DNA of 64,000 nt, from the IMG/VR virus record IMGVR_UViG_3300033182_000678, positions 1 through 64,000 of that record, one strand, 5' to 3'. Of this stretch, positions 1 through 64,000 are shown piece after piece; the stretch's first letter is position 1, and every line of letters starts with the position of its first letter. Made by a program: the position numbers and the translations under genes. The notes under the pieces are model-generated. The model worked only from the letters and a program-made list of their open reading frames with translations. It was not told the origin of the DNA and did no database searches. The stretch is from a virus.

Positions 1-290
1 CTAAGAACGAGGAGGTCAAATGGAACATCGTGTTTCTTGAGCCATTGTTTAGTAGCAAAGAAAGACCTATCGTTCCTACCTGAAAAGATTACAATCTTGA
101 AACCATCAGCCTTAAAGAGTTGAGCCAACTTGATTACAGGATGATTCGGTTTATCCCAATCCATAATAGAATCGGGAGAAGCAAAGATATCCCAATCTAA
201 CTTACCATTTGGTTTCATAGACTTATCTCTCCTAACATCAATATTAGCGAGAGTACCATCTAAGTCAAATATAACCGTTTTCTTGTTCAT
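1..290 (-). CDS. HAD-superfamily phosphatase, partial (3' end beyond window)
   Basis: The reading frame starts at ATG 288-290 and is still open at base 1, so only about 96 residues are visible. Residues 6-13 read IFDLDGTL, the HAD nucleophile motif I (DxDGT). A second HAD landmark, IVIFSGRN, follows near residue 75 and matches motif II (hydrophobic stretch then S/T). The spacing and the SGRND sequence resemble the 3'-phosphatase domain of T4 polynucleotide kinase and related phage nucleotidases. The start is set by a strong Shine-Dalgarno AGGAGAT just upstream. A promoter-like element lies 24 bases further up. HAD fold is clear; the substrate is not. Confidence 0.8.
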   Translation of the reverse strand, partial: MNKKTVIFDLDGTLANIDVRRDKSMKPNGKLDWDIFASPDSIMDWDKPNHPVIKLAQLFKADGFKIVIFSGRNDRSFFATKQWLKKHDVPFDLLVL

Positions 291-313
291 AATATCTCCT
301 TTTAACATACCTA

Positions 314-343
314 AAGGTACAAATAAAATACTATGTAAGTCAA
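314..343 (-). promoter_or_regulatory. Sigma70-like promoter for the HAD gene
   Basis: Minus-strand -35 TTGACT (338-343) preceded by GC, an 18-base spacer, and a -10-like TACCTT (314-319). The same GCTTGAC plus 18-base spacing occurs at 4236-4265 and 21319-21348, which makes this weak -10 more believable. It would give a leader of about 17 bases before the HAD start codon. Inference from sequence only. Confidence 0.35.
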
Positions 344-346
344 GCT

Positions 347-619
347 TTATTTTCGTTTTTTCTTATTTTTTTTCATTGATTTTCTGTAGTATAGATACTT
401 GAGTATCTCATACTTTGTCTCGGAACCACGAACACCTGCGACTGGTGTGATTTGTTCTACTTCAAAATAGACCTCTGTAACTTCTTCTATTTCTTCCCAT
501 TCATAATTATCCCAAAGGTTATTAAGGTCAAGAGACAAAGTATCCTCTACCTCTTGACCCATTAAACTACTGAGTGAGAAGAGTAGGTAACTCAGCCAAA
601 TAAAATGTCGTTGAATCAT
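347..619 (-). CDS. Small secreted protein, unknown function
   Basis: About 90 residues. From the ATG at 617-619 the N-terminus has basic residues (MIQRHF), a hydrophobic core (WLSYLLFSLSSL) and a GQ end, a typical signal peptide. The mature part is acidic, followed by ITPVAGVRGSE and a very basic KKNKKKRK tail. The open frame extends further upstream to 724, but that part lies inside the preceding pilin gene and is low-complexity methionine-rich sequence, so I chose the internal start that creates a signal peptide. The gene overlaps the end of the pseudopilin gene by about 50 bases, suggesting the same transcript. I do not recognise the family. An exported partner of the pilins is a guess from position. 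Confidence 0.5.
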   Translation of the reverse strand: MIQRHFIWLSYLLFSLSSLMGQEVEDTLSLDLNNLWDNYEWEEIEEVTEVYFEVEQITPVAGVRGSETKYEILKYLYYRKSMKKNKKKRK

Positions 620-992
620 ATTCATAAAAGTAGATATCATCATTTTTTCTGTGATGATACACTCTTCCATTACCATCATTATCATAATCAAACTGCCACT
701 CATCATCTTCATCAGGTATACCATACTCTAAGTTGACTTTTACATTACGACTCCTACCAATAATAGTTAGTGGATTTGTAGGCCAACTCTCAATACCAGT
801 TGCAAGTAATCTTTCATATGCCTCTTGTTCCAATCCCGCCCATATCCTATCAACGAATGCCTTTTCTGCTGCATTCTCTGCATTATTTAATGTATCGGCG
901 TATCTTGGTATTGCGACTGCTGCGAGTATCCCTAAGATTATTGTTACCATTACTAACTCTATTAGTGTGAACCCTTTACTTACTTTCTTCAT
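567..992 (-). CDS. Type II secretion pseudopilin (GspG-like prepilin)
   Basis: About 141 residues starting MKKVSKGFTLIEL. KG followed by FTLIEL is the class III prepilin peptidase site: cleavage after Gly, methylatable Phe at +1, Glu at +5. A hydrophobic helix of about 20 residues follows (VMVTIILGILAAVAIPRYAD), with the conserved Pro of the pilin spine. The C-terminal part is polar and ends in an aspartate-rich stretch with DNDGNGR, reminiscent of the calcium site of GspG. ATG 990-992 is preceded by AAAGGGA; another in-frame ATG lies at 1005-1007 without a ribosome site. Prepilins need a host prepilin peptidase to mature. It sits directly downstream of a second pilin-like gene. Such genes are typical of bacterial chromosomes, so finding them in a phage operon is unusual. 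Confidence 0.85.
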   Translation of the reverse strand: MKKVSKGFTLIELVMVTIILGILAAVAIPRYADTLNNAENAAEKAFVDRIWAGLEQEAYERLLATGIESWPTNPLTIIGRSRNVKVNLEYGIPDEDDEWQFDYDNDGNGRVYHHRKNDDIYFYEYDSTTFYLAELPTLLTQ

Positions 993-1008
993 GATTTTCC
1001 CTTTCATG

Positions 1009-1638
1009 TTATGGTTGAAGTTTTTTGTGTAATCCTGCTGGATTTTCTAAATCTGCCACATATAAGATTGGTGAATATGATGCAGTTCCTGCACCACCAC
1101 CTGGTATCACTATGTAAATGTAGTGTCCATCTTGAAATGGTGATTTAATTGCGTTTCTACCGAATTGGTCTAAAAACTCTTCTGCTCCTACTGATACATC
1201 GTAGTAATCATCAAAGTTATCATCTTCTGATGTAGAGATATTGTGTCCACTTGGTGCACTTGCCTGTGGATGATTGGTACTAAATACTGATACCCAGTTA
1301 CTACCCTCAATATCATCATACGAACCAAATGTTGAGATACCCTCTAATAATAACTCCTCTGTTTCATATCCACCAACTACCTCATCATACTTTACTTGAC
1401 CTGGAAATCTACCTCTACCCTCACGAACCACCATATCATTATAGAAGTTCATAGCAGATTGAGTTATCTTATCTATATCGGCTTCTGTTTTTCTTTCCTT
1501 CGCTGCCTCACCCACTCCACTAAATCTTGGAGCTGCGGTAGTTGCCAAGGTTGCCATCATCGCAGTAGTGACTGCGAACTCTGCGAGAGAATTACCTCTC
1601 TTACTTTTTATTTTTTTAATTAAGTTTTCAAACATCAT
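1009..1638 (-). CDS. Pilin-like protein with prepilin leader
   Basis: 209 residues. After a basic leader (KKIKSKRG) comes a prepilin-type junction: Gly then NSLAEF with Glu at +5, followed by a hydrophobic helix AVTTAMMATLATTAAPRFSG. The rest is polar and Gly/Ser/Asp-rich, ending with a hydrophobic block (HYIYIVIPGGGAG), compatible with a globular pilin head. The Shine-Dalgarno AGAGGAGAAG before ATG 1636-1638 is strong, and this is the first gene of the short pilin operon. The sequence around the cleavage site is less canonical than in the next gene, so prepilin processing is inferred. It could be a minor or major pseudopilin forming a short pseudopilus with its neighbour. Confidence 0.7.
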   Translation of the reverse strand: MMFENLIKKIKSKRGNSLAEFAVTTAMMATLATTAAPRFSGVGEAAKERKTEADIDKITQSAMNFYNDMVVREGRGRFPGQVKYDEVVGGYETEELLLEGISTFGSYDDIEGSNWVSVFSTNHPQASAPSGHNISTSEDDNFDDYYDVSVGAEEFLDQFGRNAIKSPFQDGHYIYIVIPGGGAGTASYSPILYVADLENPAGLHKKLQP

Positions 1639-1673
1639 TCTTCTCCTCTGTTTGTTACCTATATGTTACAAAA

Positions 1674-1702
1674 AGCATACCAAACCTCGTCATTTTTGAA
1701 AA
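1674..1702 (-). promoter_or_regulatory. Extended -10 promoter for the pilin operon
   Basis: Minus strand TGGTATGCT (1674-1682) matches an extended -10 (TGnTATAAT), with TTTTCA (1697-1702) at 17-base spacing as a -35. It sits 36 bases upstream of the pilin-like start and downstream of the hairpin at 1744-1774, so this operon may have its own promoter. No experimental support. Confidence 0.4.
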
Positions 1703-1743
1703 ATAATTTTATATTATTGTATATGTGGATTTAGAGCAGGCAC

Positions 1744-1774
1744 AAAAAAACCACTCGTGTTTAAGTGGTTTTTT
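1744..1774 (-). terminator. Rho-independent terminator (probably bidirectional)
   Basis: An A-run plus CCACT (1744-1755) pairs perfectly with AGTGG plus a T-run (1764-1774) around an 8-base loop. Read on either strand it is a hairpin followed by Ts. It lies between the XhlA-like gene and the pilin operon and would insulate the pilin genes from upstream transcription. Confidence 0.75.
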
Positions 1775-1821
1775 CTAATGTATTATTTCGTTACAAGAGT
1801 GTAACATTTTGTTTTGTGATG

Positions 1822-2106
1822 TTACACTTTGAACATATCCCACATATGTTTAAAGAATAATCCTAAGAAACCTGTTCCTATAACACCTCTCCACTTTTTA
1901 GTATCTTGTCGGAATTGTGAGTTCAGTTTTGTTTCTGCCCATAATCCCTCGTGTGGATTAAATAAGTTTTCTTTAATAAATCTAATATCTTCATGAACTT
2001 CTGAATGTTGTTTATCATTTAATTTTTTCATCTCATCAATACTTTGTGTGATGTTATCAATTTTATTATGAATCAAATCAAACTCTTTTCTATCTTGTGC
2101 ATTCAT
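1822..2106 (-). CDS. Small coiled-coil protein with C-terminal hydrophobic helix (XhlA-like layout)
   Basis: About 94 residues. The first two thirds are a heptad-rich coiled coil (DLIHNKIDNITQSIDEMKK). Near the end is a short hydrophobic helix (GVIGTGFLGLFFKHMW). Coiled coil followed by a terminal membrane helix is the layout of XhlA/hemolysin-type phage proteins, but I see no sequence signature, so this is only an analogy. I prefer the ATG at 2104-2106 because GGAGA sits six bases upstream; an alternative ATG is at 2116-2118. It is the last gene before the terminator at 1744. Confidence 0.6.
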   Translation of the reverse strand: MNAQDRKEFDLIHNKIDNITQSIDEMKKLNDKQHSEVHEDIRFIKENLFNPHEGLWAETKLNSQFRQDTKKWRGVIGTGFLGLFFKHMWDMFKV

Positions 2107-2157
2107 GGGGTTCTCCATTGTTTGTATTCTACTATAAATATCAAACTTCTAAAAAAC

Positions 2158-2889
2158 TTATATGAAAAATAACTCGTTAAAAAAATTATTTTTTCTACTG
2201 ATTTTTGTAATTCTCTTTGTGATAAATCTATTTTTATTATTGTGTTCAATGTAGTTAAAAACTTCCATAGATTTGTTCATATCTTCAATATATTTTTCAG
2301 TAACTATGTTGTCCATAAAATCTATTTTTTTAAATCGTTCATCATGTATTAAAAGAGTTTTTAATACACTTACTTCATCTGTGTGACTTGTGACCTCTTC
2401 TCTATCCCAATTAAAGTTTTTAATTTGTTTAAATAAAAACCATTCTATATAATAACTCCAATGTCGTTTTAGATTAATAAAATGAACTTTATTTAAATCT
2501 TTAAATCCACCAAGTACATATATTCTATTGTGTAAGTCTATAATTGAATGATGATAGAAAATAACTTCATCTTTTTTCTCTGTATAAACTTGATATAATC
2601 TATCAACTAAATCTGGTCTATTTTCAAATATATTATCATGCCACACATGACCCTCAAAATATCCTCTCAAATCTTGAACTTGACCAGATAAAAACCTTTC
2701 CATTGGATTTCTATATATAAATACTTTTAAATAATCTTCATATTTTTCATAATCAGTTTCATCACTCGGAAAGTGTTCATAATTGACATTTTTTAAATAA
2801 ATGTTTCTTATATGACTTGAACCAAGTTTGGCACCAGTATATATCATTACTTTACTTTTAGGTATTGTAAATACTGATGCCTGACTCAT
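2158..2889 (-). CDS. Sulfotransferase-like protein
   Basis: 243 residues. The pattern fits the PAPS-dependent sulfotransferase fold. An N-terminal strand and P-loop-like segment, IYTGAKLGSSHIRN (residues 16-29), stands at the 5'-phosphosulfate site. VFIYRNPMERFLSGQ (56-70) matches the RdPveRfLS motif that binds the 3'-phosphate. The family uses PAPS to sulfate glycans or proteins. An APS kinase gene at 54.2 kb could supply PAPS, so sulfation of host or virion surface glycan is a plausible role. The gene overlaps the preceding membrane-protein gene by one base (TAATG), implying translational coupling. The acceptor cannot be read from the sequence. Confidence 0.7.
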   Translation of the reverse strand: MSQASVFTIPKSKVMIYTGAKLGSSHIRNIYLKNVNYEHFPSDETDYEKYEDYLKVFIYRNPMERFLSGQVQDLRGYFEGHVWHDNIFENRPDLVDRLYQVYTEKKDEVIFYHHSIIDLHNRIYVLGGFKDLNKVHFINLKRHWSYYIEWFLFKQIKNFNWDREEVTSHTDEVSVLKTLLIHDERFKKIDFMDNIVTEKYIEDMNKSMEVFNYIEHNNKNRFITKRITKISRKNNFFNELFFI

Positions 2890-3137
2890 TATTTTTTATA
2901 ATTTTTCTTATAAGGTCTTTTTTTTCTTGGTTGTGGTTTACCGCTTTTGGTTATCCTAAAGATTTCTTTTTTCAATAACTCTCTTTGAGTTCTTAAATCC
3001 TCTACTTCACCATTTAGGTCACTAATATCATCTCTTAGTTTGTTATTTCTATTGATACTAACTAATCCTAATATTAATATACCTAATACTATACCTAAAA
3101 ATATTCCACAACTAAATGCAATCCATACTGCTTCCAT
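2889..3137 (-). CDS. Small single-pass membrane protein with coiled coil and basic tail
   Basis: 82 residues. One transmembrane helix (residues 4-27, WIAFSCGIFLGIVLGILILG), then a polar coiled coil (LRDDISDLNGEVEDLRTQR) and a strongly basic tail (PRKKRPYKKNYKK). The layout is like an Rz/i-spanin or a cytoplasmic-facing scaffold, but no family signature is visible. Its start codon overlaps the stop of the 37-residue gene before it (TAATG), and its stop overlaps the sulfotransferase start, so three genes are translationally coupled. Confidence 0.6.
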   Translation of the reverse strand: MEAVWIAFSCGIFLGIVLGILILGLVSINRNNKLRDDISDLNGEVEDLRTQRELLKKEIFRITKSGKPQPRKKRPYKKNYKK

Positions 3138-3250
3138 TATCTTATATCCCTTTTAACATCTCTGTATTGTTCAAAAATATCTCTATCTAATTCTACATTC
3201 AATCTGTAAAATACAATACAAAAGACTATTGTTATTATTAATTCCATCAT
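3137..3250 (-). CDS. 37-residue membrane peptide
   Basis: Open frame from ATG 3248-3250 (a second ATG follows directly) to TAA 3137-3139. It begins MMELIITIVFCIVFY, a single short hydrophobic helix, followed by a charged tail (LDRDIFEQYRDVKRDIR). Both ends overlap neighbouring genes in the ATGA/TAATG manner, which is the best evidence that it is translated. Function unknown; small membrane peptides of this type are common in phage accessory operons. Confidence 0.5.
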   Translation of the reverse strand: MMELIITIVFCIVFYRLNVELDRDIFEQYRDVKRDIR

Positions 3251-3528
3251 CCTAATCCATCCTTACCACTTAAGGAGTCATCTGTTTCAACTTTATCTTC
3301 TTCCCACCATTGATATGGTGTTACTGATGATGGTTTTTTATTTGTCGCCTGAAACTGAGTATCATACTCGTCCCTTCTCATCACTTTCCATAACCTATTG
3401 AATGCCTCTCTATCTGACATTTTCTTTACACCTTGAAAGAATGTGGTTGCTCCACTTACACCTACATCACTATCCAAGTCTGCTGATGTTACTATCTCAT
3501 CATATTTGTTTACTAATACATACTGCAA
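3247..3528 (-). CDS. Hypothetical protein, TTG start
   Basis: 93 residues. I chose TTG 3526-3528 because AGGAG lies seven bases upstream and no in-frame ATG or GTG fits. The N-terminus MQYVLVNKYDEIVTSADLDSD looks like a small beta domain; the middle is charged (RRDEYDTQF) with a SVTPYQWWEED segment and an acidic C-terminus. No signal peptide or membrane helix. Family not recognised. It overlaps the start of the 37-residue membrane peptide gene. Confidence 0.55.
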   Translation of the reverse strand: MQYVLVNKYDEIVTSADLDSDVGVSGATTFFQGVKKMSDREAFNRLWKVMRRDEYDTQFQATNKKPSSVTPYQWWEEDKVETDDSLSGKDGLG

Positions 3529-3538
3529 CTCTCATCTC

Positions 3539-4123
3539 CTAATTTAATATTATCCCAAATGTCCTATCTTTATATTCTCCATACCAATCAGTAAAGGACA
3601 CATTTACATGAACGGTATCACCAACCATTGTTTTTACTGGCCCAAACATAGTGTTTACTTCACCATATGTATCTGGTTGTGTTGATGGATAAGAAGAACC
3701 ATTTACGGTAGGTACTTCAAATCCATAGAATTGTGTTACATATGTCGTATCGTAATTGACATACATTAAATCTTCTGTGAGTCCTCTCTTTACTATGTAT
3801 CCAAGTGTATCACCTATAGTCCAATAATGTGTGGAACGCCATTTAACTCCTAACCATTCCATATCATCTCTTTCCCACCATTCATAATCTTTACCTTCAC
3901 TTGTGATATGAGCAGTTAATCGTTTTACTGATTGCCATTTATTCATATCAAGATTCATATGGTAGTATCCATTTTCATCTTGTGGTAGGTCAACACTTAA
4001 TTCAATATTGAAATTAGGATAATTATATTTTGTATCCTCACATCCAATAAATATTAATAAACTAATTCCTATTAGGATGTTTTTTGTTAAACTTATTATT
4101 TTGTTTTTTATTGAGTTCATCAT
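3539..4123 (-). CDS. Predicted lipoprotein, unknown function
   Basis: 194 residues. The N-terminus is basic (KNKIISLTKN), then hydrophobic (ILIGISLLIFIGC), with the lipobox Cys at about residue 28 followed by EDT. This is a type II signal peptide with lipidated Cys. The mature part is rich in aromatic residues and beta-type sequence (WKSTHYWTIGDTLGY-like stretches) and resembles small outer-membrane lipoproteins of Bacteroidota-like bacteria. The start overlaps the 53-residue gene upstream. A phage lipoprotein might act in superinfection exclusion or receptor masking, but that is inferred from other phages rather than shown here. Confidence 0.65.
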   Translation of the reverse strand: MMNSIKNKIISLTKNILIGISLLIFIGCEDTKYNYPNFNIELSVDLPQDENGYYHMNLDMNKWQSVKRLTAHITSEGKDYEWWERDDMEWLGVKWRSTHYWTIGDTLGYIVKRGLTEDLMYVNYDTTYVTQFYGFEVPTVNGSSYPSTQPDTYGEVNTMFGPVKTMVGDTVHVNVSFTDWYGEYKDRTFGIILN

Positions 4124-4223
4124 AACTTTTTTTCTTCCTTTTTGGTTTTATTTTTGATTGTATTCTTTCACGAAAAGTCTCTTCTTCAAGTTCTTCCCAT
4201 CCATTCCAATCATACTTTGGCAT
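4062..4223 (-). CDS. 53-residue basic protein
   Basis: ATG 4221-4223 to TAG 4062-4064, with a strong ribosome site GGGAG six bases upstream. The sequence is very charged: MPKYDWNGWEELEEETFRER then lysine-rich segments. It overlaps the start of the lipoprotein gene by about 60 bases in another frame. The good ribosome site and the promoter at 4236-4265 directly upstream argue it is expressed. Function unknown; a small nucleic-acid-binding protein is possible. Confidence 0.55.
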   Translation of the reverse strand: MPKYDWNGWEELEEETFRERIQSKIKPKRKKKSYDELNKKQNNKFNKKHPNRN

Positions 4224-4235
4224 TTATAACTCCCT

Positions 4236-4265
4236 AATATACTAATTTATTATGATACGAGTCAA
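4236..4265 (-). promoter_or_regulatory. Sigma70-like promoter for the surface cassette
   Basis: Minus strand GCTTGACT with -35 TTGACT (4260-4265), an 18-base spacer and -10 TATATT (4236-4241). It is nearly the same as the element at 21319-21348 and overlaps the stop codon of the gene before it. It would drive the 53-residue protein, the lipoprotein and the genes after them down to the terminator at 1744. Confidence 0.6.
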
Positions 4266-4504
4266 GCTCTTTTTATCTTTAATTTCTCTACCTTGTCAAG
4301 AAATTCTGTTAGTGTGTACTTACCACCCTTTTCATCAAGAATAGTATAGTTCTCTAATGATTCAGGACTCGTGTTTATCATATTTATAAGTGCAACCCAT
4401 CCTTGTTCAGGATAAAAACTACCCAAACTTTCTTCACCCAATATATTACTACTGAACATTAGATTTTCTTTTGATTCTTTTTTATTGAGTATGAAATATG
4501 TCAT
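4262..4504 (-). CDS. Hypothetical protein
   Basis: 80 residues, MTYFILNKKESKENLMFSS then a region ending LTEFLDKVEKLKIKRA. No signal peptide, membrane segment or motif that I recognise. It overlaps the end of the SGNH hydrolase gene by about 20 bases and is the last gene of the long glycan operon before a new promoter. Confidence 0.5.
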   Translation of the reverse strand: MTYFILNKKESKENLMFSSNILGEESLGSFYPEQGWVALINMINTSPESLENYTILDEKGGKYTLTEFLDKVEKLKIKRA

Positions 4505-5156
4505 GTATATCCTCTGATACTATTTTATATCCTTTTGTTGATGGATGTGCTCTTCCTTTTACAAATGGATTGGTTTCATCCAATCCTTTTTCAAATAACT
4601 CTGAATCTTTTTTGTTTAATAACATATCAGTAATAGAACTATCTGTATATAAATAGTTTTCTTTTTTTACAAAATCAGGTTTTTTATAACTTTCTACCGT
4701 ATTTACAAATACATAACCTTTTACATTTGGTGTATTGTCAAGTATATGTTTTACTTTTAACACCCACATTTTATATAGTGTATTGAAATACTCATCATCA
4801 TGACAATAAATTAAATAATCTTCCCATAGTTTGTTATTCTGTGGTTCTATAAGATTAGGATGGTCGTATTTATCCACTTGAAGAATATTTCTTCCCCATG
4901 AAGATGCAAAATCTAACCATGGTAAATTTTCTCTCAAGAATGATGTTACACCCACTACACAAAAACACTCATGAACAAATGAATTTTCTTTTATAGAAGA
5001 TAACACTTCAGTATTGTTTGAACCTGCATACCCATAATTATTAACACTCCAACCCTCTTCACTTAACCAATAATCAATATTCATTTTTCTACCATTTTTA
5101 TGATGGTCTGCACAAGAACCATAGATAAAACTATCTCCAAATAAGTTAATTATCAT
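4482..5156 (-). CDS. SGNH/GDSL-like hydrolase
   Basis: 224 residues. Residues 6-11 are FGDSFI, the GDS block with the nucleophile Ser. GYAGSNN near residue 43 supplies the block II Gly and block III-like Asn. RAHPSTKGY near residue 205 gives the block V His in the usual D/x-H-P context. The family removes or transfers acyl groups (often acetyl) on sugars and peptidoglycan. Lying at the end of an operon of glycosyltransferases, it probably modifies the glycan made there. The start overlaps the glycosyltransferase stop. No export signal, so it acts in the cytoplasm unless packaged. Confidence 0.7.
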   Translation of the reverse strand: MIINLFGDSFIYGSCADHHKNGRKMNIDYWLSEEGWSVNNYGYAGSNNTEVLSSIKENSFVHECFCVVGVTSFLRENLPWLDFASSWGRNILQVDKYDHPNLIEPQNNKLWEDYLIYCHDDEYFNTLYKMWVLKVKHILDNTPNVKGYVFVNTVESYKKPDFVKKENYLYTDSSITDMLLNKKDSELFEKGLDETNPFVKGRAHPSTKGYKIVSEDIHDIFHTQ

Positions 5157-6330
5157 TTTTGATTAGTGTCTCCTCGGATGTCTGTAGATTAGTAATTCTA
5201 ATTTTCAATATACCTAATTCAAATGAACCAAAGTCACCACTATCTTGTATTATATCAGGTAACTTTGTAATGTATTGGAAATTCTCATTGTTTAATCTTT
5301 CACCATCAACCCTAACCACAATACCATTTTTAGGATACGCTCTATCACGATGAACTCTTCTTCTCAATGGATAATCAGTTCTTGGTTGTTCATTCTTAAT
5401 ATACTCTTGTATGTAACCACCATCTGGTACAAAAATATTACTACACCATGGTTCACAATTAGATAAGATATTGTAATCACAATAATTCTCAATCACAATA
5501 CCAATATCATATTTAGGCGAGACTATTGGTTTCATGTGTTCATCATGTTGAACTGCAGTTCCCCACTTTCTTATGAAATTTCTCATGTTTTTAGTTGTTG
5601 TCTCAATCCATTCAGGACTATCTTTACCTGGTGCACCACCTGCAGATGGATTAAATCTTGAACCTCTACAAGTCATATGATAAACATAACCTTGCCAAGT
5701 CTGTATAAACCTAACACCATTTAAATGTAGTCTATTGAATATATCTGAGTCTTCTTTACTTTGTGGTCTGAATAATTTGTCATGTCCACCAATTGATTGA
5801 AAGTCTTCCTTATATATTGCCCAAGGTGCGAATATTCCTTCTGTTGGTTCTTTGTTCGGTGATAATTGTGAATATTCTCTTAAAAATCTTTCTTCTTGAA
5901 ATTCTTCCGGTTCTATTCCATAATCAGCTATTATTTTCTCTGGCCCAGCAGGATGTAGTGGTGGTTCTATTCTTGTGAGTGATACTACTTTACCTTTTTC
6001 TAATAATCTATCTATTTCTTTATCTGCATTTGGACACAAATACATATCGGAATGAAAGAACACAACTCTATCATTTGTTGCATACTCATTCACTAACTTA
6101 TCATATAGTATTGTAAGTCCTTCTCTTTCGGGGCCTTTGTTTACATAAAGTTTGATATTTTTATCTCTCTTCATCCAAACTAATATCTGTTCTAAGGTTC
6201 CATCTGTTGAGGCATCATCTGCGAAACATATCTCATGTTCTACTGATGAGTTCTTACGAATACTCTCATAACACCACTTCAGATATTTTAAGTTATTTCG
6301 GGATGGTACAATAAAACTAATCGGCTTCAT
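5146..6330 (-). CDS. Glycosyltransferase family 2
   Basis: 394 residues. It opens with the GT-A signature ISFIVPSRNNLKYLKWCYESI (residues 4-24); CFADDASTDGTLEQ (about 35-48) carries the DD/ST-DGT nucleotide-sugar contacts; VVFFHSDMYLCPNAD (about 89-103) holds the DxD-like metal site (SDM). FAPWAIYKEDF and a DSDIFNRL segment fit the acceptor-side helices. About 110 residues after the catalytic domain have no clear match. It overlaps its neighbours at both ends (15 and 14 bases), so it belongs to one long operon. Confidence 0.85.
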   Translation of the reverse strand: MKPISFIVPSRNNLKYLKWCYESIRKNSSVEHEICFADDASTDGTLEQILVWMKRDKNIKLYVNKGPEREGLTILYDKLVNEYATNDRVVFFHSDMYLCPNADKEIDRLLEKGKVVSLTRIEPPLHPAGPEKIIADYGIEPEEFQEERFLREYSQLSPNKEPTEGIFAPWAIYKEDFQSIGGHDKLFRPQSKEDSDIFNRLHLNGVRFIQTWQGYVYHMTCRGSRFNPSAGGAPGKDSPEWIETTTKNMRNFIRKWGTAVQHDEHMKPIVSPKYDIGIVIENYCDYNILSNCEPWCSNIFVPDGGYIQEYIKNEQPRTDYPLRRRVHRDRAYPKNGIVVRVDGERLNNENFQYITKLPDIIQDSGDFGSFELGILKIRITNLQTSEETLIKNDN

Positions 6331-7330
6331 TTTCTTTTAACCACTCTCTTAAATGTTCTAATCGTTTCTCTTCACTTGGAAATGCACCTTTGTTACATTT
6401 TCTACACATTCTAAGTTTATCTCTCTGTCCTTTTTTTAGTGTCTCTCTGTAATGAGTATATGAATCATTAATCCATACATCTTCAATTCTTTCATTCAAT
6501 ACATTACCATGTATCACTTTATATTCCCAATCACAACAACATAACAATGCATCTCCATTCCATTTGATATACATTTGTGAACTTGGGAAATGACAATCTT
6601 TTTGTGGAACTGGCATATCAGGATTCACATTTGTTAAACCACCACGATTCCAAAATGTAAATGGGCCGAAGTGACTATCCTTTGACATACTCTTTTTCAT
6701 TTGTGTCACATTGTAATTTGATGACAATGTAATAAAACATTTACCATTAACACCTTGAAATGATTCTAATTGTTTTAGTAATTTAGTTGCATATTTATCA
6801 TCAAAATAATCATCTATTTGTATTGAAGTTAGTCCTGCATCAATCATATCACTAAGAAGTTCTGTAGTTAATCCTGTTCCATTTGTATTAATTTTGATTG
6901 GATTTTTTGGTAAATATTTTCTTGTTATTCCAATTATCTCTACCATTCTATCTTTATCCATCAATGGTTCATTCATAAGATAAGGTGAAACTCTACCAGT
7001 AAAATTTAAGTCTGCCAAGTTCTTTACTATTTTAGTATAGTTTTCAATAGACATTATATTATAAGGAATACCTTTTTTCTTTCCTTCTAACCTATCCCAT
7101 ATCATATAGTGATTAGGACAAAAGTCACATTTCAAATTACAAAATTCTATTGTTTGAATTTGTATCTGACCAAATAATGGAAATCCTTCTATTTTTGGTG
7201 GTTCATAACCTAATGATAAGTGTGGATTAACTGGGTCATGTGTTGCAACATCTTCTGATGGAACACCAATTAGTATATCTCTAATTGGATAAAATTCTAT
7301 GTGTTTGTCTTGTTCCAATGTTGTACCCAC
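6317..7330 (-). CDS. Radical SAM/SPASM protein in the glycan operon
   Basis: 337 residues. CNLKCDFC (about residues 64-71) is the CxxxCxxC cluster that binds the [4Fe-4S] used to cleave S-adenosylmethionine. A C-terminal cysteine set follows (CCCDWEY about 254, then CRKCNKG), typical of SPASM/twitch auxiliary clusters. INTNGTGL matches the usual SAM-contact strand. SPASM enzymes modify peptides or sugars. Its position between glycosyltransferase genes, with 14- and 34-base overlaps, suggests a sugar-modifying step. Substrate unknown. Confidence 0.85.
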   Translation of the reverse strand: MGTTLEQDKHIEFYPIRDILIGVPSEDVATHDPVNPHLSLGYEPPKIEGFPLFGQIQIQTIEFCNLKCDFCPNHYMIWDRLEGKKKGIPYNIMSIENYTKIVKNLADLNFTGRVSPYLMNEPLMDKDRMVEIIGITRKYLPKNPIKINTNGTGLTTELLSDMIDAGLTSIQIDDYFDDKYATKLLKQLESFQGVNGKCFITLSSNYNVTQMKKSMSKDSHFGPFTFWNRGGLTNVNPDMPVPQKDCHFPSSQMYIKWNGDALLCCCDWEYKVIHGNVLNERIEDVWINDSYTHYRETLKKGQRDKLRMCRKCNKGAFPSEEKRLEHLREWLKENEAD

Positions 7331-8229
7331 GCCTTTTCTGAATAATATTTATTAAATCTTTTTACTGTCGTTTCACTACATAATTTATAAAATTTCTCGT
7401 CTTCTTTTAGTCTTCTACCTAATTCTTTTGCTCTTTGTAAATCACCAACTTCAACTGTGGTTAATGGATGTAGTATTTCTTGAGTATCTAATCCGCGGTA
7501 ACCTATACAAGGCAAATTATGAAATGCACAATTAAGAGCAAATGTTCCAGCAGCATGAGTTCGCATCAAGTGAACTCCTATATTATATTCACCAAGAGTA
7601 TTTATCCATTCTCTCCAACTCATGTAAGGTAAATAATTTATATCCTCAATCATATCTTCTTGGTTTTGTTTTCTACCCATTGATGGTGCAGATATAGGAT
7701 TACCTATTTCCCTCGCCACTATATAAGAATCAAATCCACCATACCAACTCACAAAGTTACCACCAATCATTGTACCTTTTACATTATTTTTAAAATAATC
7801 ACTCTCTGTAGTTCTTGATTGTAATCCTGCTGGTATCATCAAACTTCTCATGACTCTGACATCTTTACAACCTAATCCAAGATAGTAATTCACATCACTT
7901 TCATTATGACAATAAACCCAATCTGCACCCATCAATGTATTATAATAATGGAATTGTTCTTCTATTGTGTAATCTTGAAAGTACCAATGTGGGCCTTCTT
8001 GCATTACTGCAACCCTATCACAAGATTTTCTCATAAAATCCAAATTGACTTTTGGATTTTCTTTTGGTATGATTACTATACCTAAATCAAAGTATTCATC
8101 TGGTTTTACATTCAAACTACACATTGGAGCATCTAATGCTAAACACCAACTTACCTCTGTGCGAGCGTTTGGAAAATCTCTTGGATATCTTTGATTATTA
8201 CCTGTTTCTGAAAAGAATGCTATCTTCAT
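7297..8229 (-). CDS. Glycosyltransferase-like protein (GT-B type)
   Basis: 310 residues. The C-terminal half carries a GT4-style pattern: MSWREWINTLGEYNIGVHLMRTHAAGTFALNCA with the conserved loss-of-surplus AGTFxLN helix, then a Gly-rich loop (CIGYRGLDTQE). The N-terminal half has alternating strands and helices (FDLGIVIIPKEN, ADWVYCHNESD) as in GT-B folds. It overlaps the radical SAM gene by 34 bases. The acceptor and donor cannot be read. Confidence 0.7.
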   Translation of the reverse strand: MKIAFFSETGNNQRYPRDFPNARTEVSWCLALDAPMCSLNVKPDEYFDLGIVIIPKENPKVNLDFMRKSCDRVAVMQEGPHWYFQDYTIEEQFHYYNTLMGADWVYCHNESDVNYYLGLGCKDVRVMRSLMIPAGLQSRTTESDYFKNNVKGTMIGGNFVSWYGGFDSYIVAREIGNPISAPSMGRKQNQEDMIEDINYLPYMSWREWINTLGEYNIGVHLMRTHAAGTFALNCAFHNLPCIGYRGLDTQEILHPLTTVEVGDLQRAKELGRRLKEDEKFYKLCSETTVKRFNKYYSEKAWVQHWNKTNT

Positions 8230-8900
8230 AACTCTGAAATTGTTTTAAATTCTATTGTGAATTGTGATAATAAATAGTCTAAGATTCTCTGAAAGTAATT
8301 AAAATTTTCTTCATTCCATGTATTATCATTCCAATCTCCTTGAATATGTGATTGGAACATAAATGTGTTTCCATATAACTTTACATCATCACTTTGATGA
8401 ATACCATCTGCACCCCAAAATAACTTAGTGTCAAATCGTATACCTTGATTGATTTGTTCATGTTGTGCAACCCATTCAAAGTTTTCACTAACTACCTCTG
8501 CTGCCTCTTGTGAGATACCCCATCCTGGTGCTCTGAATCCTTTGGGTTTGTGTCCACATTGTTCCCATAAATTTAAACTATCTTTAACTCTATCTATCGC
8601 ATCATCTTTATTTAATTCTAAGAACTCTTGTTCACCTATTTCTTCTTTAGTATATTTTTCAACATGGTGGTAATGTCCATGGTTACTTAACTCTATCCAA
8701 TCAAATTGTTTCCAATATGACACCCAATCTTTTGTTAATGGAAATTCATTATGATAATAACTTGGACAAAATAAATTGAATTTAACTCCATATTTTTTAT
8801 TGAGTTCTTTTAGATACTCTACTTGGATATCACCCTCACAACCCCAACCTTTCTGTGGATGTAAATCATCTATCGCAACTATTAAATTAGTGTTTACCAT
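8226..8900 (-). CDS. Polysaccharide deacetylase-like protein (NodB-type fold)
   Basis: 224 residues. LIVAIDDLHP (about 6-15) has the catalytic/metal Asp pair (DD), WIELSNHGHYHH (about 68-79) the HxxxH-type metal site, and GFRAPGWGIS (about 116-125) the RxPxG motif. All three match the carbohydrate esterase 4 / NodB layout. The family removes N-acetyl groups from glycans. Overlapping ATGA junctions with both neighbours indicate co-translation with the glycan genes. Confidence 0.75.
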   Translation of the reverse strand: MVNTNLIVAIDDLHPQKGWGCEGDIQVEYLKELNKKYGVKFNLFCPSYYHNEFPLTKDWVSYWKQFDWIELSNHGHYHHVEKYTKEEIGEQEFLELNKDDAIDRVKDSLNLWEQCGHKPKGFRAPGWGISQEAAEVVSENFEWVAQHEQINQGIRFDTKLFWGADGIHQSDDVKLYGNTFMFQSHIQGDWNDNTWNEENFNYFQRILDYLLSQFTIEFKTISEL

Positions 8901-9087
8901 ATCTTATCCTATTCCAAACTCTTTCATGGAAATAAAACATTATCATTCCTGTTACATTCATAATCACTGCATTCCAAAATGGTATCTCATTTAATCCTAA
9001 TGCCAATATTATCCATGAATTACTAAATGCAATCAATCTCCATGTGATTGATTTTTGTGTTGACCTACTTCTTGTTTCTTGGAACAT
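8887..9087 (-). CDS. DUF2061 family small membrane protein
   Basis: 66 residues. RSRSTQKSITWRLIAFSNSW, followed by a hydrophobic region and the ending FYFHERVWNRIRYG, matches the DUF2061 pattern (kaiSWRxxg...lYyxHErvWnri). Two membrane segments are expected. The family is common in bacteria and marine phages, often next to sulfate or nucleotide-sugar genes; its role is not established. Overlaps both neighbouring genes. Confidence 0.8.
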   Translation of the reverse strand: MFQETRSRSTQKSITWRLIAFSNSWIILALGLNEIPFWNAVIMNVTGMIMFYFHERVWNRIRYGKH

Positions 9088-9496
9088 CCCAACTCACTTC
9101 CCAATCTTTAAATTCAGATGCAATACAATCTACCTTATAATCTTTTCTACCACCAACCACTTCCATGATTTTATTTACGGCAGTATTTCTAATTCCATTT
9201 AATCCATGAGTTAACATAAGATTATCACTACCCTTTTCACCTTTACGAACTTGTGATTCATTATACCAAATGTGTGCGTTCATTTGTGATAATACTACAA
9301 TGGCTCTAATTACTTCACCTGTAATCTCACCTTTGTGTTCTTTTAGTATTAGATTTATATCGTGAACCATATCTTGCATTTCACTTGCATAATTCTTTTT
9401 ATTTTCAGGTATAAAAACCTCTTTTAATTGATGAATACTTAATCTATCAATTAATTCACCTAATGTTGGTAACCATTTTCTATTTTTTGATTTCAT
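9065..9496 (-). CDS. Hypothetical protein of glycan-cluster type
   Basis: About 143 residues. I chose ATG 9494-9496 because AGGAG lies seven bases upstream; an earlier ATG is at 9509-9511. WLPTLGELIDRLSIHQLKE near the start resembles the TxGELIDRLSIvxLKi segment of small proteins found in lipopolysaccharide and O-antigen clusters. The remainder is helical (HDINLILKEHKGE, AIVVLSQMNAHIW). It probably takes part in glycan assembly or its regulation, but the biochemical role is unknown. Confidence 0.5.
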   Translation of the reverse strand: MKSKNRKWLPTLGELIDRLSIHQLKEVFIPENKKNYASEMQDMVHDINLILKEHKGEITGEVIRAIVVLSQMNAHIWYNESQVRKGEKGSDNLMLTHGLNGIRNTAVNKIMEVVGGRKDYKVDCIASEFKDWEVSWDVPRNKK

Positions 9497-10505
9497 CTTT
9501 AAACTCCTCATATGTATTAAATTTAACTTGACCTTGATTCATAAACTTTGTTATGTTCTCACGACTCATTTTTGTAATAACTTGATACCAATTATTATCT
9601 CTTCTTTTCTCGTGAGTCATTTTATCTTGGTCTTCATCCAAAACATAAAATCTTTTCTTAGGATGATTTCTGTTATGAACTTTTAATATATTTTTGATTA
9701 CAAATTGTCTATAATCACTACCCATCATTTTTTTACACGCAAATATAAAACTTGTATCATCTCCCACCATACTTACTGCAGGTGGTAAATTAACACCACC
9801 TCTAACTAATTGAGAACTTATGACTAAACAACTACCATCAAATTTAGGTTCTGTAATTAATTGAACATCAAGTTCTTTTGTCTTGTCATTAACTTCTTCC
9901 ATTTCCTCTTGTGACATAGTATATCTAATACTCCAAGGTGATGTTAATGCCAACCTTGTGTCCTCTTCAGTATCCATGTCGTAATATGGTTTATTAGTAA
10001 ACTCAGGATGTTCTAATACTCTCCAACTCTCATCCCACATTTTTCTCAATGCAAATGTTAATGCATATCTGTATATTTCTTGTGAATCAGCATATTCTCT
10101 TACAACCTCTAACACATGAAAGAATTCTCTTGGTAATAAACAATCACTTTCACCCCATACTAAATAATCAACTACATTACACCACTTATAGTTAAAGTCT
10201 CTTCTGTAGTCTGCAATACAATATGGTTTATATTGTTGGTAAATTTGACTCTTCACTAACACACCCAATTTACTAACTTCTGAACATTTTTCATTGAACC
10301 TTCTAATTAATTCTTTTTTAGTTACTTGATTTTTATCTACCGACTCAAAAAATTCAGAAATATTAAAAAACATATCCACTATGACATTTTTAGGATTTTC
10401 AACTATTTCAAGTGCTCGTTTTATTGAGTTTAAATATTCATCTAACATTTCTATTTCATAGAACATTACATGACAACCTATTGCATATTTATTTTTTAAG
10501 TTCAT
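9480..10505 (-). CDS. Glycosyltransferase-like protein (GT-A type, divergent)
   Basis: 341 residues. It begins YAIGCHVMFYEIEMLDEYLNSI, like the first strand/helix of GT-A enzymes that survey wages of nucleotide-sugar binding, and has VDYLVWGESDCLLPREFF (about 112-129), where ESD could be the DxD-like metal site. The C-terminal half contains DGSCLVISSQLVRGG and GDDTSFIFACKK. No family signature is unambiguous. Position inside the glycosyltransferase operon (overlaps of 17 and 32 bases) supports the call. Confidence 0.5.
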   Translation of the reverse strand: MNLKNKYAIGCHVMFYEIEMLDEYLNSIKRALEIVENPKNVIVDMFFNISEFFESVDKNQVTKKELIRRFNEKCSEVSKLGVLVKSQIYQQYKPYCIADYRRDFNYKWCNVVDYLVWGESDCLLPREFFHVLEVVREYADSQEIYRYALTFALRKMWDESWRVLEHPEFTNKPYYDMDTEEDTRLALTSPWSIRYTMSQEEMEEVNDKTKELDVQLITEPKFDGSCLVISSQLVRGGVNLPPAVSMVGDDTSFIFACKKMMGSDYRQFVIKNILKVHNRNHPKKRFYVLDEDQDKMTHEKRRDNNWYQVITKMSRENITKFMNQGQVKFNTYEEFKDEIKK

Positions 10506-11244
10506 AATTCTCCTTGACTTGATTCCATACTCCCATCATTAATTGATTCCTTTGTGTCTTTTCAAAACCATTGAAGTGCCACACATGACCAACTTCCCAC
10601 ATAGGACATAATCCACCCAAAACACCTCTCAAGTGTAATTGTGATAAGTTAAACCTTTCATCAAGATATTTTAGTTCATGTTCACTCGCACGAATCATGT
10701 AGTTGACTGGTGTTTGGTCTGACCCTTTCTTAAGTGTTTCATGTTGTCTCTTTCTAAGTTCATCTTCATTCTCAAGATAAAAGTCTATAATTTCTTTACA
10801 TAAATCTTTGTGTTTCCTACTCATCACAATGAATCCACAATTAAAATAACTTGTCCAATCAAACTTAACATCAGGCCAGAAATCTTGATACCCTTTAATA
10901 CTATTATGTGTCCATTCAATATTAAACTTATCCATGACTGCACTGAACTCACCATCTGTTTGTTCAAAGAAGTTAGGACAATCCCAATGAACCATTGTGT
11001 CCACATCCACTAATGCAACTTGGTCATACTCTATCTCATTGGATTCAAGTATTTCATGTACCCACCATCTTTGCCATGTTGGTTTCATGATTGACTTGTC
11101 TCTTATTTCTTGGTCAAGTACAAACAACTCTACATTATTTTTCTTACACCAGTAGTCCCATGATTTGAAACACCATTCTTTATAATCTAATATATCAGGT
11201 GCACCATCCATACATGTCATAAATACTACATTTTTTCTGTCCAT
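10489..11244 (-). CDS. Glycosyltransferase (GT-A, GT8-like)
   Basis: 251 residues. YDQVALVDVDTMVHWDCPNFF (about 73-93) contains the DxD motif (DVD) in the context seen in GT8/GT-A enzymes. SYFNCGFIVMSRKHKDL (about 132-148) is the FNxGv strand that follows in that family. The N-terminus (VVFMTCMDGAPDILDYKEW) starts the nucleotide-binding fold. It overlaps the epimerase gene by 19 bases. Donor unknown; the neighbouring epimerase suggests a UDP- or GDP-sugar. Confidence 0.75.
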   Translation of the reverse strand: MDRKNVVFMTCMDGAPDILDYKEWCFKSWDYWCKKNNVELFVLDQEIRDKSIMKPTWQRWWVHEILESNEIEYDQVALVDVDTMVHWDCPNFFEQTDGEFSAVMDKFNIEWTHNSIKGYQDFWPDVKFDWTSYFNCGFIVMSRKHKDLCKEIIDFYLENEDELRKRQHETLKKGSDQTPVNYMIRASEHELKYLDERFNLSQLHLRGVLGGLCPMWEVGHVWHFNGFEKTQRNQLMMGVWNQVKENYELKK

Positions 11245-12125
11245 AAGACTCTTACTCCTTCAATGTAATCTAATAAATCAACACCAGGTTTCCAACCCAA
11301 TAACTCTTGTGCCTTTGTATCTGTACAAAGTGTTTCTTGAACTTCACCTGGTCTCTTTGGTATGTAAGTGTATCCCCAATCAAATGATTGTGCAACCACA
11401 TTGATTGAATAATTTTCACCTCTACCTAATTCAAATATTTCTCCATTCACTTTATCTTTAATTGTATCTAATACCAAGGCGTCTCCACACTTTACAATTC
11501 CATCCACGATATCAAATACATGTGTGAAATCTCTTCTCTGTTCACCATCACCTGTAATGGTTAATTCTTTACCCTCTTTGAATTGTTTCTCAAAGATACC
11601 AATTACCGTACAATATTCACCATCGGTTAATTGATGTGGGCCGTATACATTATAAAACCTACATATACTCATTGGTATATCATATGTTTTATGATACATC
11701 TGAATCACCTCTTCACCTTGCCACTTTGTAAAGGTATATGGGTTTTTATATACTCCACCATGAAAACTACTTGACCCTGCATATATTATTGGTATCTTTT
11801 CTTCTTTATTTCTAATCCATTCTAATAAGTTTAGTGTTCCAAGTACATTTGCCTCAAATGTTATTGCAGGAAACTCAAATGATGGTTGGATTCTTGGAAG
11901 TGCTGCAAGATGATAAATTATATCAGGTTTCTCCATGAAGAAATCAAAGTCAATTGCATCTCTTAAATCTACATTATAATATTTAACATTTTTATTGTCT
12001 ATTTCATTCTCTTCTTTACCTGTAGAATAGTTATCCAAACTAACAACCTTATGACCATCATCCAATAATCTTTCAATCAAGTTAGTTCCTATGAAACCTG
12101 CTCCACCTGTTACTAATACATTCAT
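11226..12125 (-). CDS. NAD-dependent sugar epimerase/dehydratase (extended SDR)
   Basis: 299 residues. MNVLVTGGAGFIGTNLIERLL is the GxxGxxG NAD-binding Rossmann motif at the N-terminus. AGSSSFHGG followed by PYTFTKW holds the Ser and the YxxxK catalytic pair. CRFYNVYGP is the conserved RxxNxYGP strand of UDP-glucose 4-epimerase and dTDP-glucose dehydratase relatives. The length is typical of the family. It supplies an activated sugar for the transferases around it. The exact reaction (4-epimerisation or 4,6-dehydration) cannot be decided. Confidence 0.9.
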   Translation of the reverse strand: MNVLVTGGAGFIGTNLIERLLDDGHKVVSLDNYSTGKEENEIDNKNVKYYNVDLRDAIDFDFFMEKPDIIYHLAALPRIQPSFEFPAITFEANVLGTLNLLEWIRNKEEKIPIIYAGSSSFHGGVYKNPYTFTKWQGEEVIQMYHKTYDIPMSICRFYNVYGPHQLTDGEYCTVIGIFEKQFKEGKELTITGDGEQRRDFTHVFDIVDGIVKCGDALVLDTIKDKVNGEIFELGRGENYSINVVAQSFDWGYTYIPKRPGEVQETLCTDTKAQELLGWKPGVDLLDYIEGVRVLWTEKM

Positions 12126-12134
12126 CTTTTTCTC

Positions 12135-12815
12135 CTATATTTTATAAGTCTCAAATTTAGCTCCCTCTAATCTCAAGTTTATAAATGGATTGAGAGAACA
12201 AATATTCACATCATTAAAATTTAATAATTGTTTTAGTGCAATTGTTTCTTTTTCCATGTTGTTTAGAAATCCTTTTATACCATCCCAATTACTTGCAGAC
12301 TTCCAATCTTTTTCCACATACTCGTGGTAGTACATCTGACCATCAATCTCACCACCATCATGTCCACATAGTATGATGTTCTTTGCACCCATATAATATG
12401 CGATATGGATTGCAGTGGTTACGGTTGAACGACTAACAATAATTTCCTCATCAATATCAAGTTCCATCAACTCCATGTCAAAATCTTTTTTTCTTGGATT
12501 GTGTTTAAACATATAAGAATTAGGATTGTCACAATTGTTTAATCCCTTTTCTTCATAACCTTTATAGTACTGACTATAGATTAATGGTATGTCTTTTTCT
12601 TTAAGTTCTTGTACTAACCTTGGAAATCTTGGTTCTTCGTTACAATCTTTTACAACTACATAATCACAATCAAAGTATCTGAATATATCATTTACTCCAA
12701 GTACTATTTTGTTTTCAAAAAAACTCTTATCTATGTGATTAAGTGAAGGGCCTCCACTAACAATCCATATATCTTTATCTTTGTGTATATTCTGTAATGA
12801 TTTAAAGTCTTTCAT
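12135..12815 (-). CDS. MptE-like/DUF115-type glycan protein
   Basis: About 226 residues from ATG 12813-12815 (a TTG lies nine bases further up). IWIVSGGPSLNHID (near residue 17) is the GGPSL loop of the DUF115/MptE-like family. DCDYVVVKD and GAKNIILCGHDGG follow in the expected order, the latter with the G.D loop. The family is a 6-hydroxymethylpterin pyrophosphokinase relative found in flagellin and glycan glycosylation loci (Maf-like). It overlaps the HAD gene by 14 bases. A role in transferring nonulosonic-type sugars would fit the CMP-sugar genes upstream. Confidence 0.65.
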   Translation of the reverse strand: MKDFKSLQNIHKDKDIWIVSGGPSLNHIDKSFFENKIVLGVNDIFRYFDCDYVVVKDCNEEPRFPRLVQELKEKDIPLIYSQYYKGYEEKGLNNCDNPNSYMFKHNPRKKDFDMELMELDIDEEIIVSRSTVTTAIHIAYYMGAKNIILCGHDGGEIDGQMYYHEYVEKDWKSASNWDGIKGFLNNMEKETIALKQLLNFNDVNICSLNPFINLRLEGAKFETYKI

Positions 12816-13200
12816 AATTCTCAATGTCTTCTAATGTTTGTTTCCAATTTGTAAATCTAATACCTTTATCATCAATATAAAACTTTGCATTAGGTTTTCC
12901 CCAAACAACCCTATCTACAAATTTATACATATCGTGTTCTCTTAACCACTCTTCAACTAACTCAACACCTGTCTTTTCATTAACCTTTGGTCTGTTAGGA
13001 TTTGCCTTACAAGTAAAAAGAACTATTTTGTATTTCTTACTTATCTCTTCTAATGATTCATAACTTCCTTCAATGACATCATCATAAATTGTACCATCAT
13101 GAAAACCTTTACTATTTCTATGAATCACTCCATCAAAATCAATCGCGATGGTATTTTTTTCATCTTGATTAATTCTTTCTATTTCTTTATTAATGTCCAT
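12802..13200 (-). CDS. HAD-family phosphatase, small
   Basis: 132 residues. IAIDFDGVIH (about 18-27) is the DxDGV motif I. YKIVLFTCKANPN has the T of motif II. VWGKPNAKFYIDDKG contains motif III Lys (GKP) and the DD of motif IV. There is no cap domain, so this is a minimal HAD of the KdsC/nucleotidase kind. It overlaps the cytidylyltransferase gene by 11 bases and could dephosphorylate the sugar acid before CMP activation, as KdsC does in Kdo synthesis. That role is inference from context. Confidence 0.75.
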   Translation of the reverse strand: MDINKEIERINQDEKNTIAIDFDGVIHRNSKGFHDGTIYDDVIEGSYESLEEISKKYKIVLFTCKANPNRPKVNEKTGVELVEEWLREHDMYKFVDRVVWGKPNAKFYIDDKGIRFTNWKQTLEDIENYERL

Positions 13201-13861
13201 TGTTTAATCTCTTGTATAAAAACTCTGCAAAGTCAAAGTCAATCGGTGTATCAATATCAACTGATTCTAAATCATCCATTACATAAAATAGTGGATTCTT
13301 TCCTACTACATTTTTATATTTTAACATGTTTTCTTTACTGATGATTGATATTCCAAAAGTTAAGTTATAAATCTCTGGTAAATCTTGTGAGTTAGGAACA
13401 TTATCCAAATCATAATTCAATGGTTTATTATCCAACCACAAATATTCTTTAACCCTTGATACTGAATTGTAACTATCGTGTCCCAAATCTAAACAATTAT
13501 TAAATCTGTTAATAAAATCATAATAAGTTTCAACCTTTACCAATGGTGCAGTACATGGTGTGTGCATTATATAATCTGTATCTGTAGTGAATGCTAAGTT
13601 TTCCCAATGTTCTGTATTGGTACATTCATTACTTGCATAATACTCTTCTCTTTTGAAGTAACTAACACCATACTCTTTTGATATTTCAATCGCCTCATCT
13701 GAATTAGTATTAACAACTATATCATCTATAGTATCAACTTGTTTTAGTGTTTCTAATTTTAGTTTTAGTAATGTAGTGTCACCAAAAGGTCGGAAGTTTT
13801 TGTCTTTAACTCTTTGAGAACCAACTCTTATTGGAACTACTGCTGTAATTTTCTTTCTCAT
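13190..13861 (-). CDS. CMP-sugar cytidylyltransferase (NeuA/KdsB-like)
   Basis: 223 residues. ITAVVPIRVGSQRVKDKNFRP (about 5-25) is the IPaRxGSkRvxxKN signature of CMP-acylneuraminate and CMP-Kdo synthetases. The remaining fold pattern (VVNTNSDEAIEISKEYG; MHTPCTAPLV; FGISIISKENML) matches the family. It activates a nine- or eight-carbon sugar acid with CTP. It overlaps the HAD and aldolase genes, forming a three-gene set. The sugar is not identifiable. Confidence 0.85.
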   Translation of the reverse strand: MRKKITAVVPIRVGSQRVKDKNFRPFGDTTLLKLKLETLKQVDTIDDIVVNTNSDEAIEISKEYGVSYFKREEYYASNECTNTEHWENLAFTTDTDYIMHTPCTAPLVKVETYYDFINRFNNCLDLGHDSYNSVSRVKEYLWLDNKPLNYDLDNVPNSQDLPEIYNLTFGISIISKENMLKYKNVVGKNPLFYVMDDLESVDIDTPIDFDFAEFLYKRLNNGH

Positions 13862-14610
13862 AGTCTATCTTTTATTTCCTTTGCTCTTGTATTGTACTCT
13901 TTAGAAAATCTTTTATAATGTGATGCCTTACTCTCTAACCATAAGGATTCCCATTCCAACATCAATGAAATTATCGTACCCAACTTATTAATATTATTTT
14001 TATTCAATCCTAAAATTACATTTCGTGTCTCAATACAATCTAAGAATCCCTTATCAAATAAGTCTTGGATGAACTCTATACTCTTAGTACCAATATTACC
14101 ACCCATATAGGTTTTCATTCCTAATTTTTTTGATTCTTGTAGGATATAAGTTACTACTCTACAAATCTCATCTGACATTACATCTTGTTTTCCATACCCA
14201 AATGACTTTGTTAAATCTGAACGACCTACCACAACACCACTTAACATTTTACTTGTAGGTGAATCTAATATATAGTCTAAGTTTTTATATGCCTGTACAC
14301 TTTCAATGTTGATAAACTTATTACCATCATAAGGTAGTTTAGTAATAGACTCTGAAAACTTTTGTAATGCAAACCTTGATTCAATCATTGGTGCAACTAT
14401 ACCATCAACTTCTAAATCAATACAACGATTTATATCAGAAATAGCTTCACACCCACCAATCTTTACACTCAAATTTAAATCCAAGTCTCTACATATTTTA
14501 GATATTTTCCAAAGGTCTGAATCCAATACTCCTTCATCTTCAAAAGATTGTTTTATACCTATGACACCTTGGTCTTTAAGTTCATCTAATAATTTTACTA
14601 TATAACTCAT
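13858..14610 (-). CDS. HpcH/HpaI-type aldolase/lyase (pyruvate TIM barrel)
   Basis: 250 residues. VIGIKQSFEDEGVLD, LSVKIGGCEAISDINRCID, GIVAPMIESRFALQKF, FINIESVQAYKNLDYI and GVVVGRSDLTKSFG follow the strand order of the HpcH/HpaI aldolase/citrate lyase barrel, with the metal/substrate IES Glu and the GRSDL loop. The family condenses or cleaves pyruvate-type units. Next to a CMP-sugar synthetase and a HAD phosphatase, it could make an ulosonic acid from pyruvate and an aldehyde sugar. The usual enzyme for such acids is NeuB/KdsA, which uses phosphoenolpyruvate, so this would be a different route. Family call is good; the role is inference. Confidence 0.7.
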   Translation of the reverse strand: MSYIVKLLDELKDQGVIGIKQSFEDEGVLDSDLWKISKICRDLDLNLSVKIGGCEAISDINRCIDLEVDGIVAPMIESRFALQKFSESITKLPYDGNKFINIESVQAYKNLDYILDSPTSKMLSGVVVGRSDLTKSFGYGKQDVMSDEICRVVTYILQESKKLGMKTYMGGNIGTKSIEFIQDLFDKGFLDCIETRNVILGLNKNNINKLGTIISLMLEWESLWLESKASHYKRFSKEYNTRAKEIKDRL

Positions 14611-15208
14611 TTTGTTTTTCTTGTTTCTCTATTGTCTTTGGATGATATATACATAATTCTTCATGTGGTGGTAGATGTGAGTATGTTTTACAACCTGTAA
14701 TTCTTTCATGTACAGGACTTTCCCATCTTATATCATCTCTGTTTCTAAAAGCCCTACTTTGATAGTCGGGGAAATTAATCCACCCTTGTTCTGTTACTGC
14801 CCAACCCCATTTTTTAATATGGTCTTGTGTGATTCCATCTACGGTATTGATTCTTGGAACATATATTAAATCCACATCATTTATTTCTAATATTTGTTTT
14901 AATTGTGACATCAGAACTTTATGTGGTATCTCATCTGCATCTAAATGAAATATGTAGTCACCTGTTGATTTCTCTATAACTGAATTCTTTTTTCTTGCAA
15001 AGTCATTATTTAACTCTTGTTCATAAAAAACTATATCAGGATATTGTCCATGTATGTATTCATCAAACACTCTCCAACATTGATAATCAGAATAATCATC
15101 ACATATAACAATTTCATCACCCTCATCACGATGTTCTACAAGAAACTCAAGTAGTTTCTTTATCTCTTCGTGTTCATTATGAACGGTTATCCCATAAGTA
15201 ATTTTCAT
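14582..15208 (-). CDS. Glycosyltransferase family 2 (short)
   Basis: 208 residues. MKITYGITVHNEHEEIKKLL is the GT2 N-terminal strand. IVICDDYSDYQCWRV gives the DD nucleotide site. GDYIFHLDADEIPHKVL (about 83-99) is the DxD metal motif (DAD). It lacks the large C-terminal extension of chain-length-controlling GT2 enzymes, so it probably adds a single sugar. It overlaps its neighbours by 4 and 29 bases. Confidence 0.85.
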   Translation of the reverse strand: MKITYGITVHNEHEEIKKLLEFLVEHRDEGDEIVICDDYSDYQCWRVFDEYIHGQYPDIVFYEQELNNDFARKKNSVIEKSTGDYIFHLDADEIPHKVLMSQLKQILEINDVDLIYVPRINTVDGITQDHIKKWGWAVTEQGWINFPDYQSRAFRNRDDIRWESPVHERITGCKTYSHLPPHEELCIYHPKTIEKQEKQNELYSKIIR

Positions 15209-15693
15209 AATTCAAAATTTTCAATATCTGTTACTTGTTGTTCTAATAATAAATCATCCATAGATTCTTTTGGTAAGTAACGATATTCATCCTCAAGATA
15301 AACTCTTCGTTTTCTACACTCTCTTAGATTATAAGTTCTGAATATGTTGTACTTTTCTATGAAGTCTTTTAGTGTCTTGTATAATTGTCTAATATCTGAT
15401 GATGACATAGTATCTTCAAAATTACCAACTTCTGTGATTCTCTTATCTTTACTTAGTCCACCAAATTGTTCAATCAATGCCTGAAACTTTGATGCAGTTA
15501 TTGGTCTTGATACGGCAGTATCTAATTGTAGTCCTACGAAAAAATATGTAAGTCTACCATTCTTTTTTCTATATGGATGTCTTTTACTCAAACACAATAC
15601 GGTTCTTCTAATTCCTTTTGTTTCATTTTTATTCTTATAAACAAAAGAAACTATTTGACCTGGTTGAACTCTTTCCCAAGATGTGTTTTTCAT
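15205..15693 (-). CDS. Conserved phage-type hypothetical protein
   Basis: 162 residues. WERVQPGQIVSFVYKNKNETKGIRRTVLCL at the N-terminus has the feel of a small beta-barrel (SH3-like), seen in a family of marine T4-like phage proteins of unknown role (VxPGxIvxFxY...RTVLxL). The C-terminal part is charged and helical. Likely cytoplasmic. The overlaps of 4 bases at each end place it in the operon. I cannot give a function. Confidence 0.55.
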   Translation of the reverse strand: MKNTSWERVQPGQIVSFVYKNKNETKGIRRTVLCLSKRHPYRKKNGRLTYFFVGLQLDTAVSRPITASKFQALIEQFGGLSKDKRITEVGNFEDTMSSSDIRQLYKTLKDFIEKYNIFRTYNLRECRKRRVYLEDEYRYLPKESMDDLLLEQQVTDIENFEL

Positions 15694-16133
15694 TCTTTAA
15701 TGATTCCCATTTCTTTACATGCATCCATAAATTCATGTTGTCCAAATGCCAATGCATTATCAACATCTAATTTTTCTGTATGTCCCTCATATTGTGGGTC
15801 TTTTAATTCTTCAGGTGTTAATTTAGTTACTTGTGCAAACTTCCACATCCAATTATTCTTAGTTCCATCTGGATAAATAATTCCAAACTTACCCATGTTT
15901 AATACTGATGGAAACCAAGTAATCTTTCTATCATAATCAAATATTGATATCTCATTCATCAATTGTGTTGATGACTCTACTGCCTTCTCAAGTTCCTCTG
16001 TACCATTCTTATAGTATGAATTACTTGTGAATCCACATTGAAAACAAATATAGGAAGTGAAATGTTCAGTAGATTCCTCAAAACATTGTTCTTTAGTGAA
16101 ACAATTTGGACAATTTGTCTTTACTTCTGCCAT
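15690..16133 (-). CDS. Zinc-ribbon hypothetical protein
   Basis: 147 residues. CPNC (8-11) and CFQC (31-34) form a CxxC...CxxC zinc ribbon at the N-terminus. The rest (ITWFPSVLNMGKFGIIYPDG; MWKFAQV) is a compact alpha/beta region that I do not recognise, similar in layout to phage proteins found next to baseplate or replication genes. Overlaps neighbours by 1 and 4 bases. Confidence 0.6.
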   Translation of the reverse strand: MAEVKTNCPNCFTKEQCFEESTEHFTSYICFQCGFTSNSYYKNGTEELEKAVESSTQLMNEISIFDYDRKITWFPSVLNMGKFGIIYPDGTKNNWMWKFAQVTKLTPEELKDPQYEGHTEKLDVDNALAFGQHEFMDACKEMGIIKE

Positions 16134-17455
16134 TATATTTTCCTCAACTTCGGTAAACCTTTTTCTACTTTCTTCTCTTCTTTTTTCATATTAGGTAATT
16201 TAATATCAACTTGTTTTGGAAGTGTATCTAATTGTTGGTCAATAATCTGTTCTAACCTATCTCTCATTTTATCATGAGTGAATGTTTTTCTATTGATTAA
16301 CATTAGTTTCTTTCCTTTAACTGCATACTTAGTATAGTTTTTATATACATCTCTAAGTATTTGAGATGCAAGTCCATAATTTACACTAAACCATTCACAT
16401 GTTTCAATAAAGAATTCTTTTGGAAATGACCTTTCAGGTACCTTTACATACTGACCATTTAATTTTACGGTGTTATTCTCATCAAGAAAATCTTGTTGAC
16501 CTGTAGCGACAGGTGCAATAATTGGTTTACCACTAAATGATGCCTCTAATAAAGGTCTACCAAATCCCTCACCATGTGTGAATGATAAATGTGCCTTTAC
16601 CTTTGGATGATTATATAGTCCATTCATCTCATCATCAGTTAGGTCACCATGTAGTAACCAAATTTTTGGAAGTATTTTTGCCTTAACGTCTGATTTAATA
16701 TAATCAACTTTTTTTCTAATCTCTTCTCTATCAACAACTGAGAATCCTGCACTACTTGTTTTTAAAATAAGTCCTGGTGCATCTTTTCTGTTTTTGAATG
16801 ATTCTAAAAATACTTTAATCATCATACCAACATCTTTTCTATCTTCACCAAGACCACCTTGTAACCAATGTCCTGTATATAAGAAGTTCCAATCAGTTGT
16901 TATCTTATTAAATTCATCAACAAGTTGTTTTGAAAATTCATTTGTTTCTTTATAAATATCTGGGTCTGCACCTTCAAATAATGTAGTTAGTTGACTATTA
17001 ACTTTTAATTGACCTATGACATTACCACCTTGGTCTTTTTTGTCATATGATACATTTTTAAAATTAACTGCACTCCACTCTGATGTTATGATATTAACAT
17101 CCATACGATTTAAACCCTCAACCCATGGTGCAGGTGGTATTGTGTGTTCAATACCTGCAGTTACTCCGATGTTCTTTTTTGCAAGTGGTTGAAATTCATT
17201 CGGTACACTAATCTGAAGATGTACTTCAGGTTGTCTTTCAATATTTGGTTGTCTTAAAATTCTTTTGTGAATCTCTTTGTGTATTGGATTATGTTCTTCC
17301 AATGCATTCATTGGTGTATTACCCCATCTCATTGATTGTATTCTAACATCATATTTATCTATCTCAATCAATGCTCTACAAATATCTCTTGTGTGATTAC
17401 CATATCCACTTCTTGTGGCAACTGGTCCTGTAACTAATACTATTGGTTTACTCAT
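16133..17455 (-). CDS. Glycosyltransferase family 4-like (GT-B)
   Basis: 440 residues. LVTGPVATRSGYGNHTRDICRAL (about 6-28) is the N-terminal GT-B entry with the Gly-rich loop. Near residue 290, KAHLSFTHGEGFGRPLLEASFSGKPIIAP carries the E-x7-E signature (HGEGFGRPLLEA) that binds the nucleotide-sugar in GT4 enzymes. The C-terminus is lysine-rich (KKEEKKVEKGLPKLRK). It overlaps the next large GT by 4 bases; the pair may act in succession. Confidence 0.9.
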   Translation of the reverse strand: MSKPIVLVTGPVATRSGYGNHTRDICRALIEIDKYDVRIQSMRWGNTPMNALEEHNPIHKEIHKRILRQPNIERQPEVHLQISVPNEFQPLAKKNIGVTAGIEHTIPPAPWVEGLNRMDVNIITSEWSAVNFKNVSYDKKDQGGNVIGQLKVNSQLTTLFEGADPDIYKETNEFSKQLVDEFNKITTDWNFLYTGHWLQGGLGEDRKDVGMMIKVFLESFKNRKDAPGLILKTSSAGFSVVDREEIRKKVDYIKSDVKAKILPKIWLLHGDLTDDEMNGLYNHPKVKAHLSFTHGEGFGRPLLEASFSGKPIIAPVATGQQDFLDENNTVKLNGQYVKVPERSFPKEFFIETCEWFSVNYGLASQILRDVYKNYTKYAVKGKKLMLINRKTFTHDKMRDRLEQIIDQQLDTLPKQVDIKLPNMKKEEKKVEKGLPKLRKI

Positions 17456-18876
17456 ACTTCATGTACCTCATAACTTTTTCTTGGTGTCCATTTTTCCCAT
17501 GCAGTTTCCATGTGGTCTTTAAATAACTGACACATATGTCTTGTACTCATCATCCCATCATCACTTGTTACAAATTCGTGTCCAAGTCTACCTGCTTCAG
17601 TTCTCTCTTCAGGTGTCTTATCATACCAATATCTTAATGCATCTGCAACATCAACCCAGTCAACTCTATCATCCATAATAAATGGTGTTGGTACTGAACC
17701 TTGAACTGAACGAGTTCTCGGCCATACTGGTTTTACCCATTCACCATGAGTTAAGTCTTTGTTGTTCTCCCACTTTCTCCAATCGTGTAGTGAGTGGATT
17801 TCTGAATAATCTTGATAAGTTAGATATTCTCCATTAAGTTTGAATCCACATTGGTCTTGTAATCCACCTGTAACATTTACAATGATTGGTGTTCCACACA
17901 TTAATGATTCACAAGTTCCTAATCCGAATCCTTCGTTGGATGCAATATTTACGGTAAGGTCAACTGCATTATATAAATGTCTCATTCCATCATTGTTTAG
18001 TTTTTCCCTTGAGAACACTATATTTAAATCAGGACATAACTCTTCAACAACTGCAGGTAAATCAGTACCATTATTATCAACTGGTTCAGTATGTAGGACA
18101 AATCCTATCTTCTGTTTTTGTTCTTCAGTTAATCCATCTGCGAATGTTTTGAATGCCATAATTAAATCTGAAGTCATTTTTCTTCTGATATTTCTATTGA
18201 TAAAGAGAATAGTAAAGTCTACTTCTTTACCTTTGAATAACTCATTTCTAACTTTGTTTACCTTAAATGTTTCATCTTCATCTACAACAGGATAAAAATA
18301 TTTTTCATTGATTCCATGTGGAACATAAGTAGAATCCCAATCTGTTCTTGGTTTTTTCTGACATACATTTTGAACTATGTTGTGTGTTTGTTTAGAAATG
18401 TTCATAATCAAATCACAACTTTCATAATAAGGTTCGTTCCACCTTGGATAAGGTAAGTTATCCCAAATATTATAATAAAAGATAGGAATCTGTTGTCTTA
18501 TCTCGTGTTCCATTTGATATAACCAAATCCAAAATCTTGGGTCTGTGTAGTGTAGGATTGCATCTGGTTTTTCAATCGCCAGTAACTCTCTCACTAACTC
18601 TTGACTTCCATAACCATCAACTGGATATATTTTTAAACTGGCATCCTCAACACCTGTATTTTCTCTCACTGCCTGATTCATATCTACGATTTTACCTGTA
18701 TCTGGATGTTTGATTGCTCCACCGACTTGAATCCAATCATATTTATCTATAGTCCCAAAGACTATTTCTCTTGACATAGTACCGACACCACTATGCATTC
18801 TTAAATCATCTGACAACAATAAGATTTTCTTCTTTTTTGGTTTTGAAGAAACCTTCTGTAGTTTTGGTAATTGCAT
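17452..18876 (-). CDS. Glycosyltransferase family 4-like (GT-B)
   Basis: 474 residues. ILLLSDDLRMHSGVGTMSREIV (about 19-40) is the GT-B N-terminal loop. VNIASNEGFGLGTCESLMCGTPIIVNVTGG (about 314-343) is the E-x7-E nucleotide-sugar motif. FTILFINRNIRRKMTSDLI is the R-K donor-phosphate pair seen in GT4. It is the first gene of the glycan run after the ribbon-helix-helix gene. Donor and acceptor unknown. Confidence 0.9.
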   Translation of the reverse strand: MQLPKLQKVSSKPKKKKILLLSDDLRMHSGVGTMSREIVFGTIDKYDWIQVGGAIKHPDTGKIVDMNQAVRENTGVEDASLKIYPVDGYGSQELVRELLAIEKPDAILHYTDPRFWIWLYQMEHEIRQQIPIFYYNIWDNLPYPRWNEPYYESCDLIMNISKQTHNIVQNVCQKKPRTDWDSTYVPHGINEKYFYPVVDEDETFKVNKVRNELFKGKEVDFTILFINRNIRRKMTSDLIMAFKTFADGLTEEQKQKIGFVLHTEPVDNNGTDLPAVVEELCPDLNIVFSREKLNNDGMRHLYNAVDLTVNIASNEGFGLGTCESLMCGTPIIVNVTGGLQDQCGFKLNGEYLTYQDYSEIHSLHDWRKWENNKDLTHGEWVKPVWPRTRSVQGSVPTPFIMDDRVDWVDVADALRYWYDKTPEERTEAGRLGHEFVTSDDGMMSTRHMCQLFKDHMETAWEKWTPRKSYEVHEV

Positions 18877-18886
18877 CTATAACCTC

Positions 18887-19081
18887 TTAATATTTAGAAC
18901 CACTTGTTTCTAAGTCACTATTCTTTAGAACTTTTTCCTTAAAATCTTCATCATACACAAATAAATGTAAACTACGATTTACTAATTTTTGTAACGAAAA
19001 GTCCTCAGAGATAGATTTCTCCTTGAACTTACGATATAACTCATCAATAACTTTTACCGATGTTAATTTGTCTTCACTCAT
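18887..19081 (-). CDS. Ribbon-helix-helix-like small protein
   Basis: 64 residues: LTSVKVIDELYRKFKEKSISEDFSLQKLVNRSLHLFV. A short beta strand (TSVKV) followed by two helices with a small loop is the MetJ/Arc ribbon-helix-helix pattern. Such proteins are dimeric DNA-binding repressors. It is first in the transcription unit that includes the glycosyltransferase operon and may autoregulate it. The upstream gap 19082-19144 is AT-rich with tandem TATATA runs that could hold a promoter. Confidence 0.65.
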   Translation of the reverse strand: MSEDKLTSVKVIDELYRKFKEKSISEDFSLQKLVNRSLHLFVYDEDFKEKVLKNSDLETSGSKY

Positions 19082-19144
19082 AATAATCTCTTTTGTTAGT
19101 TATCTATATATATCCCGAATATATATGTATATATAAATAGTTTA

Positions 19145-19549
19145 TTAATCAAAAATAATAACCTTTTTATCAATTTTTTTAGAATACTTTAGTGCAGAAC
19201 CTGTACCATTTGTCACCTTTCCATCAGTGCAAAATGCAACTACTTTATCACTATACTCAACTAAATCTTTATTTCGTTTATGGTAATTACCAACACTATA
19301 TGGTTTACCATATCTAAATGCACCATATACACAATGTATATTATGTGGTTCATGATATGGTGGAAACTCTGAATAATTTATATCAAAGTCAAGTGAGAAT
19401 TGTTTTGCATATTTATCAGCTCCCTCTCTTGCACCACCACTTACTATTTCTAAATCACTACCAACCTTTTCTTTTAATTTGAAAATAAAGTCTTTTATTT
19501 TTCGTTTGTTGGTGTAAGTTCTACTACCTATGATTGCTACTTTCATCAT
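19145..19549 (-). CDS. SLOG-family nucleotide-binding protein (DUF2493/YpsA-like)
   Basis: About 134 residues from ATG 19547-19549 (an upstream extension to 19597 overlaps the neighbour and adds a low-complexity start). KVAIIGSRTYTNKRKIKDFI then LEIVSGGAREGADKYAKQF is the SLOG signature: GSR-x-(Y/F) loop and sGGAxGaD. NHCVYGAFRYG-like and FCTDGKVTNGTGSALKYSK follow, as in YspA/DprA relatives. The family binds nucleotide-derived ligands and appears in phage defence and counter-defence contexts. Function here unknown. Confidence 0.8.
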   Translation of the reverse strand: MMKVAIIGSRTYTNKRKIKDFIFKLKEKVGSDLEIVSGGAREGADKYAKQFSLDFDINYSEFPPYHEPHNIHCVYGAFRYGKPYSVGNYHKRNKDLVEYSDKVVAFCTDGKVTNGTGSALKYSKKIDKKVIIFD

Positions 19550-19988
19550 CGTTTCTTTTTTGTTTCCTTGGTTTTTTATCTGGGTCTCTTGATACAAAGT
19601 CCCATGTCTTTTTGAAATTTTTTATACCCTCAACTATACCTGTACTTGGGTCACTGTATGTCCAACTGAATCTTGAGTATTGAATAAAGTTATTTTCATA
19701 TACATTTCTTGGTATCACATCGTACCAAATAAAAAATACTTGTTTATCAAAAAACTCTGGTCTAATAATTGTCTTCTGTGGTTTCTTAGTTTCAGTTTCT
19801 CTTTGTTTTAAAAACTGACTCAACCTACTTAAATCTATTTTCTCAGTATCTCTATCGTACCAAAAATAAATTGTGAATTGGTTTTGAACTACTTCATTTC
19901 CTACATTGGACAACTCATCTAATACTTCTTGTTCCCATGGTTTGTCAATAAAGTCTGATAACTTTAATCTTAATGTTGGTGTAATCAT
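19524..19988 (-). CDS. Hypothetical protein
   Basis: 154 residues. Mixed alpha/beta N-terminal half (IDKPWEQEVLDELSNV; FTIYFWYDRDTEKID) and a basic C-terminal tail (KKPRKQKRNDDESSN). No motif recognised. It overlaps the SLOG gene start and touches the nuclease gene stop, so all three are probably co-expressed. Confidence 0.55.
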   Translation of the reverse strand: MITPTLRLKLSDFIDKPWEQEVLDELSNVGNEVVQNQFTIYFWYDRDTEKIDLSRLSQFLKQRETETKKPQKTIIRPEFFDKQVFFIWYDVIPRNVYENNFIQYSRFSWTYSDPSTGIVEGIKNFKKTWDFVSRDPDKKPRKQKRNDDESSNHR

Positions 19989-20821
19989 TATAAATCCTTA
20001 CATAATCTACATTTTTTGTGTTTCTCACACTTTTGATAATCTTTGTCAATAATATTACCATTTTCATCATAACACTCAGACATAAATTCATCAAATCTTG
20101 TCATAACCTTATTTATACTTGGTTTTCCACTTGCAGGTGTGAATACTTGGATTCTCTTTTGTGGATATGCGATATTCTCGTATAATCTTCTCTTTAATAT
20201 TAAATATTCAACATCTATTTTATCCATTGGAATTTCTGTTTGGTCTGAGAAATATTTCTTGTATAATAATAATTGATTAGTTTTGTTCTTGTCTGCCTTT
20301 TGGTATTTATTCCAACCCATTGTAGCAGTTTTGATATCAATAATCTTCACACGACCTGTAACTTTATTATGTATAACCACATCCATGTATCCAATGAAAG
20401 TTAGTTTATTATCTAACTTCTGATTTAAGTCTAACTCAATACCAACTAATTCTGTATTCTTCTTAGGAAAGTAACTACTCTTTCTTTTTAAGAACTCATC
20501 AATGATATTAATACCATCTTGAAAAAATTCTTTCATTTCTTCTAATGAAACATCAAAGTCATCACCATGTTGTTCCTTAGATTTCTTATAGTTCTCTTCC
20601 ATTCTGTATTGTAGTATGTCATGTAGTGGTAGAGAATCTGCATATTTGATTGTCTTATTGTAGTAGGCAACTAAGTATGCCTGTATGGTTTCATGTATGG
20701 CAGAACCAAATAAGGTATAAATATTACCATAAAATGTTGTTTGTTTATCTACATAATCAAGTTTCCATGTGTATGGACATTTGTCCCACTTGGCGAACTG
20801 ACTATAACTTATTCTACTCAT
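19988..20821 (-). CDS. PD-(D/E)XK nuclease, RecB/Cas4-like
   Basis: 277 residues. SYSQFAKWDKCPYTWKLDYV (about 6-25), with a Cys near residue 15, begins the RecB-family domain. FGSAIHE (about 38-44) holds the His of motif I. IGYMDVVIHN then RVKIIDIKTAT (about 139-160) is the D...DxK catalytic core. The C-terminus has three cysteines (CEKHKKCRLC), which together with the first Cys form a Cas4/AddB-type [4Fe-4S] site. Such enzymes are 5'-3' exonucleases. In a T4-like phage it could process DNA ends for recombination. Confidence 0.85.
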   Translation of the reverse strand: MSRISYSQFAKWDKCPYTWKLDYVDKQTTFYGNIYTLFGSAIHETIQAYLVAYYNKTIKYADSLPLHDILQYRMEENYKKSKEQHGDDFDVSLEEMKEFFQDGINIIDEFLKRKSSYFPKKNTELVGIELDLNQKLDNKLTFIGYMDVVIHNKVTGRVKIIDIKTATMGWNKYQKADKNKTNQLLLYKKYFSDQTEIPMDKIDVEYLILKRRLYENIAYPQKRIQVFTPASGKPSINKVMTRFDEFMSECYDENGNIIDKDYQKCEKHKKCRLCKDL

Positions 20822-20912
20822 CTATAATAGCTCTTCCTTTCATTTCTTCCGTTCATACTACACCTAACAATGTATAAATTCTTTCCCCGAAGTTCTTCCT
20901 GAATACGATTGA

Positions 20913-21293
20913 TTATTTTGCCCATTTCCCTCTTTGAACTACTTGTGCCATTACACCATAATTGGAAATATCACTATAACTATCAATCAATGGTTCACCC
21001 TCTACGGCATTTTCAGTATTCCTCATCAATAGAGTTTTAATTCTCTCTACCTTGTCATTTATGCGGAAAAACAATCCCAATAATGATAATCTTATGTCTT
21101 CTTTAGTTTTGAGTATCGTTCCTACTGCGACATTGGAAGGCCCATAATCAAACTGCTTCTTACAAAATAATTCATATTGTTCTCGTTGTATTGCTTTGAA
21201 CTCACCTGTCATTTCAGGATAAGTTTCTTCCATATACTCTATGACATCCACACTCTTTTTGTTACCCTTAGGCGTATCCTTGATAACTTTCAT
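20913..21293 (-). CDS. Nucleotide-modification-associated protein (DUF1599/Nmad-like)
   Basis: 126 residues from ATG 21291-21293, with GGAG six bases upstream. The core reads YELFCKKQFDYGPSNVAVGT ... FFRINDKVERIKTLL ... DSYSDISNYGVMAQVVQRGKW, the pattern of the phage DUF1599/Nmad family (KQxDYGpsN, RxxDKxxRl, DsxxDissY). The family is linked to modified or hypermodified bases in phage DNA. It is the first gene of its unit, behind a strong promoter. The 91-base gap 20822-20912 after it holds only ribosome-site-like and AT-rich sequence. Confidence 0.75.
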   Translation of the reverse strand: MKVIKDTPKGNKKSVDVIEYMEETYPEMTGEFKAIQREQYELFCKKQFDYGPSNVAVGTILKTKEDIRLSLLGLFFRINDKVERIKTLLMRNTENAVEGEPLIDSYSDISNYGVMAQVVQRGKWAK

Positions 21294-21318
21294 ATTATTC
21301 TCCAATTTATCGTATGTT

Positions 21319-21348
21319 AATATACAAAACTTTTACTATATTTGTCAA
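21319..21348 (-). promoter_or_regulatory. Strong sigma70 promoter
   Basis: Minus strand -35 TTGACA (21343-21348, perfect consensus), an 18-base spacer, and -10 TATATT (21319-21324). It reads into the Nmad-like gene with a leader of about 20 bases and a good ribosome site. It is the best host-type promoter in the window and shows that a host sigma70-like polymerase probably transcribes this part early. Confidence 0.75.
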
Positions 21349-21353
21349 GCACT

Positions 21354-21914
21354 TTATACAATTTTATCAACAATCCCATATTCTAAACATTGTTCTGAGT
21401 CAAAGTAGGAATCATTTCTTCCTGATAACTCCCAAAACCTTGCATCTTTTTTTGTAACTTCACCAAGTAACTCATTGATATCTTTTTGTAAATCTTTTAA
21501 ATGGTCAACACCTTTCATCACATCTGTAGTTTTACCCGCCTCAAATGCTGAACCCTCATGAACCATTACGGTTCCATGTTTTGTCATTGTTCTTAAACCT
21601 GTACCACATGATAATAATACTGATGCAGCACTCATACAAGTTCCAACACAATGTGTATTTACCTTTACATCTAATCCTCTAATATAATCCACTAACCCTA
21701 ACATTGCATAAACATCACCACCATATGAAGAAATGTTCAAATTGATTGGTGTATTTGGATTAACTCTTTGTAGGTAATCAAGTTTGATAATTGTTGAATA
21801 TAGTGAATCAATATCAAACTCATAGTTCATGTAGGTGGTATTGGTTTTTGAATTAACACCCCACTCCATTTCCTTAATATAAAATGATTCTTCATCTCTA
21901 AAATTGTTTCCCAT
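21354..21914 (-). CDS. ClpP-like serine protease
   Basis: 186 residues. NLNISSYGGDVYAMLGL (about 58-74) is the ClpP oxyanion-hole segment (SxGG). VGTCMSAASVLL (about 90-101) has the nucleophile Ser95 in the GxCxSAA context. GTVMVHEGS (about 114-122) has the catalytic His119. SYFDSEQCLEYGIVDKI near the end matches the terminal ClpP helix and strand. Phages use ClpP-like proteins as prohead proteases or accessory peptidases. This one touches gp62 (one-base overlap), far from the visible structural genes, so a maturation role is uncertain. Confidence 0.85.
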   Translation of the reverse strand: MGNNFRDEESFYIKEMEWGVNSKTNTTYMNYEFDIDSLYSTIIKLDYLQRVNPNTPINLNISSYGGDVYAMLGLVDYIRGLDVKVNTHCVGTCMSAASVLLSCGTGLRTMTKHGTVMVHEGSAFEAGKTTDVMKGVDHLKDLQKDINELLGEVTKKDARFWELSGRNDSYFDSEQCLEYGIVDKIV

Positions 21915-22345
21915 TATTTACTCCATATTGTTTTTAGTTGTTTGTCTTCTACACCAAATTTCATTATGATTGTTTCTACTTGTTGTGGTGTTAATATTTC
22001 CAAGTACTCATCTACTTCCTTTGAACTACATTCAAAATATTCACACAAATATTCCATAACCCAAGTGTTCACTTTAGACTTATGTTTTGATTTTGTGTAT
22101 TTAAGAAATGTTCTACCCTTTGGTAATATATCAATATAAAACTGATACACATTCTTAGGAGCCAACTCCCAATACTTTTGTATCTCATTCACTACTTGAA
22201 TCCACTCTGGTTTCATTGATAGAAATCTATGCACCATATAGTTTGAGAATGTTTTTTTATCACCCTCACTTAATGTATCCCAATATGTAGGACTCTGTAC
22301 ATTTGTGATTTGTTTTACATGGTCAAATAAAGATTTAGTCTTCAT
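21914..22345 (-). CDS. 62: Clamp loader small subunit (gp62-like)
   Basis: 143 residues. LFDHVKQITNVQSPTYWDTLSEGDKKTFSNYMVHRFLSMKPEW is the segment shared by gp62 of T4-like marine phages (kxp.yWdtLsE.dkKt.snymv.RfLSM). The rest (KGRTFLKYTKSKHKS; LTPQQVETIIMKFGVE) is the helical body. It is the loader subunit that works with gp44 to place the gp45 clamp on DNA. In T4 gp62 lies directly after gp44; here a four-gene island separates them. Confidence 0.75.
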   Translation of the reverse strand: MKTKSLFDHVKQITNVQSPTYWDTLSEGDKKTFSNYMVHRFLSMKPEWIQVVNEIQKYWELAPKNVYQFYIDILPKGRTFLKYTKSKHKSKVNTWVMEYLCEYFECSSKEVDEYLEILTPQQVETIIMKFGVEDKQLKTIWSK

Positions 22346-23024
22346 TTTTTACTACTTTCCAACCTGACTTTTTAATAATATTATCACTTCTACCTTTCCA
22401 ATAAAAGAACTCACCATCAAATGTAAAAATATCTTTTGTATCATAATAATCTTTATCATGATTTGATAACATAGACTCACCTCTTAAATGTAAAGTTTTA
22501 TCCAACATGATATCCCAACCACTAATAAGTCTCATTCCAAGATGTATATCATCACCATCAGTAAAGTTAGTTCCCATAACTACTGGTATACATTCTGTAG
22601 AACCATAACCATGCATTACTTTTTGTACACCCAACTCTAACATAAACTCTATATCATCTATTGATGTTTCTTCTGCACCTATCAACAAGTGTTCTATAGA
22701 ACTACAATTCGGTCTTAGTCCACTTTCTTTTAACATTCTTACCATTGTAGGTATTAATATTAATTTTGTAGGTTTTAAATTTATCATTTGTTCAAACACA
22801 TCAGTTGAAAACTTATCACTATATATAGTTCCACCAATTTGTTCCATAGGTCTTGCCATAATATATGACCCAATTGTATGTCTTGGTATAAAATCTAATA
22901 GTACATCTGATTTATTCAAGTTAAATACTTCTATATTTGAATTGATTGAATGTTGTAAAGATTCTTCACTATGTAAAACTTCTTTTGGTTTTCCTGTAGA
23001 ACCTGTTGTATTAAATTTGTTCAT
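22335..23024 (-). CDS. Truncated ANL-superfamily adenylating enzyme
   Basis: 229 residues, less than half the usual 450-600. It starts at the ATP P-loop: FNTTGSTGKPKEVLHSEESL (residues 4-23, the TSGTTGxPKGV motif). It continues with GYGSTECIP (about 141-149, the YGxTE motif) and stops just after YWKGRSDNIIKKSGWKV (about 208-224, the D..k hinge and catalytic core end). The N-terminal subdomain before the P-loop and the C-terminal lid are missing. It overlaps gp62 by 11 bases. It may still adenylate a carboxylate, perhaps with help from a neighbour, or bind acyl-AMP. Substrate unknown. Confidence 0.75.
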   Translation of the reverse strand: MNKFNTTGSTGKPKEVLHSEESLQHSINSNIEVFNLNKSDVLLDFIPRHTIGSYIMARPMEQIGGTIYSDKFSTDVFEQMINLKPTKLILIPTMVRMLKESGLRPNCSSIEHLLIGAEETSIDDIEFMLELGVQKVMHGYGSTECIPVVMGTNFTDGDDIHLGMRLISGWDIMLDKTLHLRGESMLSNHDKDYYDTKDIFTFDGEFFYWKGRSDNIIKKSGWKVVKNED

Positions 23025-23463
23025 TTATAACTCTCCCTATTAATTTATTAAAATCTGACCAAAATAGATAACATGGTGCATCATCTCTGAAACCAAATCT
23101 ATTTGGATTATTTTTTTCTATAACTTTATTTTCATGTAACATTTCTGAAATTTTTATTGTTGGTGAATCAAAAGTGGTTGACCACCAAAGTGTTTTTGTA
23201 TTTGGATGTAACCTCTTTGTTAACAATAATATTTCTTTTAGTAGAACTTTAGTGAGATTTTTTTTTCTCTCTTGTTTATAAATATAAAAGTTTCTTGTGT
23301 TAATGACATTTTTTTTACACCAAATATTAACTAATCCAAGTGGTCTATCTTCAGTACTAAATTTAAAAAATCTCATCCCTTTTTCATAAAAAACTTCAGG
23401 ATTATCTTCTTGTATCTCTTTAAATTCAGTATACTTTATTTCCTCTACCAATATGCATCGCAT
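23011..23463 (-). CDS. GNAT-like acetyltransferase, uncertain
   Basis: 150 residues. RPLGLVNIWCKKNVINTRNFYIYKQERKKNLTKVLLKEILLL (about 40-81) follows the GNAT beta4-alpha3 plan with a basic Q/R-x-x-G/K-like loop (QERKKNL) for acyl-CoA. DSPTIKISEMLHENKVIEKNNPNRFGF fits the later helix and strand. The signal is weak, so this is a fold guess. It overlaps both neighbours by 14-19 bases and is thus co-translated with the ANL and ATP-grasp-like genes. Confidence 0.4.
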   Translation of the reverse strand: MRCILVEEIKYTEFKEIQEDNPEVFYEKGMRFFKFSTEDRPLGLVNIWCKKNVINTRNFYIYKQERKKNLTKVLLKEILLLTKRLHPNTKTLWWSTTFDSPTIKISEMLHENKVIEKNNPNRFGFRDDAPCYLFWSDFNKLIGRVINEQI

Positions 23464-24866
23464 GTTATAACCGAATTATTACTTTCACCTGCGTGATATC
23501 TATCTTCTGTCTCTAAGTCTAATGAATAATATAAAGACTCTGAAGTTGTTAATGATATTGATGATACTGATTGTGTTGTGAACCCATTCACTACAAATGT
23601 ATCATTAACTTTGACATCTCTTATAGGTTTAAATTGATATTTTGAACCACTATAGACCATAATTTGGTCTTCAGGATTCACTCTTGTTGAATTATTTAAT
23701 TCATAATAACCCCAACTTGGTGTTACAACCAAACTATTTACTGAACTTGTTGATTCACTAAAGTCACTTATAGAACCTGTCCAATTACCTTTATCAATAA
23801 TAAATTGAGGCCAAGTCAACTTAGCTACTGATGACTGAAATGCAGTGTCTCTTTTTGGATAATTGTTAATCACTACACTCTTAACTACATCACCTGAACT
23901 AACATCACTAATTCTTTTCACCGAACCATCTGACATTGATACTGGAGTGTTACCCTCAAAATGTCCTGTTTGCCATATCCTTACATTATTAGAATCATAA
24001 ATATTAGTATTTTGTGAACCAATAGTAGTTGAACCACTTGGTTGACCAAACTTTCTGTAGTTGGTTACATAAGTTTCGTTTCTTGTAAGGTATTTGACAC
24101 TACCACTTCCAATCAATATAACACTCCTAAAAGCTCTGTACCTATCGTTATCTATTTCAGGTTCAATATATTGTTCTACATAATCAAAGTTATTGTAAAC
24201 TTGATTCCTATCTTCTGTAAAATCTGCAAAAGATACACCTACTCCCATATCTTCAGTTGGGTCTTTGATAACAACATCAGGTACATTTGTTGGATTACTA
24301 AATGATGATGAAATATCCCTACCGAATGCAGGAAAGAAATCTTCACCTAAACTACCTGTTATAAAATTACGAAAGTTAGTCTTGTTCTCACATAATACAT
24401 CAACATTATGATAATTTAAATGTCCTTGTCTTAATACATAATGTGTTGAAGATGGTGTTGGGATAATCTCATCCCATAAATTATACTCATGAGTAAATGT
24501 ACATCCTGAAGATGACAAACTTGAACTTAGGTGTTGTCTAAAAATATCTAAAGTATCTTCAACTCTTTGTGGTTCTATATTGAAGTTCAAATAGTCTTCA
24601 TAAAAAGTACATGTAGTGTGGCCAGAACTTGTAATATGACTGACTAACTCAGGAACATCAAACATTACTTTCATTCTACCACTTAACCCAACATTAGTGT
24701 TCATCTCTAATAGTTTTATTGAGCCACTTTGTGGTATCCAATCCATTGCATATAACATACCCTCATGTTCACTATCCCAATAGGCACTACCAGTAAACAG
24801 ATTTCCTATCTGTAAACTTTTTTCTTTTAATAAATTTGCGTAATTTTGTCTTTGTGAATCATTCAT
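23445..24866 (-). CDS. ATP-grasp-like protein with C-terminal Hint-like domain
   Basis: 473 residues. KLLEMNTNVGLSG (about 52-64), CENKTNFRNFI (about 160-170), DVVIKDPTEDMGVGVSFADF (about 198-217) and YVEQYIEPEIDNDRYRAFRSV (about 230-250) are spaced like ATP-grasp strands and loops (ENxN, K.dp..g.GV, vqeyi). From about residue 310 the sequence turns into a Hint/intein-like module: FEGNTPVSMSDGSVKRISDV, VVTPSWGYY, DVKVNDTFV, YYSLDLETEDRYHA. The Cys expected at the intein start is absent and the C-terminal HN/Cys junction is not seen, so it should not splice. Both assignments are by pattern and need a structure search. Confidence 0.45.
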   Translation of the reverse strand: MNDSQRQNYANLLKEKSLQIGNLFTGSAYWDSEHEGMLYAMDWIPQSGSIKLLEMNTNVGLSGRMKVMFDVPELVSHITSSGHTTCTFYEDYLNFNIEPQRVEDTLDIFRQHLSSSLSSSGCTFTHEYNLWDEIIPTPSSTHYVLRQGHLNYHNVDVLCENKTNFRNFITGSLGEDFFPAFGRDISSSFSNPTNVPDVVIKDPTEDMGVGVSFADFTEDRNQVYNNFDYVEQYIEPEIDNDRYRAFRSVILIGSGSVKYLTRNETYVTNYRKFGQPSGSTTIGSQNTNIYDSNNVRIWQTGHFEGNTPVSMSDGSVKRISDVSSGDVVKSVVINNYPKRDTAFQSSVAKLTWPQFIIDKGNWTGSISDFSESTSSVNSLVVTPSWGYYELNNSTRVNPEDQIMVYSGSKYQFKPIRDVKVNDTFVVNGFTTQSVSSISLTTSESLYYSLDLETEDRYHAGESNNSVITCDAYW

Positions 24867-24881
24867 ATCTATAAATATTGA

Positions 24882-26294
24882 TTATTTAAGAAAGTTTTCA
24901 TTTCTTATCCAATCGTAACCCACATATCCCATTTTCTTATGTATATTGATTACTTTGTTACTCCAACCATCAACATATGCTAAATCATATTTTATGTTTT
25001 TTTTAATGAGATAATTAGTAATGTAAGTGAACCAGTGTTCTATTAACTTACCATGTTTCCTTGAAGTTCTATATTTAGGTAAACATACCCAATACGCACT
25101 ATAAGAATGGTCTTTAGGTAAGTCCATATCAATGTTCCAACCATGGTCATAAAAAGTAAACTCTCCCATAAACCACCAACTCCATTGTATCAATTTACCA
25201 TCATGAAACATTGCACATAAACTATGTCCATCTTGTATTCTTTTCTTTGCAGTTTCTAAATCCCATAACCAAGTTTTTCTTGTCTCTTCATTAATCCATT
25301 CCATGTTCATTCTATCCCACTCCTTGAGTCCTTGTAGAATTTCCCATGTCCATTTATCAAGTTTCTCAATAGTATCAATATCTTCATAAACAACATCACC
25401 AATATCTGGTTTTTGAATTTTATGCTGATGTATAGGTCTTATACTAAACCAATAATTCTGATGGTTATCACATAACCAACCATTAGATTCATCAATTATA
25501 CTTTTTCTAAGTTCAGTTTTAAACTTATCATCATTAGAATAATTAAAGTTAATTGAATCAAAGTCAACTTTCTTATTATATTTACTCAACACATCTACAA
25601 ATCTTTCTAATCCCCAACCAAAACATGCAGTCATTTCAGATTCATGTATGTTAAACTTATCAATAAACTTTCTACCATGTAGATTAAATGAACCTATCGC
25701 TACATGTCTATCCTCATTAGGAATCCATGCTCTAATCTCAATCTTAGAACCACTTTTGATTTGTACTTTTCTTTTTAACTCTGATTTATCTCCGAAGAAT
25801 GGGTCTGATGCCACCTCATAAAAATAATCAATACCAAAGTGTTCCAACATTTGTGATGTCAAATGCATTGCCTTGTTTAAGTTATCCTCACAATATTTCT
25901 CAGTACCAACAAACACTATCTCTGATATAGTGAAGTTAAACATTCTTTCTAAATCAGTACATTCCTCTTCTATTCGTGTACATTTACTTGTCATCACATA
26001 TGATTTATTCAATATACTTTTACCTTGTAGAAAACTATAACAATGATAACATCCTGTAGGTGAGCATATTCCTTTTTCTTCACCATGATATGAATTAATT
26101 ATAGATACTTGATTTGAGAATGATTCCATGTAACCTGTTTTATAGGCATTATCCATTGATAAATGTGATGGTGTCCATAGTCTTTCAGAATTGAATTCTT
26201 CTGACATTTTGTATGTTAGATTCTCTAAACCAACTAAACTCTTAACTATGTCACCACTTATTACTTGTAGTCCATCTCCAACTTTAGTATACAT
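24882..26294 (-). CDS. Class II aaRS-like (amino acid:carrier-protein-ligase type) fused to GNAT domain
   Basis: 470 residues. CSPTGCYHCYSFLQ (about 77-90) recalls the zinc-ligand loop of SerRS-like amino acid:carrier-protein ligases. ESEMTACFGWGLERFVDVL (about 223-241) is class II motif 3 (GxGxER). NSERLWTPSHLSMDNAYKTGY matches the motif 2/substrate lobe. It lacks an anticodon-binding domain. From about residue 340 a GNAT acyltransferase follows (YSAYWVCLPKYRTSRKHGKLIEH, then NIHKKMGYVGYDW). The family activates an amino acid as aminoacyl-AMP and loads it on a carrier; the GNAT could move it on. No carrier protein is visible nearby. Its start abuts the Zn-ribbon gene. Confidence 0.6.
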   Translation of the reverse strand: MYTKVGDGLQVISGDIVKSLVGLENLTYKMSEEFNSERLWTPSHLSMDNAYKTGYMESFSNQVSIINSYHGEEKGICSPTGCYHCYSFLQGKSILNKSYVMTSKCTRIEEECTDLERMFNFTISEIVFVGTEKYCEDNLNKAMHLTSQMLEHFGIDYFYEVASDPFFGDKSELKRKVQIKSGSKIEIRAWIPNEDRHVAIGSFNLHGRKFIDKFNIHESEMTACFGWGLERFVDVLSKYNKKVDFDSINFNYSNDDKFKTELRKSIIDESNGWLCDNHQNYWFSIRPIHQHKIQKPDIGDVVYEDIDTIEKLDKWTWEILQGLKEWDRMNMEWINEETRKTWLWDLETAKKRIQDGHSLCAMFHDGKLIQWSWWFMGEFTFYDHGWNIDMDLPKDHSYSAYWVCLPKYRTSRKHGKLIEHWFTYITNYLIKKNIKYDLAYVDGWSNKVINIHKKMGYVGYDWIRNENFLK

Positions 26295-26533
26295 TACTCA
26301 CTCGGTTGAATTTGACTCATCATCTTTGATGGAATACTTCCACAATTACCACATGCAAATACTTGAATCGGAACTATTGCCTCTTTACCATTTGGACTCA
26401 TCAATGCAGATATTCTTTTCAAAAAGAACGATTGTATGAAAGATGCATTATTACATTCTTCACATAATATTGTTTCAGTATCACTAATATCTATTGGTTG
26501 TGGTGGGTCTTGGTATTTTCTATCTTTACTCAT
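26294..26533 (-). CDS. Zinc-ribbon protein next to gp44
   Basis: 79 residues. Two CxxC pairs, LCEECNN (about 23-29) and ACGNCGS (about 60-66), form one zinc ribbon; the spacer is hydrophobic and positively charged (FIQSFFLKRISAL). It overlaps the clamp loader gene by four bases, so it is a coupled partner. Small zinc-ribbon proteins in this place are conserved in marine T4-like phages but have no known role. Confidence 0.65.
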   Translation of the reverse strand: MSKDRKYQDPPQPIDISDTETILCEECNNASFIQSFFLKRISALMSPNGKEAIVPIQVFACGNCGSIPSKMMSQIQPSE

Positions 26534-27453
26534 TTTACTACTCCTATTAGTTCAGTAAACATCGCCATAATATTTATCTCTTTATCCACAACCACTGCAT
26601 CACTTTGTTGATATTGAGCTAATAATAAAATACACTCCGCCACATGTCCTCTACCCCAATCATCTACGGTATCAAATAATAATCTGAATAAATCAGAGAA
26701 ATCTGTTACTTTTGAATCTGCCAATAGTTGTCTTATATTTTTAAACGAATTCTTTTTATCTTGTGTTTTTAGTATCTCTAACACTTTAACTTTGTAGTCA
26801 TTCTGAATACTCATACCCTCATCAATAACTAACTCACCATTCACCACTTGTCTCTGTGCACCATTAATTACTCTTCTTAAATCAGGAAAACCACTATTAA
26901 CTATAGTTACAATATCATTAACATCTGCCTTAACTCCCTCTTTAGTTAATATATCAGATAAGTGAACTGCAACTTGTTTTCTATCTGGTGGTATAATCTG
27001 AAATGATTGACACCTTGATTGTATTGGGTCAATGATTCTCTCAACATAATTACAAGTTAAAATAAACCTACAATGTTTTGAGAATGTTTCCATTAGATTA
27101 CGAAGTGCGGCCTGTGATGCAGGTGTAATGTAATCTGCCTCATCAAGTATTACAACTTTCATATTGGAAAACCCAATAGTAGATGCAAAGTTCTTTACTT
27201 TGTCTCTGACCATTTCAAGTTTCCTTTCATCAGATGCATTGATATATAGATAATCACATTCTATATTATTAACGAGTAGTTTTGCCAAGGTTGTTTTTCC
27301 ACCTCCTGCACGCCCATATAATAATAAATGTGGTATATCGCCTGATTCAAGATACACTTTCACTTTTGATTTTAAGTGTTCGTTTCCTATAAATTCATCT
27401 AATGTTCGTGGACGATACGATTCCACCCATAAACTATTTTTTATACTATCCAT
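26530..27453 (-). CDS. 44: Clamp loader large subunit (gp44-like AAA+ ATPase)
   Basis: 307 residues. WVESYRPRTLDEFIGNEHL is the RFC box I. LLLYGRAGGGKTTLAKLL (about 43-60) is Walker A. MKVVILDEADYIT (about 98-110) is Walker B. FILTCNYVERIIDPIQSRCQSF carries sensor 1 (TCNY) and the SRC arginine finger. All match the RFC/gp44 family. It forms a complex with gp62 to load the gp45 sliding clamp. About 90 bases upstream hold a duplicated methyltransferase 3' end instead of a gene. Confidence 0.95.
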   Translation of the reverse strand: MDSIKNSLWVESYRPRTLDEFIGNEHLKSKVKVYLESGDIPHLLLYGRAGGGKTTLAKLLVNNIECDYLYINASDERKLEMVRDKVKNFASTIGFSNMKVVILDEADYITPASQAALRNLMETFSKHCRFILTCNYVERIIDPIQSRCQSFQIIPPDRKQVAVHLSDILTKEGVKADVNDIVTIVNSGFPDLRRVINGAQRQVVNGELVIDEGMSIQNDYKVKVLEILKTQDKKNSFKNIRQLLADSKVTDFSDLFRLLFDTVDDWGRGHVAECILLLAQYQQSDAVVVDKEINIMAMFTELIGVVK

Positions 27454-27560
27454 CTATTTTATTACCCTTTTTAATATTATCTATTGCTGGTATAAATTGT
27501 AGGTTTTATTTCATCCATTATAACTTTCTCCAAATCCAAATTGGTTCACAAAACTTTTTC
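27454..27560 (-). pseudogene. Left-behind copy of the methyltransferase 3' end
   Basis: In the frame of the methyltransferase, this stretch reads KKFCEPIWIWRKL then stop (about 27521-27560). The intact methyltransferase gene ends RFCEPIWIWKKL at 27929-27966. The two DNA copies are nearly identical over about 36 bases (27522-27557 and 27933-27968), and a single start-less fragment sits in the gp44 leader. The simplest reading is that the DUF2452 gene arrived together with a replacement copy of the methyltransferase end, and the old end stayed as a scar. Bases 27454-27520 contain only AT-rich leader and a ribosome site for gp44. Confidence 0.65.
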
Positions 27561-27968
27561 CCATTTGTCGTTGGAGGTCAATTTAAAGGCCCCTATAAAT
27601 ATCTGTGACCATTGGTCGGGCTCTATTAAACTCAACCATAAATGTCCTTCTTCATGTTGATATAAATAATAAGTGTGTCCTAAGATTGGTGTAAAATTAT
27701 ATTTAGCCTCATAAACTAATTTATTCCACTCATATTCTTTCATCAACTTGATATATTCTTCTTTTATCTCATTATATCGGGTTTCAAAATAATGATTAGT
27801 TGATACCATATGTTCTTGTTTCCAAGAACTAATATTAGTCGGTTTTATCGCTGGAGCACCAACATTGCTCCCATAAGGTAAAATACCAGGATTATCAACT
27901 ACATTGTCTGATTTCTCCTTTTTTTTATTCACAACTTTTTCCAAATCCAAATTGGTTCACAAAATCTT
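27522..27968. repeat. Direct repeat pair flanking the DUF2452 gene
   Basis: Nearly identical 36-base copies at 27522-27557 and 27933-27968, 411 bases apart, differing at about three positions. Each copy corresponds to the coding end of the methyltransferase (FCEPIWIW). The DUF2452 gene lies exactly between them, which suggests insertion or recombination at this site. Confidence 0.75.
27546..27932 (-). CDS. DUF2452 family protein
   Basis: About 128 residues. The start GTG 27930-27932 overlaps the methyltransferase stop (GTGA); a TTG at 27948-27950 is also possible. NVGAPAIKPTNISSWKQEHM, then YFETRYNEIKEEYIKLMKEYEWNKLVYEAKYNF and WLSLIEPDQW, is the DUF2452 pattern (P..G..Ik..d...wk, W.sLiePd.W). 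The family is common in Bacteroidota and marine phages, with no known function. It lies between two copies of the methyltransferase 3' end, indicating insertion at that site. Confidence 0.8.
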   Translation of the reverse strand: MNKKKEKSDNVVDNPGILPYGSNVGAPAIKPTNISSWKQEHMVSTNHYFETRYNEIKEEYIKLMKEYEWNKLVYEAKYNFTPILGHTYYLYQHEEGHLWLSLIEPDQWSQIFIGAFKLTSNDKWEKVL

Positions 27969-29158
27969 TTATCTTTAGTCTCTTCTGCCTTTTGTATTGT
28001 TGATTCTTGAAACCTCTCATCAGATGCTCGTGCCATTCCTGCACCACCACTATTTGGTCTCTTTGCCATCTCCATTCCAATACAACCTTGATATTCTGAA
28101 TCACTAAAGGTACTTATGAAATCATTCATAGGATTACAAATCTCTACCATATTTTTTTCACCTGCAGTTCGTGCAAATACATCCGCAATATTCACTAATA
28201 GATATCCACCACTCTTGATAGAAGGCCATATTTTTTTTATTGATTTCTGTAGAAAATTTTTATTCCAACTATCAATGTCTTTATACCTAACCCAACTTTG
28301 TGTATCATCATAACTATATCTCTCAACACTAAAGTAAGGTGGTGATGTGAATACGGTATCAAACATATCTTCATATTCTTTATAATCAACATCTTCGGCA
28401 GGTGATTCCAAGAACTGACAATCCTTATCAACCTCAAAGAACATATTTCTATGTGTATTATAGAAATCTTTTTGTTCCTTGTATATCGGATGGTTTTCTT
28501 TTCTTGGGTCTATTCCAAGATAAAATGCTCCTGTCTCACTTGCATAGAATCCTGCAAGTCTATCACCCCAACCCGCAGAGAAATCTAATATATTTCTACT
28601 CTGTAGTTTATCATATAATACTTTTGCAACATTTGGTTTGAATTGAGAACAAATATACTTTCTCAATCCAATCATTACACGAAATGCACTCTTATCAATC
28701 TTAGGTAACTTCAGAGAGTACGCAGACCCAATCAAGGTAGTCATAAACTTATGACTTTCCCATGTTCTCTGTGGGCCTGGTGCAATAGTTCCATCAACAC
28801 TCCACCTATTCTTTTGTTGGAAGTAATTACTTGCGTCATTACCTGTATTGTTTCTTTTGAAGTATTGTTGTTTACCTTCAAAAGTTAAATCATATCTATA
28901 CTTTGTACCCTCACGAGCAAACCATTCTCCTTCAACTAAAATTTCATTATGTCTCATACCTTTTAGTTTCTGAAGTTGTTTCAATGCGTCATTCTCGGTG
29001 ATATCCATGTATGGTGGTGGGTAAGACATCGCAACCTTTGCAAGACTTTCTCTTACATCTTGTTTATCAAAGGTTTTTTTGATGTAGTCCCACTCTTCCT
29101 CATCTATGAAGAGATAAGGTTCCATATCATAGAATTTGTCAAAGTACGATAGATACAT
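27929..29158 (-). CDS. DNA methyltransferase-like protein (N4-cytosine/N6-adenine type)
   Basis: 409 residues. ILDFSAGWGDRLAGFYA (about 188-204) is the SAM-binding motif I (DxxxGxG type). FDTVFTSPPYFSVERY (about 264-279) has the catalytic TSPPY motif of amino-methyltransferases. YLLVNIADVF fits the next strand. An unusual N-terminal region of about 150 residues (charged, WSVDGTIAPGPQRTW) precedes the core. The enzyme could protect phage DNA against host nucleases or modify the host. The gene abuts gp45 (TAATG) and its C-terminal 12 codons are repeated 411 bases downstream. Confidence 0.8.
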   Translation of the reverse strand: MYLSYFDKFYDMEPYLFIDEEEWDYIKKTFDKQDVRESLAKVAMSYPPPYMDITENDALKQLQKLKGMRHNEILVEGEWFAREGTKYRYDLTFEGKQQYFKRNNTGNDASNYFQQKNRWSVDGTIAPGPQRTWESHKFMTTLIGSAYSLKLPKIDKSAFRVMIGLRKYICSQFKPNVAKVLYDKLQSRNILDFSAGWGDRLAGFYASETGAFYLGIDPRKENHPIYKEQKDFYNTHRNMFFEVDKDCQFLESPAEDVDYKEYEDMFDTVFTSPPYFSVERYSYDDTQSWVRYKDIDSWNKNFLQKSIKKIWPSIKSGGYLLVNIADVFARTAGEKNMVEICNPMNDFISTFSDSEYQGCIGMEMAKRPNSGGAGMARASDERFQESTIQKAEETKDKRFCEPIWIWKKL

Positions 29159-29889
29159 TATGGATTAGTTTGTGTTGATACTAAATAATACTCGGACTCA
29201 TAATCATCTATTGAGAAGTTAATCTTAGATATTCCCGCAGATGATACTTTCATAGTTGCATTTTGACACTCTTTATTAGCACTTAATATTTTTGAGAACA
29301 TTTCAGCACTGAATGAAATAGGTTCAATGTCTGAATAGTTATCTACACTAACAGGTATTGTAACTCTATTTGATGCAATGTTTGAGAATCCAATTACGAT
29401 ATTTACTTTATCATTGTCTGCAATGATTGTAAATGTTTCAGTTTCAGGTAGTGCACCTTTACCATTAATAAATGTACTGATGAAATATGAATCTAATTTT
29501 AACTCTAATTCAAATTCACTTGGTAAGTTTTTCAATGGTGGTGGTGTTGGTATAACACTTAAGTCACTCAACATATATTTTGATGTTGTTCCATAACTTG
29601 AGTCTTTCATCTGTAATGATACAAATTTTCCACCCATATTATCTATAGTGAAATCTACATCGTTACCAACTACTGAAAGTAGTGATAATAATTGTGAAGT
29701 GTTATACACTCCAATTTCACTTGGGTCAAATGCATCAAACTTTTCCATTTTAACACTACCAACAAGTTGTTTGTCACCTGATATGAATCGTGTTAATAGT
29801 GATTTACCATCTGATACAATCTTAGTAGACTTGATTTCTCCACCAAGATGATACTTGTTAATAAATCCAACTAATTTACTTTTATCCAT
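29158..29889 (-). CDS. 45: Sliding clamp (gp45-like)
   Basis: 243 residues, close to T4 gp45 (228). VGFINKYHLGGEIKSTKIVSDGKSLLTRFISGDKQLVGSV starts the two-domain clamp fold; SFSAEMFSKILSANKECQNATMKVSSAGISKI is the conserved C-terminal domain helix and strand. Acidic, as expected of a clamp. Position just after gp43 and before the loader genes matches the T4 43-45-44-62 region. A promoter-like sequence lies upstream (29917-29945). Confidence 0.8.
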   Translation of the reverse strand: MDKSKLVGFINKYHLGGEIKSTKIVSDGKSLLTRFISGDKQLVGSVKMEKFDAFDPSEIGVYNTSQLLSLLSVVGNDVDFTIDNMGGKFVSLQMKDSSYGTTSKYMLSDLSVIPTPPPLKNLPSEFELELKLDSYFISTFINGKGALPETETFTIIADNDKVNIVIGFSNIASNRVTIPVSVDNYSDIEPISFSAEMFSKILSANKECQNATMKVSSAGISKINFSIDDYESEYYLVSTQTNP

Positions 29890-29916
29890 TTGTTATTCTC
29901 CTATTGTTAATAATCT

Positions 29917-29945
29917 CTATAATACATATATACAAGAAAGTTCAA
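29917..29945 (-). promoter_or_regulatory. Promoter-like element before gp45
   Basis: Minus strand TTGAAC (29940-29945), 17-base spacer, TTATAG (29917-29922), with TATTAT two bases upstream. It falls in the only gap of this cluster, 40 bases before the clamp start. AT-rich sequence makes chance matches easy, so the call is tentative. Confidence 0.4.
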
Positions 29946-29947
29946 AA

Positions 29948-32455
29948 TCAAAAAAATCTTTCAATACTTTTTGTTTTATCTACTACATTGTCCCATGACA
30001 TTGCCTTGTAGAACATACCAATTTTCTTTGTCATTGCCTGTTCAAACATTCTATCATGGTCAATGTGAGTCTTAATTAATTCTAAAATCTGTGGTGGGTC
30101 TTCATAACCTTTATATGCAATTGTATCAAACCCAAACTCATTGTTCTTTAGATACACCCATTTAATCTTACTACCATTTATAATCTTTTCGTATTTCCTA
30201 CCCTCATACCAATATTCTAATAATGAATTATAATTGATAGCGGCCTTAACATGAACAGGTGTTCCTTTTTTATATGTACTGAATGGTGAATCATCATCTT
30301 TCACTTCATACTTTCCAATACCCTTTACACCAATTGGATTCGCCATAACATCATAATGTAAGTTAACCATGTTTCTTTTAAACAATGATATTCTTTCATC
30401 AATCTTTTCCTTTGGAACATCTGCCAATATATCTTCCAATACCTTACTTAATAATTCTTTCATAGCAACTGCAAAGTTACTACGAACCGTATCCAATCCT
30501 TTAACATGAATCTTATTTACCTTACGACCTGCATCATTGATAATTCTTAATCCATATCTTTTCTTTGTAATGAACAACCCACTCTTTGCAACTACCTCTT
30601 GTTTAATATCAAACACATGGTTTTCTTTCTCTACATTACAGAACTTCTTACCAAAGAAATTATAACTTTCATTTAGATAATCTTGTACCTCACTACAAAT
30701 CTCCATAATCCTTTGTGTCATCATTGTATCACTTAGTTTTTGATTAGGAAATCTCTTCTCAACCAATGGAATAGCAGAGGCAAAAATAGAATCAGTATCT
30801 ATGTATATCACATAATCATCATCAGTACCGAGTTCTTTATTATAAAAGTGATTCGTTATCTTCTTACTGAACTTAATTAAGGCTTGACCAGTGAGAGTTG
30901 TTGCCTCTGCATTATCCAAATCATAAAATCTAAATACAGGTAATCCCAATACACCATACATGGAATTCAAAATAATCTTTTGTATGTATTGTCTTCTATC
31001 AAAGTAATCTTCTAATTCTTTATTACCCTCATCATGATACTTCTTAACAAGTTTTCTCATCTCAACTCTTTCGTTGAACCACTTAGTTAGAAGTGCAGGA
31101 ATCAATCCTTGTTTATCTGTACGATATAAAACACCATTAGATGCAATACTAATCTCATTGGTTAATAGATAGTTTTCTAATTCACCATTTGTAAACTTAC
31201 CAATTTCTTTTTCTTTCTTATCTATCATGGTATATGTTTTTACCAAGTCCTTTTTTAAGAACTCCTCTGCATCCCAACCCTCAACCTTACCTAACTTAGT
31301 CTCAGGTGATATATTTAGACTACGAATCACACTTGGATACATAGATGTAATGTCCAAGTCATAAACCCAATCATGTTTACCTGCCTGTGGTTTCTGTACA
31401 TATGCACCTGCAAACTTATCATCATCAAATGTTTTTGGTCTTGGTGGTTTGTTTGGTGCAACAATACCAAGTTTTTTCAGATAAACTAATATTGCACCCT
31501 CAAGATATCTTGAACTCATAAACACTTCTTCATAAGGTATGTGTCCAAGGTGTGCAATACCTCGTGATATCTCAATCAAATTTAATTTCTTATCCAACTC
31601 AACTAATATTTTTACATCTCGGATGTTGTAATCAATGAATGTCTGTAAGTCATTTTCATACAAGTCATTAAGTGTTCCCTCATAATCAACCTTTTTTATA
31701 CCGACCTCTACTTCACCAATATAATCTAATCTATAACTTGATTGTTGAGAGAATGAAAACTTTCTATATAAAGATAGATAGTCTAAACAACTAACTCCTG
31801 CAATAACATATCTCTTTTTAACTTCATTGTAATATACTTCTGAGATAGGTGATAACAAGTTTGCCACACTAACACCCAATACATTTACTGCCCTATTATA
31901 TAGATAAGGAATATCAAAGAAGTCTGAGTTCCAACCACTTAATATTGTTGGTTTGATTTCTAAATACTTTTGGAAAAACTTGTTTAACATTTCGTATTCT
32001 GTATCATATACCTCTACAACTTTATTATCTTTTGTATATGATTGAAGTCTTTTCTTTGCATCAAACACATATGTAAAATATGTTTCTGTCATGAAATCAT
32101 ATAGTGCAATAGAAGTGATTACATTGTTTGCCTTCATCACATCAGGAAAACCATATGTAACCTCTACCTCAATATCAAAGAATACTTTTCTATGTCCATC
32201 TGAAACTTCATCTGAATCTGTATATTGGTCAACTAAAAATCTTGTTGTTGGTGGGACATCTGATTCATGTAGTGTTGGGTCATCTTTATCATAATTAAAT
32301 ACTTTCTTTACTCTATCACCATATAGTGAAACATGTTGACCATTTGAATTTTTTACATAGGCATATTTTTTGTAAGGAACAATAAGATAACCTCTTTTGT
32401 CATCAAATACATGCATTCTTTGTTTACGCACATCATACCAAATATTCTGATACAA
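29948..32455 (-). CDS. 43: DNA polymerase, family B (gp43-like)
   Basis: 835 residues. The N-terminal 3'-5' exonuclease has VFFDIEVEV (Exo I DxE), LSGWNSDFFDIPYLYNR (Exo II) and YNIRDVKILVELDK (Exo III). The polymerase domain has DLDITSMYPSVIRSLNIS (motif A, DxxSLYPS), QKIILNSMYGVLGLPVFRFYD (motif B, Kx3NSxYG) and VIYIDTDSIF (motif C, DTDS). It is the replicative polymerase. The start is TTG 32453-32455 with GAGAGG seven bases upstream; no in-frame ATG or GTG fits, and a stop lies 24 bases before. Shorter than T4 gp43 (898) but complete. Confidence 0.95.
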   Translation of the reverse strand: MYQNIWYDVRKQRMHVFDDKRGYLIVPYKKYAYVKNSNGQHVSLYGDRVKKVFNYDKDDPTLHESDVPPTTRFLVDQYTDSDEVSDGHRKVFFDIEVEVTYGFPDVMKANNVITSIALYDFMTETYFTYVFDAKKRLQSYTKDNKVVEVYDTEYEMLNKFFQKYLEIKPTILSGWNSDFFDIPYLYNRAVNVLGVSVANLLSPISEVYYNEVKKRYVIAGVSCLDYLSLYRKFSFSQQSSYRLDYIGEVEVGIKKVDYEGTLNDLYENDLQTFIDYNIRDVKILVELDKKLNLIEISRGIAHLGHIPYEEVFMSSRYLEGAILVYLKKLGIVAPNKPPRPKTFDDDKFAGAYVQKPQAGKHDWVYDLDITSMYPSVIRSLNISPETKLGKVEGWDAEEFLKKDLVKTYTMIDKKEKEIGKFTNGELENYLLTNEISIASNGVLYRTDKQGLIPALLTKWFNERVEMRKLVKKYHDEGNKELEDYFDRRQYIQKIILNSMYGVLGLPVFRFYDLDNAEATTLTGQALIKFSKKITNHFYNKELGTDDDYVIYIDTDSIFASAIPLVEKRFPNQKLSDTMMTQRIMEICSEVQDYLNESYNFFGKKFCNVEKENHVFDIKQEVVAKSGLFITKKRYGLRIINDAGRKVNKIHVKGLDTVRSNFAVAMKELLSKVLEDILADVPKEKIDERISLFKRNMVNLHYDVMANPIGVKGIGKYEVKDDDSPFSTYKKGTPVHVKAAINYNSLLEYWYEGRKYEKIINGSKIKWVYLKNNEFGFDTIAYKGYEDPPQILELIKTHIDHDRMFEQAMTKKIGMFYKAMSWDNVVDKTKSIERFF

Positions 32456-32543
32456 TCTTAGCCTCTCTCTCGTCTTTTAATCCAAGACTTTTTAACTTTC
32501 TCAGATAAATTTTAGAACCTCTTTTGTTTAGTAATAAATAGTA
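32433..32543 (-). other. Start-less open frame upstream of gp43, possible remnant
   Basis: After a stop near 32544 a frame runs to TGA 32433-32435, overlapping the polymerase start. It encodes KIYLRKLKSLGLKDEREAKIVSEYLV near its end, which looks like real protein sequence (amphipathic, charged). No ATG, GTG or TTG start exists; AGAGG lies seven bases before an ATT codon. It could be a short gene using a rare ATT/CTG start, or the tail of a gene cut by insertion of the receptor gene immediately upstream. Low confidence. Confidence 0.25.
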
Positions 32544-32579
32544 TTATTTTTTTTCAATCTTTAAATTATTTTTGTAAGT

Positions 32580-32605
32580 GGGGGGAAATAAATGATATTC
32601 CCCCC
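32580..32605 (-). terminator. GC-rich hairpin after the TonB receptor gene
   Basis: GGGGGGAA (32580-32587) pairs with TTCCCCCC (32598-32605) around a 10-base loop. It starts 11 bases after the receptor stop codon. It is by far the most stable simple hairpin near here in a very AT-rich genome. No T-run follows on the minus strand, so it could be a terminator aided by Rho or an mRNA-stabilising 3' hairpin. Confidence 0.65.
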
Positions 32606-32615
32606 ATAATTACAA

Positions 32616-35351
32616 TTAGAAGTTAATACTCACTCCAATATTTGCATATCTTGGTGTTCCTAAGAATACCTCAGCGTTATGTGGAGCGTGTACTTTATCA
32701 CCCCAACTATTGTATTGTGAATTATCAACTGCATCTTGTACAAATACTTCATCAAGAGCATTGAAGATATGACCTGTTAAGGAAATATCATATCCCTTGA
32801 TTGGAAGTTTGTATGATGCGTGTAAATCAAGTTTTGAGTAGCCTGGTGCTTCCCAAACTTGAGCTCTGTCTGCATCTGAATCACTACCATCGTATTCACG
32901 AGCTGATGGTGACCAATCTGCATAGTTTTTGTCGTATGTCTTGTATAGTGCCTGTAGTCTTAGACCTTTTAATGGTTTAAGAGTAACACCTAAAATATAA
33001 GATGTTTGTGGCATATCACCAACATATAGACCATCAAGAGCATATTGATACTCTGTAGTTGTTAATCCAACTACTTGACCTTCTTCATTATACTCATTCT
33101 CTTGATAAGTACCCTCTGCATCTCCATCAAATTTCCAATTACCAAATGATGCAATTAAATCAAGTTCAACTAAATCATTAGGTTTTACTTTGGTTTCAAT
33201 TTCAATACCTGAGTGTTTTTGATTTACACCTCTTAGGAAGATAATATCAGTATCACCTGATGAACCTTGACCTGTTGTTACAGATTTTGTAAGGTTTCTA
33301 TCTTGCCAATCAGTATCATAGGCACTTACTCTAACTCCAAGTTTTTGTGTACCGAAGTTTGCACCAATCTCATTATGTAGGAACTTTTCGTTCGCTGGGT
33401 CTGATGCTACGGTTCCATCAAAGTAGATAACATTATCTAAGATAGGAGCTTTTTCTACAAGTCCTGTATTTACGAATAATCCAAGATTATCGTTTACATT
33501 AAATAATGCACCACCTTTAACTTGGTAAGTAGTGATTGGGTCTGCAGTTATTACTGCATCCTCAATAGTGAAGTGGTCTTGATAAGAGTATTCAATACTT
33601 GATACTCCACCCATACCATATAGGTTTAGTTTTTCTGTAGTGTAATTACCTTGTACAAATCCACCAATCCAATCTACGGTTGTTTCATTGAAGTATGCAA
33701 TCTCGTCACCGAGTCTTACGACTTTACCTTCTTCAAAGTTGTCGTCTGCATAATCAACATAGTAATCACCACCCAATAAATCACGAACTTCACGAGCGTG
33801 TTCTATACGAGCAGTTCTCCAATCAATACCTGTTTGTAATTCTAAATTATCACTAACTACATAGTTTAGTTTAGAAATCAAACCATAGGTATTTTGACGA
33901 TTAATAGAGTTTCTTAAGATACCTGTTGAACGATTTTCAGTAATTGAGAAGTTCTCATCAATGTTATCAGAATTTTGTGCAATCTCAGCATCCCAATCCC
34001 ATGTCCAAGGTGAACTTGCATACCAAGCATTTCCTTCAATGGCTGGTTTTCTACTGACACTACCATAAGTTCCAGTACCACCACCAGAACCACCACTCCA
34101 ATACAATACTGAACTTAGTCTTGTCTTGTCATTGATGGTTAAGAAGTGATTTAAATTCACTAATGGTTTGTGAAAGAAGTTTTCTCTTTCGTTCAAGAAG
34201 TTCTTGTTGAATCTACTTGTTGTGTTCGCTCCATACATATACCAGTATTGTTTACCTGTATATGATGGGTCAATAGGTGCGACATTCTGATTGAACAATC
34301 TACCAGCTTCAGTAGAGAATTTGTTACCTTCTGCAAATGCATCAGTATCATATCCATCAATACTACCTGCTAACTCTTGTGAGTAAGTTGCAATATTCTG
34401 TTTGTATAGATTTTGTCCATGTCGTTGTGGAGCACCGATGGCGTATAATTCAAATCGTTGGTCTTCACTTACTGCATAACTACCACCAAAGTAGTATGCC
34501 CAAGCATCAGTCCATGTACCATCTATAATTCCATCACCAGTTTTACGAACAATAGTTCCACTTAAAGCCAACTTGTCATTTAATAATAGACCAGTATTGT
34601 AGTTGAAAGTAGTTTTAAGAAAACCACCATCTCCAGCTTCTTGTTTGAACTTCCCACCTTTTTCAAAAGATGTAGGGTCGGTTATGATGTTCATAGTTCC
34701 ACCAATAGAAGGTGTTGCCAAATTAACAGCTGATAGACCTCTCTGAACCTGAATTGAAGATGTAGCATCACCTACTCCATCCCAATTAGACCAGTAAACC
34801 CATCCGTTCTCCATATCATTTTGGGGAACACCATTTATCATCACTGCAACATTTCTTTGATTAAAACCACGAATGTTGATACGAGCATCACCCGCACCAC
34901 CACCTTGTTGTGTTGCATATACACTTGGTGTAGTGTTAAGAATCATTGGAATGTCTTGTGAACCAAGTCTTACTTCCATTTCTTCTTTACTAACATTAGT
35001 ATAGGCCACAGGTGTTGTTTCAGATGCACGAGATGCTAACACCTCAACATCTGATAAGGAAACTACATCAAAATCCAATACGAAGTTTAATGTAGTGATA
35101 CCCTCAACAACTACTGATTTAGTTATTGAAGAGTAACCAATGAAAGAAGCCACTACATCATAGGTTCCATTAGAAACATCAATAGAAAAAGCACCATCTT
35201 TATCTGATACTCCACCTAAATCTGTTCCAAGAACTACAACATTAGCTCCCTCAAGTGGTTTTGAGTCAACATCAACAATAGTTCCAACAATAGATTGTGC
35301 GAACAATCCTGTCATCAATACCATTGATGCTAATAGATTACGATATTTCAT
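32616..35351 (-). CDS. TonB-dependent outer-membrane receptor
   Basis: 911 residues from ATG 35349-35351, set by AAGGAG six bases upstream (another ATG at 35355-35357 is too close to it). Signal peptide KYRNLLASMVLMTGLFAQS; then a carboxypeptidase-regulatory-like domain (about 20-100, IVGTIVDVDSKPLEGANV, GVSDKDGAFSIDV); a plug domain (about 105-225, IPMILNTTPSVYATQQGG, RINIRGFNQRNVAVMINGVP, IQVQRGLSA, GGTMNII); and a large beta barrel with aromatic-rich strands ending in a terminal Phe (YANIGVSINF). Such proteins take up siderophores, cobalamin or glycans with TonB energy. A full-length gene inside a phage replication block is very unusual. It has no operon partner. Confidence 0.9.
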   Translation of the reverse strand: MKYRNLLASMVLMTGLFAQSIVGTIVDVDSKPLEGANVVVLGTDLGGVSDKDGAFSIDVSNGTYDVVASFIGYSSITKSVVVEGITTLNFVLDFDVVSLSDVEVLASRASETTPVAYTNVSKEEMEVRLGSQDIPMILNTTPSVYATQQGGGAGDARINIRGFNQRNVAVMINGVPQNDMENGWVYWSNWDGVGDATSSIQVQRGLSAVNLATPSIGGTMNIITDPTSFEKGGKFKQEAGDGGFLKTTFNYNTGLLLNDKLALSGTIVRKTGDGIIDGTWTDAWAYYFGGSYAVSEDQRFELYAIGAPQRHGQNLYKQNIATYSQELAGSIDGYDTDAFAEGNKFSTEAGRLFNQNVAPIDPSYTGKQYWYMYGANTTSRFNKNFLNERENFFHKPLVNLNHFLTINDKTRLSSVLYWSGGSGGGTGTYGSVSRKPAIEGNAWYASSPWTWDWDAEIAQNSDNIDENFSITENRSTGILRNSINRQNTYGLISKLNYVVSDNLELQTGIDWRTARIEHAREVRDLLGGDYYVDYADDNFEEGKVVRLGDEIAYFNETTVDWIGGFVQGNYTTEKLNLYGMGGVSSIEYSYQDHFTIEDAVITADPITTYQVKGGALFNVNDNLGLFVNTGLVEKAPILDNVIYFDGTVASDPANEKFLHNEIGANFGTQKLGVRVSAYDTDWQDRNLTKSVTTGQGSSGDTDIIFLRGVNQKHSGIEIETKVKPNDLVELDLIASFGNWKFDGDAEGTYQENEYNEEGQVVGLTTTEYQYALDGLYVGDMPQTSYILGVTLKPLKGLRLQALYKTYDKNYADWSPSAREYDGSDSDADRAQVWEAPGYSKLDLHASYKLPIKGYDISLTGHIFNALDEVFVQDAVDNSQYNSWGDKVHAPHNAEVFLGTPRYANIGVSINF

Positions 35352-35428
35352 AATCATCTCCTTGTTTGTTTACTTGTGAACAGCACATTTTTATTCTGGT
35401 GTGCTTTCTGCCAGGGTATGTGAAATTT

Positions 35429-37843
35429 TTAACCATTTGCATATTCTTGGTCATCATTATCACCTGCGGTTGGTGTGATTTCTTCTATATCACAAAAATC
35501 ACCATCACAGAATTTCTCAACATTTGCCTCTTCTGCTTTAATTACACCGAATGATAACTTACCTAATTTTTTAATTTGTTTATTGTATTCTTTTTCATCT
35601 ATTGCCTCATATGGCATTTGTGGATATGCACCCCAATCATGTCTTGGTAATAGTGATATACCCTTTAGATGATATTGGAAATAATTCAATACATTTGGTA
35701 TTTCATCTCCCTCTGTTTCAGGATTGAATGTTACGGTACAACTTACTTGGTTATCCGCCCAATGTCTTTGTAGGAATGCTGCTAATGAGAATTGTTCCCA
35801 TATACTTAAATCTTTAGCAGTTCTAATTCCCTCACCTACATCAACTGGTATCTCAACAACTAATGTGGAATCTTCTGAACCAAAAGCAGGTTCAATTTTG
35901 TAACCTGCTTTTTTCAATGGTTCTACTAAATCCGAATTAATTGATAACCTAATTCTTCTAATGTAAAATCTTGATTCAGGATAATGTAAACCTGGTGTTG
36001 AACCTGCTAATAATGATACGGTTCCACTTGGTTTTACACTTGTGGTTTTGATTGATTTTGGAATTGCAAACCAATCTGAATACATCTTATCCCACTCTTG
36101 TATTGTATCATATCCATTCTCCAACCAATTTTTAAACTCATCTAATCCACGATTAGTTACAAACTGAGCTACACCACTAACACTACATCCAATTCTTCTG
36201 TTTCTCAACATCACTCTGTTTGTGTCAGCCCAATGTGTTCTACCAAGTGTTACAGTCTTGGCATATAGATAAGCATATTTAAGTGTTCTCTGATAATCCT
36301 CTAACGAATCATGATTACTTGGAAATGTTTCCACTAAACAACATAACTCATATGATTCAAGTGATTGTTCAAGACAATTATGGATAAACAAACCAGATGA
36401 ACACAAATACTTATCATCCAAAGTAGATGTTATCACACCAAAATTATGTGTATCTTCAACGGTCATATCATAAACATCTTCATATCCATAAAACTCAACT
36501 GATGCAATTTTATGATTCCAAATACCCTGATTGACCATTCCTCTTTTAACATTGGAACAAGAATAACTACAAGTTTTTCTTTTGGATGCTTGATATTCTG
36601 TAAGTGTTTTATGTTCGTTACACACAGGACAATTCCAATTTACCCAAATTGTTCTTTCTTTTCTTTTATCTGATATATGCTTTCTAACACTTTTAGTCAT
36701 TCCATTTTTAATTGATTCAATCATAAAATCTCTTTGATTATTCCAATTTTCTTTTGATTTTTTACCAATCTTTTTTAATGTAGATTTTTTATGATGTTTA
36801 CCATACATACTATTTCTTTCACCAAAATGACCACCATTTTCAAGAGTAGTTTTTTTCATCTTTTCTACATTTACAGGGTCATGCATTGGATTTTTATCTA
36901 ATCTATGTAATCTACTATGTTCCGATTGAGTTATTACATCTAAATTATCCCACCTGTCATTTGTCTTATCAAAATCTTTATGATGAATAGCATATTCTTT
37001 AGCATCAGGTATGTAACCAAGTTCATATTCTGTAATCAATCTATATTGTCTTATACCACTTGCTCTTTTACCAGTTCCTCTTATGTTCCTATAACCTTTG
37101 TTGTCAAAACTATTAAATGGAAATACCGATTCACCTTCTTGTAAATCTTTAAGTTCTTTATATTCACCATTTCTCAACATAATTTTATGGTCAGGTGTAG
37201 CTAACAAATTAGAACCGTCATCTAATGTTAGTTTCCATATTTCAGTATTTTCTTTTGTTTTCCAAGTTTTAGTTGATTGTTTAATAACTACTTTACCATT
37301 TTTATCAACAGAATAAACTGGATATTGAGTACCAACCAAATCTTTAATTGGAACTGCGTTTCTACCATCAGCTACTGCCACTAATGTATCACCAACTACA
37401 CAAGGATTACCACCAGCTACTCTATGGTCTTTATCATCCCCACCATTCTTCATTCTTGAATAGTGTCTCATGTTATCTAACCAAGCCAAACCTGGTTCTC
37501 CGTTATCTACGATTCTTTTTGCGATTTCTGTATAATCCATACCGAGTTCTGCAAATACTGAATTGTTTGATGTCCAACCATATTGGTCTCTATGTGGATT
37601 GACTTTGTAATTTTTCAAGTCTAAATACTCTTCTGAGTCAGGGTCACCAAATACAATTTCTGCAGTATTGTGTGATACAATAGTTTCATCAATATCATTT
37701 TTTGGATTTTTAACAAAGAAGTGATGTTTATCTTCTACTTCAATATCCCACGTCTTTTCTATTTTTCCTTCATCTATTATATCCATAATAGTAACAAGCT
37801 CAAAATCTTCTAAATTAAAATCATTTATACCATATTGATTCAT
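35429..37843 (-). CDS. nrdJ: Class II ribonucleotide reductase, C-terminal half with split-intein C-part and a second intein
   Basis: 804 residues. Residues 1-59 are the C-terminal piece of a split intein, ending IVSHN; Thr60 (TAEIVFGDP) is the first extein residue. Residues 60-147 are reductase; a complete intein follows (148-489, from CVVGDTLV to FIHN); reductase resumes at Cys490 (CLEQSLESYELCC), the catalytic NPC cysteine. The rest includes KPSGTVSLLAGSTPG and the C-terminal CDGDFC redox pair. Spliced with the N-half (38868-39968) it gives a reductase of about 675 residues. The class II enzyme needs adenosylcobalamin and makes dNTPs from NDPs or NTPs. Confidence 0.9.
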   Translation of the reverse strand: MNQYGINDFNLEDFELVTIMDIIDEGKIEKTWDIEVEDKHHFFVKNPKNDIDETIVSHNTAEIVFGDPDSEEYLDLKNYKVNPHRDQYGWTSNNSVFAELGMDYTEIAKRIVDNGEPGLAWLDNMRHYSRMKNGGDDKDHRVAGGNPCVVGDTLVAVADGRNAVPIKDLVGTQYPVYSVDKNGKVVIKQSTKTWKTKENTEIWKLTLDDGSNLLATPDHKIMLRNGEYKELKDLQEGESVFPFNSFDNKGYRNIRGTGKRASGIRQYRLITEYELGYIPDAKEYAIHHKDFDKTNDRWDNLDVITQSEHSRLHRLDKNPMHDPVNVEKMKKTTLENGGHFGERNSMYGKHHKKSTLKKIGKKSKENWNNQRDFMIESIKNGMTKSVRKHISDKRKERTIWVNWNCPVCNEHKTLTEYQASKRKTCSYSCSNVKRGMVNQGIWNHKIASVEFYGYEDVYDMTVEDTHNFGVITSTLDDKYLCSSGLFIHNCLEQSLESYELCCLVETFPSNHDSLEDYQRTLKYAYLYAKTVTLGRTHWADTNRVMLRNRRIGCSVSGVAQFVTNRGLDEFKNWLENGYDTIQEWDKMYSDWFAIPKSIKTTSVKPSGTVSLLAGSTPGLHYPESRFYIRRIRLSINSDLVEPLKKAGYKIEPAFGSEDSTLVVEIPVDVGEGIRTAKDLSIWEQFSLAAFLQRHWADNQVSCTVTFNPETEGDEIPNVLNYFQYHLKGISLLPRHDWGAYPQMPYEAIDEKEYNKQIKKLGKLSFGVIKAEEANVEKFCDGDFCDIEEITPTAGDNDDQEYANG
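36377..37402 (-). mobile_element. Intein with HNH endonuclease in nrdJ
   Basis: 342 residues in frame inside nrdJ. It starts CVVGDTLVAVADG (block A, Cys1), has LLATPDHKIML (block B, TxxH), and ends DDKYLCSSGLFIHN (blocks F and G) before extein Cys. Between lie IHHKDFDKTNDRWDNLDVITQSEHSRLH, an HNH endonuclease core, NUMOD-like segments (NSMYGKHHKKSTLKKIGK) and a Cys4 cluster (CPVC...CSYSC). It is inserted at NP/C of the active site, so only the spliced protein can work. All block residues for splicing look intact. Confidence 0.9.
37667..37843 (-). mobile_element. Split intein C-part of nrdJ
   Basis: First 59 residues of the gene, with DIIDEGKIEKTWDIEVEDKHHFFVKNP (block F-like: tyDIeVedxHxFfv) and ending TIVSHN followed by Thr at +1. 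It matches the C-intein of the fractured-gene arrangement. It pairs with the N-part at 38868-39152 for trans-splicing. Confidence 0.85.
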
Positions 37844-37854
37844 AATTTTATCTC

Positions 37855-38805
37855 CTAATAAACGTCTAACTTGAAATCAAATCCAAGTGATTTCACAGCG
37901 TTAAATTTTAACTTATTTTTTTCTTTGTCAAATTCAAGTGTATAAGTACTTTTTGTTTCAACAATTAGATTATCTTTGGGTATATAAAAATCTGGATAAT
38001 ATCGTCTTTTTTTACCATCATAATTATACCATATTTCTGGCATATCTCTCTTTCTATATAAAATATCATTTTCTTTAAATCCTAATTCAAATAACCTATC
38101 TAATGTTTTATTTTCATACCCTTGAATTTTAATTTTCTTTCCCGATGGCATTATATAAAATTTATTAGTGTTATAATATCCACGATACCCACTCAATGCC
38201 TTTTCTGCAAACTCTGGATTATGCATTGCATTTTCTACACCATACAATTCTAACATTCTGTCTCTAAATTCTTTAGTTCCAAATTTGAAATAATCTTTTC
38301 TACCGTACCTTTCAATAATTGTTTCTTTAACCTTCTTCTTAAACTCATCTGTCTGTGTATAATAATCAACGCCATATTCTTTATTTATAAAATCTTTTCT
38401 AATTTGTTTATACTCATCAGAATTCACATACGCTGTAGCACCGTATTTTTCTAAATTAGTTTTCATTGTCTTATGTTTAATTTCCGGAATTTGTTGTGCA
38501 TTATTCACACCGTATCTTCTTTGGAAAGTTTTTATCTTCTTCTCCATTATTTCAGTTTCATTACGCTTTTCTTGTATTTTTTTAATAGAATCTGGAAATT
38601 GAAAGGTGTTTTCATATCCATATTTTTCCTTCATCAATTTAGATTGGTGTTTATATCTCATTTTTTTTGCTTTATTACTCCACGTACATTTCTTACTACA
38701 ATAAAATAAACCACTTTCAAGTCTTAGCCTATAATCTCTATTCTTTTTTGTTTCATACTCTACTCCACAAATCCTACATTTTATTTTTACAATTTCAAGT
38801 GCCAT
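37855..38805 (-). CDS. Free-standing homing endonuclease between nrdJ halves (PD-(D/E)XK type)
   Basis: 316 residues. An N-terminal Cys4 zinc finger (CRICGVEYE, CSKKCTW) is followed by six spaced YG-repeats of about 25-45 residues (KYGYENTFQ, RYGVNNAQQ, KYGATAYVN, EYGVDYYTQ, RYGRKDYFK, LYGVENAMH), a DNA-binding array seen in phage endonucleases. The catalytic end reads RYYPDFYIPKDNLIVETKS, a PD...ExK motif. Located between the split halves of nrdJ, with 11 and 62 base gaps, it most likely cuts intein-free alleles and spreads the insertion. Confidence 0.85.
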   Translation of the reverse strand: MALEIVKIKCRICGVEYETKKNRDYRLRLESGLFYCSKKCTWSNKAKKMRYKHQSKLMKEKYGYENTFQFPDSIKKIQEKRNETEIMEKKIKTFQRRYGVNNAQQIPEIKHKTMKTNLEKYGATAYVNSDEYKQIRKDFINKEYGVDYYTQTDEFKKKVKETIIERYGRKDYFKFGTKEFRDRMLELYGVENAMHNPEFAEKALSGYRGYYNTNKFYIMPSGKKIKIQGYENKTLDRLFELGFKENDILYRKRDMPEIWYNYDGKKRRYYPDFYIPKDNLIVETKSTYTLEFDKEKNKLKFNAVKSLGFDFKLDVY

Positions 38806-38867
38806 TTTATTTCTCCTACATTCAATAATAAATATAAGAAAAGATAAAAAACATACGTTCCCTGATA

Positions 38868-39152
38868 CTATTTTTTTGGTTTTACAAGAAAATCTTTATC
38901 TCTATTTATATCCTTTACCATCTTCCATTCAAATCCAGTATCTTGATTATACACTAATAAAGTGTGTTTTTCTGTAGCTTCATATTCTGTACCATTAAGA
39001 GTTTTTATTTTAAGAACTTTTTGCTCTCCACTATCAAACGTATTCAATACTCGTTTATAACCATCAGCAGTTAAAACTTTATCATCCCTCGTTATTTTTT
39101 CCATTTGTTTGAAACCATCTTCAGTAAGCACTTCATACCATTTAGGTAAGCA
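38868..39152 (-). mobile_element. Split intein N-part of nrdJ
   Basis: 94 residues beginning at Cys (codon 39150-39152). DKVLTADGYKRVLNTF and EATEKHTLL correspond to intein blocks A/N2 and B. It ends with a stop instead of continuing to an endonuclease, so it can only act in trans with the C-part in the next gene. Confidence 0.85.
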
Positions 39153-39968
39153 TCTTCTTACATTACCTGCCACAACACATTTACCGATTAAATTCATAAT
39201 ATCTACGATGGTTGTGATTGTGATTGGTTCACCACTATTTTTTTCTAATACTTTTCTAATATCATTATGAACTTCTTCTAAAGGGTCTGGCCCACTTGAT
39301 ACTCCACCAAAACCTTTGATAGGTTCTCCTGCTAATCTGATTTTACTATAATCAAATTCAACTGGTGCCTGACCATGAAAATAACTCTCTAATAATAACC
39401 TTAAAGATTCTACCCAACCCTCACGAGTATCAGGTATTTCAAACACTTGTGATGTTCTATCTTTATCAATACCCTTAACTATTATTTCTCCAGCACCTTT
39501 TGTATCAAAACCAACACCAACACCTAACATACTTGCATCCATTAAGAAACAAAATGGTTTTGAATAATCTTCTTTAATGGTTTTTGTTGATACAAATGCA
39601 CAATTATTTAGTGCTGCATATAAACCTTTTTCTTCGGTGATTGGTGTTCCCATAGCCCACAATCCACGACCTGGTGGTAAGAATTTCATATTGAAAATTC
39701 TATCATACATTTCTTGAGCAGATTTTTGAGCTTGCCAAGGATTCCAACCTAATTGATGTGATTCAATCCAATTCATTTGCATTGTATAAGTTCCCTCTAC
39801 AACTCGTTGTACGGTTTCCCACCAACGCTCATTTTTTCCGTCTTCTTTAATTCTTGAGTATGTTCGCATATAAACTAATTCACCTAATCCGTTAAAACCG
39901 AATGGTGCTTTTTTTCTTTTGTACTTACTTACAAAATTTTCTGATAACTTAAACTTATGTTCTCCCAT
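38868..39968 (-). CDS. nrdJ: Class II ribonucleotide reductase, N-terminal half with split-intein N-part
   Basis: 366 residues. Residues 1-272 are reductase: FLPPGRGLWAMGTP, LNNCAFVST (first catalytic Cys) and MLGVGVGFDTKGAG, ending CVVAGNVRR. Cys273 begins the split intein N-part, CLPKWYEVLTEDGFKQME, with block B EYEATEKHTLLVY. The frame stops at 38868 after KPKK. Trans-splicing with the C-half (35429-37843) would restore NVRR/TAEI. The gene is the first of this cluster; the 39969-40096 gap upstream is AT-rich with a good ribosome site (AAGGAG) and repeated TATATA. Confidence 0.9.
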   Translation of the reverse strand: MGEHKFKLSENFVSKYKRKKAPFGFNGLGELVYMRTYSRIKEDGKNERWWETVQRVVEGTYTMQMNWIESHQLGWNPWQAQKSAQEMYDRIFNMKFLPPGRGLWAMGTPITEEKGLYAALNNCAFVSTKTIKEDYSKPFCFLMDASMLGVGVGFDTKGAGEIIVKGIDKDRTSQVFEIPDTREGWVESLRLLLESYFHGQAPVEFDYSKIRLAGEPIKGFGGVSSGPDPLEEVHNDIRKVLEKNSGEPITITTIVDIMNLIGKCVVAGNVRRCLPKWYEVLTEDGFKQMEKITRDDKVLTADGYKRVLNTFDSGEQKVLKIKTLNGTEYEATEKHTLLVYNQDTGFEWKMVKDINRDKDFLVKPKK

Positions 39969-40096
39969 TGTAACAAACTCCTTATTGTAAACTTACTTTT
40001 TAATTGTCTTCACTATATATGTATTATATATATGGTGGAATACTCCTGAATATATATAAATTTTTTTAATTTTTTATTAAAAGTTTTTTAGAAGTT

Positions 40097-40567
40097 TTAT
40101 TCAAACCCATCTGAATCAAAATCCTTCTTCTTTTGAGCCAAGGTTTTTCTAATATACTCATCTGCATTATTCATTTTACCTTGTGCATCTCTTCCACCTT
40201 GAGTGCTACTTTCATAAATCATAATGTAACCTGTATTGGTATTTATGGTTGCTGGAAAGGTTATTCCATCTGGCCCAAATCTATTTTTAATAACATGAAA
40301 ACGACCTGTATTAGCAATCTTATCTTCCACTTTTCTACTCATACTCATAACAAAATCAGCTGTCATAACTTTACTATAATCTTCACTAACCTTTTCAGCA
40401 CCAATCACATCTTCTTCAAGAGCAGAATTGTGTGAATACACATCATTAACGAAAAACATATGCGTATCTACAACTGTAATATCAACAGTATATTCTTCAC
40501 CCACCAATTCAATCAAAACGATTTCATCCATTACAAAATCTTCTGGATTTAAGTTATGCATTTTCAT
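40097..40567 (-). CDS. 41: gp41 helicase, C-terminal part with split-intein C-part
   Basis: 156 residues. Residues 1-47 are intein (VGEEYTVDITVVDTHMFFVNDVYSHN), the final HN followed by Ser48 as +1. The extein SALEEDVIGAEKVSEDYSKVMTADFVMSMSRK, then RFHVIKNRFGPDG, is the C-terminal end of the DnaB-type gp41 helicase. ATG 40565-40567 is preceded by AAGGAG seven bases upstream and overlaps the endonuclease stop by 14 bases. With the N-part it makes about 455 helicase residues. Residues 1-47 (40427-40567) are the intein piece. Confidence 0.9.
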   Translation of the reverse strand: MKMHNLNPEDFVMDEIVLIELVGEEYTVDITVVDTHMFFVNDVYSHNSALEEDVIGAEKVSEDYSKVMTADFVMSMSRKVEDKIANTGRFHVIKNRFGPDGITFPATINTNTGYIMIYESSTQGGRDAQGKMNNADEYIRKTLAQKKKDFDSDGFE

Positions 40568-41534
40568 TTACAAACTCCTTACATTTTTTAATCACACCAA
40601 CCATATCATTTTTATATTCATTATCATTTATCCGCAAAATTTTATATCCTTTACTTTCTAAAATAATATCTCTTTTAACATCAAGATTTTTATCGTGCCA
40701 ATACTCACAATCAAATTCAATTATAGAATTTCCACACTTAAAATCCGGCATTATTATTTTATTCGGATAATTACTCTCGTGATTTACAAAAAACTGATAT
40801 TCTTTATTTAATTCAGCAAAATAAGATTTCTTCTTTAACTCATCTTCAAGCTTTTCGTATACTCCCCAAAATAATTCTTGTGATATCTTACTATATCCTT
40901 TATTAAATAATTTTGATGATGTTTGAGTAATAGCTAATAACCATTCTTTATACTTTTCTTTTCCAGCTTCATATCCATACTTTTCAATCATTGTTTCTTC
41001 TGTTATTGCCTTTTTCTTGTTGCTTTCTTTATATCTTTCTAAACCTAGCTTTTCACCATACTTTTTTACATAATATTCCAATGAAGAATTATCTTTTATA
41101 TTTCTACAAATTTCTAACCCTCTTTCTTCACCAAATTCATCAATGTATCTTTGTTTAGATACCAAATAACCATGACGGCTATTCCTTTTTTTCCACCTAC
41201 TATATCCATCTTCTATACCATACCGTTTTTGGTATTCTTCAAGTGATAATCCATTATTCCACTTTTTATTCTTAAAATTTTCCCTTTGAGTTTTAAGTTT
41301 CTTATCTAATCTTTCTTGCCATTTTATTTTACCCAATTCTTCACCATATTTTTCTACACAGGCTTTTAATGAAAATGTATTTTTCTTTTTAATCATTTCA
41401 TTATACCAATCTTTACCATGTTTTTTTATCAATTCTTCTTTTGTTTTACCAAAATTCTTTTTATGATTTTTCCACTTACGAAGTCCTTCTTCTTCGCCAT
41501 ACTTTTTTATCCATGCTTGTTTAACTGATGCCAT
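40554..41534 (-). CDS. Free-standing homing endonuclease between gp41 halves (Vsr-like)
   Basis: 326 residues. At least six repeats of the form KKYGEEEGLRKWKN, EKYGEELGKIKWQE, KRYGIEDGYSRWKK, KKYGEKLGLERYKE make up the N-terminal two thirds and are probably DNA-binding. The C-terminal part, IIEFDCEYWHDKNLDVKRDIILESKGYKILRI, fits the Vsr-like/EDxHD nuclease fold (D..xWH). This kind of enzyme is the one described for fractured genes with split inteins. It sits exactly between the halves of the helicase gene. Confidence 0.85.
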   Translation of the reverse strand: MASVKQAWIKKYGEEEGLRKWKNHKKNFGKTKEELIKKHGKDWYNEMIKKKNTFSLKACVEKYGEELGKIKWQERLDKKLKTQRENFKNKKWNNGLSLEEYQKRYGIEDGYSRWKKRNSRHGYLVSKQRYIDEFGEERGLEICRNIKDNSSLEYYVKKYGEKLGLERYKESNKKKAITEETMIEKYGYEAGKEKYKEWLLAITQTSSKLFNKGYSKISQELFWGVYEKLEDELKKKSYFAELNKEYQFFVNHESNYPNKIIMPDFKCGNSIIEFDCEYWHDKNLDVKRDIILESKGYKILRINDNEYKNDMVGVIKKCKEFVNENA

Positions 41535-41588
41535 TATTGTTCTCCAATATCTTACTCATATATAAATATAACAACATCACAAAAATTT

Positions 41589-41870
41589 TCACTTTTTATT
41601 CACTTTTTTTGTAAATAATTTATCACCCACTTTCAATCCAGTTGCAATTGATTTCAATTTACCGTACATAACAGGTAAATCGTGATTAGATGAGATAGTT
41701 ATTTCTTTACCAGACTTTAATTTAACTTTATATACTGGTTGCTTCTCAACTGGAAAAACTTTTGTTACTTTTTTATATCCATCGTGAGTTAAAATTTCAT
41801 CACCCTCTTTTATTTTTCCAATTTCCATTTTACCATTTTCAGTTTCCACTTTATCAGTTAAAATGTGGCA
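41589..41870 (-). mobile_element. Split intein N-part of gp41
   Basis: 93 residues from Cys347 of the helicase gene. The pattern KMEIGKIKEGDEILTHDGYKKVTKVF and EITISSNHDLPV gives blocks A, N2 and B. The partner is residues 1-47 of the gene at 40097-40567. Confidence 0.85.
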
Positions 41871-42908
41871 ACGATTTGCCTGAGATGCAGTCCATACTGG
41901 TATGTTGAACTCTCCTGCCATACCTCTCAACTCTTCATAGATATGTCCTAACTGATGTCTTTTTTCACTAAAATGTTGTGTGGATTTCATGATGTCTGCA
42001 TAATCCACAATCACTAAATCTGGTTTGAGTCCCTGCATTTCACATTGTTGTAAATGTGCAGTAAGTGTATTAACACTTGCAGTTCTTGTTGGATAATATT
42101 TTATTATCAACTCACCCTTTAACTTTGAAATCTTGTTTTGTACTTCATCTTTATAATATTGTAAGTTACCTGTTGGTTGTCCACTTACAATTGTATCATA
42201 TCTTAACCCTACATATTGTGCATTTAACTCTAATGTATAATGAATTACGGTTTTACCTTGTTTGACTGCATGTGCACCTAATGCCTGAAGAGTCCATGAC
42301 TTACCAATACCTGCTGGAGCAACAATAACACCAAGTTCACCACCTGCCAAACCACCATCCATCAAATCATTTACACTATCCCATTGTGTTGGTAAACATT
42401 CTCTTGTTTGTTTAGTTAATCTCTCTTCCAAACCTGTAATATAATCATGACCAATGTCTCTTTCTACACCTGCCTTCATTGCATTATCTATAACACCTTT
42501 TATCTCATCATACTTTTGATTATCTAATAACTCAACTGATTCCATGATGGCACTTTTGATAACTTGGTTCTTACAGAACTCAAGTGATTTTTCTTTTACA
42601 AATTCTAAATCAGGTGATTCACGATGTTGCCATGCACTTCGTAATGAATCAACAATACTCGTCTTTAGTACATCATTTTCCACATCATCAATGACAACTT
42701 TTAATGCTTCCATTGTCGGTGGGGATTTATACTTTTTAAAATAATCTATTATTGATTTTACAAGAAACTTGTTTGAATCAGAATCAAAATAACTTACTTC
42801 TAAAATGTCACCGATAGTTTTTATAAACTTCGTATCAACTATTAAAGATGTAATAATTTTACTCTGAAAAGATGTTCCATATTTAATTAAAGATTCACTC
42901 ATAACCAT
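41589..42908 (-). CDS. 41: gp41 replicative helicase, N-terminal part with split-intein N-part
   Basis: 439 residues (a second ATG at 42900-42902 may be the real start). LGVIVAPAGIGKSWTLQALG (about 192-211) is Walker A; DLVIVDYADIMKS (about 297-309) is Walker B; VWTASQANR (about 338-346) is the conserved helicase motif where the intein begins. Cys347 (CHILTDKVETENGK, codon 41868-41870) starts the intein N-part, with block B ITISSNHDLPVM, and the frame ends VNKK. It resembles split inteins known from phage gp41 helicases. The hexameric enzyme unwinds DNA 5'-3' at the fork. Confidence 0.9.
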   Translation of the reverse strand: MVMSESLIKYGTSFQSKIITSLIVDTKFIKTIGDILEVSYFDSDSNKFLVKSIIDYFKKYKSPPTMEALKVVIDDVENDVLKTSIVDSLRSAWQHRESPDLEFVKEKSLEFCKNQVIKSAIMESVELLDNQKYDEIKGVIDNAMKAGVERDIGHDYITGLEERLTKQTRECLPTQWDSVNDLMDGGLAGGELGVIVAPAGIGKSWTLQALGAHAVKQGKTVIHYTLELNAQYVGLRYDTIVSGQPTGNLQYYKDEVQNKISKLKGELIIKYYPTRTASVNTLTAHLQQCEMQGLKPDLVIVDYADIMKSTQHFSEKRHQLGHIYEELRGMAGEFNIPVWTASQANRCHILTDKVETENGKMEIGKIKEGDEILTHDGYKKVTKVFPVEKQPVYKVKLKSGKEITISSNHDLPVMYGKLKSIATGLKVGDKLFTKKVNKK

Positions 42909-42917
42909 TTATAATTA

Positions 42918-44048
42918 TCATTTAGTTTTCGGAAATACACGATTTATTTTATCATTATAGTTTTTTATTTCCTCGTAGTCTCCACTTTCTGTTCCCATAA
43001 ATTTTAAAATATTTTCTAAGTCAATTTTTGTTTTGTTTGATACACCATCCATGTACTTTTCAAATAAACTAATAACTTTAAACTTATCTTTTTCATGTAG
43101 GTTCTTTATACATACTCCATCAGGTGCCCACGCATAGTGAAATGAAATGTCATCAGTATTAGTTATAATACCTAAGTTTATAAATTGTTCAATGGATTCA
43201 AATATGTGAAATATATTATATGTAGATACGGTATATTGTATTCCATAATCTATATTATATTCTTTTAGTTTATTTATATTCTTTACAAAGTTATCATGTT
43301 TAAAACCAACTCTGATATACTCACCTAAATCATATAACCCATCACAAGATACTGCAATGTAAATCGTACCTTTTTCTTTTATCTTATTCCAATACTCAAG
43401 TAATGATTCTTCTTGATATTTTAATGTAGATAAGTTTGTATTGTAATGTAGGTGTAGTTTTAATTCTTTATCAGTAACAAACTTTAGGATGTCCATGTGT
43501 TCAGGCATTATCAAAGGTTCACCACCCGCAAAATATATCTTCTTAAGTTTACCTAAGTGTTTCTTTAGATTCTCCATAAAGTTATTCTCTACTTTAATAA
43601 CTTTATTTACATCAGGTGATAATCCACCCAATAACATTTCAGGTTCATACCAAGATGATGAGAAGTCATGACAACATGTTCTACATTTAAAATTACATTG
43701 ATTTGAAAATCTAATATCAATATACTGAAACTCTAATGGAACTTCACCATCAGTAGTTTTTGGTATTTCAAACTCATTATTACTTGGTTCTAAAAATCCT
43801 TGTCGTGCACTATACTCTCCTCTATCTTCTGCTAAATAACAAATATCACATAATTTATTTCTTTCTCCATTCAACATATCCATACGAAGTTTTTTCATTT
43901 CTTCTGAATTAAATACTTCACCTATGGATTCTCTGTTTAAATTATGTGAGTATATGGTTTCTGCAATACAACAAGGTTTCACATGACCTGATGGTTGTGC
44001 ATATAAATGTACAAATGGTAAGGGACAAAATGTTTTACTATTACTCAC
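42918..44048 (-). CDS. Radical SAM protein with twitch/SPASM-like cysteines
   Basis: 376 residues. CNFKCRTC (about 119-126) is the CxxxCxxC radical SAM site. FCPLPFVHLYAQPSGHVKPCC at the N-terminus and CDICYLAED (about 67-75) supply extra cysteines typical of twitch domain-containing phage radical SAM proteins. YFAGGEPLIMPEH is the GGEP motif. It follows the helicase gene with a 9-base gap and overlaps the next gene upstream (ATGA). Substrate unknown: peptide or tRNA/nucleotide modification are both possible. Confidence 0.85.
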   Translation of the reverse strand: MSNSKTFCPLPFVHLYAQPSGHVKPCCIAETIYSHNLNRESIGEVFNSEEMKKLRMDMLNGERNKLCDICYLAEDRGEYSARQGFLEPSNNEFEIPKTTDGEVPLEFQYIDIRFSNQCNFKCRTCCHDFSSSWYEPEMLLGGLSPDVNKVIKVENNFMENLKKHLGKLKKIYFAGGEPLIMPEHMDILKFVTDKELKLHLHYNTNLSTLKYQEESLLEYWNKIKEKGTIYIAVSCDGLYDLGEYIRVGFKHDNFVKNINKLKEYNIDYGIQYTVSTYNIFHIFESIEQFINLGIITNTDDISFHYAWAPDGVCIKNLHEKDKFKVISLFEKYMDGVSNKTKIDLENILKFMGTESGDYEEIKNYNDKINRVFPKTK

Positions 44049-44230
44049 TCAATGTTCCCATACATATCTTGTACTTTCTTATCATAAAATTCTTTTCTCT
44101 TTTTCTCACGATATTTTTGACGAGCCTTTGCTCTTATCTCTTCTGCATTTCTTTTGTAATGTTCCATCTGCCATCTTCTTTGGGCTTCTCTCTTCTCTTT
44201 TGCAGTATGATATTTTCGTTTTCTACCCAT
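44045..44230 (-). CDS. Small basic helical protein
   Basis: 61 residues, almost entirely helical and strongly basic (GRKRKYHTAKEKREAQRRWQME, RAKARQKYREKKRKE). Likely a nucleic-acid-binding peptide. Overlaps of 4 and 1 bases with both neighbours show it is coupled to the radical SAM and nuclease-like genes. No family recognised. Confidence 0.55.
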   Translation of the reverse strand: MGRKRKYHTAKEKREAQRRWQMEHYKRNAEEIRAKARQKYREKKRKEFYDKKVQDMYGNIE

Positions 44231-44688
44231 TACTCAAACCTTTGTATAGTCCCTTGTATCATTTCAGGTGGCATATTTATTTTTATATCAAATATTTTTT
44301 CTAAAAGTAATATCATTTCATTTCTTGTGATAAAGATGGTTTCAAATCGTCCTCCATACTCCTCTTGACAATGTTTTACAACTGATGGATTTTTTGTTGG
44401 TATGTCGTATTTACCCATTAGTATGTGAACTTTTTTATAATCATATAATTTATAATATTTCCAAACCTTGTGTGGAATTTTTTCACCTATACTCCCTTTT
44501 CCATTTTGATTTGTCGGGTCTACATAAAGTATATCACCATTAGGACATTTTATTTCAAAATCAATCTGACTTTTGTTACCACCACTTTCTTCAATAAAAT
44601 CTTTTATACCATTATAGTTTAAAATATTACGAAGCCAAGTTTGACCATCTACACCTGATTTGTTTGGTTGATTTTGTTTATCACCCAT
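44230..44688 (-). CDS. Probable PD-(D/E)XK-type nuclease, uncertain
   Basis: 152 residues. QTWLRNILNYNGIKDFIEESGG starts a nuclease-like alpha helix; QIDFEIKCPNGDILYVDPTNQNGKGSIGEKIPHKVWKYYKL (about 40-80) has a D..E.K-type arrangement and a Gly/Lys loop as in some restriction endonucleases (GSxxEKxPxKxWKY). KKVHILMGKYDIP is the next strand. No catalytic assignment is certain. It overlaps the exonuclease gene by eight bases. Restriction-like nucleases in phages can attack host DNA. Confidence 0.45.
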   Translation of the reverse strand: MGDKQNQPNKSGVDGQTWLRNILNYNGIKDFIEESGGNKSQIDFEIKCPNGDILYVDPTNQNGKGSIGEKIPHKVWKYYKLYDYKKVHILMGKYDIPTKNPSVVKHCQEEYGGRFETIFITRNEMILLLEKIFDIKINMPPEMIQGTIQRFE

Positions 44689-45745
44689 GTGTTTTCTCCG
44701 CCATAAAATTTAATCTATTAAATGTATTTGCTAACCAACTCGTCAAGTTTGGTAAGGCAGTATACATTTTATCTTCAAGAAACATTTTTTGAAATTTATG
44801 TTTAATCATTCTTTGGATTGGTTGTGATGTGATATTCTGTACTTTTAGTTTACTACTACCACCCATAATACCATCATCCAAATCCATTAGTCTTCTGTTC
44901 ATCAACATTTGTTCTTCTGAATTACAAATGTTTTCACATAACTTTACTTGTTTTCGTTTTTTAGATGCACTCTTTAATAAATCATTGATGGTATACTTAA
45001 CATCTTCACTTAACCATGGAAAGTTTTTGAGTAATGTTTTTAACCCTACTCCATGGACACCAGGTATACCATCTGATTTATCTCCATCTAAAACTCTATA
45101 CAATAAAAAGTTTTTAGGACTGATACCAAATTCTTCTTTGATTCGTTCTTCATCGTACATCTTCTTTTTTGTAGGTGAGTAAACTTGAATCCTTTCATCT
45201 ACTAATTGTAAGAAATCTTTATCAGTAGACATAATAGTAACTTTGTCTTTGAAGACATGTTTACTACAATAACCAATGACATCATCTGCCTCAATATTAT
45301 CTATATTGATTATGGTTAAAGGTAGACATTCAAGATACTCAACAACACGATTCAACTGATGAATCATCATCTTTTGTTCGTCTTCGCGAGTCAAAAAATC
45401 ATTTGCTCTATTCAAACGATGAGACATTTTTCTTCCCATTTTATATTCAGGAAAGATTTTCCTACGGCGGTTAGACCCACCCTTACCATCAAACACGATA
45501 ATGGTTCGGGTAGGTCTTACCATATTTATAGTGTAACCAATTGACCTTAAAAAACCAACTATTCCACCAATGTGAACCCCATCATCATTAGTAGTTGGTA
45601 TTGCTGAAAACACTCTAATAAAAGTGTTCAGACCATCTATTAGTAAAACCGAGTCGTTTGGTTCACCACTATCTATTTTACCGCCAGATTTTTTAATCTC
45701 CTCAAGTATTGATATGTATTTCTTCTTAATCACCAAGAACCTCAT
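44681..45745 (-). CDS. rnh: 5'-3' exonuclease / RNase H-like (FEN family)
   Basis: About 354 residues. VLLIDGLNTFIRVF (motif with the first Asp), TIIVFDGKGGSNRRRKIFPEYK, IDNIEADDVIGYCSK (EADD), VTIMSTDKDFLQLV (DKD) and LDGDKSDGIPGVHGVGLKTL (GDxSDNIPG plus helix-hairpin-helix) are the FEN/T4 RNase H signature. The enzyme removes RNA primers. It overlaps uvsX; the ATG at 45743-45745 or GTG at 45731-45733 (with GAGG six bases upstream) are the likeliest starts. Confidence 0.9.
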   Translation of the reverse strand: MRFLVIKKKYISILEEIKKSGGKIDSGEPNDSVLLIDGLNTFIRVFSAIPTTNDDGVHIGGIVGFLRSIGYTINMVRPTRTIIVFDGKGGSNRRRKIFPEYKMGRKMSHRLNRANDFLTREDEQKMMIHQLNRVVEYLECLPLTIINIDNIEADDVIGYCSKHVFKDKVTIMSTDKDFLQLVDERIQVYSPTKKKMYDEERIKEEFGISPKNFLLYRVLDGDKSDGIPGVHGVGLKTLLKNFPWLSEDVKYTINDLLKSASKKRKQVKLCENICNSEEQMLMNRRLMDLDDGIMGGSSKLKVQNITSQPIQRMIKHKFQKMFLEDKMYTALPNLTSWLANTFNRLNFMAEKTHG

Positions 45746-46823
45746 CTGTGAAGGTAACATCATCAATACCAAGTTTCTCTTTGTATCTTAATATAACCTT
45801 ATCACAAATGATTTGATATACATACTCTCGTAGTTCATCATTTTCGGTGATTAAATCTTCCCAATCTTTTGATTGGAATTTATGTTCTTCACCATTTTGG
45901 TCTACTAAAGTATACCATGCTCCACCAGTTTTGACTAACTTGTGTTCTTTCAGTACGGTTAACCATGCACCATAATTATCTATACCTCTATCAAAGTACA
46001 TATCATAATCTGCATGTCTCAAAGGTGGGCCTAAACGATTCTTAATAATCTGTGCCCTACACTTCATACCTAATACATTCTTACCTGTATCTTTGATTTG
46101 TCCCATATTCTTCAATCTAATTCTTGTAGATGAATGGAATGGTAATGCCTTACCACCACTTGTTGTCCAAGGGTCTCCAAACATTACTCCGAGTTTTTGT
46201 CTTAATTGATTTGTGAATACGAGTGCAATCTTTTCTCTACCAATAAGTTGAGTGATTTTTCTCATCGCCTTACTGATAATGATTGCCTTGGCAGTTGCCC
46301 AACCATCTTTATCAAAGTCTGCCTCTAATTCTACTTTAGTAGATGCGGCGGCGAGTGAGTCAACCAAGATAGTTACTAATCTATCTTTGTCACTTTCTCT
46401 AACTTTTGTTACTATTTCTTCAATTGCCTCAAAGATATCTTCTACGGTTTCTAAATGTAGATATAACATTTTATTTAAATCTAAACCAATAACTTCCATG
46501 AACTCTTGAGAAACTGAAGTTTCAGTATCTATATAGACTGCAACTCCACCTTTCTTCTGAGTCTCTGCAAGTATGTGTGCACCAAGTAGTGATTTACCAC
46601 TTGATTCTAATCCATTGATTTCTGTAATTCTACCAACTGCAATACCACCATTAGGTCTGTTGGATATTGCCAAGTCTAACATTGAAGAACCTGTAGAAAT
46701 AAATTCTCTAATGTCTGTTGGTGTGGAATCACTTCCATCTAAAAAGTATGCAACTTTATTGTCTTTAAACTTTTTATTCAGACTACTTGCCAAAGTATCG
46801 GCCAATACATCATTTACTGACAT
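45726..46823 (-). CDS. uvsX: UvsX/RecA recombinase
   Basis: 365 residues. GRITEINGLESSGKSLLGAHIL (about 63-84) is Walker A; LVTILVDSLAAAS (about 148-160) is Walker B; ALVFTNQLRQKLGVMFGDPWTTSGGKALPFHSS is RecA motif 4 and loop L2. It catalyses strand exchange in recombination-dependent replication. It lacks a DNA-binding N-terminal extension of the bacterial type and matches phage UvsX in length. A hairpin precedes it (46845-46871). Confidence 0.9.
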   Translation of the reverse strand: MSVNDVLADTLASSLNKKFKDNKVAYFLDGSDSTPTDIREFISTGSSMLDLAISNRPNGGIAVGRITEINGLESSGKSLLGAHILAETQKKGGVAVYIDTETSVSQEFMEVIGLDLNKMLYLHLETVEDIFEAIEEIVTKVRESDKDRLVTILVDSLAAASTKVELEADFDKDGWATAKAIIISKAMRKITQLIGREKIALVFTNQLRQKLGVMFGDPWTTSGGKALPFHSSTRIRLKNMGQIKDTGKNVLGMKCRAQIIKNRLGPPLRHADYDMYFDRGIDNYGAWLTVLKEHKLVKTGGAWYTLVDQNGEEHKFQSKDWEDLITENDELREYVYQIICDKVILRYKEKLGIDDVTFTDEVLGD

Positions 46824-46844
46824 TCATTTTCTCCTAAGTTAATA

Positions 46845-46871
46845 ATGGGAGCCACAATATATGACTCCCAT
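46845..46871 (-). promoter_or_regulatory. Intercistronic hairpin between gp32-like and uvsX
   Basis: ATGGGAG (46845-46851) pairs with CTCCCAT (46865-46871), seven bases with a 13-base loop, in the 61-base gap. It may attenuate or process the message so that ssDNA-binding protein is made in excess over UvsX. No T-run follows, so it is not a standard terminator. Confidence 0.55.
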
Positions 46872-46884
46872 ATCTTGTTATAAT

Positions 46885-47640
46885 TTACGAATTAAATAAT
46901 TCATCAAAAGCTTCTGAAGTGTCTTTCACTTTAGAAGACTCTAATTCAGAACTTGTTACGGTATCTTGAGTATCTGATTCACCATCTGATTCCTCTGATG
47001 GGTTCAACCATTCATCCAATACACCTGACAAGTCGTCATAAGATAACTCTTGATAAATCTCACGAATGTCTTGTTGTTCTTTGACTTTCTCTAAGATTTC
47101 AGGTTCGTCTGAAATTGGTGTTTGATTAGGTTTTACTCTAATCTTTGTTGTAGGGAAACTAGCTCCTGTTTCCTCTGCGGATATGAACTCAACTACAACA
47201 TCACGACCATTAACTGGGTCTGTAATATCACCATAATCAGGGTCAGCGATTACAGAAAGTAATTCTTGGTATACGGTTTTACCGAATCCCCAAAATTTTA
47301 CTCCTTGTTTCTCTTCACCTCTTACGATAACAGGTGCAAAAGTTCTCATTTTTGCCTCTAATTTACGAGCCAACTGATAGTCTTCTTTGTTACCACTTCC
47401 ACGAAGTTTCTGTGCAAACTCTTCAATCGGGTCAGGTCTTCCAAAGGATATTGGTGAAAGATATGAACGATTATTGAGATTGTAGTGGAAAAATAACTCA
47501 ATGAAAGGATTGTCTTTATTGAATGAATAAGGAACGATTCTGATTTGAGTTTTACCAGGTTGTGGTTTCCAAAGACTTGATGTTCTGTTGTTTGTTGTTT
47601 GAAGTTGATTTAACCTCTTACGAATAGCATTTAAGTCCAT
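46885..47640 (-). CDS. 32: gp32-like ssDNA-binding protein
   Basis: 251 residues. LWKPQPGKTQIRIVPYSFNKDNPFIELFFHYNLNNRSYLSP (about 23-62) is the gp32 core segment (kp..G.n.IRilPy....PF.el.fHy). The OB-fold body follows (ARKLEAKMRTFAPVIVRG, KFWGFGKTVYQELLS). The C-terminus is strongly acidic (SEESDGESDTQDTV, ending SEAFDELFNS), the tail that contacts replication partners. A coordinated zinc site like that of T4 gp32 is not seen. Good ribosome site AGGAG before ATG 47638-47640. Confidence 0.85.
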   Translation of the reverse strand: MDLNAIRKRLNQLQTTNNRTSSLWKPQPGKTQIRIVPYSFNKDNPFIELFFHYNLNNRSYLSPISFGRPDPIEEFAQKLRGSGNKEDYQLARKLEAKMRTFAPVIVRGEEKQGVKFWGFGKTVYQELLSVIADPDYGDITDPVNGRDVVVEFISAEETGASFPTTKIRVKPNQTPISDEPEILEKVKEQQDIREIYQELSYDDLSGVLDEWLNPSEESDGESDTQDTVTSSELESSKVKDTSEAFDELFNS

Positions 47641-47755
47641 TGTTTATCTCCTATTTGTTAATTTATTAATTGTTAATTAGTATTCAAGTATAACCTTGAT
47701 ACAATAATATATATCATATATATTTGTAAAAAACGGATTTATTTTCATTATTTGC

Positions 47756-47827
47756 AAAAAAAATGGTCATCTTGTTTTTAAGTTTGTAAATAAGGTGGAA
47801 ACTAAAAATCGTGTGACCATTTTTTTT
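47756..47827 (-). terminator. Terminator-like hairpin at the RNA 3' end
   Basis: A8-TGGTCA (47756-47769) is perfectly complementary to TGACCA-T8 (47814-47827). On the minus strand the 3' arm ends with eight Ts. The 44-base loop is long for a terminator, so another structure may form inside it. Confidence 0.5.
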
Positions 47828-48283
47828 AAGTTTATGAAATCTATGGGGATGTAGGACTAACGATTACCTACAACTTGAAGCTTGGATTTTTTATACCTTG
47901 TACCTAACACCCATCAGTTACGATGATTCTTCTCAAGATGGTTAATCTCATTGAAGTGAGTACAACCTCTGTGTTATTACCTTATCTCTCCAAGATTAGA
48001 TTATTCGGTCATAAAGTGGGATTTCAGTTTTACCCTTACCCACAACAAGGTCAATAGAATCGTTTCTATTATAGTTTTATCTTCAAGTACATTAAATGAT
48101 TGATGTCTCAACTACCGAAATTATTTTAACCTCAGTAGGTTCACCACAAACTCATTTCAGATTACCTTATGGGCTTCTAAAGTCTACCCATTATTCGGTC
48201 AATCCCATACAGAGTTAATTACTCTCTGTACTTTCTGATTTCAAATTTTCAAAAAACTAATTTACTTAAGACCAATTAAGTAA
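47756..48283 (-). ncRNA. Candidate large structured RNA with a duplicated module
   Basis: The 718 bases between genes hold no reading frame of note. On the minus strand I find hairpins at 48262-48283 (8 bp), 48208-48230 (7 bp), 48169-48191 (5 bp plus inner 3 bp), AACCT-ACTG-AGGTT (48129-48142 area), AATAGAA-ACGA-TTCTATT (about 48052-48069), GTGGG...CCCAC (about 48017-48043) and TGTAGG...CCTACA (about 47850-47872). The octamers at 47873-47880 and 48081-48088 are exact complements. TGACCGAATAAT then ATAAGGTAAT occurs twice (48190-48201 with 48161-48170; 48000-48011 with 47976-47985). A late-promoter-like TATAAACA lies just upstream and a perfect 14-bp A/T hairpin ends it (47756-47827). Size and folding recall GOLLD/ROOL-type phage RNAs, but I do not recognise a known class. 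Confidence 0.6.
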
Positions 48284-48287
48284 GTTA

Positions 48288-48295
48288 TGTTTATA
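48288..48295 (-). promoter_or_regulatory. Late-promoter-like TATAAACA before the RNA
   Basis: Seven of eight bases match the T4 late consensus TATAAATA, and its expected start point falls at the 5' hairpin of the candidate RNA. Bases 48296-48358 upstream are T/A-rich on the plus strand, with no gene. Confidence 0.35.
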
Positions 48296-48358
48296 TATAT
48301 ATTGGAAAAATCCCAAACCGTATTTTTTTTTAATTTTTTTTTATTTTTTTTTATTTTT

Positions 48359-48766
48359 TTATTTTAACCATTCATTAACATCAATAATAGAATGAATCTT
48401 TGTAGGAATCTTTGTTAATCCATTTTCATTTGTTAATAATAGTGTGTTCTGAAACTCATCCCAATCAACCATAAACTTCTTATCTAAGATTCCATTATTC
48501 TTTGAACGAATAACTTCATTCAATGCATTGATTGTGTAGAGTGTATTTGATTGTTTCTTTCTATGAAGAGATATAGTATCTATTGTTGGTTCTTGAAAGT
48601 CTTCATTGAATTCCACATTGTAAGTGCATAACAATTGTGATGGGTCATTTACATCTGTAAAGACATAAACCTTATCATATAAAATTTTATTACAAGAAAC
48701 TATGATATCAATGGATTCATTTAGTTTGTCTTGTTTAGTGAATGTACATAGTAATTGAGTCCTCAT
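48359..48766 (-). CDS. Conserved T4-like phage hypothetical protein
   Basis: About 135 residues. It starts at ATG 48764-48766, directly after the stop of the upstream gene (TAATATG), giving MRTQLLCTFTKQDKLNESIDIIV and then YDKVYVFTDVNDPSQLLCTYNVE, a pattern I recall from marine T4-like phage genomes. An extension to 48841 overlaps the upstream gene and is less likely. No catalytic motif seen. Function unknown. Confidence 0.65.
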   Translation of the reverse strand: MRTQLLCTFTKQDKLNESIDIIVSCNKILYDKVYVFTDVNDPSQLLCTYNVEFNEDFQEPTIDTISLHRKKQSNTLYTINALNEVIRSKNNGILDKKFMVDWDEFQNTLLLTNENGLTKIPTKIHSIIDVNEWLK

Positions 48767-48767
48767 A

Positions 48768-50819
48768 TTATACATCACACTTATATTTTTTATCGTATTG
48801 TTCGGCCTCTGGTACATCTCTACCGATTTTCTTATTGGCACAATATAACTTTTCTTTCATTACAGGATGTAGATTCATTTCCAAGTTAACCACAGGTTCA
48901 TATCCCAATCCTCTTTGTCTTGGTGCAATAGTAGAAATAGGAACTACATCACCACCTACTTCCGCCTGAAATACTAATTGATATTCATCATTATCATCTG
49001 GCCCTTGTATAGTTAATTTTTCTTGAACCTCATCATAATCAGTAGTTCCAAATACCTCTTTCATAACTTCTGGGTCTGCATTAACACCACCCAATGACAT
49101 TTTTTCCTCACCATCCATAAGGGATTTCAATGGAAACTTTTCTCTAATCGTATTCATTACACCTGATTTATATGGTTCTTTTACCATGTTCTCTACAAAT
49201 GATTTATTAAAATCTTTTCCTATTTGTAAATGTTTATCAAGTTCTTCTTTTGCAGATTCATCGTTAATTGGTTCACCACCTAAAGTTCTCATCATCATTA
49301 CTGAGAATTTATCTTGATACTTACCTGTAGTTTTCTTCGCATTGAATCCATTATCAATCATTGCCTGTCTTAATTCTTCTTTACTATATGGATGTTTTAA
49401 ACTCTTCATTGTTTTAACTAATACTTTACAATAATCTTTTGCCTGACCAGTTATCTTAGATAACTTAGCAATATACTCATCATCATTTTCATCTAAATCT
49501 TGTATCTTACCATGTTGTTCTTCAGATACATTCTCAAAGAACTTAGATGCATTTTGTGTTGTTTTTTCATTAAACTTTTTAGGATTTGCCTCTTCAGGTA
49601 TATTATCATTTGATTTCTCTAATATTTCTTTCTGTCTCTTTGTTAGTTCTTTATATTCATTACCTTTATCTTTTCCTGCACTTTTTAATTCTTGTTTCTT
49701 TCTTACAATCTCATCATATTCTTTTTTATCTTCAACAACACCCCACTCATCAACTGCATTTACTGATGGTTGTGATAAAAATATATCCAAATTCTTTTTC
49801 AAACTAACTTCATCTAATACACTACCATCTGGTGTTTTAACTCTCAAATACATATCAGTAGAGAATCCTTTGTTTCTACCATAGTCTGATAGTCCCATCG
49901 CCTCTACATCTCCTTTTAAATCCCATGCACCATTTTCAACTTCCCAATTACCCTCACCATATGTTGCATCTAATCTTGATTTTATACCACCACGAACACT
50001 TTCAACTGATTGTAACCAATCCTCTGATAATATAGGTTCACTACCCTTTTCATATCTTGGTGGTTTATATGGAACTAAAGTTCCATCTTTTAGTTTTTTC
50101 ATTTGTTGTGGTAATTTTTCATTATGTTTTCTGATTGTGTCCATAAGATTTTTCATCTCATCATCAGTAAGTGTTGGGCCAATCATAGATAATACCTCTG
50201 CAGCTTGTGCCTGTATCTTACCTGCACCTGATGCATTAATCATTGATGTGATAGGTGGTGTAGTTTGATTTACATATCTTGAATTAATTAATCTTTCTAC
50301 AAGTTTAATATATTTCTTTGGAACTTTAGATGGTGAACCAAATATATCATCTGGTAACTTTGTTGGACTCTCACCCTCTTTTAATTTTTGTTGTTCAGGT
50401 TTAGACTTTTCATATTCCTCATCACTTGGTTCTACATCTTTTTGATAATAATCATTATCAACATCACTTAATGACTTATCTTTTTCACTTTTTGGTTGTT
50501 CTTTTTCACCTTTTTCGCTATCATCGCCCCCACTTCCACCGACAGGAACTAATTCACCATCTTTTGAAGTGTGAGTTACTTTATCATCTTTACCATAATT
50601 ACCAAATCCCATATGTGTTAATCCAAGTTTCTTTGCTTGGTCACTTGTTTTGGATTCAGTAAGATTGTGTATGAGTTCTATGCGTGCTTCTATGGGCCAG
50701 TTAAACTCTTTCAACACATCAAACAATTTAATTAAGTGTTGTTCGTTGTTTAAATTAGGCACCCCATCTCTAACACGATAGGATAATTCGGTTAGTATTT
50801 TACTTAGTTCGTTTTTCAT
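48768..50819 (-). CDS. Large hypothetical phage protein
   Basis: 683 residues from ATG 50817-50819. The N-terminus (ELSKILTELSYRVRDGVPNLNNEQHLIKLFDVLKEFNWP) is a conserved helical module seen at the start of several phage proteins. A low-complexity charged linker follows (GEKEQPKSEKDKSL). In the middle, FSTDMYLRVKTPDGSVLDEVSLKKN (about 320-345) has a D...E.x.K pattern possibly of a nuclease. The C-terminal third is helical. No family I can name; structural or DNA-linked roles are both possible. Confidence 0.5.
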   Translation of the reverse strand: MKNELSKILTELSYRVRDGVPNLNNEQHLIKLFDVLKEFNWPIEARIELIHNLTESKTSDQAKKLGLTHMGFGNYGKDDKVTHTSKDGELVPVGGSGGDDSEKGEKEQPKSEKDKSLSDVDNDYYQKDVEPSDEEYEKSKPEQQKLKEGESPTKLPDDIFGSPSKVPKKYIKLVERLINSRYVNQTTPPITSMINASGAGKIQAQAAEVLSMIGPTLTDDEMKNLMDTIRKHNEKLPQQMKKLKDGTLVPYKPPRYEKGSEPILSEDWLQSVESVRGGIKSRLDATYGEGNWEVENGAWDLKGDVEAMGLSDYGRNKGFSTDMYLRVKTPDGSVLDEVSLKKNLDIFLSQPSVNAVDEWGVVEDKKEYDEIVRKKQELKSAGKDKGNEYKELTKRQKEILEKSNDNIPEEANPKKFNEKTTQNASKFFENVSEEQHGKIQDLDENDDEYIAKLSKITGQAKDYCKVLVKTMKSLKHPYSKEELRQAMIDNGFNAKKTTGKYQDKFSVMMMRTLGGEPINDESAKEELDKHLQIGKDFNKSFVENMVKEPYKSGVMNTIREKFPLKSLMDGEEKMSLGGVNADPEVMKEVFGTTDYDEVQEKLTIQGPDDNDEYQLVFQAEVGGDVVPISTIAPRQRGLGYEPVVNLEMNLHPVMKEKLYCANKKIGRDVPEAEQYDKKYKCDV

Positions 50820-51045
50820 CACCAAATATTATTGTGATTCCATCCTTTTCTAATCTTCTGTCTTGATGTAGTAATTCCATCTCTTCATCTGAGATATGTA
50901 TTACGGTTGGTTTATTGAAATCAACTTTCTTAATCATTGGATTTGTAACTGCTTCGTTTTCAATCTGCTGTTGTGTTTTAAAAGGTGGTTTGTCCTTTGC
51001 AGTTTGAACTTTACCCAACTCTTGAACTATGTCTGATAGTTTCAT
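50800..51045 (-). CDS. Hypothetical protein
   Basis: 81 residues, charged: MKLSDIVQELGKVQTAKDKPPF, then VDFNKPTVIHISDEEMELLHQDRRLEKDGITIIFGDEKRTK. Probably a small alpha/beta or coil protein. It overlaps both neighbours by 4 to 20 bases. No motif recognised. Confidence 0.5.
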   Translation of the reverse strand: MKLSDIVQELGKVQTAKDKPPFKTQQQIENEAVTNPMIKKVDFNKPTVIHISDEEMELLHQDRRLEKDGITIIFGDEKRTK

Positions 51046-52313
51046 TTAAATTTCTCCGTTATATCTTTCATTTCATGGTAATTACTACCCATTGAAACTC
51101 TTGTAGGATACTTTCCATTTTGTTCAAGTATCTTTTTTATTTTGTTTAAGTAATTTAATCCATCTGATAAATCAAAGTCAAATAAGAATGCATCGTAATT
51201 ATAAAGAACTAATTTACTTTTATCATCTTGAATCTCAGGTAAAAGTTCTTCCAATATCAACATATTGTTTTCTGTCTCCATCAATTGAATCATATAATTA
51301 AATAATTTATTAGGATTCATATCAGATAGATTCTTCCTACTTATTTCTCTACTATAAATATCAGATTTTATGATTTTATTCCCTTTCCAACGACTCCAAA
51401 GGTCTTGAACATACTTATCTACTTTACTGAAAAATGGATTATCTTTTATTTCATTTGTGATACCACCATACAAATACTTAAATGTTAATGCCTTACCATC
51501 ATCGTAACTTAATCCATAGGTGTCTGCCAAGTGTTGGTGAACACTACCATTTGGAAACTCATAACCTATTTTATCACCAATCAATCTTGGATGATAGGCA
51601 TCGTAATCAAACTCCACCAATACCCCATTTTTAAATCTACTTACAAACTTCTTTCTACTACCATCTTTTTTATTTAGTGCTGCAAAGTTCATACCACCAA
51701 ATCTATTACTTGGACGACCTGTTGAAGTATAGGGATTATATTCTGAATAAACCAATCCATTTGTAGTTTGGATTCCATTATCCTCTACCTTAGATAAAAC
51801 TTCTAAGATACTTTGGTCATAATAATCTTTGTCTTCCATGTATCCTAATAAATCCATAGATACCTTTGAGAAATACTCACCATGTTTCACCAATGGAATC
51901 ACATCATTGATATTCTCTTTATCATAATGTGTTCTGTAATACCAATGGTGTGCATTGGTTAGGTGTTTATCCATGTCGTATGGTTCATTTGTTTTCATGT
52001 AGTGACGCCAATTCATATCCACTAACCCAAATACCTTATCACATTCAATCATTGAGTTATGTAGGAATGACTTCATATCACTCACACATACTTTACTATC
52101 CTCAACATCAAGTGTTTCTATAGTTCCGAACTTCTCATTATGATTAACAGGCACAATGTATTCTCGTAGTATTGTTCTGATATAGAAACAAGATACACGA
52201 TTCTCTTTAGGATGTTTATTCACATCCGATAACATTTGTAAGTAGATGAAGTTTTGGGTCTTCAATTTATTTTTTAAAGACTCCCACTTCTCCTTAGAAT
52301 TTATTATAACCAT
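51042..52313 (-). CDS. Family A DNA polymerase-like palm protein
   Basis: 423 residues. VLVEFDYDAYHPRLIGDKIG (about 234-253) stands at motif A (DYSQIELR). DDGKALTFKYLYGG (about 273-286) fits motif B exactly in spacing (KxxxFxxxYG). LVLYNYDAFLFDFD (about 370-383) sits at motif C, with YD in place of HD. TSTGRPSNRFGGMNFAAL (about 198-215) is the fingers/TGR segment before motif A. The 3'-5' exonuclease domain is absent and the N-terminal 190 residues match nothing I know. It could be a second polymerase, a primase-like enzyme or an inactive relative. Confidence 0.7.
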   Translation of the reverse strand: MVIINSKEKWESLKNKLKTQNFIYLQMLSDVNKHPKENRVSCFYIRTILREYIVPVNHNEKFGTIETLDVEDSKVCVSDMKSFLHNSMIECDKVFGLVDMNWRHYMKTNEPYDMDKHLTNAHHWYYRTHYDKENINDVIPLVKHGEYFSKVSMDLLGYMEDKDYYDQSILEVLSKVEDNGIQTTNGLVYSEYNPYTSTGRPSNRFGGMNFAALNKKDGSRKKFVSRFKNGVLVEFDYDAYHPRLIGDKIGYEFPNGSVHQHLADTYGLSYDDGKALTFKYLYGGITNEIKDNPFFSKVDKYVQDLWSRWKGNKIIKSDIYSREISRKNLSDMNPNKLFNYMIQLMETENNMLILEELLPEIQDDKSKLVLYNYDAFLFDFDLSDGLNYLNKIKKILEQNGKYPTRVSMGSNYHEMKDITEKFK

Positions 52314-53201
52314 TTAACCTATTTTGTATTTCACATAAGTAACTATCTGTTCTGCAATGTTTGTTTTACAATATTTATCCATACCCTCAAAACCAGGTGA
52401 TGAGTTTACTTCACAGATTTTGTATCCACCATTATCAAATAATAAATCAACACCTGCGATATCTAAATCTAACAACCTTGATGATTCACCTGCAATCCAT
52501 TCTATATCTTCTGATATCTGAAATGGAATACCCTCACCACCACGAGTGATGTTTGCTCTAAAATCATCATCAGTAGATTGCCTCATCATACAACCCACTA
52601 CTTTACCATTAATTACTAATACTCTTAAATCTTTTCCATAACTATCTTTCACATATTCTTGAATGATAATATCATAATTCTCATTGGTGATTTCTGCCAT
52701 TTTTAATAATTGTTTTAATTGTGTTTTGTTATCTGCCATAAACACACCTGCACCAAATGAACCACTTAATGTTTTGATAATACAAGGATACCCAATACTC
52801 TGTTGAATAAAATCTACATCAATTGGATGTTTCACCAACATAGTTTTAGGAACAGGTAGATTTGATTGTCCAAGTATTTGTTGAGTGTATAACTTATCTT
52901 TAACATTATCTATTGCATAACTTCCATTAATAAGTATCACACCGATTCTCTCTAAATGACGAATAATTGCCTTAATGTAATAAGTTGTTCCACTACCTGT
53001 TCTTGGAATTACGAAATCTGGTAATTGTCTTGACTTACCTTTTACTCTGATACTCTTTCTATCTTCTCTATCCACCAATATATCTACATCTTGTGGATTC
53101 ACAACATGAATCTTGATATCTTGTTTCTCAAACTCCTCTACTAATCTCTGAGTCTCGTATGACTCATTGATGTCCTTTTTATATAATATCCATCCCGTCA
53201 T
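52314..53201 (-). CDS. RimK-like ATP-grasp ligase
   Basis: 295 residues. DNVKDKLYTQQILGQSNLPVPKTML (about 100-124), YPCIIKTLSGSFGAGVFMADN (about 139-159, ATP-binding K and Gly loop), IIIQEYVKDSYGKDLRVLVINGKVVGCMMRQ (about 181-211) and YKICEVNSSPGFEG (about 267-280, the ExNxxPG metal site) are the RimK/ATP-grasp series. RimK adds glutamates to ribosomal S6 or related acceptors. A phage copy could modify host translation, a cofactor or a phage protein. It abuts ThyX (TAATG). Confidence 0.85.
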   Translation of the reverse strand: MTGWILYKKDINESYETQRLVEEFEKQDIKIHVVNPQDVDILVDREDRKSIRVKGKSRQLPDFVIPRTGSGTTYYIKAIIRHLERIGVILINGSYAIDNVKDKLYTQQILGQSNLPVPKTMLVKHPIDVDFIQQSIGYPCIIKTLSGSFGAGVFMADNKTQLKQLLKMAEITNENYDIIIQEYVKDSYGKDLRVLVINGKVVGCMMRQSTDDDFRANITRGGEGIPFQISEDIEWIAGESSRLLDLDIAGVDLLFDNGGYKICEVNSSPGFEGMDKYCKTNIAEQIVTYVKYKIG

Positions 53202-53893
53202 TAATCTAAATAAATTTCACTCCATAGTTTTGTGGTTTCAGGAAATGTTTTCAACATAATCTCTTTTAATCCTCTGGCATATTCTTGTATCTCTACTTGT
53301 GATGTTGCCTCATCTCGTAGTTCAATAAAATTCATAATACTTTGAAATGATGCTGTCCACCAAACTTTTGTATAGACTGTTAATGGTAATATACTTCTGG
53401 CTTGTTCTTTTGCCATTCCCATATCTAATAGTTGTCTGTAACAAGAGATTGCAACATTCTGTCCCATTTCCCAAACTTTTTTTGCATTCTTTTGATTCTC
53501 CACTAACCCATCACTTGCCTGTTTGTTATCTTCTGATTGTTTTCTAAATTCTGTTGGTTCATAAAATTCATCATAAGGAACATACCTACCACTAATCTCA
53601 TTCCATGCATGGTCTTTAGTAGGATGATTACTTGTGGTTTCAATACCTACGACATGTTTGTATGCTTGTCTCATAACAAATTCAGGTGCCTTAATTATAA
53701 ACATACAATGTTGATGTCTAAAAGGACTGAAATGTTTATGTTTAATCAAATACTTGGATAGTTTCCTATCTTTCTCCGTAAATGTTTCACTAAACCCATC
53801 AAACGAAACTCTCGCCGCATTTACTGGTGTTAAATCATCACCAAGTGTATCCACTAATTCAATATATCCTTTATCCAATATATCAATTTTCAT
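53201..53893 (-). CDS. thyX: Flavin-dependent thymidylate synthase ThyX
   Basis: About 230 residues from ATG 53891-53893, with AGGAG eight bases upstream. PFRHQHCMFIIKAPEFVMRQAYKH (about 57-80) has the RHx-x7-type ThyX signature and the second RQxxRH-like stretch; SGRYVPYDEFYEP (about 101-113) and ARSILPLTVYTKVWWTASFQSIMNFIELR (about 164-192) are the conserved FAD/dUMP-binding parts. The enzyme makes dTMP from dUMP with reduced flavin, feeding DNA synthesis together with nrdJ. Confidence 0.9.
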   Translation of the reverse strand: MKIDILDKGYIELVDTLGDDLTPVNAARVSFDGFSETFTEKDRKLSKYLIKHKHFSPFRHQHCMFIIKAPEFVMRQAYKHVVGIETTSNHPTKDHAWNEISGRYVPYDEFYEPTEFRKQSEDNKQASDGLVENQKNAKKVWEMGQNVAISCYRQLLDMGMAKEQARSILPLTVYTKVWWTASFQSIMNFIELRDEATSQVEIQEYARGLKEIMLKTFPETTKLWSEIYLD

Positions 53894-54224
53894 TTTGTTC
53901 ACTCCTAATTTTAGTTGCAGATATTTCTCCTATTTCTTTAGGTGGTTCATGTTCAATTATATCATAACCCACTCCTCTACCATAATTTACAGATTCAATA
54001 TCTGGTATTATCATAACCTTTACTTGTCCAACTCTTATATAGTCTTGTAATTCTAAACTTATATTATCAAATACTTCTTCACTCGTATATGGATTATTTT
54101 CGTCTGGTATCATATCACGAATACACACCAAAACATTTTTACCAAGTTTTAATCTTTGTTCAATCAACCATTGATGACCTTTATGCCATGGTTGCCATCT
54201 ACCTATAAACATTGAGTATTTCAT
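53883..54224 (-). CDS. Small nucleotidyltransferase (HxGH family)
   Basis: About 113 residues from ATG 54222-54224, with GAGGAG eight bases upstream. FIGRWQPWHKGHQWLIEQRL (about 6-25) is the GxFxPxHxGH nucleotidyltransferase motif. ISATKIRSEQNEN at the end is the ISSTxIR motif. It is about half the length of full NMN adenylyltransferases. It overlaps the APS kinase gene by 26 bases, and ATP sulfurylase belongs to the same superfamily, so a role in sulfate activation is possible. NMN, pantetheine or sugar-phosphate substrates cannot be excluded. Confidence 0.8.
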   Translation of the reverse strand: MKYSMFIGRWQPWHKGHQWLIEQRLKLGKNVLVCIRDMIPDENNPYTSEEVFDNISLELQDYIRVGQVKVMIIPDIESVNYGRGVGYDIIEHEPPKEIGEISATKIRSEQNEN

Positions 54225-54615
54225 CAATACACTCCTCAATTGGTTTGTCTGTATTTATTTCTGTAAAATTTTCTGTTGGTGGTTCAAAAGTATCAACATG
54301 ATATTCCTCTCGTAATGTTCTTGTTGAATTAAGATAAAATACATCTCCAAATCTCAAATCACGATAAGGTGAAACTAACGATACCAATACACAATAACCC
54401 TTACTCTCCATGACCTTTGCCATATTAATTGCAAACTTAATGTTCTTTCTACGACCTTTTTCTGAATAATCTTTATTATCTAAAATATCTCTTAAATCAT
54501 CACCATCAATTTGAAATGTCTTTTCACAATACCCCATTGAAACAAGAGTTTCTGAAAGTTCGTTACTTAGTGTTGTTTTACCAGAACCTGGTTGACCTGT
54601 AAACCATAGAATCAT
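54199..54615 (-). CDS. cysC: Adenylyl-sulfate (APS) kinase-like
   Basis: 138 residues. ILWFTGQPGSGKTTLSNELSE (about 2-22) is Walker A of APS kinase. TFQIDGDDLRDILDNKDYSEKGRRKNIKF (about 33-61) is the DGDnvR...DF/Y-S...R.eNi segment specific for this family. CVLVSLVSPYRDLR fits the Walker B strand and following SPy loop. It is shorter than CysC (about 200) at the C-terminus. The product would be PAPS, the donor for sulfotransferases such as the one at 2158-2889. The 54616-54670 gap is AT-rich leader only. Confidence 0.85.
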   Translation of the reverse strand: MILWFTGQPGSGKTTLSNELSETLVSMGYCEKTFQIDGDDLRDILDNKDYSEKGRRKNIKFAINMAKVMESKGYCVLVSLVSPYRDLRFGDVFYLNSTRTLREEYHVDTFEPPTENFTEINTDKPIEECIDEILNVYR

Positions 54616-54670
54616 TATAACCTCATTAATTTACTAATAAATATATTAATTATTTCTCAAAATAGATTTT

Positions 54671-57481
54671 TTATGATTTATATTTGATTATTCCAGAACT
54701 ATTAGTATATGTTCTACCAGTTTGCATTGCTTTTAATACATTGTCTTCATATTCTTTACCAGGATTAGTAACGGTAGTGTTTCCCTTTACAGATTTTGCA
54801 GAGTACTCATTGTTTTTACTCTTTAATTTTTTTGCAAGGTCTTTATATGCGTCATCTATACTACCAAAACCATCGTAATTTTTAATTTCAATTGATTCGT
54901 CATTATTATATTTTCTTCTTTGTCTTAATGCTTGAATATTAACTTGCATAATTGCCTCAAGTTTTGTGAACCAACCACCAGGTGTAATATCATGTCCGAT
55001 TTTTGTTATCATGAAGTGAGTTGCCTGACGATATATTTTTGGTAAATAATCCACTACAAATAAGTTACCTATTCTTAAACCACCAGTACCATCAATCGTT
55101 AAACTTAATCTTATTGGTATAGGTATTGTTGAAGAATAATATTTACCTGCCTCACGAACTGAACCTTGTGCCTCATTAATTTTAAATAGAAAAACTTTTT
55201 CAAAGTATTCATCCATCTCACCACCTGTATCATATAATTTACTGATTTCTAAAGTTGGCCAATATAAGTATTTACCTTCTTCTTTTAACTCTTTTGCAAT
55301 CTCTTCTATCTCACCTGAATACTTATCATTTACTTTTTGAATCTTTTTTATTTTTTTTCTTGTAGATTTATCCACTTCATCTACTAATCTAAAGTTAAAA
55401 CCTTGTCCTGAAGTACTCATAAGTGGGTTAGGTTCAGATGTTGGTTTTATATTACCAGATTCACCATATTTGCTAATTGTTGAACCAGGTGTTAAGTTTT
55501 GTTCAATTGCAAAAACAATTTCTTTCATAACTTCGTCAGGTGTTGATTTTTTTTGAAGATTTTTAGTTCCTGTTGTATTAAATAATAATCCAAGTGCACG
55601 AACACCCAAATCATCCATACCATGTGGTGGTGAACCACTATTGTTTTCAATATTTGCCTGACCACCATAAACCGCCTGAACTGCCATTTGTGAATTCATC
55701 TTTACATCTAAACTAAAATCTTTCACTATTGACTTATCACTATAGAGTGGCATTAAGAACATTTTATTAGGATTTGTCTTACCTTTTTCATAGTTTAAGT
55801 AATCACCTATATTTTGTGAAGAATTACTAACTAAGTCTCTGTATCCTGTATCATAATCCAAATCAGTTGGTACTCCTGTAGACCCATGATACTCAACCAT
55901 TCCAATTCTACCAGTATCAAAGTCATCATTAACCACATCAAATGACCAAAAGTTTCCATATAATGATGAGACTGCACTCCAAAAACTTTTCAGTCCTTGT
56001 TCTATACTTGTGATACCTGTAAAATGTTGTGTAAGAAATCCTGTAGGGAAAACCATATTTCTAATAACACCCGCACCTGTTAGTGAATGGATTTTTAGGT
56101 GTTCTGATTGTTTTTTAAGCTCTTCATCTATTTTATACTCAAATGATGGAAAGTGTTTATCTATAGTTTTAAATAATCCTATCACTTCTTTTTTACTGTC
56201 TGGTGGGTCTTGTTCAAATGTATTTTTACCAGGTAGAATACAGGTTGTTAATCCATGTGATACTAAAAATGGATGTGATTTACAAAGATTATTATACTCT
56301 TTATATGTTCCATCACCATCCTCATCAAGAAAAGAAGTACTTCTAATTGATGTTCTAAATTTATCATCATATGGTTGGTCAACATCTTTACCAAATGAGT
56401 TTGCAGGTGTTTGTTTACTCATGAGTGAAAAATAATGATTCAAAACAATATCTTCAAACCAACCCCAACTCACATATCCTCTTACAGGGCCACCCCATCT
56501 AAGTAAATCAATACCACTCCAATTAGTTACATGAAGTGCACCATTTTTATATTTGTAAGAAAATTCATCCTTAACTGCCTTTTGTGAAGTATTTACGGTA
56601 TAATCTTCAACTACCTTATCTAAATTTTCTATTACGGATTCAAATGCACTAAAGTTTCTTTCAAATCTTGTTATTGTTTCTTTACTTACATTTTCACTCT
56701 TTGATGTAGATTCTGCGATTCTTCCTATAATATCATCAACACCACCTTTTTGTATGTGTTGACCTAATACATTAATACCTTGAGATGCAATATCAAAACT
56801 ACACTCATATATACCTGATGAATTTATATTGAATGAAAAGTTAACTATAACACCCAACATTCCATTATAATTACCACTTGAAGTTTCATTAATTCTTGTT
56901 AATTGAGATTGCATATTAACAAATGAACTGAAATCTGTTTTTTCATATGATACACCAGTATCTATTTCTTCTGTTGAGTATCCAAATTCTAAAAATATTA
57001 AATTACCATGTTTTAAAAAACCCTCTTGTAATACTTCAAATTCTCTTGGGTTAGGAACTTGAAAACTTACGGTAGCTTTATTCATAAAAAAGTTTTTTGT
57101 ATCAACACTAATATTTGTAATACCAGAAGCACCTCTAAATATTTCGTTTTTATCAAGTGTATAGATATTTCCTTTATTACTTCGTGATTTTAATGGATTT
57201 TGTGTTGAGATATTTTCTTGTATTATGGTTCCATCTTTATATGCAGAACTTAATCTCATCAAACCTAATTCTTCTAATGCCTTACCTTGGTCATCCAATA
57301 CGAATCTTGGTGTAGTACATCTTGCCCACACTCCTTTTGTAATCATTGTTCCCCATGGTGAATCATTACTATTATAGTCTGTGGTTTCAAGCATACCATT
57401 GACTTTGTTTTTTGATATGCGTTCCATTTTTTTTAAAAGGTTTTTTTGGACGAAGGGTGCTATGTTGGTTCTAAATCTCAT
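54671..57481 (-). CDS. Large tail/baseplate hub-like protein
   Basis: 936 residues. It begins MRFRTNIAPFVQKNLLKKMERIS and then a long beta-rich body (VSFQVPNPREFEVLQEGFLKHGNLIFLEFGYS; YECSFDIASQGINVLGQHIQ) with many Gly/Ser/Asn turns, ending in a linker and a Lys-rich tail. RLSLTIDGTGGLRIGNLFVVDYLPKIYRQATHFMITKIGHDITPGGW near residues 830-880 is a conserved structural-type segment of baseplate hub proteins in T4-like marine phages. No enzymatic motif. It overlaps the LysM-like gene by 11 bases. The exact T4 counterpart is not decided. Confidence 0.65.
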   Translation of the reverse strand: MRFRTNIAPFVQKNLLKKMERISKNKVNGMLETTDYNSNDSPWGTMITKGVWARCTTPRFVLDDQGKALEELGLMRLSSAYKDGTIIQENISTQNPLKSRSNKGNIYTLDKNEIFRGASGITNISVDTKNFFMNKATVSFQVPNPREFEVLQEGFLKHGNLIFLEFGYSTEEIDTGVSYEKTDFSSFVNMQSQLTRINETSSGNYNGMLGVIVNFSFNINSSGIYECSFDIASQGINVLGQHIQKGGVDDIIGRIAESTSKSENVSKETITRFERNFSAFESVIENLDKVVEDYTVNTSQKAVKDEFSYKYKNGALHVTNWSGIDLLRWGGPVRGYVSWGWFEDIVLNHYFSLMSKQTPANSFGKDVDQPYDDKFRTSIRSTSFLDEDGDGTYKEYNNLCKSHPFLVSHGLTTCILPGKNTFEQDPPDSKKEVIGLFKTIDKHFPSFEYKIDEELKKQSEHLKIHSLTGAGVIRNMVFPTGFLTQHFTGITSIEQGLKSFWSAVSSLYGNFWSFDVVNDDFDTGRIGMVEYHGSTGVPTDLDYDTGYRDLVSNSSQNIGDYLNYEKGKTNPNKMFLMPLYSDKSIVKDFSLDVKMNSQMAVQAVYGGQANIENNSGSPPHGMDDLGVRALGLLFNTTGTKNLQKKSTPDEVMKEIVFAIEQNLTPGSTISKYGESGNIKPTSEPNPLMSTSGQGFNFRLVDEVDKSTRKKIKKIQKVNDKYSGEIEEIAKELKEEGKYLYWPTLEISKLYDTGGEMDEYFEKVFLFKINEAQGSVREAGKYYSSTIPIPIRLSLTIDGTGGLRIGNLFVVDYLPKIYRQATHFMITKIGHDITPGGWFTKLEAIMQVNIQALRQRRKYNNDESIEIKNYDGFGSIDDAYKDLAKKLKSKNNEYSAKSVKGNTTVTNPGKEYEDNVLKAMQTGRTYTNSSGIIKYKS

Positions 57482-57770
57482 TTAATCTATTTAATTCACT
57501 TATTAGTTCATCTATTTCAGTAGGAATAAATAGTTCTTGACCAGCGATGGGATAAATACTATCAGTAAATTTATTTCTTCTTGCAATAATCCAATATTTG
57601 TCCACATCACCATAATAATCAAATGCAAGTTTAGTTAAGTTATCACCATACTTTGCGATAATTCTAATATCGGAATCTTGTTCCTCAACTATTGGATACT
57701 TAGTTCTACTTAAATACCGAACTCCTGTATCTTTATCTTTTCTGATTGTTTGAAATCTATATCTTCTCAT
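57471..57770 (-). CDS. LysM-like baseplate/tail protein
   Basis: About 99 residues from ATG 57768-57770 (a GTG lies just before). IIAKYGDNLTKLAFDYYGDVDKYWIIARRNKF (about 37-68) is a LysM-like fold (GDxLxxLAxxyyGd...w.iA..N), as in gpX-type and baseplate wedge proteins. AGQELFIPTEIDE is the closing strand (PGxxLxIP). It links the hub-like protein to the tail. Overlap with the hub gene and a short gap to the next gene show one operon. Confidence 0.8.
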   Translation of the reverse strand: MRRYRFQTIRKDKDTGVRYLSRTKYPIVEEQDSDIRIIAKYGDNLTKLAFDYYGDVDKYWIIARRNKFTDSIYPIAGQELFIPTEIDELISELNRLNEI

Positions 57771-57779
57771 CACTTAATC

Positions 57780-60161
57780 CTAAAATGGTAAATCTTCTAA
57801 TGGTAAATCTGCAGCAATATCTTCATCATCTGATGGAATTGGAATAGTAGGTCTTGGTGGTGGAGGCGGTGGCCCTGCTTTAGATTTTCCTTGTCCTAAC
57901 CAAGTACCATAACTTACTTTACTACCATCAATATCTATTCCTTGTCTATCTGGATATTTTACTGAAGAGTTTTTAGGGTCTTCACTTCCAAATATACCAA
58001 ACTTGTCTGAACCTACTCCACTATCTTTTAACCATGGAATATCATAATGTTTACCAAGTGTTTGTGGTATCTTCTTACCAAGATAAACAAACTCAAGTGA
58101 TACATCTGCAACATGTGGATATTGAACTCCATCAGATATCTCCCATGACATTGTGTTATTGATTTGTACATTTACACTACTGAAGTAACCAGGTGTATTG
58201 TTAAATAAATCACCAATGGTTAAATAAACATATGGTGCAACTGGTCTAACTTCTTTATCATCTGTTAAAAATTGTTTGAATGATGGTGTGGTTAATCCCT
58301 TGAGTGCATTTAACTTTTCCCATATAATAGGTACATCATTTCTTTTTAGTGCTGCGACTTTGAAGTTAAAAGATATGTTTCTTGTGTATCCTTGATAAAT
58401 ATGAACTTGGTCTGGTCTACCAATATATCTTTCTTGTGAATATTCTGCACTTGAGTTATCTGCAATATCTTCAATGTATGCAGGGAATATAATCCACTTA
58501 CCATTAACTGCATCTCTAATTCTAAATTTAATTAAATCTTTTGGAAAATCTTTATCATTTAATACTTTTTTAATCTGTCCAAACTGACCTTGATATGGAA
58601 CTTGTAAATCACCATCATCATGAATACTAACACCTAATTTACTAACACCGATTGCACCATCACTATTTTTGATATATTTCCTAAGTTCTAATGTTCCTTT
58701 ACTACCACCATTTTCTCTTGATGATAGATAATCAACACCACTCTTTACAGCCTTTGATGTTTCCTTATCTGTTTTAGTTGTGTCTTCAAGTGGTCTTGAA
58801 TTAGATTTAAACTTTTTCTCATTTACTACCTTTTCATATCTTGGTGCATCACCCAATGGGTTTGCAAATAAACTACCAAGAAAACCATCACCTAAAGGTT
58901 CATTATGTCTTGGTTCATGGAATATTCCTGTTGAACTTAAAGGTGTTGATAATGGATTGAAATTCTTTGTTTCTTTTCTTGGATTTAATCTTTGTAGTAC
59001 GAATTGTTTTACATTCCAAACTAATCCTTGTGGTGATAATAAAAATTTACCAATTCTTTCCGCATCAGTTATCATTCTATTGGTATAAGTAATAACTCCA
59101 CCTCTGAATAATCCCTCATCAAATGCTGCACTACTTTCACCAGCACCAAAATCTCTTTCACCAATCTCTCTAATCACAAATGGTTGTTGGAATGAAAATC
59201 CACTTTCGTCTCTCAATCCTTTGTTACCATTGAACTTATCATACATCTTTGTTAAAAATGTTTGAGATGCAATAGTTTCACCAACATATTGTCCAAATGG
59301 TAATTCAATATTACTTTTTACTCCTGAGACTGCAGAAACGGTTCCAATTTGTATTTGTTGTCCTTGACCAACTTTAATTGAACCTGCATTACCTTGGTCT
59401 ATACTTGTTAAATTTACATCTAACATATTTCCAAGTTTTGTTTCTGAGGCTATTGTAAAATATGTTTCATTATGACCATCGTGTGCCAATGGTGGTTCCG
59501 AATCTCTTCTTGGCCCATGAACTCCACCGAAATTAGTATCATAATTTTTAACACCTGCATTACTAAAAATTTTTATTTCTTCATGATTTTGTGGATTATT
59601 CTTTGACCCAACTTTATCATCAAAAATACTTGAACCTTCAATATATTCTGTTGGGTCTTTCTCTTTTCTATTTAGAGTAAATCCTGTTGCATGAGTATCT
59701 TTAAAGAAGTTAACAGGACCAGGAAAGTTAACACCAATACTATATTTTGTACCAGTATTTGTAAACTCGGTTCCATCTTTACTGATACCAATAAATTCTG
59801 TTGGGTCTTTCTCTTTTCTATATAGAGTAAATCCTGTTGCATTGTTATTATGAAAATAATCAACTGGTCCTGGAAATCCATCCAACTTAATACTTGATTG
59901 TGTGAAAAATTCTGTTGGGTCTTGTTCTTGTCTACCGATTGTGAATCCTGTTGCATTGGTATCTTTCATAAAGTTAACAGGACCTGGCCACCCATCAAGT
60001 CCAACTGAAGACTCCACTACATATTCTGTTGGGTCTCCAAAGTTTCTATTAGGTGTGAATCCTGTTGCATTATCCTCTCCAAAGTATTCACCATGTTTTG
60101 TTCCTATCTTTGAATAATCAAAAGAACTTAAATCTGTTTTTAATTTATCTAATAAACTCAT
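57780..60161 (-). CDS. Large tail/baseplate protein with N-terminal sequence repeats
   Basis: 793 residues. Residues 31-180 consist of four copies of a 38-50 residue motif, NATGFT..R..KDPTE......LDG.PGPVNFFKDT, the first two 38 long. Then a Gly-rich mid region and a structured C-terminus (KFRIRDAVNGKWIIFPAYIEDIADNSSAEYSQERYIGRPDQVHIYQGYTRNISFNFKVAALKR) shared with baseplate/tail tube-associated proteins of myoviruses. It ends in a proline-rich stretch (PPPPPPRPTIPIPSDDEDI). It precedes the tape-measure gene with a one-base overlap. The repeat units resemble copies of a binding or flexible spacer element. Confidence 0.65.
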   Translation of the reverse strand: MSLLDKLKTDLSSFDYSKIGTKHGEYFGEDNATGFTPNRNFGDPTEYVVESSVGLDGWPGPVNFMKDTNATGFTIGRQEQDPTEFFTQSSIKLDGFPGPVDYFHNNNATGFTLYRKEKDPTEFIGISKDGTEFTNTGTKYSIGVNFPGPVNFFKDTHATGFTLNRKEKDPTEYIEGSSIFDDKVGSKNNPQNHEEIKIFSNAGVKNYDTNFGGVHGPRRDSEPPLAHDGHNETYFTIASETKLGNMLDVNLTSIDQGNAGSIKVGQGQQIQIGTVSAVSGVKSNIELPFGQYVGETIASQTFLTKMYDKFNGNKGLRDESGFSFQQPFVIREIGERDFGAGESSAAFDEGLFRGGVITYTNRMITDAERIGKFLLSPQGLVWNVKQFVLQRLNPRKETKNFNPLSTPLSSTGIFHEPRHNEPLGDGFLGSLFANPLGDAPRYEKVVNEKKFKSNSRPLEDTTKTDKETSKAVKSGVDYLSSRENGGSKGTLELRKYIKNSDGAIGVSKLGVSIHDDGDLQVPYQGQFGQIKKVLNDKDFPKDLIKFRIRDAVNGKWIIFPAYIEDIADNSSAEYSQERYIGRPDQVHIYQGYTRNISFNFKVAALKRNDVPIIWEKLNALKGLTTPSFKQFLTDDKEVRPVAPYVYLTIGDLFNNTPGYFSSVNVQINNTMSWEISDGVQYPHVADVSLEFVYLGKKIPQTLGKHYDIPWLKDSGVGSDKFGIFGSEDPKNSSVKYPDRQGIDIDGSKVSYGTWLGQGKSKAGPPPPPPRPTIPIPSDDEDIAADLPLEDLPF
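59622..60071 (-). repeat. Tandem coding repeats in the tail protein
   Basis: Four imperfect tandem units of 114-150 bases encode NATGFT...DPTE...PGPV. They begin at 60071 (residue 31) and end at about 59622. The third unit has an extra 12-residue insertion. Each unit starts with the same AATGCAACAGGATT-like DNA. Confidence 0.8.
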
Positions 60162-62530
60162 TATAAATTCCCACCAAGGTCATTAATTGCCATTGTTTGT
60201 TTTTCTAACTTTCTATCTATTTGTTCCAATACACCTAACATTCCTTTTTGTGTTTCTGTACTTTCTGAAGTTACACCTTCTGCAACTTTTCTTCCTGCCA
60301 TCTCACCTAATAAACCACCAACCATACCACCGATTGCAGTTCCGATACCTGGTACTATAGAACCAATTGCTGCACCTGCTGCGGCTCCTGCGATAGCTCC
60401 ACTTGTACTTCCAACTGCAGACGCTTTTTCTCTTGTGGTTTGTGCATTTGCAAATTCCATCATACCTAATCCAAGTGCAAGTGGTGCAAATCTTCTCATT
60501 CCTGTTTTCATTCCACTTTTTGCAAGTCTACCTAATCTTGAACTATTATTAGTAATACCATACATTTTGTTTCTTTGTGCAACATTACCAAAAATTTGTC
60601 TATTAACAGGGTCTCTCATATCAGGTAAACCACCTTTAGTTAATCTACCTACACCACCTGGTAATGCAGCTCCACCCATTTTACCACCACCCATTGGTAA
60701 CATCATACCTTGTTGACCTGATGGTAAACTACCCATATTACCTGATATTCTACCACCATAAAGAGCTCTCGTGTTTAGATTTGTCGCAATCGTGTTGCCT
60801 TTTGTTGCAGCTGCTCCTCCAAATAATGCTCTGATAAATCTAACTCCGAATATTGTACCTAAAGTACCTAATATATATGGAAGTATCTTTGCTAATTTAT
60901 CCATTGCATCGTTCTTAAAACTAAGACTACCACCTTGAGTTAATTTTTGTAATTCTGATACCTCTACTCCAATGGCTGCTGCAAGTTTCTGTCTTTGAAT
61001 AACATTCATTTGTTGAATTTGTTGTTCACTTCCAACTTGTCTTATGATTTCTTTTTGTAAGGCCTCCATATCACCCATGAGTGCAAGTTCACGAGCTTTG
61101 TTAAGATTTAATTGTCTACCGATTAATAATGAGGCTTCTAATTCACTCTCAATACTACTTTCAAAATCTAATAATGAGTCTGCAATCTTTGCAGTAGTAC
61201 TTAAACTTAATCCAAGTTTACGAGCTTCTATCGCAGCTCTTGCCATGTTCATTCCACCATCTTGTGAGAACTTTGCAATCAACTCATGGTTGTCTGCCAT
61301 ATCCTTAATAACATCTTGTGGTACGACACCTGCCATTCTAGCTTGAGATGCTATTGATTGTTGTTGTGCAAGTGCACTCTCTACAGATAGTCCTGATATT
61401 ATGGACATTTGTTTTGCAAGTGTTATGGAATCTTCTGCTGCGACTCCAAAGAAGACTTTCATTTTAAATGTATTTAATGCACTTTCTAAACTAAACTTAG
61501 TTACATCACCAAAATTATTTCTAAATGCTTCAAATCCTGGTAGAAAACTTTTAAGGAACTCAGGACCTGTTAATGCAAAAAGTCCTTGTTGAATTTTTTT
61601 CATAAATAGTACTGCCGCTCCAGCGATTATACCACCACCAACAACTTTACCTAATAAACCACCACCTTTAAACCCAACGGCTTTCATTGCAGGTTCTGTA
61701 AATACTCTTGATAATGCCTTACGAATATCTCTTGTACCTCTACCACTTTTGAATGAATCTGCTAATTGTTGTGCGGGTGATAATTTACTTAAATCTTTTT
61801 TGTAAGCACTTTGGAAATTTTTGAAAGCGTCTGGGTCCATAAATGCAGCCTCCTGCATTTCTTGTGGTAAGCTTCTCACAAACATTTTAAATCTATCTAA
61901 ATCTAATATATCACTTGGGCTAAGTTCACCCTTTCTAAATGTATCGGTAAAGAAACTACCTACTGCCTCACCACCTGCACCTGCAATTGAAAATATAGAT
62001 TGTGATGCATTACCAAATCCTTTTCGTAAACTATCACTAATCTCTTGACCTAAGTTATCCAATCCAAGTGCAGTAGATAAAAAGTTACCAAAGAGTGGTA
62101 TTGATTGTACACCAGTTGTAATACTATCACCAAATTTCTTTGCAGCGTTTGCCGATGCATTGATTGAATTATTTATGGATTTTTGGATTCTTTGTTCTTG
62201 TTTTAAGACTTGAAGGATTTTCTTTCTATTACCTAATCCTTCTTTTGCATATTGTGCAGATAATTCATCTAAGTCTTTTGTTTCAAAACTTTCTTTGTGT
62301 ATATTTTTACGATTACCTAATATTTCTCTTGTGATATCATTGGTTTTCTTTAAGGTGTCAAGTTGACCATCCGACATCTTTTTTGCATCTGAGAAAGTTG
62401 CTGCAAGTCTTTTGGCGTAGTTAATTATATCAGGAAATTCTTTGGACATTTCCTTGATGAAATCTTGAGTTTCTTTTACCGAACTCTTTATGTCTTCAAA
62501 GTTCTTTTTCTCTTTGTCTGAATTTGCCAT
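60161..62530 (-). CDS. Tail tape-measure-like protein
   Basis: 789 residues. Long N-terminal helices (SVKETQDFIKEMSKEFPDII, YAKRLAATFSDAKKMSDGQ), a hydrophobic middle (VVGGGIIAGAAVLFMKKIQQGLF), then alanine-rich helical repeats (ESALAQQQSIASQARMAGVV, MARAAIEARKLGLSLSTTAKIA) and a C-terminal glycine zipper (GAIAGAAAGAAIGSIVPGIGTAI). This is a typical tape-measure make-up, although 789 residues is short for a contractile tail. Next to the baseplate genes. A late-promoter-like element precedes it. Confidence 0.7.
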   Translation of the reverse strand: MANSDKEKKNFEDIKSSVKETQDFIKEMSKEFPDIINYAKRLAATFSDAKKMSDGQLDTLKKTNDITREILGNRKNIHKESFETKDLDELSAQYAKEGLGNRKKILQVLKQEQRIQKSINNSINASANAAKKFGDSITTGVQSIPLFGNFLSTALGLDNLGQEISDSLRKGFGNASQSIFSIAGAGGEAVGSFFTDTFRKGELSPSDILDLDRFKMFVRSLPQEMQEAAFMDPDAFKNFQSAYKKDLSKLSPAQQLADSFKSGRGTRDIRKALSRVFTEPAMKAVGFKGGGLLGKVVGGGIIAGAAVLFMKKIQQGLFALTGPEFLKSFLPGFEAFRNNFGDVTKFSLESALNTFKMKVFFGVAAEDSITLAKQMSIISGLSVESALAQQQSIASQARMAGVVPQDVIKDMADNHELIAKFSQDGGMNMARAAIEARKLGLSLSTTAKIADSLLDFESSIESELEASLLIGRQLNLNKARELALMGDMEALQKEIIRQVGSEQQIQQMNVIQRQKLAAAIGVEVSELQKLTQGGSLSFKNDAMDKLAKILPYILGTLGTIFGVRFIRALFGGAAATKGNTIATNLNTRALYGGRISGNMGSLPSGQQGMMLPMGGGKMGGAALPGGVGRLTKGGLPDMRDPVNRQIFGNVAQRNKMYGITNNSSRLGRLAKSGMKTGMRRFAPLALGLGMMEFANAQTTREKASAVGSTSGAIAGAAAGAAIGSIVPGIGTAIGGMVGGLLGEMAGRKVAEGVTSESTETQKGMLGVLEQIDRKLEKQTMAINDLGGNL

Positions 62531-62560
62531 AGGTTCTCAGTTTAAATTAGTATAACCGAT

Positions 62561-62568
62561 TATTTATT
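62561..62568 (-). promoter_or_regulatory. Late-promoter-like AATAAATA
   Basis: Seven of eight bases of the T4 late consensus TATAAATA, 31 bases before the tape-measure start codon. Low information in AT-rich DNA, but consistent with late transcription of tail genes and with the exact match at 63877. Confidence 0.3.
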
Positions 62569-62572
62569 TAAA

Positions 62573-62827
62573 TTATTTTAATAAGTCTGTATCAAATCCT
62601 AAATCTTCCATATCTGATACCCAATTTGGGTCTTCCATCTTCTTATCAAGATACTTCTCTAATTGTTGGTCAATTTTGTTTATTTGGATTAGACTCTTTT
62701 TGATTACAGGGTCTTTTGAAATCTTTTTGATAACATCCTTCGTGGCTCTCTTCGTTCCAATCGCTTTGAACAACGACCCAATAAATTCTCTTATCACTTT
62801 TTTTTCTTTGATTACTATTTTAGACAT
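62573..62827 (-). CDS. Small helical tail-region protein
   Basis: 84 residues: IVIKEKKVIREFIGSLFKAIGTKRATKDVIKKISKDPVIKKSLIQINKIDQQLEKYL. Positively charged, helical, no export signal. The ribosome site AGGAG lies before ATG 62825-62827. Its position between the gp51-like and tape-measure genes suggests a tail-assembly role. Family not recognised. Confidence 0.6.
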   Translation of the reverse strand: MSKIVIKEKKVIREFIGSLFKAIGTKRATKDVIKKISKDPVIKKSLIQINKIDQQLEKYLDKKMEDPNWVSDMEDLGFDTDLLK

Positions 62828-62900
62828 TTTGACTCCTGTTTAATCATTAATAAATATCAAGAATCATTATTTTTTGAACTGAGGCATCTGAACTCCACCA

Positions 62901-63137
62901 TCACCCTTTTTGAGCCTTTTCTATTTCTTTTTTCTGTTCATCTACAGCCTTAACGATTTGTTGAATGTAGAATCTTCGGAGCGGAATGGGCATATTATAG
63001 ACTTCTTGGTGGGTAAAACCACCTTGACCATAGTATGATAGGCTGAAGACTTCTTCGTGGATTGCCGGCCTGTTACTCGCCGGCTGGCCAAAAAAAGTCA
63101 ATCCCAAGAGAGAGTGGTATTCTATGTGTTTTACCAA
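62901..63137 (-). CDS. gp51-like baseplate assembly protein, probably reached by frameshift
   Basis: The open frame starts formally at TTG 63135-63137 (78 codons). The conserved part begins only at PAIHEEVFSLSYYGQGGFTHQEVYNMPIPLRRFYIQQIVKAVDEQKKEIEK, the pattern of small gp51-type baseplate proteins in marine T4-like phages. It has no ATG near that point and no good ribosome site. Its frame is +1 (or -2) relative to the gp26-like gene, and the two overlap by about 65 bases across a T7 run and a GC-rich hairpin. I infer a frameshifted gp26-gp51 fusion or translational coupling. Confidence 0.6.
   Translation of the reverse strand: MVKHIEYHSLLGLTFFGQPASNRPAIHEEVFSLSYYGQGGFTHQEVYNMPIPLRRFYIQQIVKAVDEQKKEIEKAQKG
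63064..63096 (-). promoter_or_regulatory. Possible programmed ribosomal frameshift signal
   Basis: Read on the minus strand: T7 (63090-63096), GG, CCA, then GCCGGC (63079-63084), a 9-base loop holding the gp26-like stop codon TAA (63073-63075), and GCCGGC (63064-63069). A slippery run followed five bases later by a very stable GC hairpin is the standard layout of a frameshift site. The patch is the most GC-rich of the window. Confidence 0.55.
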
Positions 63138-63843
63138 CTTTACTCTTGTAGTTAATACTGATATCTACATCAGGTTGAATTGACTTGACATACTTTCTCC
63201 ATTCACGAGTATCTAATGATAAGAATTGATTATCAACAAAGTTATCAATTTCCTTTTGGTCTGTATTACCATCAACTGAAACGATTTGGTGTTTCATACG
63301 AAGAGATAACTCATTACTTACACCTGTAAGATTAGTTGCCTTTTCATATCCTTGTAGTAACAAATCAATTTCAACTTCATCTTTATGAGTTAGTAATTTA
63401 AACTCAATAGTTCTATTTGAGTTTGGTAGAGTATATGAAAATTTATTCTCACCTTTAAATACTGACTCATCAAACTTTACATTTTCAAGTTTTGTTAAAT
63501 CTATTTCAGTTTCAACTTGTTCACCTGTGTCTGGGTCTGTTAATGTTACAGGATAGTCTTTACCATATCCTAAAACACGAGTCCCAACCATTATTGCATT
63601 TTTATCACCAAGTAATAAATCATCTAATTTAACTCCTGGTGTTGCAATAACACTTTCTAATAATCTATCAATCACAACACCTTGTTGTATAAGATTCTGT
63701 GATGTTAAGATGTCTTCTTCTTTTGCTGTCATGTATTTTACATCAACCACTCCCTTACTTAATGGACTATCTTTGGGATACAATAATCCCTTGGATGGTA
63801 AAGATAGAACCTCAGTAGGAAATGCGTACTGATTTTCTGCCAT
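63073..63843 (-). CDS. 26: gp26-like baseplate hub protein
   Basis: 256 residues. VLSLPSKGLLYPKDSPLSKGVVDVKYMTAKEEDILTSQNLIQQGVVIDRLLESVI (about 12-66) is the hallmark of gp26 of marine T4-like phages. MVGTRVLGYGKDYPV, FKLLTHKDEVEIDLLLQGY and the terminal GIDFFWPAGE follow in order. In T4, gp26 is a hub subunit and gp51 is needed for hub assembly. Good ribosome site AGGAGAT before ATG 63841-63843 and an exact late-promoter element upstream. Confidence 0.8.
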   Translation of the reverse strand: MAENQYAFPTEVLSLPSKGLLYPKDSPLSKGVVDVKYMTAKEEDILTSQNLIQQGVVIDRLLESVIATPGVKLDDLLLGDKNAIMVGTRVLGYGKDYPVTLTDPDTGEQVETEIDLTKLENVKFDESVFKGENKFSYTLPNSNRTIEFKLLTHKDEVEIDLLLQGYEKATNLTGVSNELSLRMKHQIVSVDGNTDQKEIDNFVDNQFLSLDTREWRKYVKSIQPDVDISINYKSKVGKTHRIPLSLGIDFFWPAGE

Positions 63844-63876
63844 GTTTATCTCCTATGAATTGAATTTAAAACCATA

Positions 63877-63884
63877 TATTTATA
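63877..63884 (-). promoter_or_regulatory. T4-type late promoter TATAAATA
   Basis: Exact match to the T4 late consensus TATAAATA on the minus strand, about 34 bases before the gp26-like start codon. Late expression of tail genes is what T4-like regulation predicts. Bases 63844-63905 contain no other feature. Confidence 0.5.
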
Positions 63885-63905
63885 ACTATTTTTGGAATTT
63901 AAAAT

Positions 63906-64000
63906 CTAATTTATTTTTTTATTTCCAAGAACTTTTTCTGCTCCTGCGATTCCGAAACTACCTAAAGTAGTGAATAGGAATGAGTTATACACAACATCAT
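63906..64000 (-). CDS. C-terminal fragment of a membrane-type protein, partial
   Basis: The frame enters from the right edge and ends at TAG 63906-63908. The visible 30 or so residues read VVYNSFLFTTLGSFGIAGAEKVLGNKKIN, a hydrophobic helix with a short basic tail. Possibly a holin-like or structural membrane protein; too little is visible to name it. Confidence 0.5.
   Translation of the reverse strand, partial: DVVYNSFLFTTLGSFGIAGAEKVLGNKKIN

Follow-up and report, generated by a model that had tools for sequence, protein, structure and literature searches.

Why would a T4-like phage keep an intact gene for a TonB-dependent receptor (TBDR) among its replication genes, and what would such an outer-membrane protein do during infection? 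The locus that raises this question lies in a stretch of 64 kb (the window) that was analyzed out of a 79,974-base virus record. Here, the TBDR gene (32616-35351, minus strand) is preceded by nrdJ (35429-39968, minus strand), which encodes a B12-dependent class II ribonucleotide reductase and is interrupted by intein and homing-endonuclease ORFs, and followed by gp43 (29948-32455, minus strand), which encodes a family-B DNA polymerase and uses a TTG start where relatives have ATG at the same position. All three genes share one strand, and in relatives a sigma-70-like promoter precedes gp43. The surrounding block also includes genes for a DnaB-like helicase (gp41-like), an exonuclease, UvsX and a single-strand binding protein, and thyX was found in the phage as well; these matches agree with the T4-like replication setting, with nrdJ and gp43 as neighbors, that had been proposed in a first-pass annotation of the window. 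Inteins and homing-endonuclease-like ORFs split both nrdJ and the gp41-like helicase gene (35429-42908), while the nrdJ of several relatives is free of them.

The TBDR ORF extends from 32616 to 35357 and encodes 913 amino acids if counted from the mechanically assigned first start (ATG 35357); ATG 35351 (35349-35351) shows better spacing to the Shine-Dalgarno sequence AAGGAG (35358-35363, minus strand; read from the sequence), which lies 6 nt 5' of it and has a GGAG-type core in the relatives compared. This start gives 911 amino acids, the length initially reported. The protein is composed, in order, of a signal peptide, a carboxypeptidase-regulatory-like domain (CarbopepD_reg_2, 3.5e-16), a TonB box, a plug (PF07715, 8.7e-15) and a barrel. 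The N-terminal Sec signal peptide, MKYRNLLASMVLMTGLFAQ, was read directly off the sequence, and the AlphaFold2 model (82-row alignment as input; mean pLDDT 85.9) shows an N-terminal helix there as well as the plug and a barrel that ends in a C-terminal Phe. The motif LSDVEVLASRA before the plug represents a putative TonB-binding box, of which the consensus VEVLASRA is retained in phage and cellular alignment rows. Plug, large barrel with an aromatic C-terminus, TonB box and signal peptide together are the features of a TonB-dependent transporter, and the best solved-structure matches of the model in Foldseek were TBDRs (E down to 1e-41). The ORF, the Pfam matches, the model and the structure search, along with >100 syntenic homologs, thus confirm that an intact, full-length TBDR is encoded between nrdJ and gp43.

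Among solved structures, E. coli BtuB, FhuA, Fiu and FecA share the plug-barrel fold of the phage TBDR; sequence identity to BtuB and to siderophore TBDRs, on the other hand, is only 12-13%, BtuB and FhuA do not have the extra regulatory-like domain, and the structure comparison provided no evidence for a ligand in common with any of the four. Membership in the SusC/RagA family (TIGR04056) was rejected, as the score was 64.9 bits as compared to a cut-off of 368; the N-terminal domain and the plug of that family match the phage TBDR but its barrel does not.

A G+C-rich, terminator-like hairpin (32572-32615, minus strand; -20.6 kcal/mol, z -3.84) is located directly 3' of the TBDR gene, as the first-pass annotation had noted, and the relatives compared have such a hairpin in the corresponding position. 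The strong U run present in relatives is missing in this phage; because its U run is weak, the hairpin was not called in a terminator scan of the window. A start-less coding remnant suggested to lie next to the receptor gene, at about 32452-32550, has no counterpart among relatives and was thus discarded.

When viral contigs were scanned with the TBDR sequence, a relative was encoded in 316 stretches, of which the best 80 show at least 71% identity over the whole length. Nearly all of these relatives are located in the nrdJ-gp43 interval on the same strand, and the same slot holds TBDRs with 66-93% identity in >100 viral loci. An independent scan with gp43 placed a TBDR before gp43 in every close locus with enough upstream sequence. 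The gaps are short, i.e., 58-93 nt between nrdJ and TBDR and usually 78-154 nt between TBDR and gp43. The possibility that the gene reflects an assembly chimera, or bacterial DNA within the viral record, could appeal to a G+C content slightly above that of the flanks (0.37 vs 0.31). However, the same junctions occur across >100 viral contigs, and sister phages show a clean empty site; the recurrence of the junctions rules out a chimeric join at the TBDR edges, an explanation to which we assign a negligible probability. The phage TBDR is under purifying selection, with a median dN/dS of 0.165 over 188 pairs, as compared to 0.124 for gp43 and 0.081 for nrdJ.

Presence of the TBDR in the slot is common, not obligatory. 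Loci with a more distant gp43 serve as natural controls. In L436-L440, only about 104 nt separate nrdJ (about 81% identical) from gp43 and the TBDR is absent; three of these empty gaps were inspected and contained neither the leader described below nor the hairpin. In three others (L435, L442 and L488) the slot is filled by a gene identified by motif and read as glutamine synthetase, and in L048, L319 and L424 the order is nrdJ, glutamine synthetase, TBDR. As sister phages thus have the slot empty, with glutamine synthetase, or with both cargo genes, the nrdJ-gp43 interval represents a cargo site; as some phages with the same nrdJ (80-85% identical) carry no TBDR, the replication system does not depend on it. 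Moreover, three loci (L035, L049 and L526) have nrdJ (79-82%) and TBDR (72-74%) similar to those studied here but a gp43 of another type (25-27%), which indicates that the pair moves between phage backbones.

Additional TBDR-like proteins were observed outside this group. Searches of INPHARED phage genome records yielded 12 weak matches, none of them a close relative. Weak matches to the plug region were seen in huge phages (LR745206.1 and LR756501-LR756503), and two near-full-length matches with 30% identity in unannotated gut phage records (MT837399.1 and MT837128.1); phrog_5687, of unknown function, also matches the TBDR. These matches suggest that other phages also carry TBDR-like proteins.

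The 5' leader of the TBDR gene contains an H-type pseudoknot (35382-35414, minus strand), supported by covariation. P1 (35411-35414 with 35396-35399) is of the ACAGG/CCUGU type and P2 (35400-35405 with 35382-35387) of the GACACA/UGUGUC type; an A-rich loop 3 occupies 35388-35395, and there is no loop between P2 and P1. Across 56 sequences 96.7% of cells pair, as compared to at most 52% in slid versions of the element, and P2 pairs in all 56. Both helices covary, with changes on both sides in 6 of 11 pairs; the number of both-side-changed cells was 46 as compared to 10.5 in shuffles, and none of 500 shuffles reached as high a number. Rfam provided no match at gathering score (RAGATH-19 alone appeared, with 15.5 vs 85.6 bits). 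The preQ1-I riboswitch, which we take to be similar in appearance, differs in having a loop 2; the absence of loop 2 here and of an Rfam match led us to reject this assignment.

A pattern scan of viral contigs found the element at 115 further loci, with a TBDR start directly after it in 105 and the contig stretch ending at that point in the other 10. It accompanies the TBDR in four loci where the gene upstream is not nrdJ but encodes a conserved membrane protein (L044, L076, L331 and L369; an Hsp20-like gene lies near the latter in the first three), and it adjoins the TBDR rather than nrdJ where glutamine synthetase intervenes. The idea that the pseudoknot represents the 3' end of nrdJ was thus rejected. 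As the element follows the TBDR with or without nrdJ, and as none was found elsewhere in the phage loci searched, it is the TBDR's own leader; leader RNA, TBDR and terminator-like hairpin form one cassette. With its covarying structure 5' of a single gene family, the element classifies as a structured cis-acting leader RNA, which may be either a small-molecule riboswitch or a protein-bound operator. Operators of the latter sort are exemplified by T4 gene 32. The pseudoknot, compact, covarying and without an Rfam match, is an addition to known RNA elements.

To trace the origin of the receptor, bacterial genomes were scanned, and the closest relatives were found in Fidelibacterota (Marinimicrobia), followed by other FCB-type phyla (44-51% identity). 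A strong match was present in 111 of 199 sampled Fidelibacterota genomes, usually one in each. The Fidelibacterota proteins, mostly 57-73% identical over the full length, belong to the same orthologous family and share domains, TonB box and loops; the phage gene differs in its setting among replication genes and in the pseudoknot leader that precedes it. No convincing match to this leader was found at the cellular loci searched, and inheritance of the element from bacteria was rejected. In trees with 141 and 49 rows the phage TBDRs form one clade inside those of Fidelibacterota (support 100/100 in the 49-row tree), which suggests that Marinimicrobia are the hosts of this phage clade. Only one cellular row is nested in the phage clade, i.e., L160/L244, a 4,266-base Marinimicrobia MAG contig with bacterial neighbors; phage monophyly without it was rejected (P = 0.011; AU test). 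The nesting and this rejection suggest that the gene was later transferred once from a phage to a bacterium, or the placement may reflect an error in the MAG. Overall, synteny and trees point to a probable single, old acquisition from Marinimicrobia bacteria. The Marinimicrobia-type source considered at the outset is therefore probably right, whereas recent capture, also considered then, is rejected by the synteny in >100 contigs together with the empty site in sister phages.

One function proposed for the receptor was uptake of a nutrient, in particular of cobalamin for the B12-dependent NrdJ. In most of the phages nrdJ lies upstream of the TBDR and travels with it, as this explanation would predict. 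However, the TBDR has neither specific similarity to BtuB, which was only the 44th Foldseek match and is some 300 residues shorter, nor a cobalamin regulatory context. An Rfam search around nine close cellular orthologs found no element, and thus no cobalamin riboswitch there, and no cobalamin-transport gene was recognized among the recurrent neighbors of cellular orthologs. Phages with 80-85% identical nrdJ do without the TBDR, as described above, and others carry the TBDR away from nrdJ. The link to the reductase thus did not hold up, and we consider cobalamin uptake very unlikely; nutrient uptake as such stands as the leading idea.

The neighbors of the cellular orthologs provide a different indication of the substrate. 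Nearly all the neighbors of interest share the strand of the TBDR. The commonest of them was a phosphodiesterase/nucleotide pyrophosphatase of type I (PF01663; the three that were tested scored 304-325 bits), located immediately downstream of the TBDR (within 600 nt) in 13 of the 68 cellular loci with enough sequence, in records of Balneolota, Bacteroidota, Ignavibacteriota, Calditrichota, Chlorobiota and KSB1. As there was one strong PF01663 copy per genome in all five genomes checked, we estimate the probability of chance adjacency at approx. 1e-4 per genome. A deoxynucleoside kinase (PF01712) is encoded directly downstream of the TBDR in two loci (L161 and L210). When the position lists of both matches were compared across Fidelibacterota genomes, PF01712 was found within 1.7 kb of the TBDR on the same strand in seven (G002, G003, G099, G129, G156, G172 and G176), as compared to 0.1-0.2 genomes expected by chance (an estimate that assumes 1-2 copies per genome); in four of the seven it is located 97-291 nt downstream. 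The kinase was also found near the TBDR in one Cloacimonadota, and an S1/P1 nuclease (PF02265) in 3 loci; about a dozen loci had SRAP upstream. Two of these loci, L301 (kinase) and L305 (S1/P1 nuclease and SRAP), encode more distant receptors (33-37% identity), and the cellular receptors that are closest in the tree often have no adjacent kinase or phosphodiesterase.

The phosphodiesterase, kinase and nuclease neighbors suggest nucleotides, nucleosides or nucleic-acid fragments as the TBDR substrate. No nucleotide-specific TBDR was found among known structures for comparison. Alternatively, the TBDR could import another nutrient, for which phosphodiester-linked phosphorus, NAD-like cofactors, peptides and iron chelates are examples: many different phosphodiesters are substrates of the NPP family, SRAP does not belong to the enzymes of nucleotide uptake, and none of the partner enzymes was found in any phage locus searched. 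The position of the deoxynucleoside kinase gene directly 3' of the TBDR in several Fidelibacterota, with an S1/P1 nuclease nearby in other loci, argues against this alternative, which we regard as possible but doubtful.

Receptor masking was the other function suggested initially: the phage TBDR would compete with, or replace, a host ortholog used by rival phages and thus exclude superinfection. FhuA and other TBDRs commonly serve as receptors for phages, the T5 pb5-FhuA and Llp-FhuA complexes were among the Foldseek matches, and the phage TBDR is a close homolog of a host gene. If masking were its role, the extracellular loops might be diversified; however, among phage TBDRs loop identity equals strand identity (0.76 each; loop limits were assigned by hand from the model's secondary structure), and loop similarity between phage and Fidelibacterota (0.59) is the same as that within Fidelibacterota (0.58). 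The conserved loops and the TonB box fit retained transport in the predicted structure, and the loops show no signs of an arms race. Masking also leaves the placement among replication genes and the leader RNA unexplained. Phage genes that alter the host's outer membrane during infection, as the TBDR would, include those for T5 Llp, which binds FhuA, and for the Lc porin of PA-2, a phage-encoded outer-membrane protein. Both of these exclude superinfection, whereas the phage TBDR is a predicted active transporter with conserved loops. Nothing found here favored masking, and we consider it unlikely.

The salvage neighbors and the lack of a cobalamin riboswitch favor nucleotide-type import over both cobalamin uptake and receptor masking. 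We thus lean, with moderate confidence, towards an auxiliary metabolic cassette that would bring in nucleotides, nucleosides or fragments of nucleic acid to supply phage DNA synthesis. According to this model, a T4-like phage clade keeps in its replication block a pseudoknot-led TBDR of probable Marinimicrobia origin, which would be expressed during infection, exported and inserted into the membrane through the Sec and Bam systems of the host, and energized by host TonB/ExbBD. Nucleotides, nucleosides or short pieces of nucleic acid would then be taken up in greater amounts and pass through host kinases and phage NrdJ and ThyX into phage DNA synthesis, and the pseudoknot would probably tune TBDR translation. 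A more speculative extension, put forward tentatively, is that lytic phages run their own DNA-precursor importer under a pseudoknot riboswitch or translational operator that would report the nucleotide state of the infected cell. The TBDR gene is host-derived, fixed in phage genomes within a phage context and under selection, as is typical of a phage auxiliary metabolic gene, and marine T4-like phages likewise keep other host-derived metabolic genes, e.g. the glutamine synthetase in the same slot.

Our literature search found no earlier report of a conserved phage TBDR, and mention in preprints or subscription papers may exist; a "TonB-dependent receptor" among the virion genes of pelagiphage Skadi was taken as a clue to adsorption (PMC10504331). 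The finding of a TBDR in phages leads to a testable claim on the source of phage DNA precursors, and the TBDR family across Fidelibacterota and related phyla gains a substrate hypothesis. To our knowledge, known phage metabolic genes act inside the cell; a conserved and selected outer-membrane transporter thus suggests that certain phages may refit their host during infection so that it feeds on external sources while virus is made.
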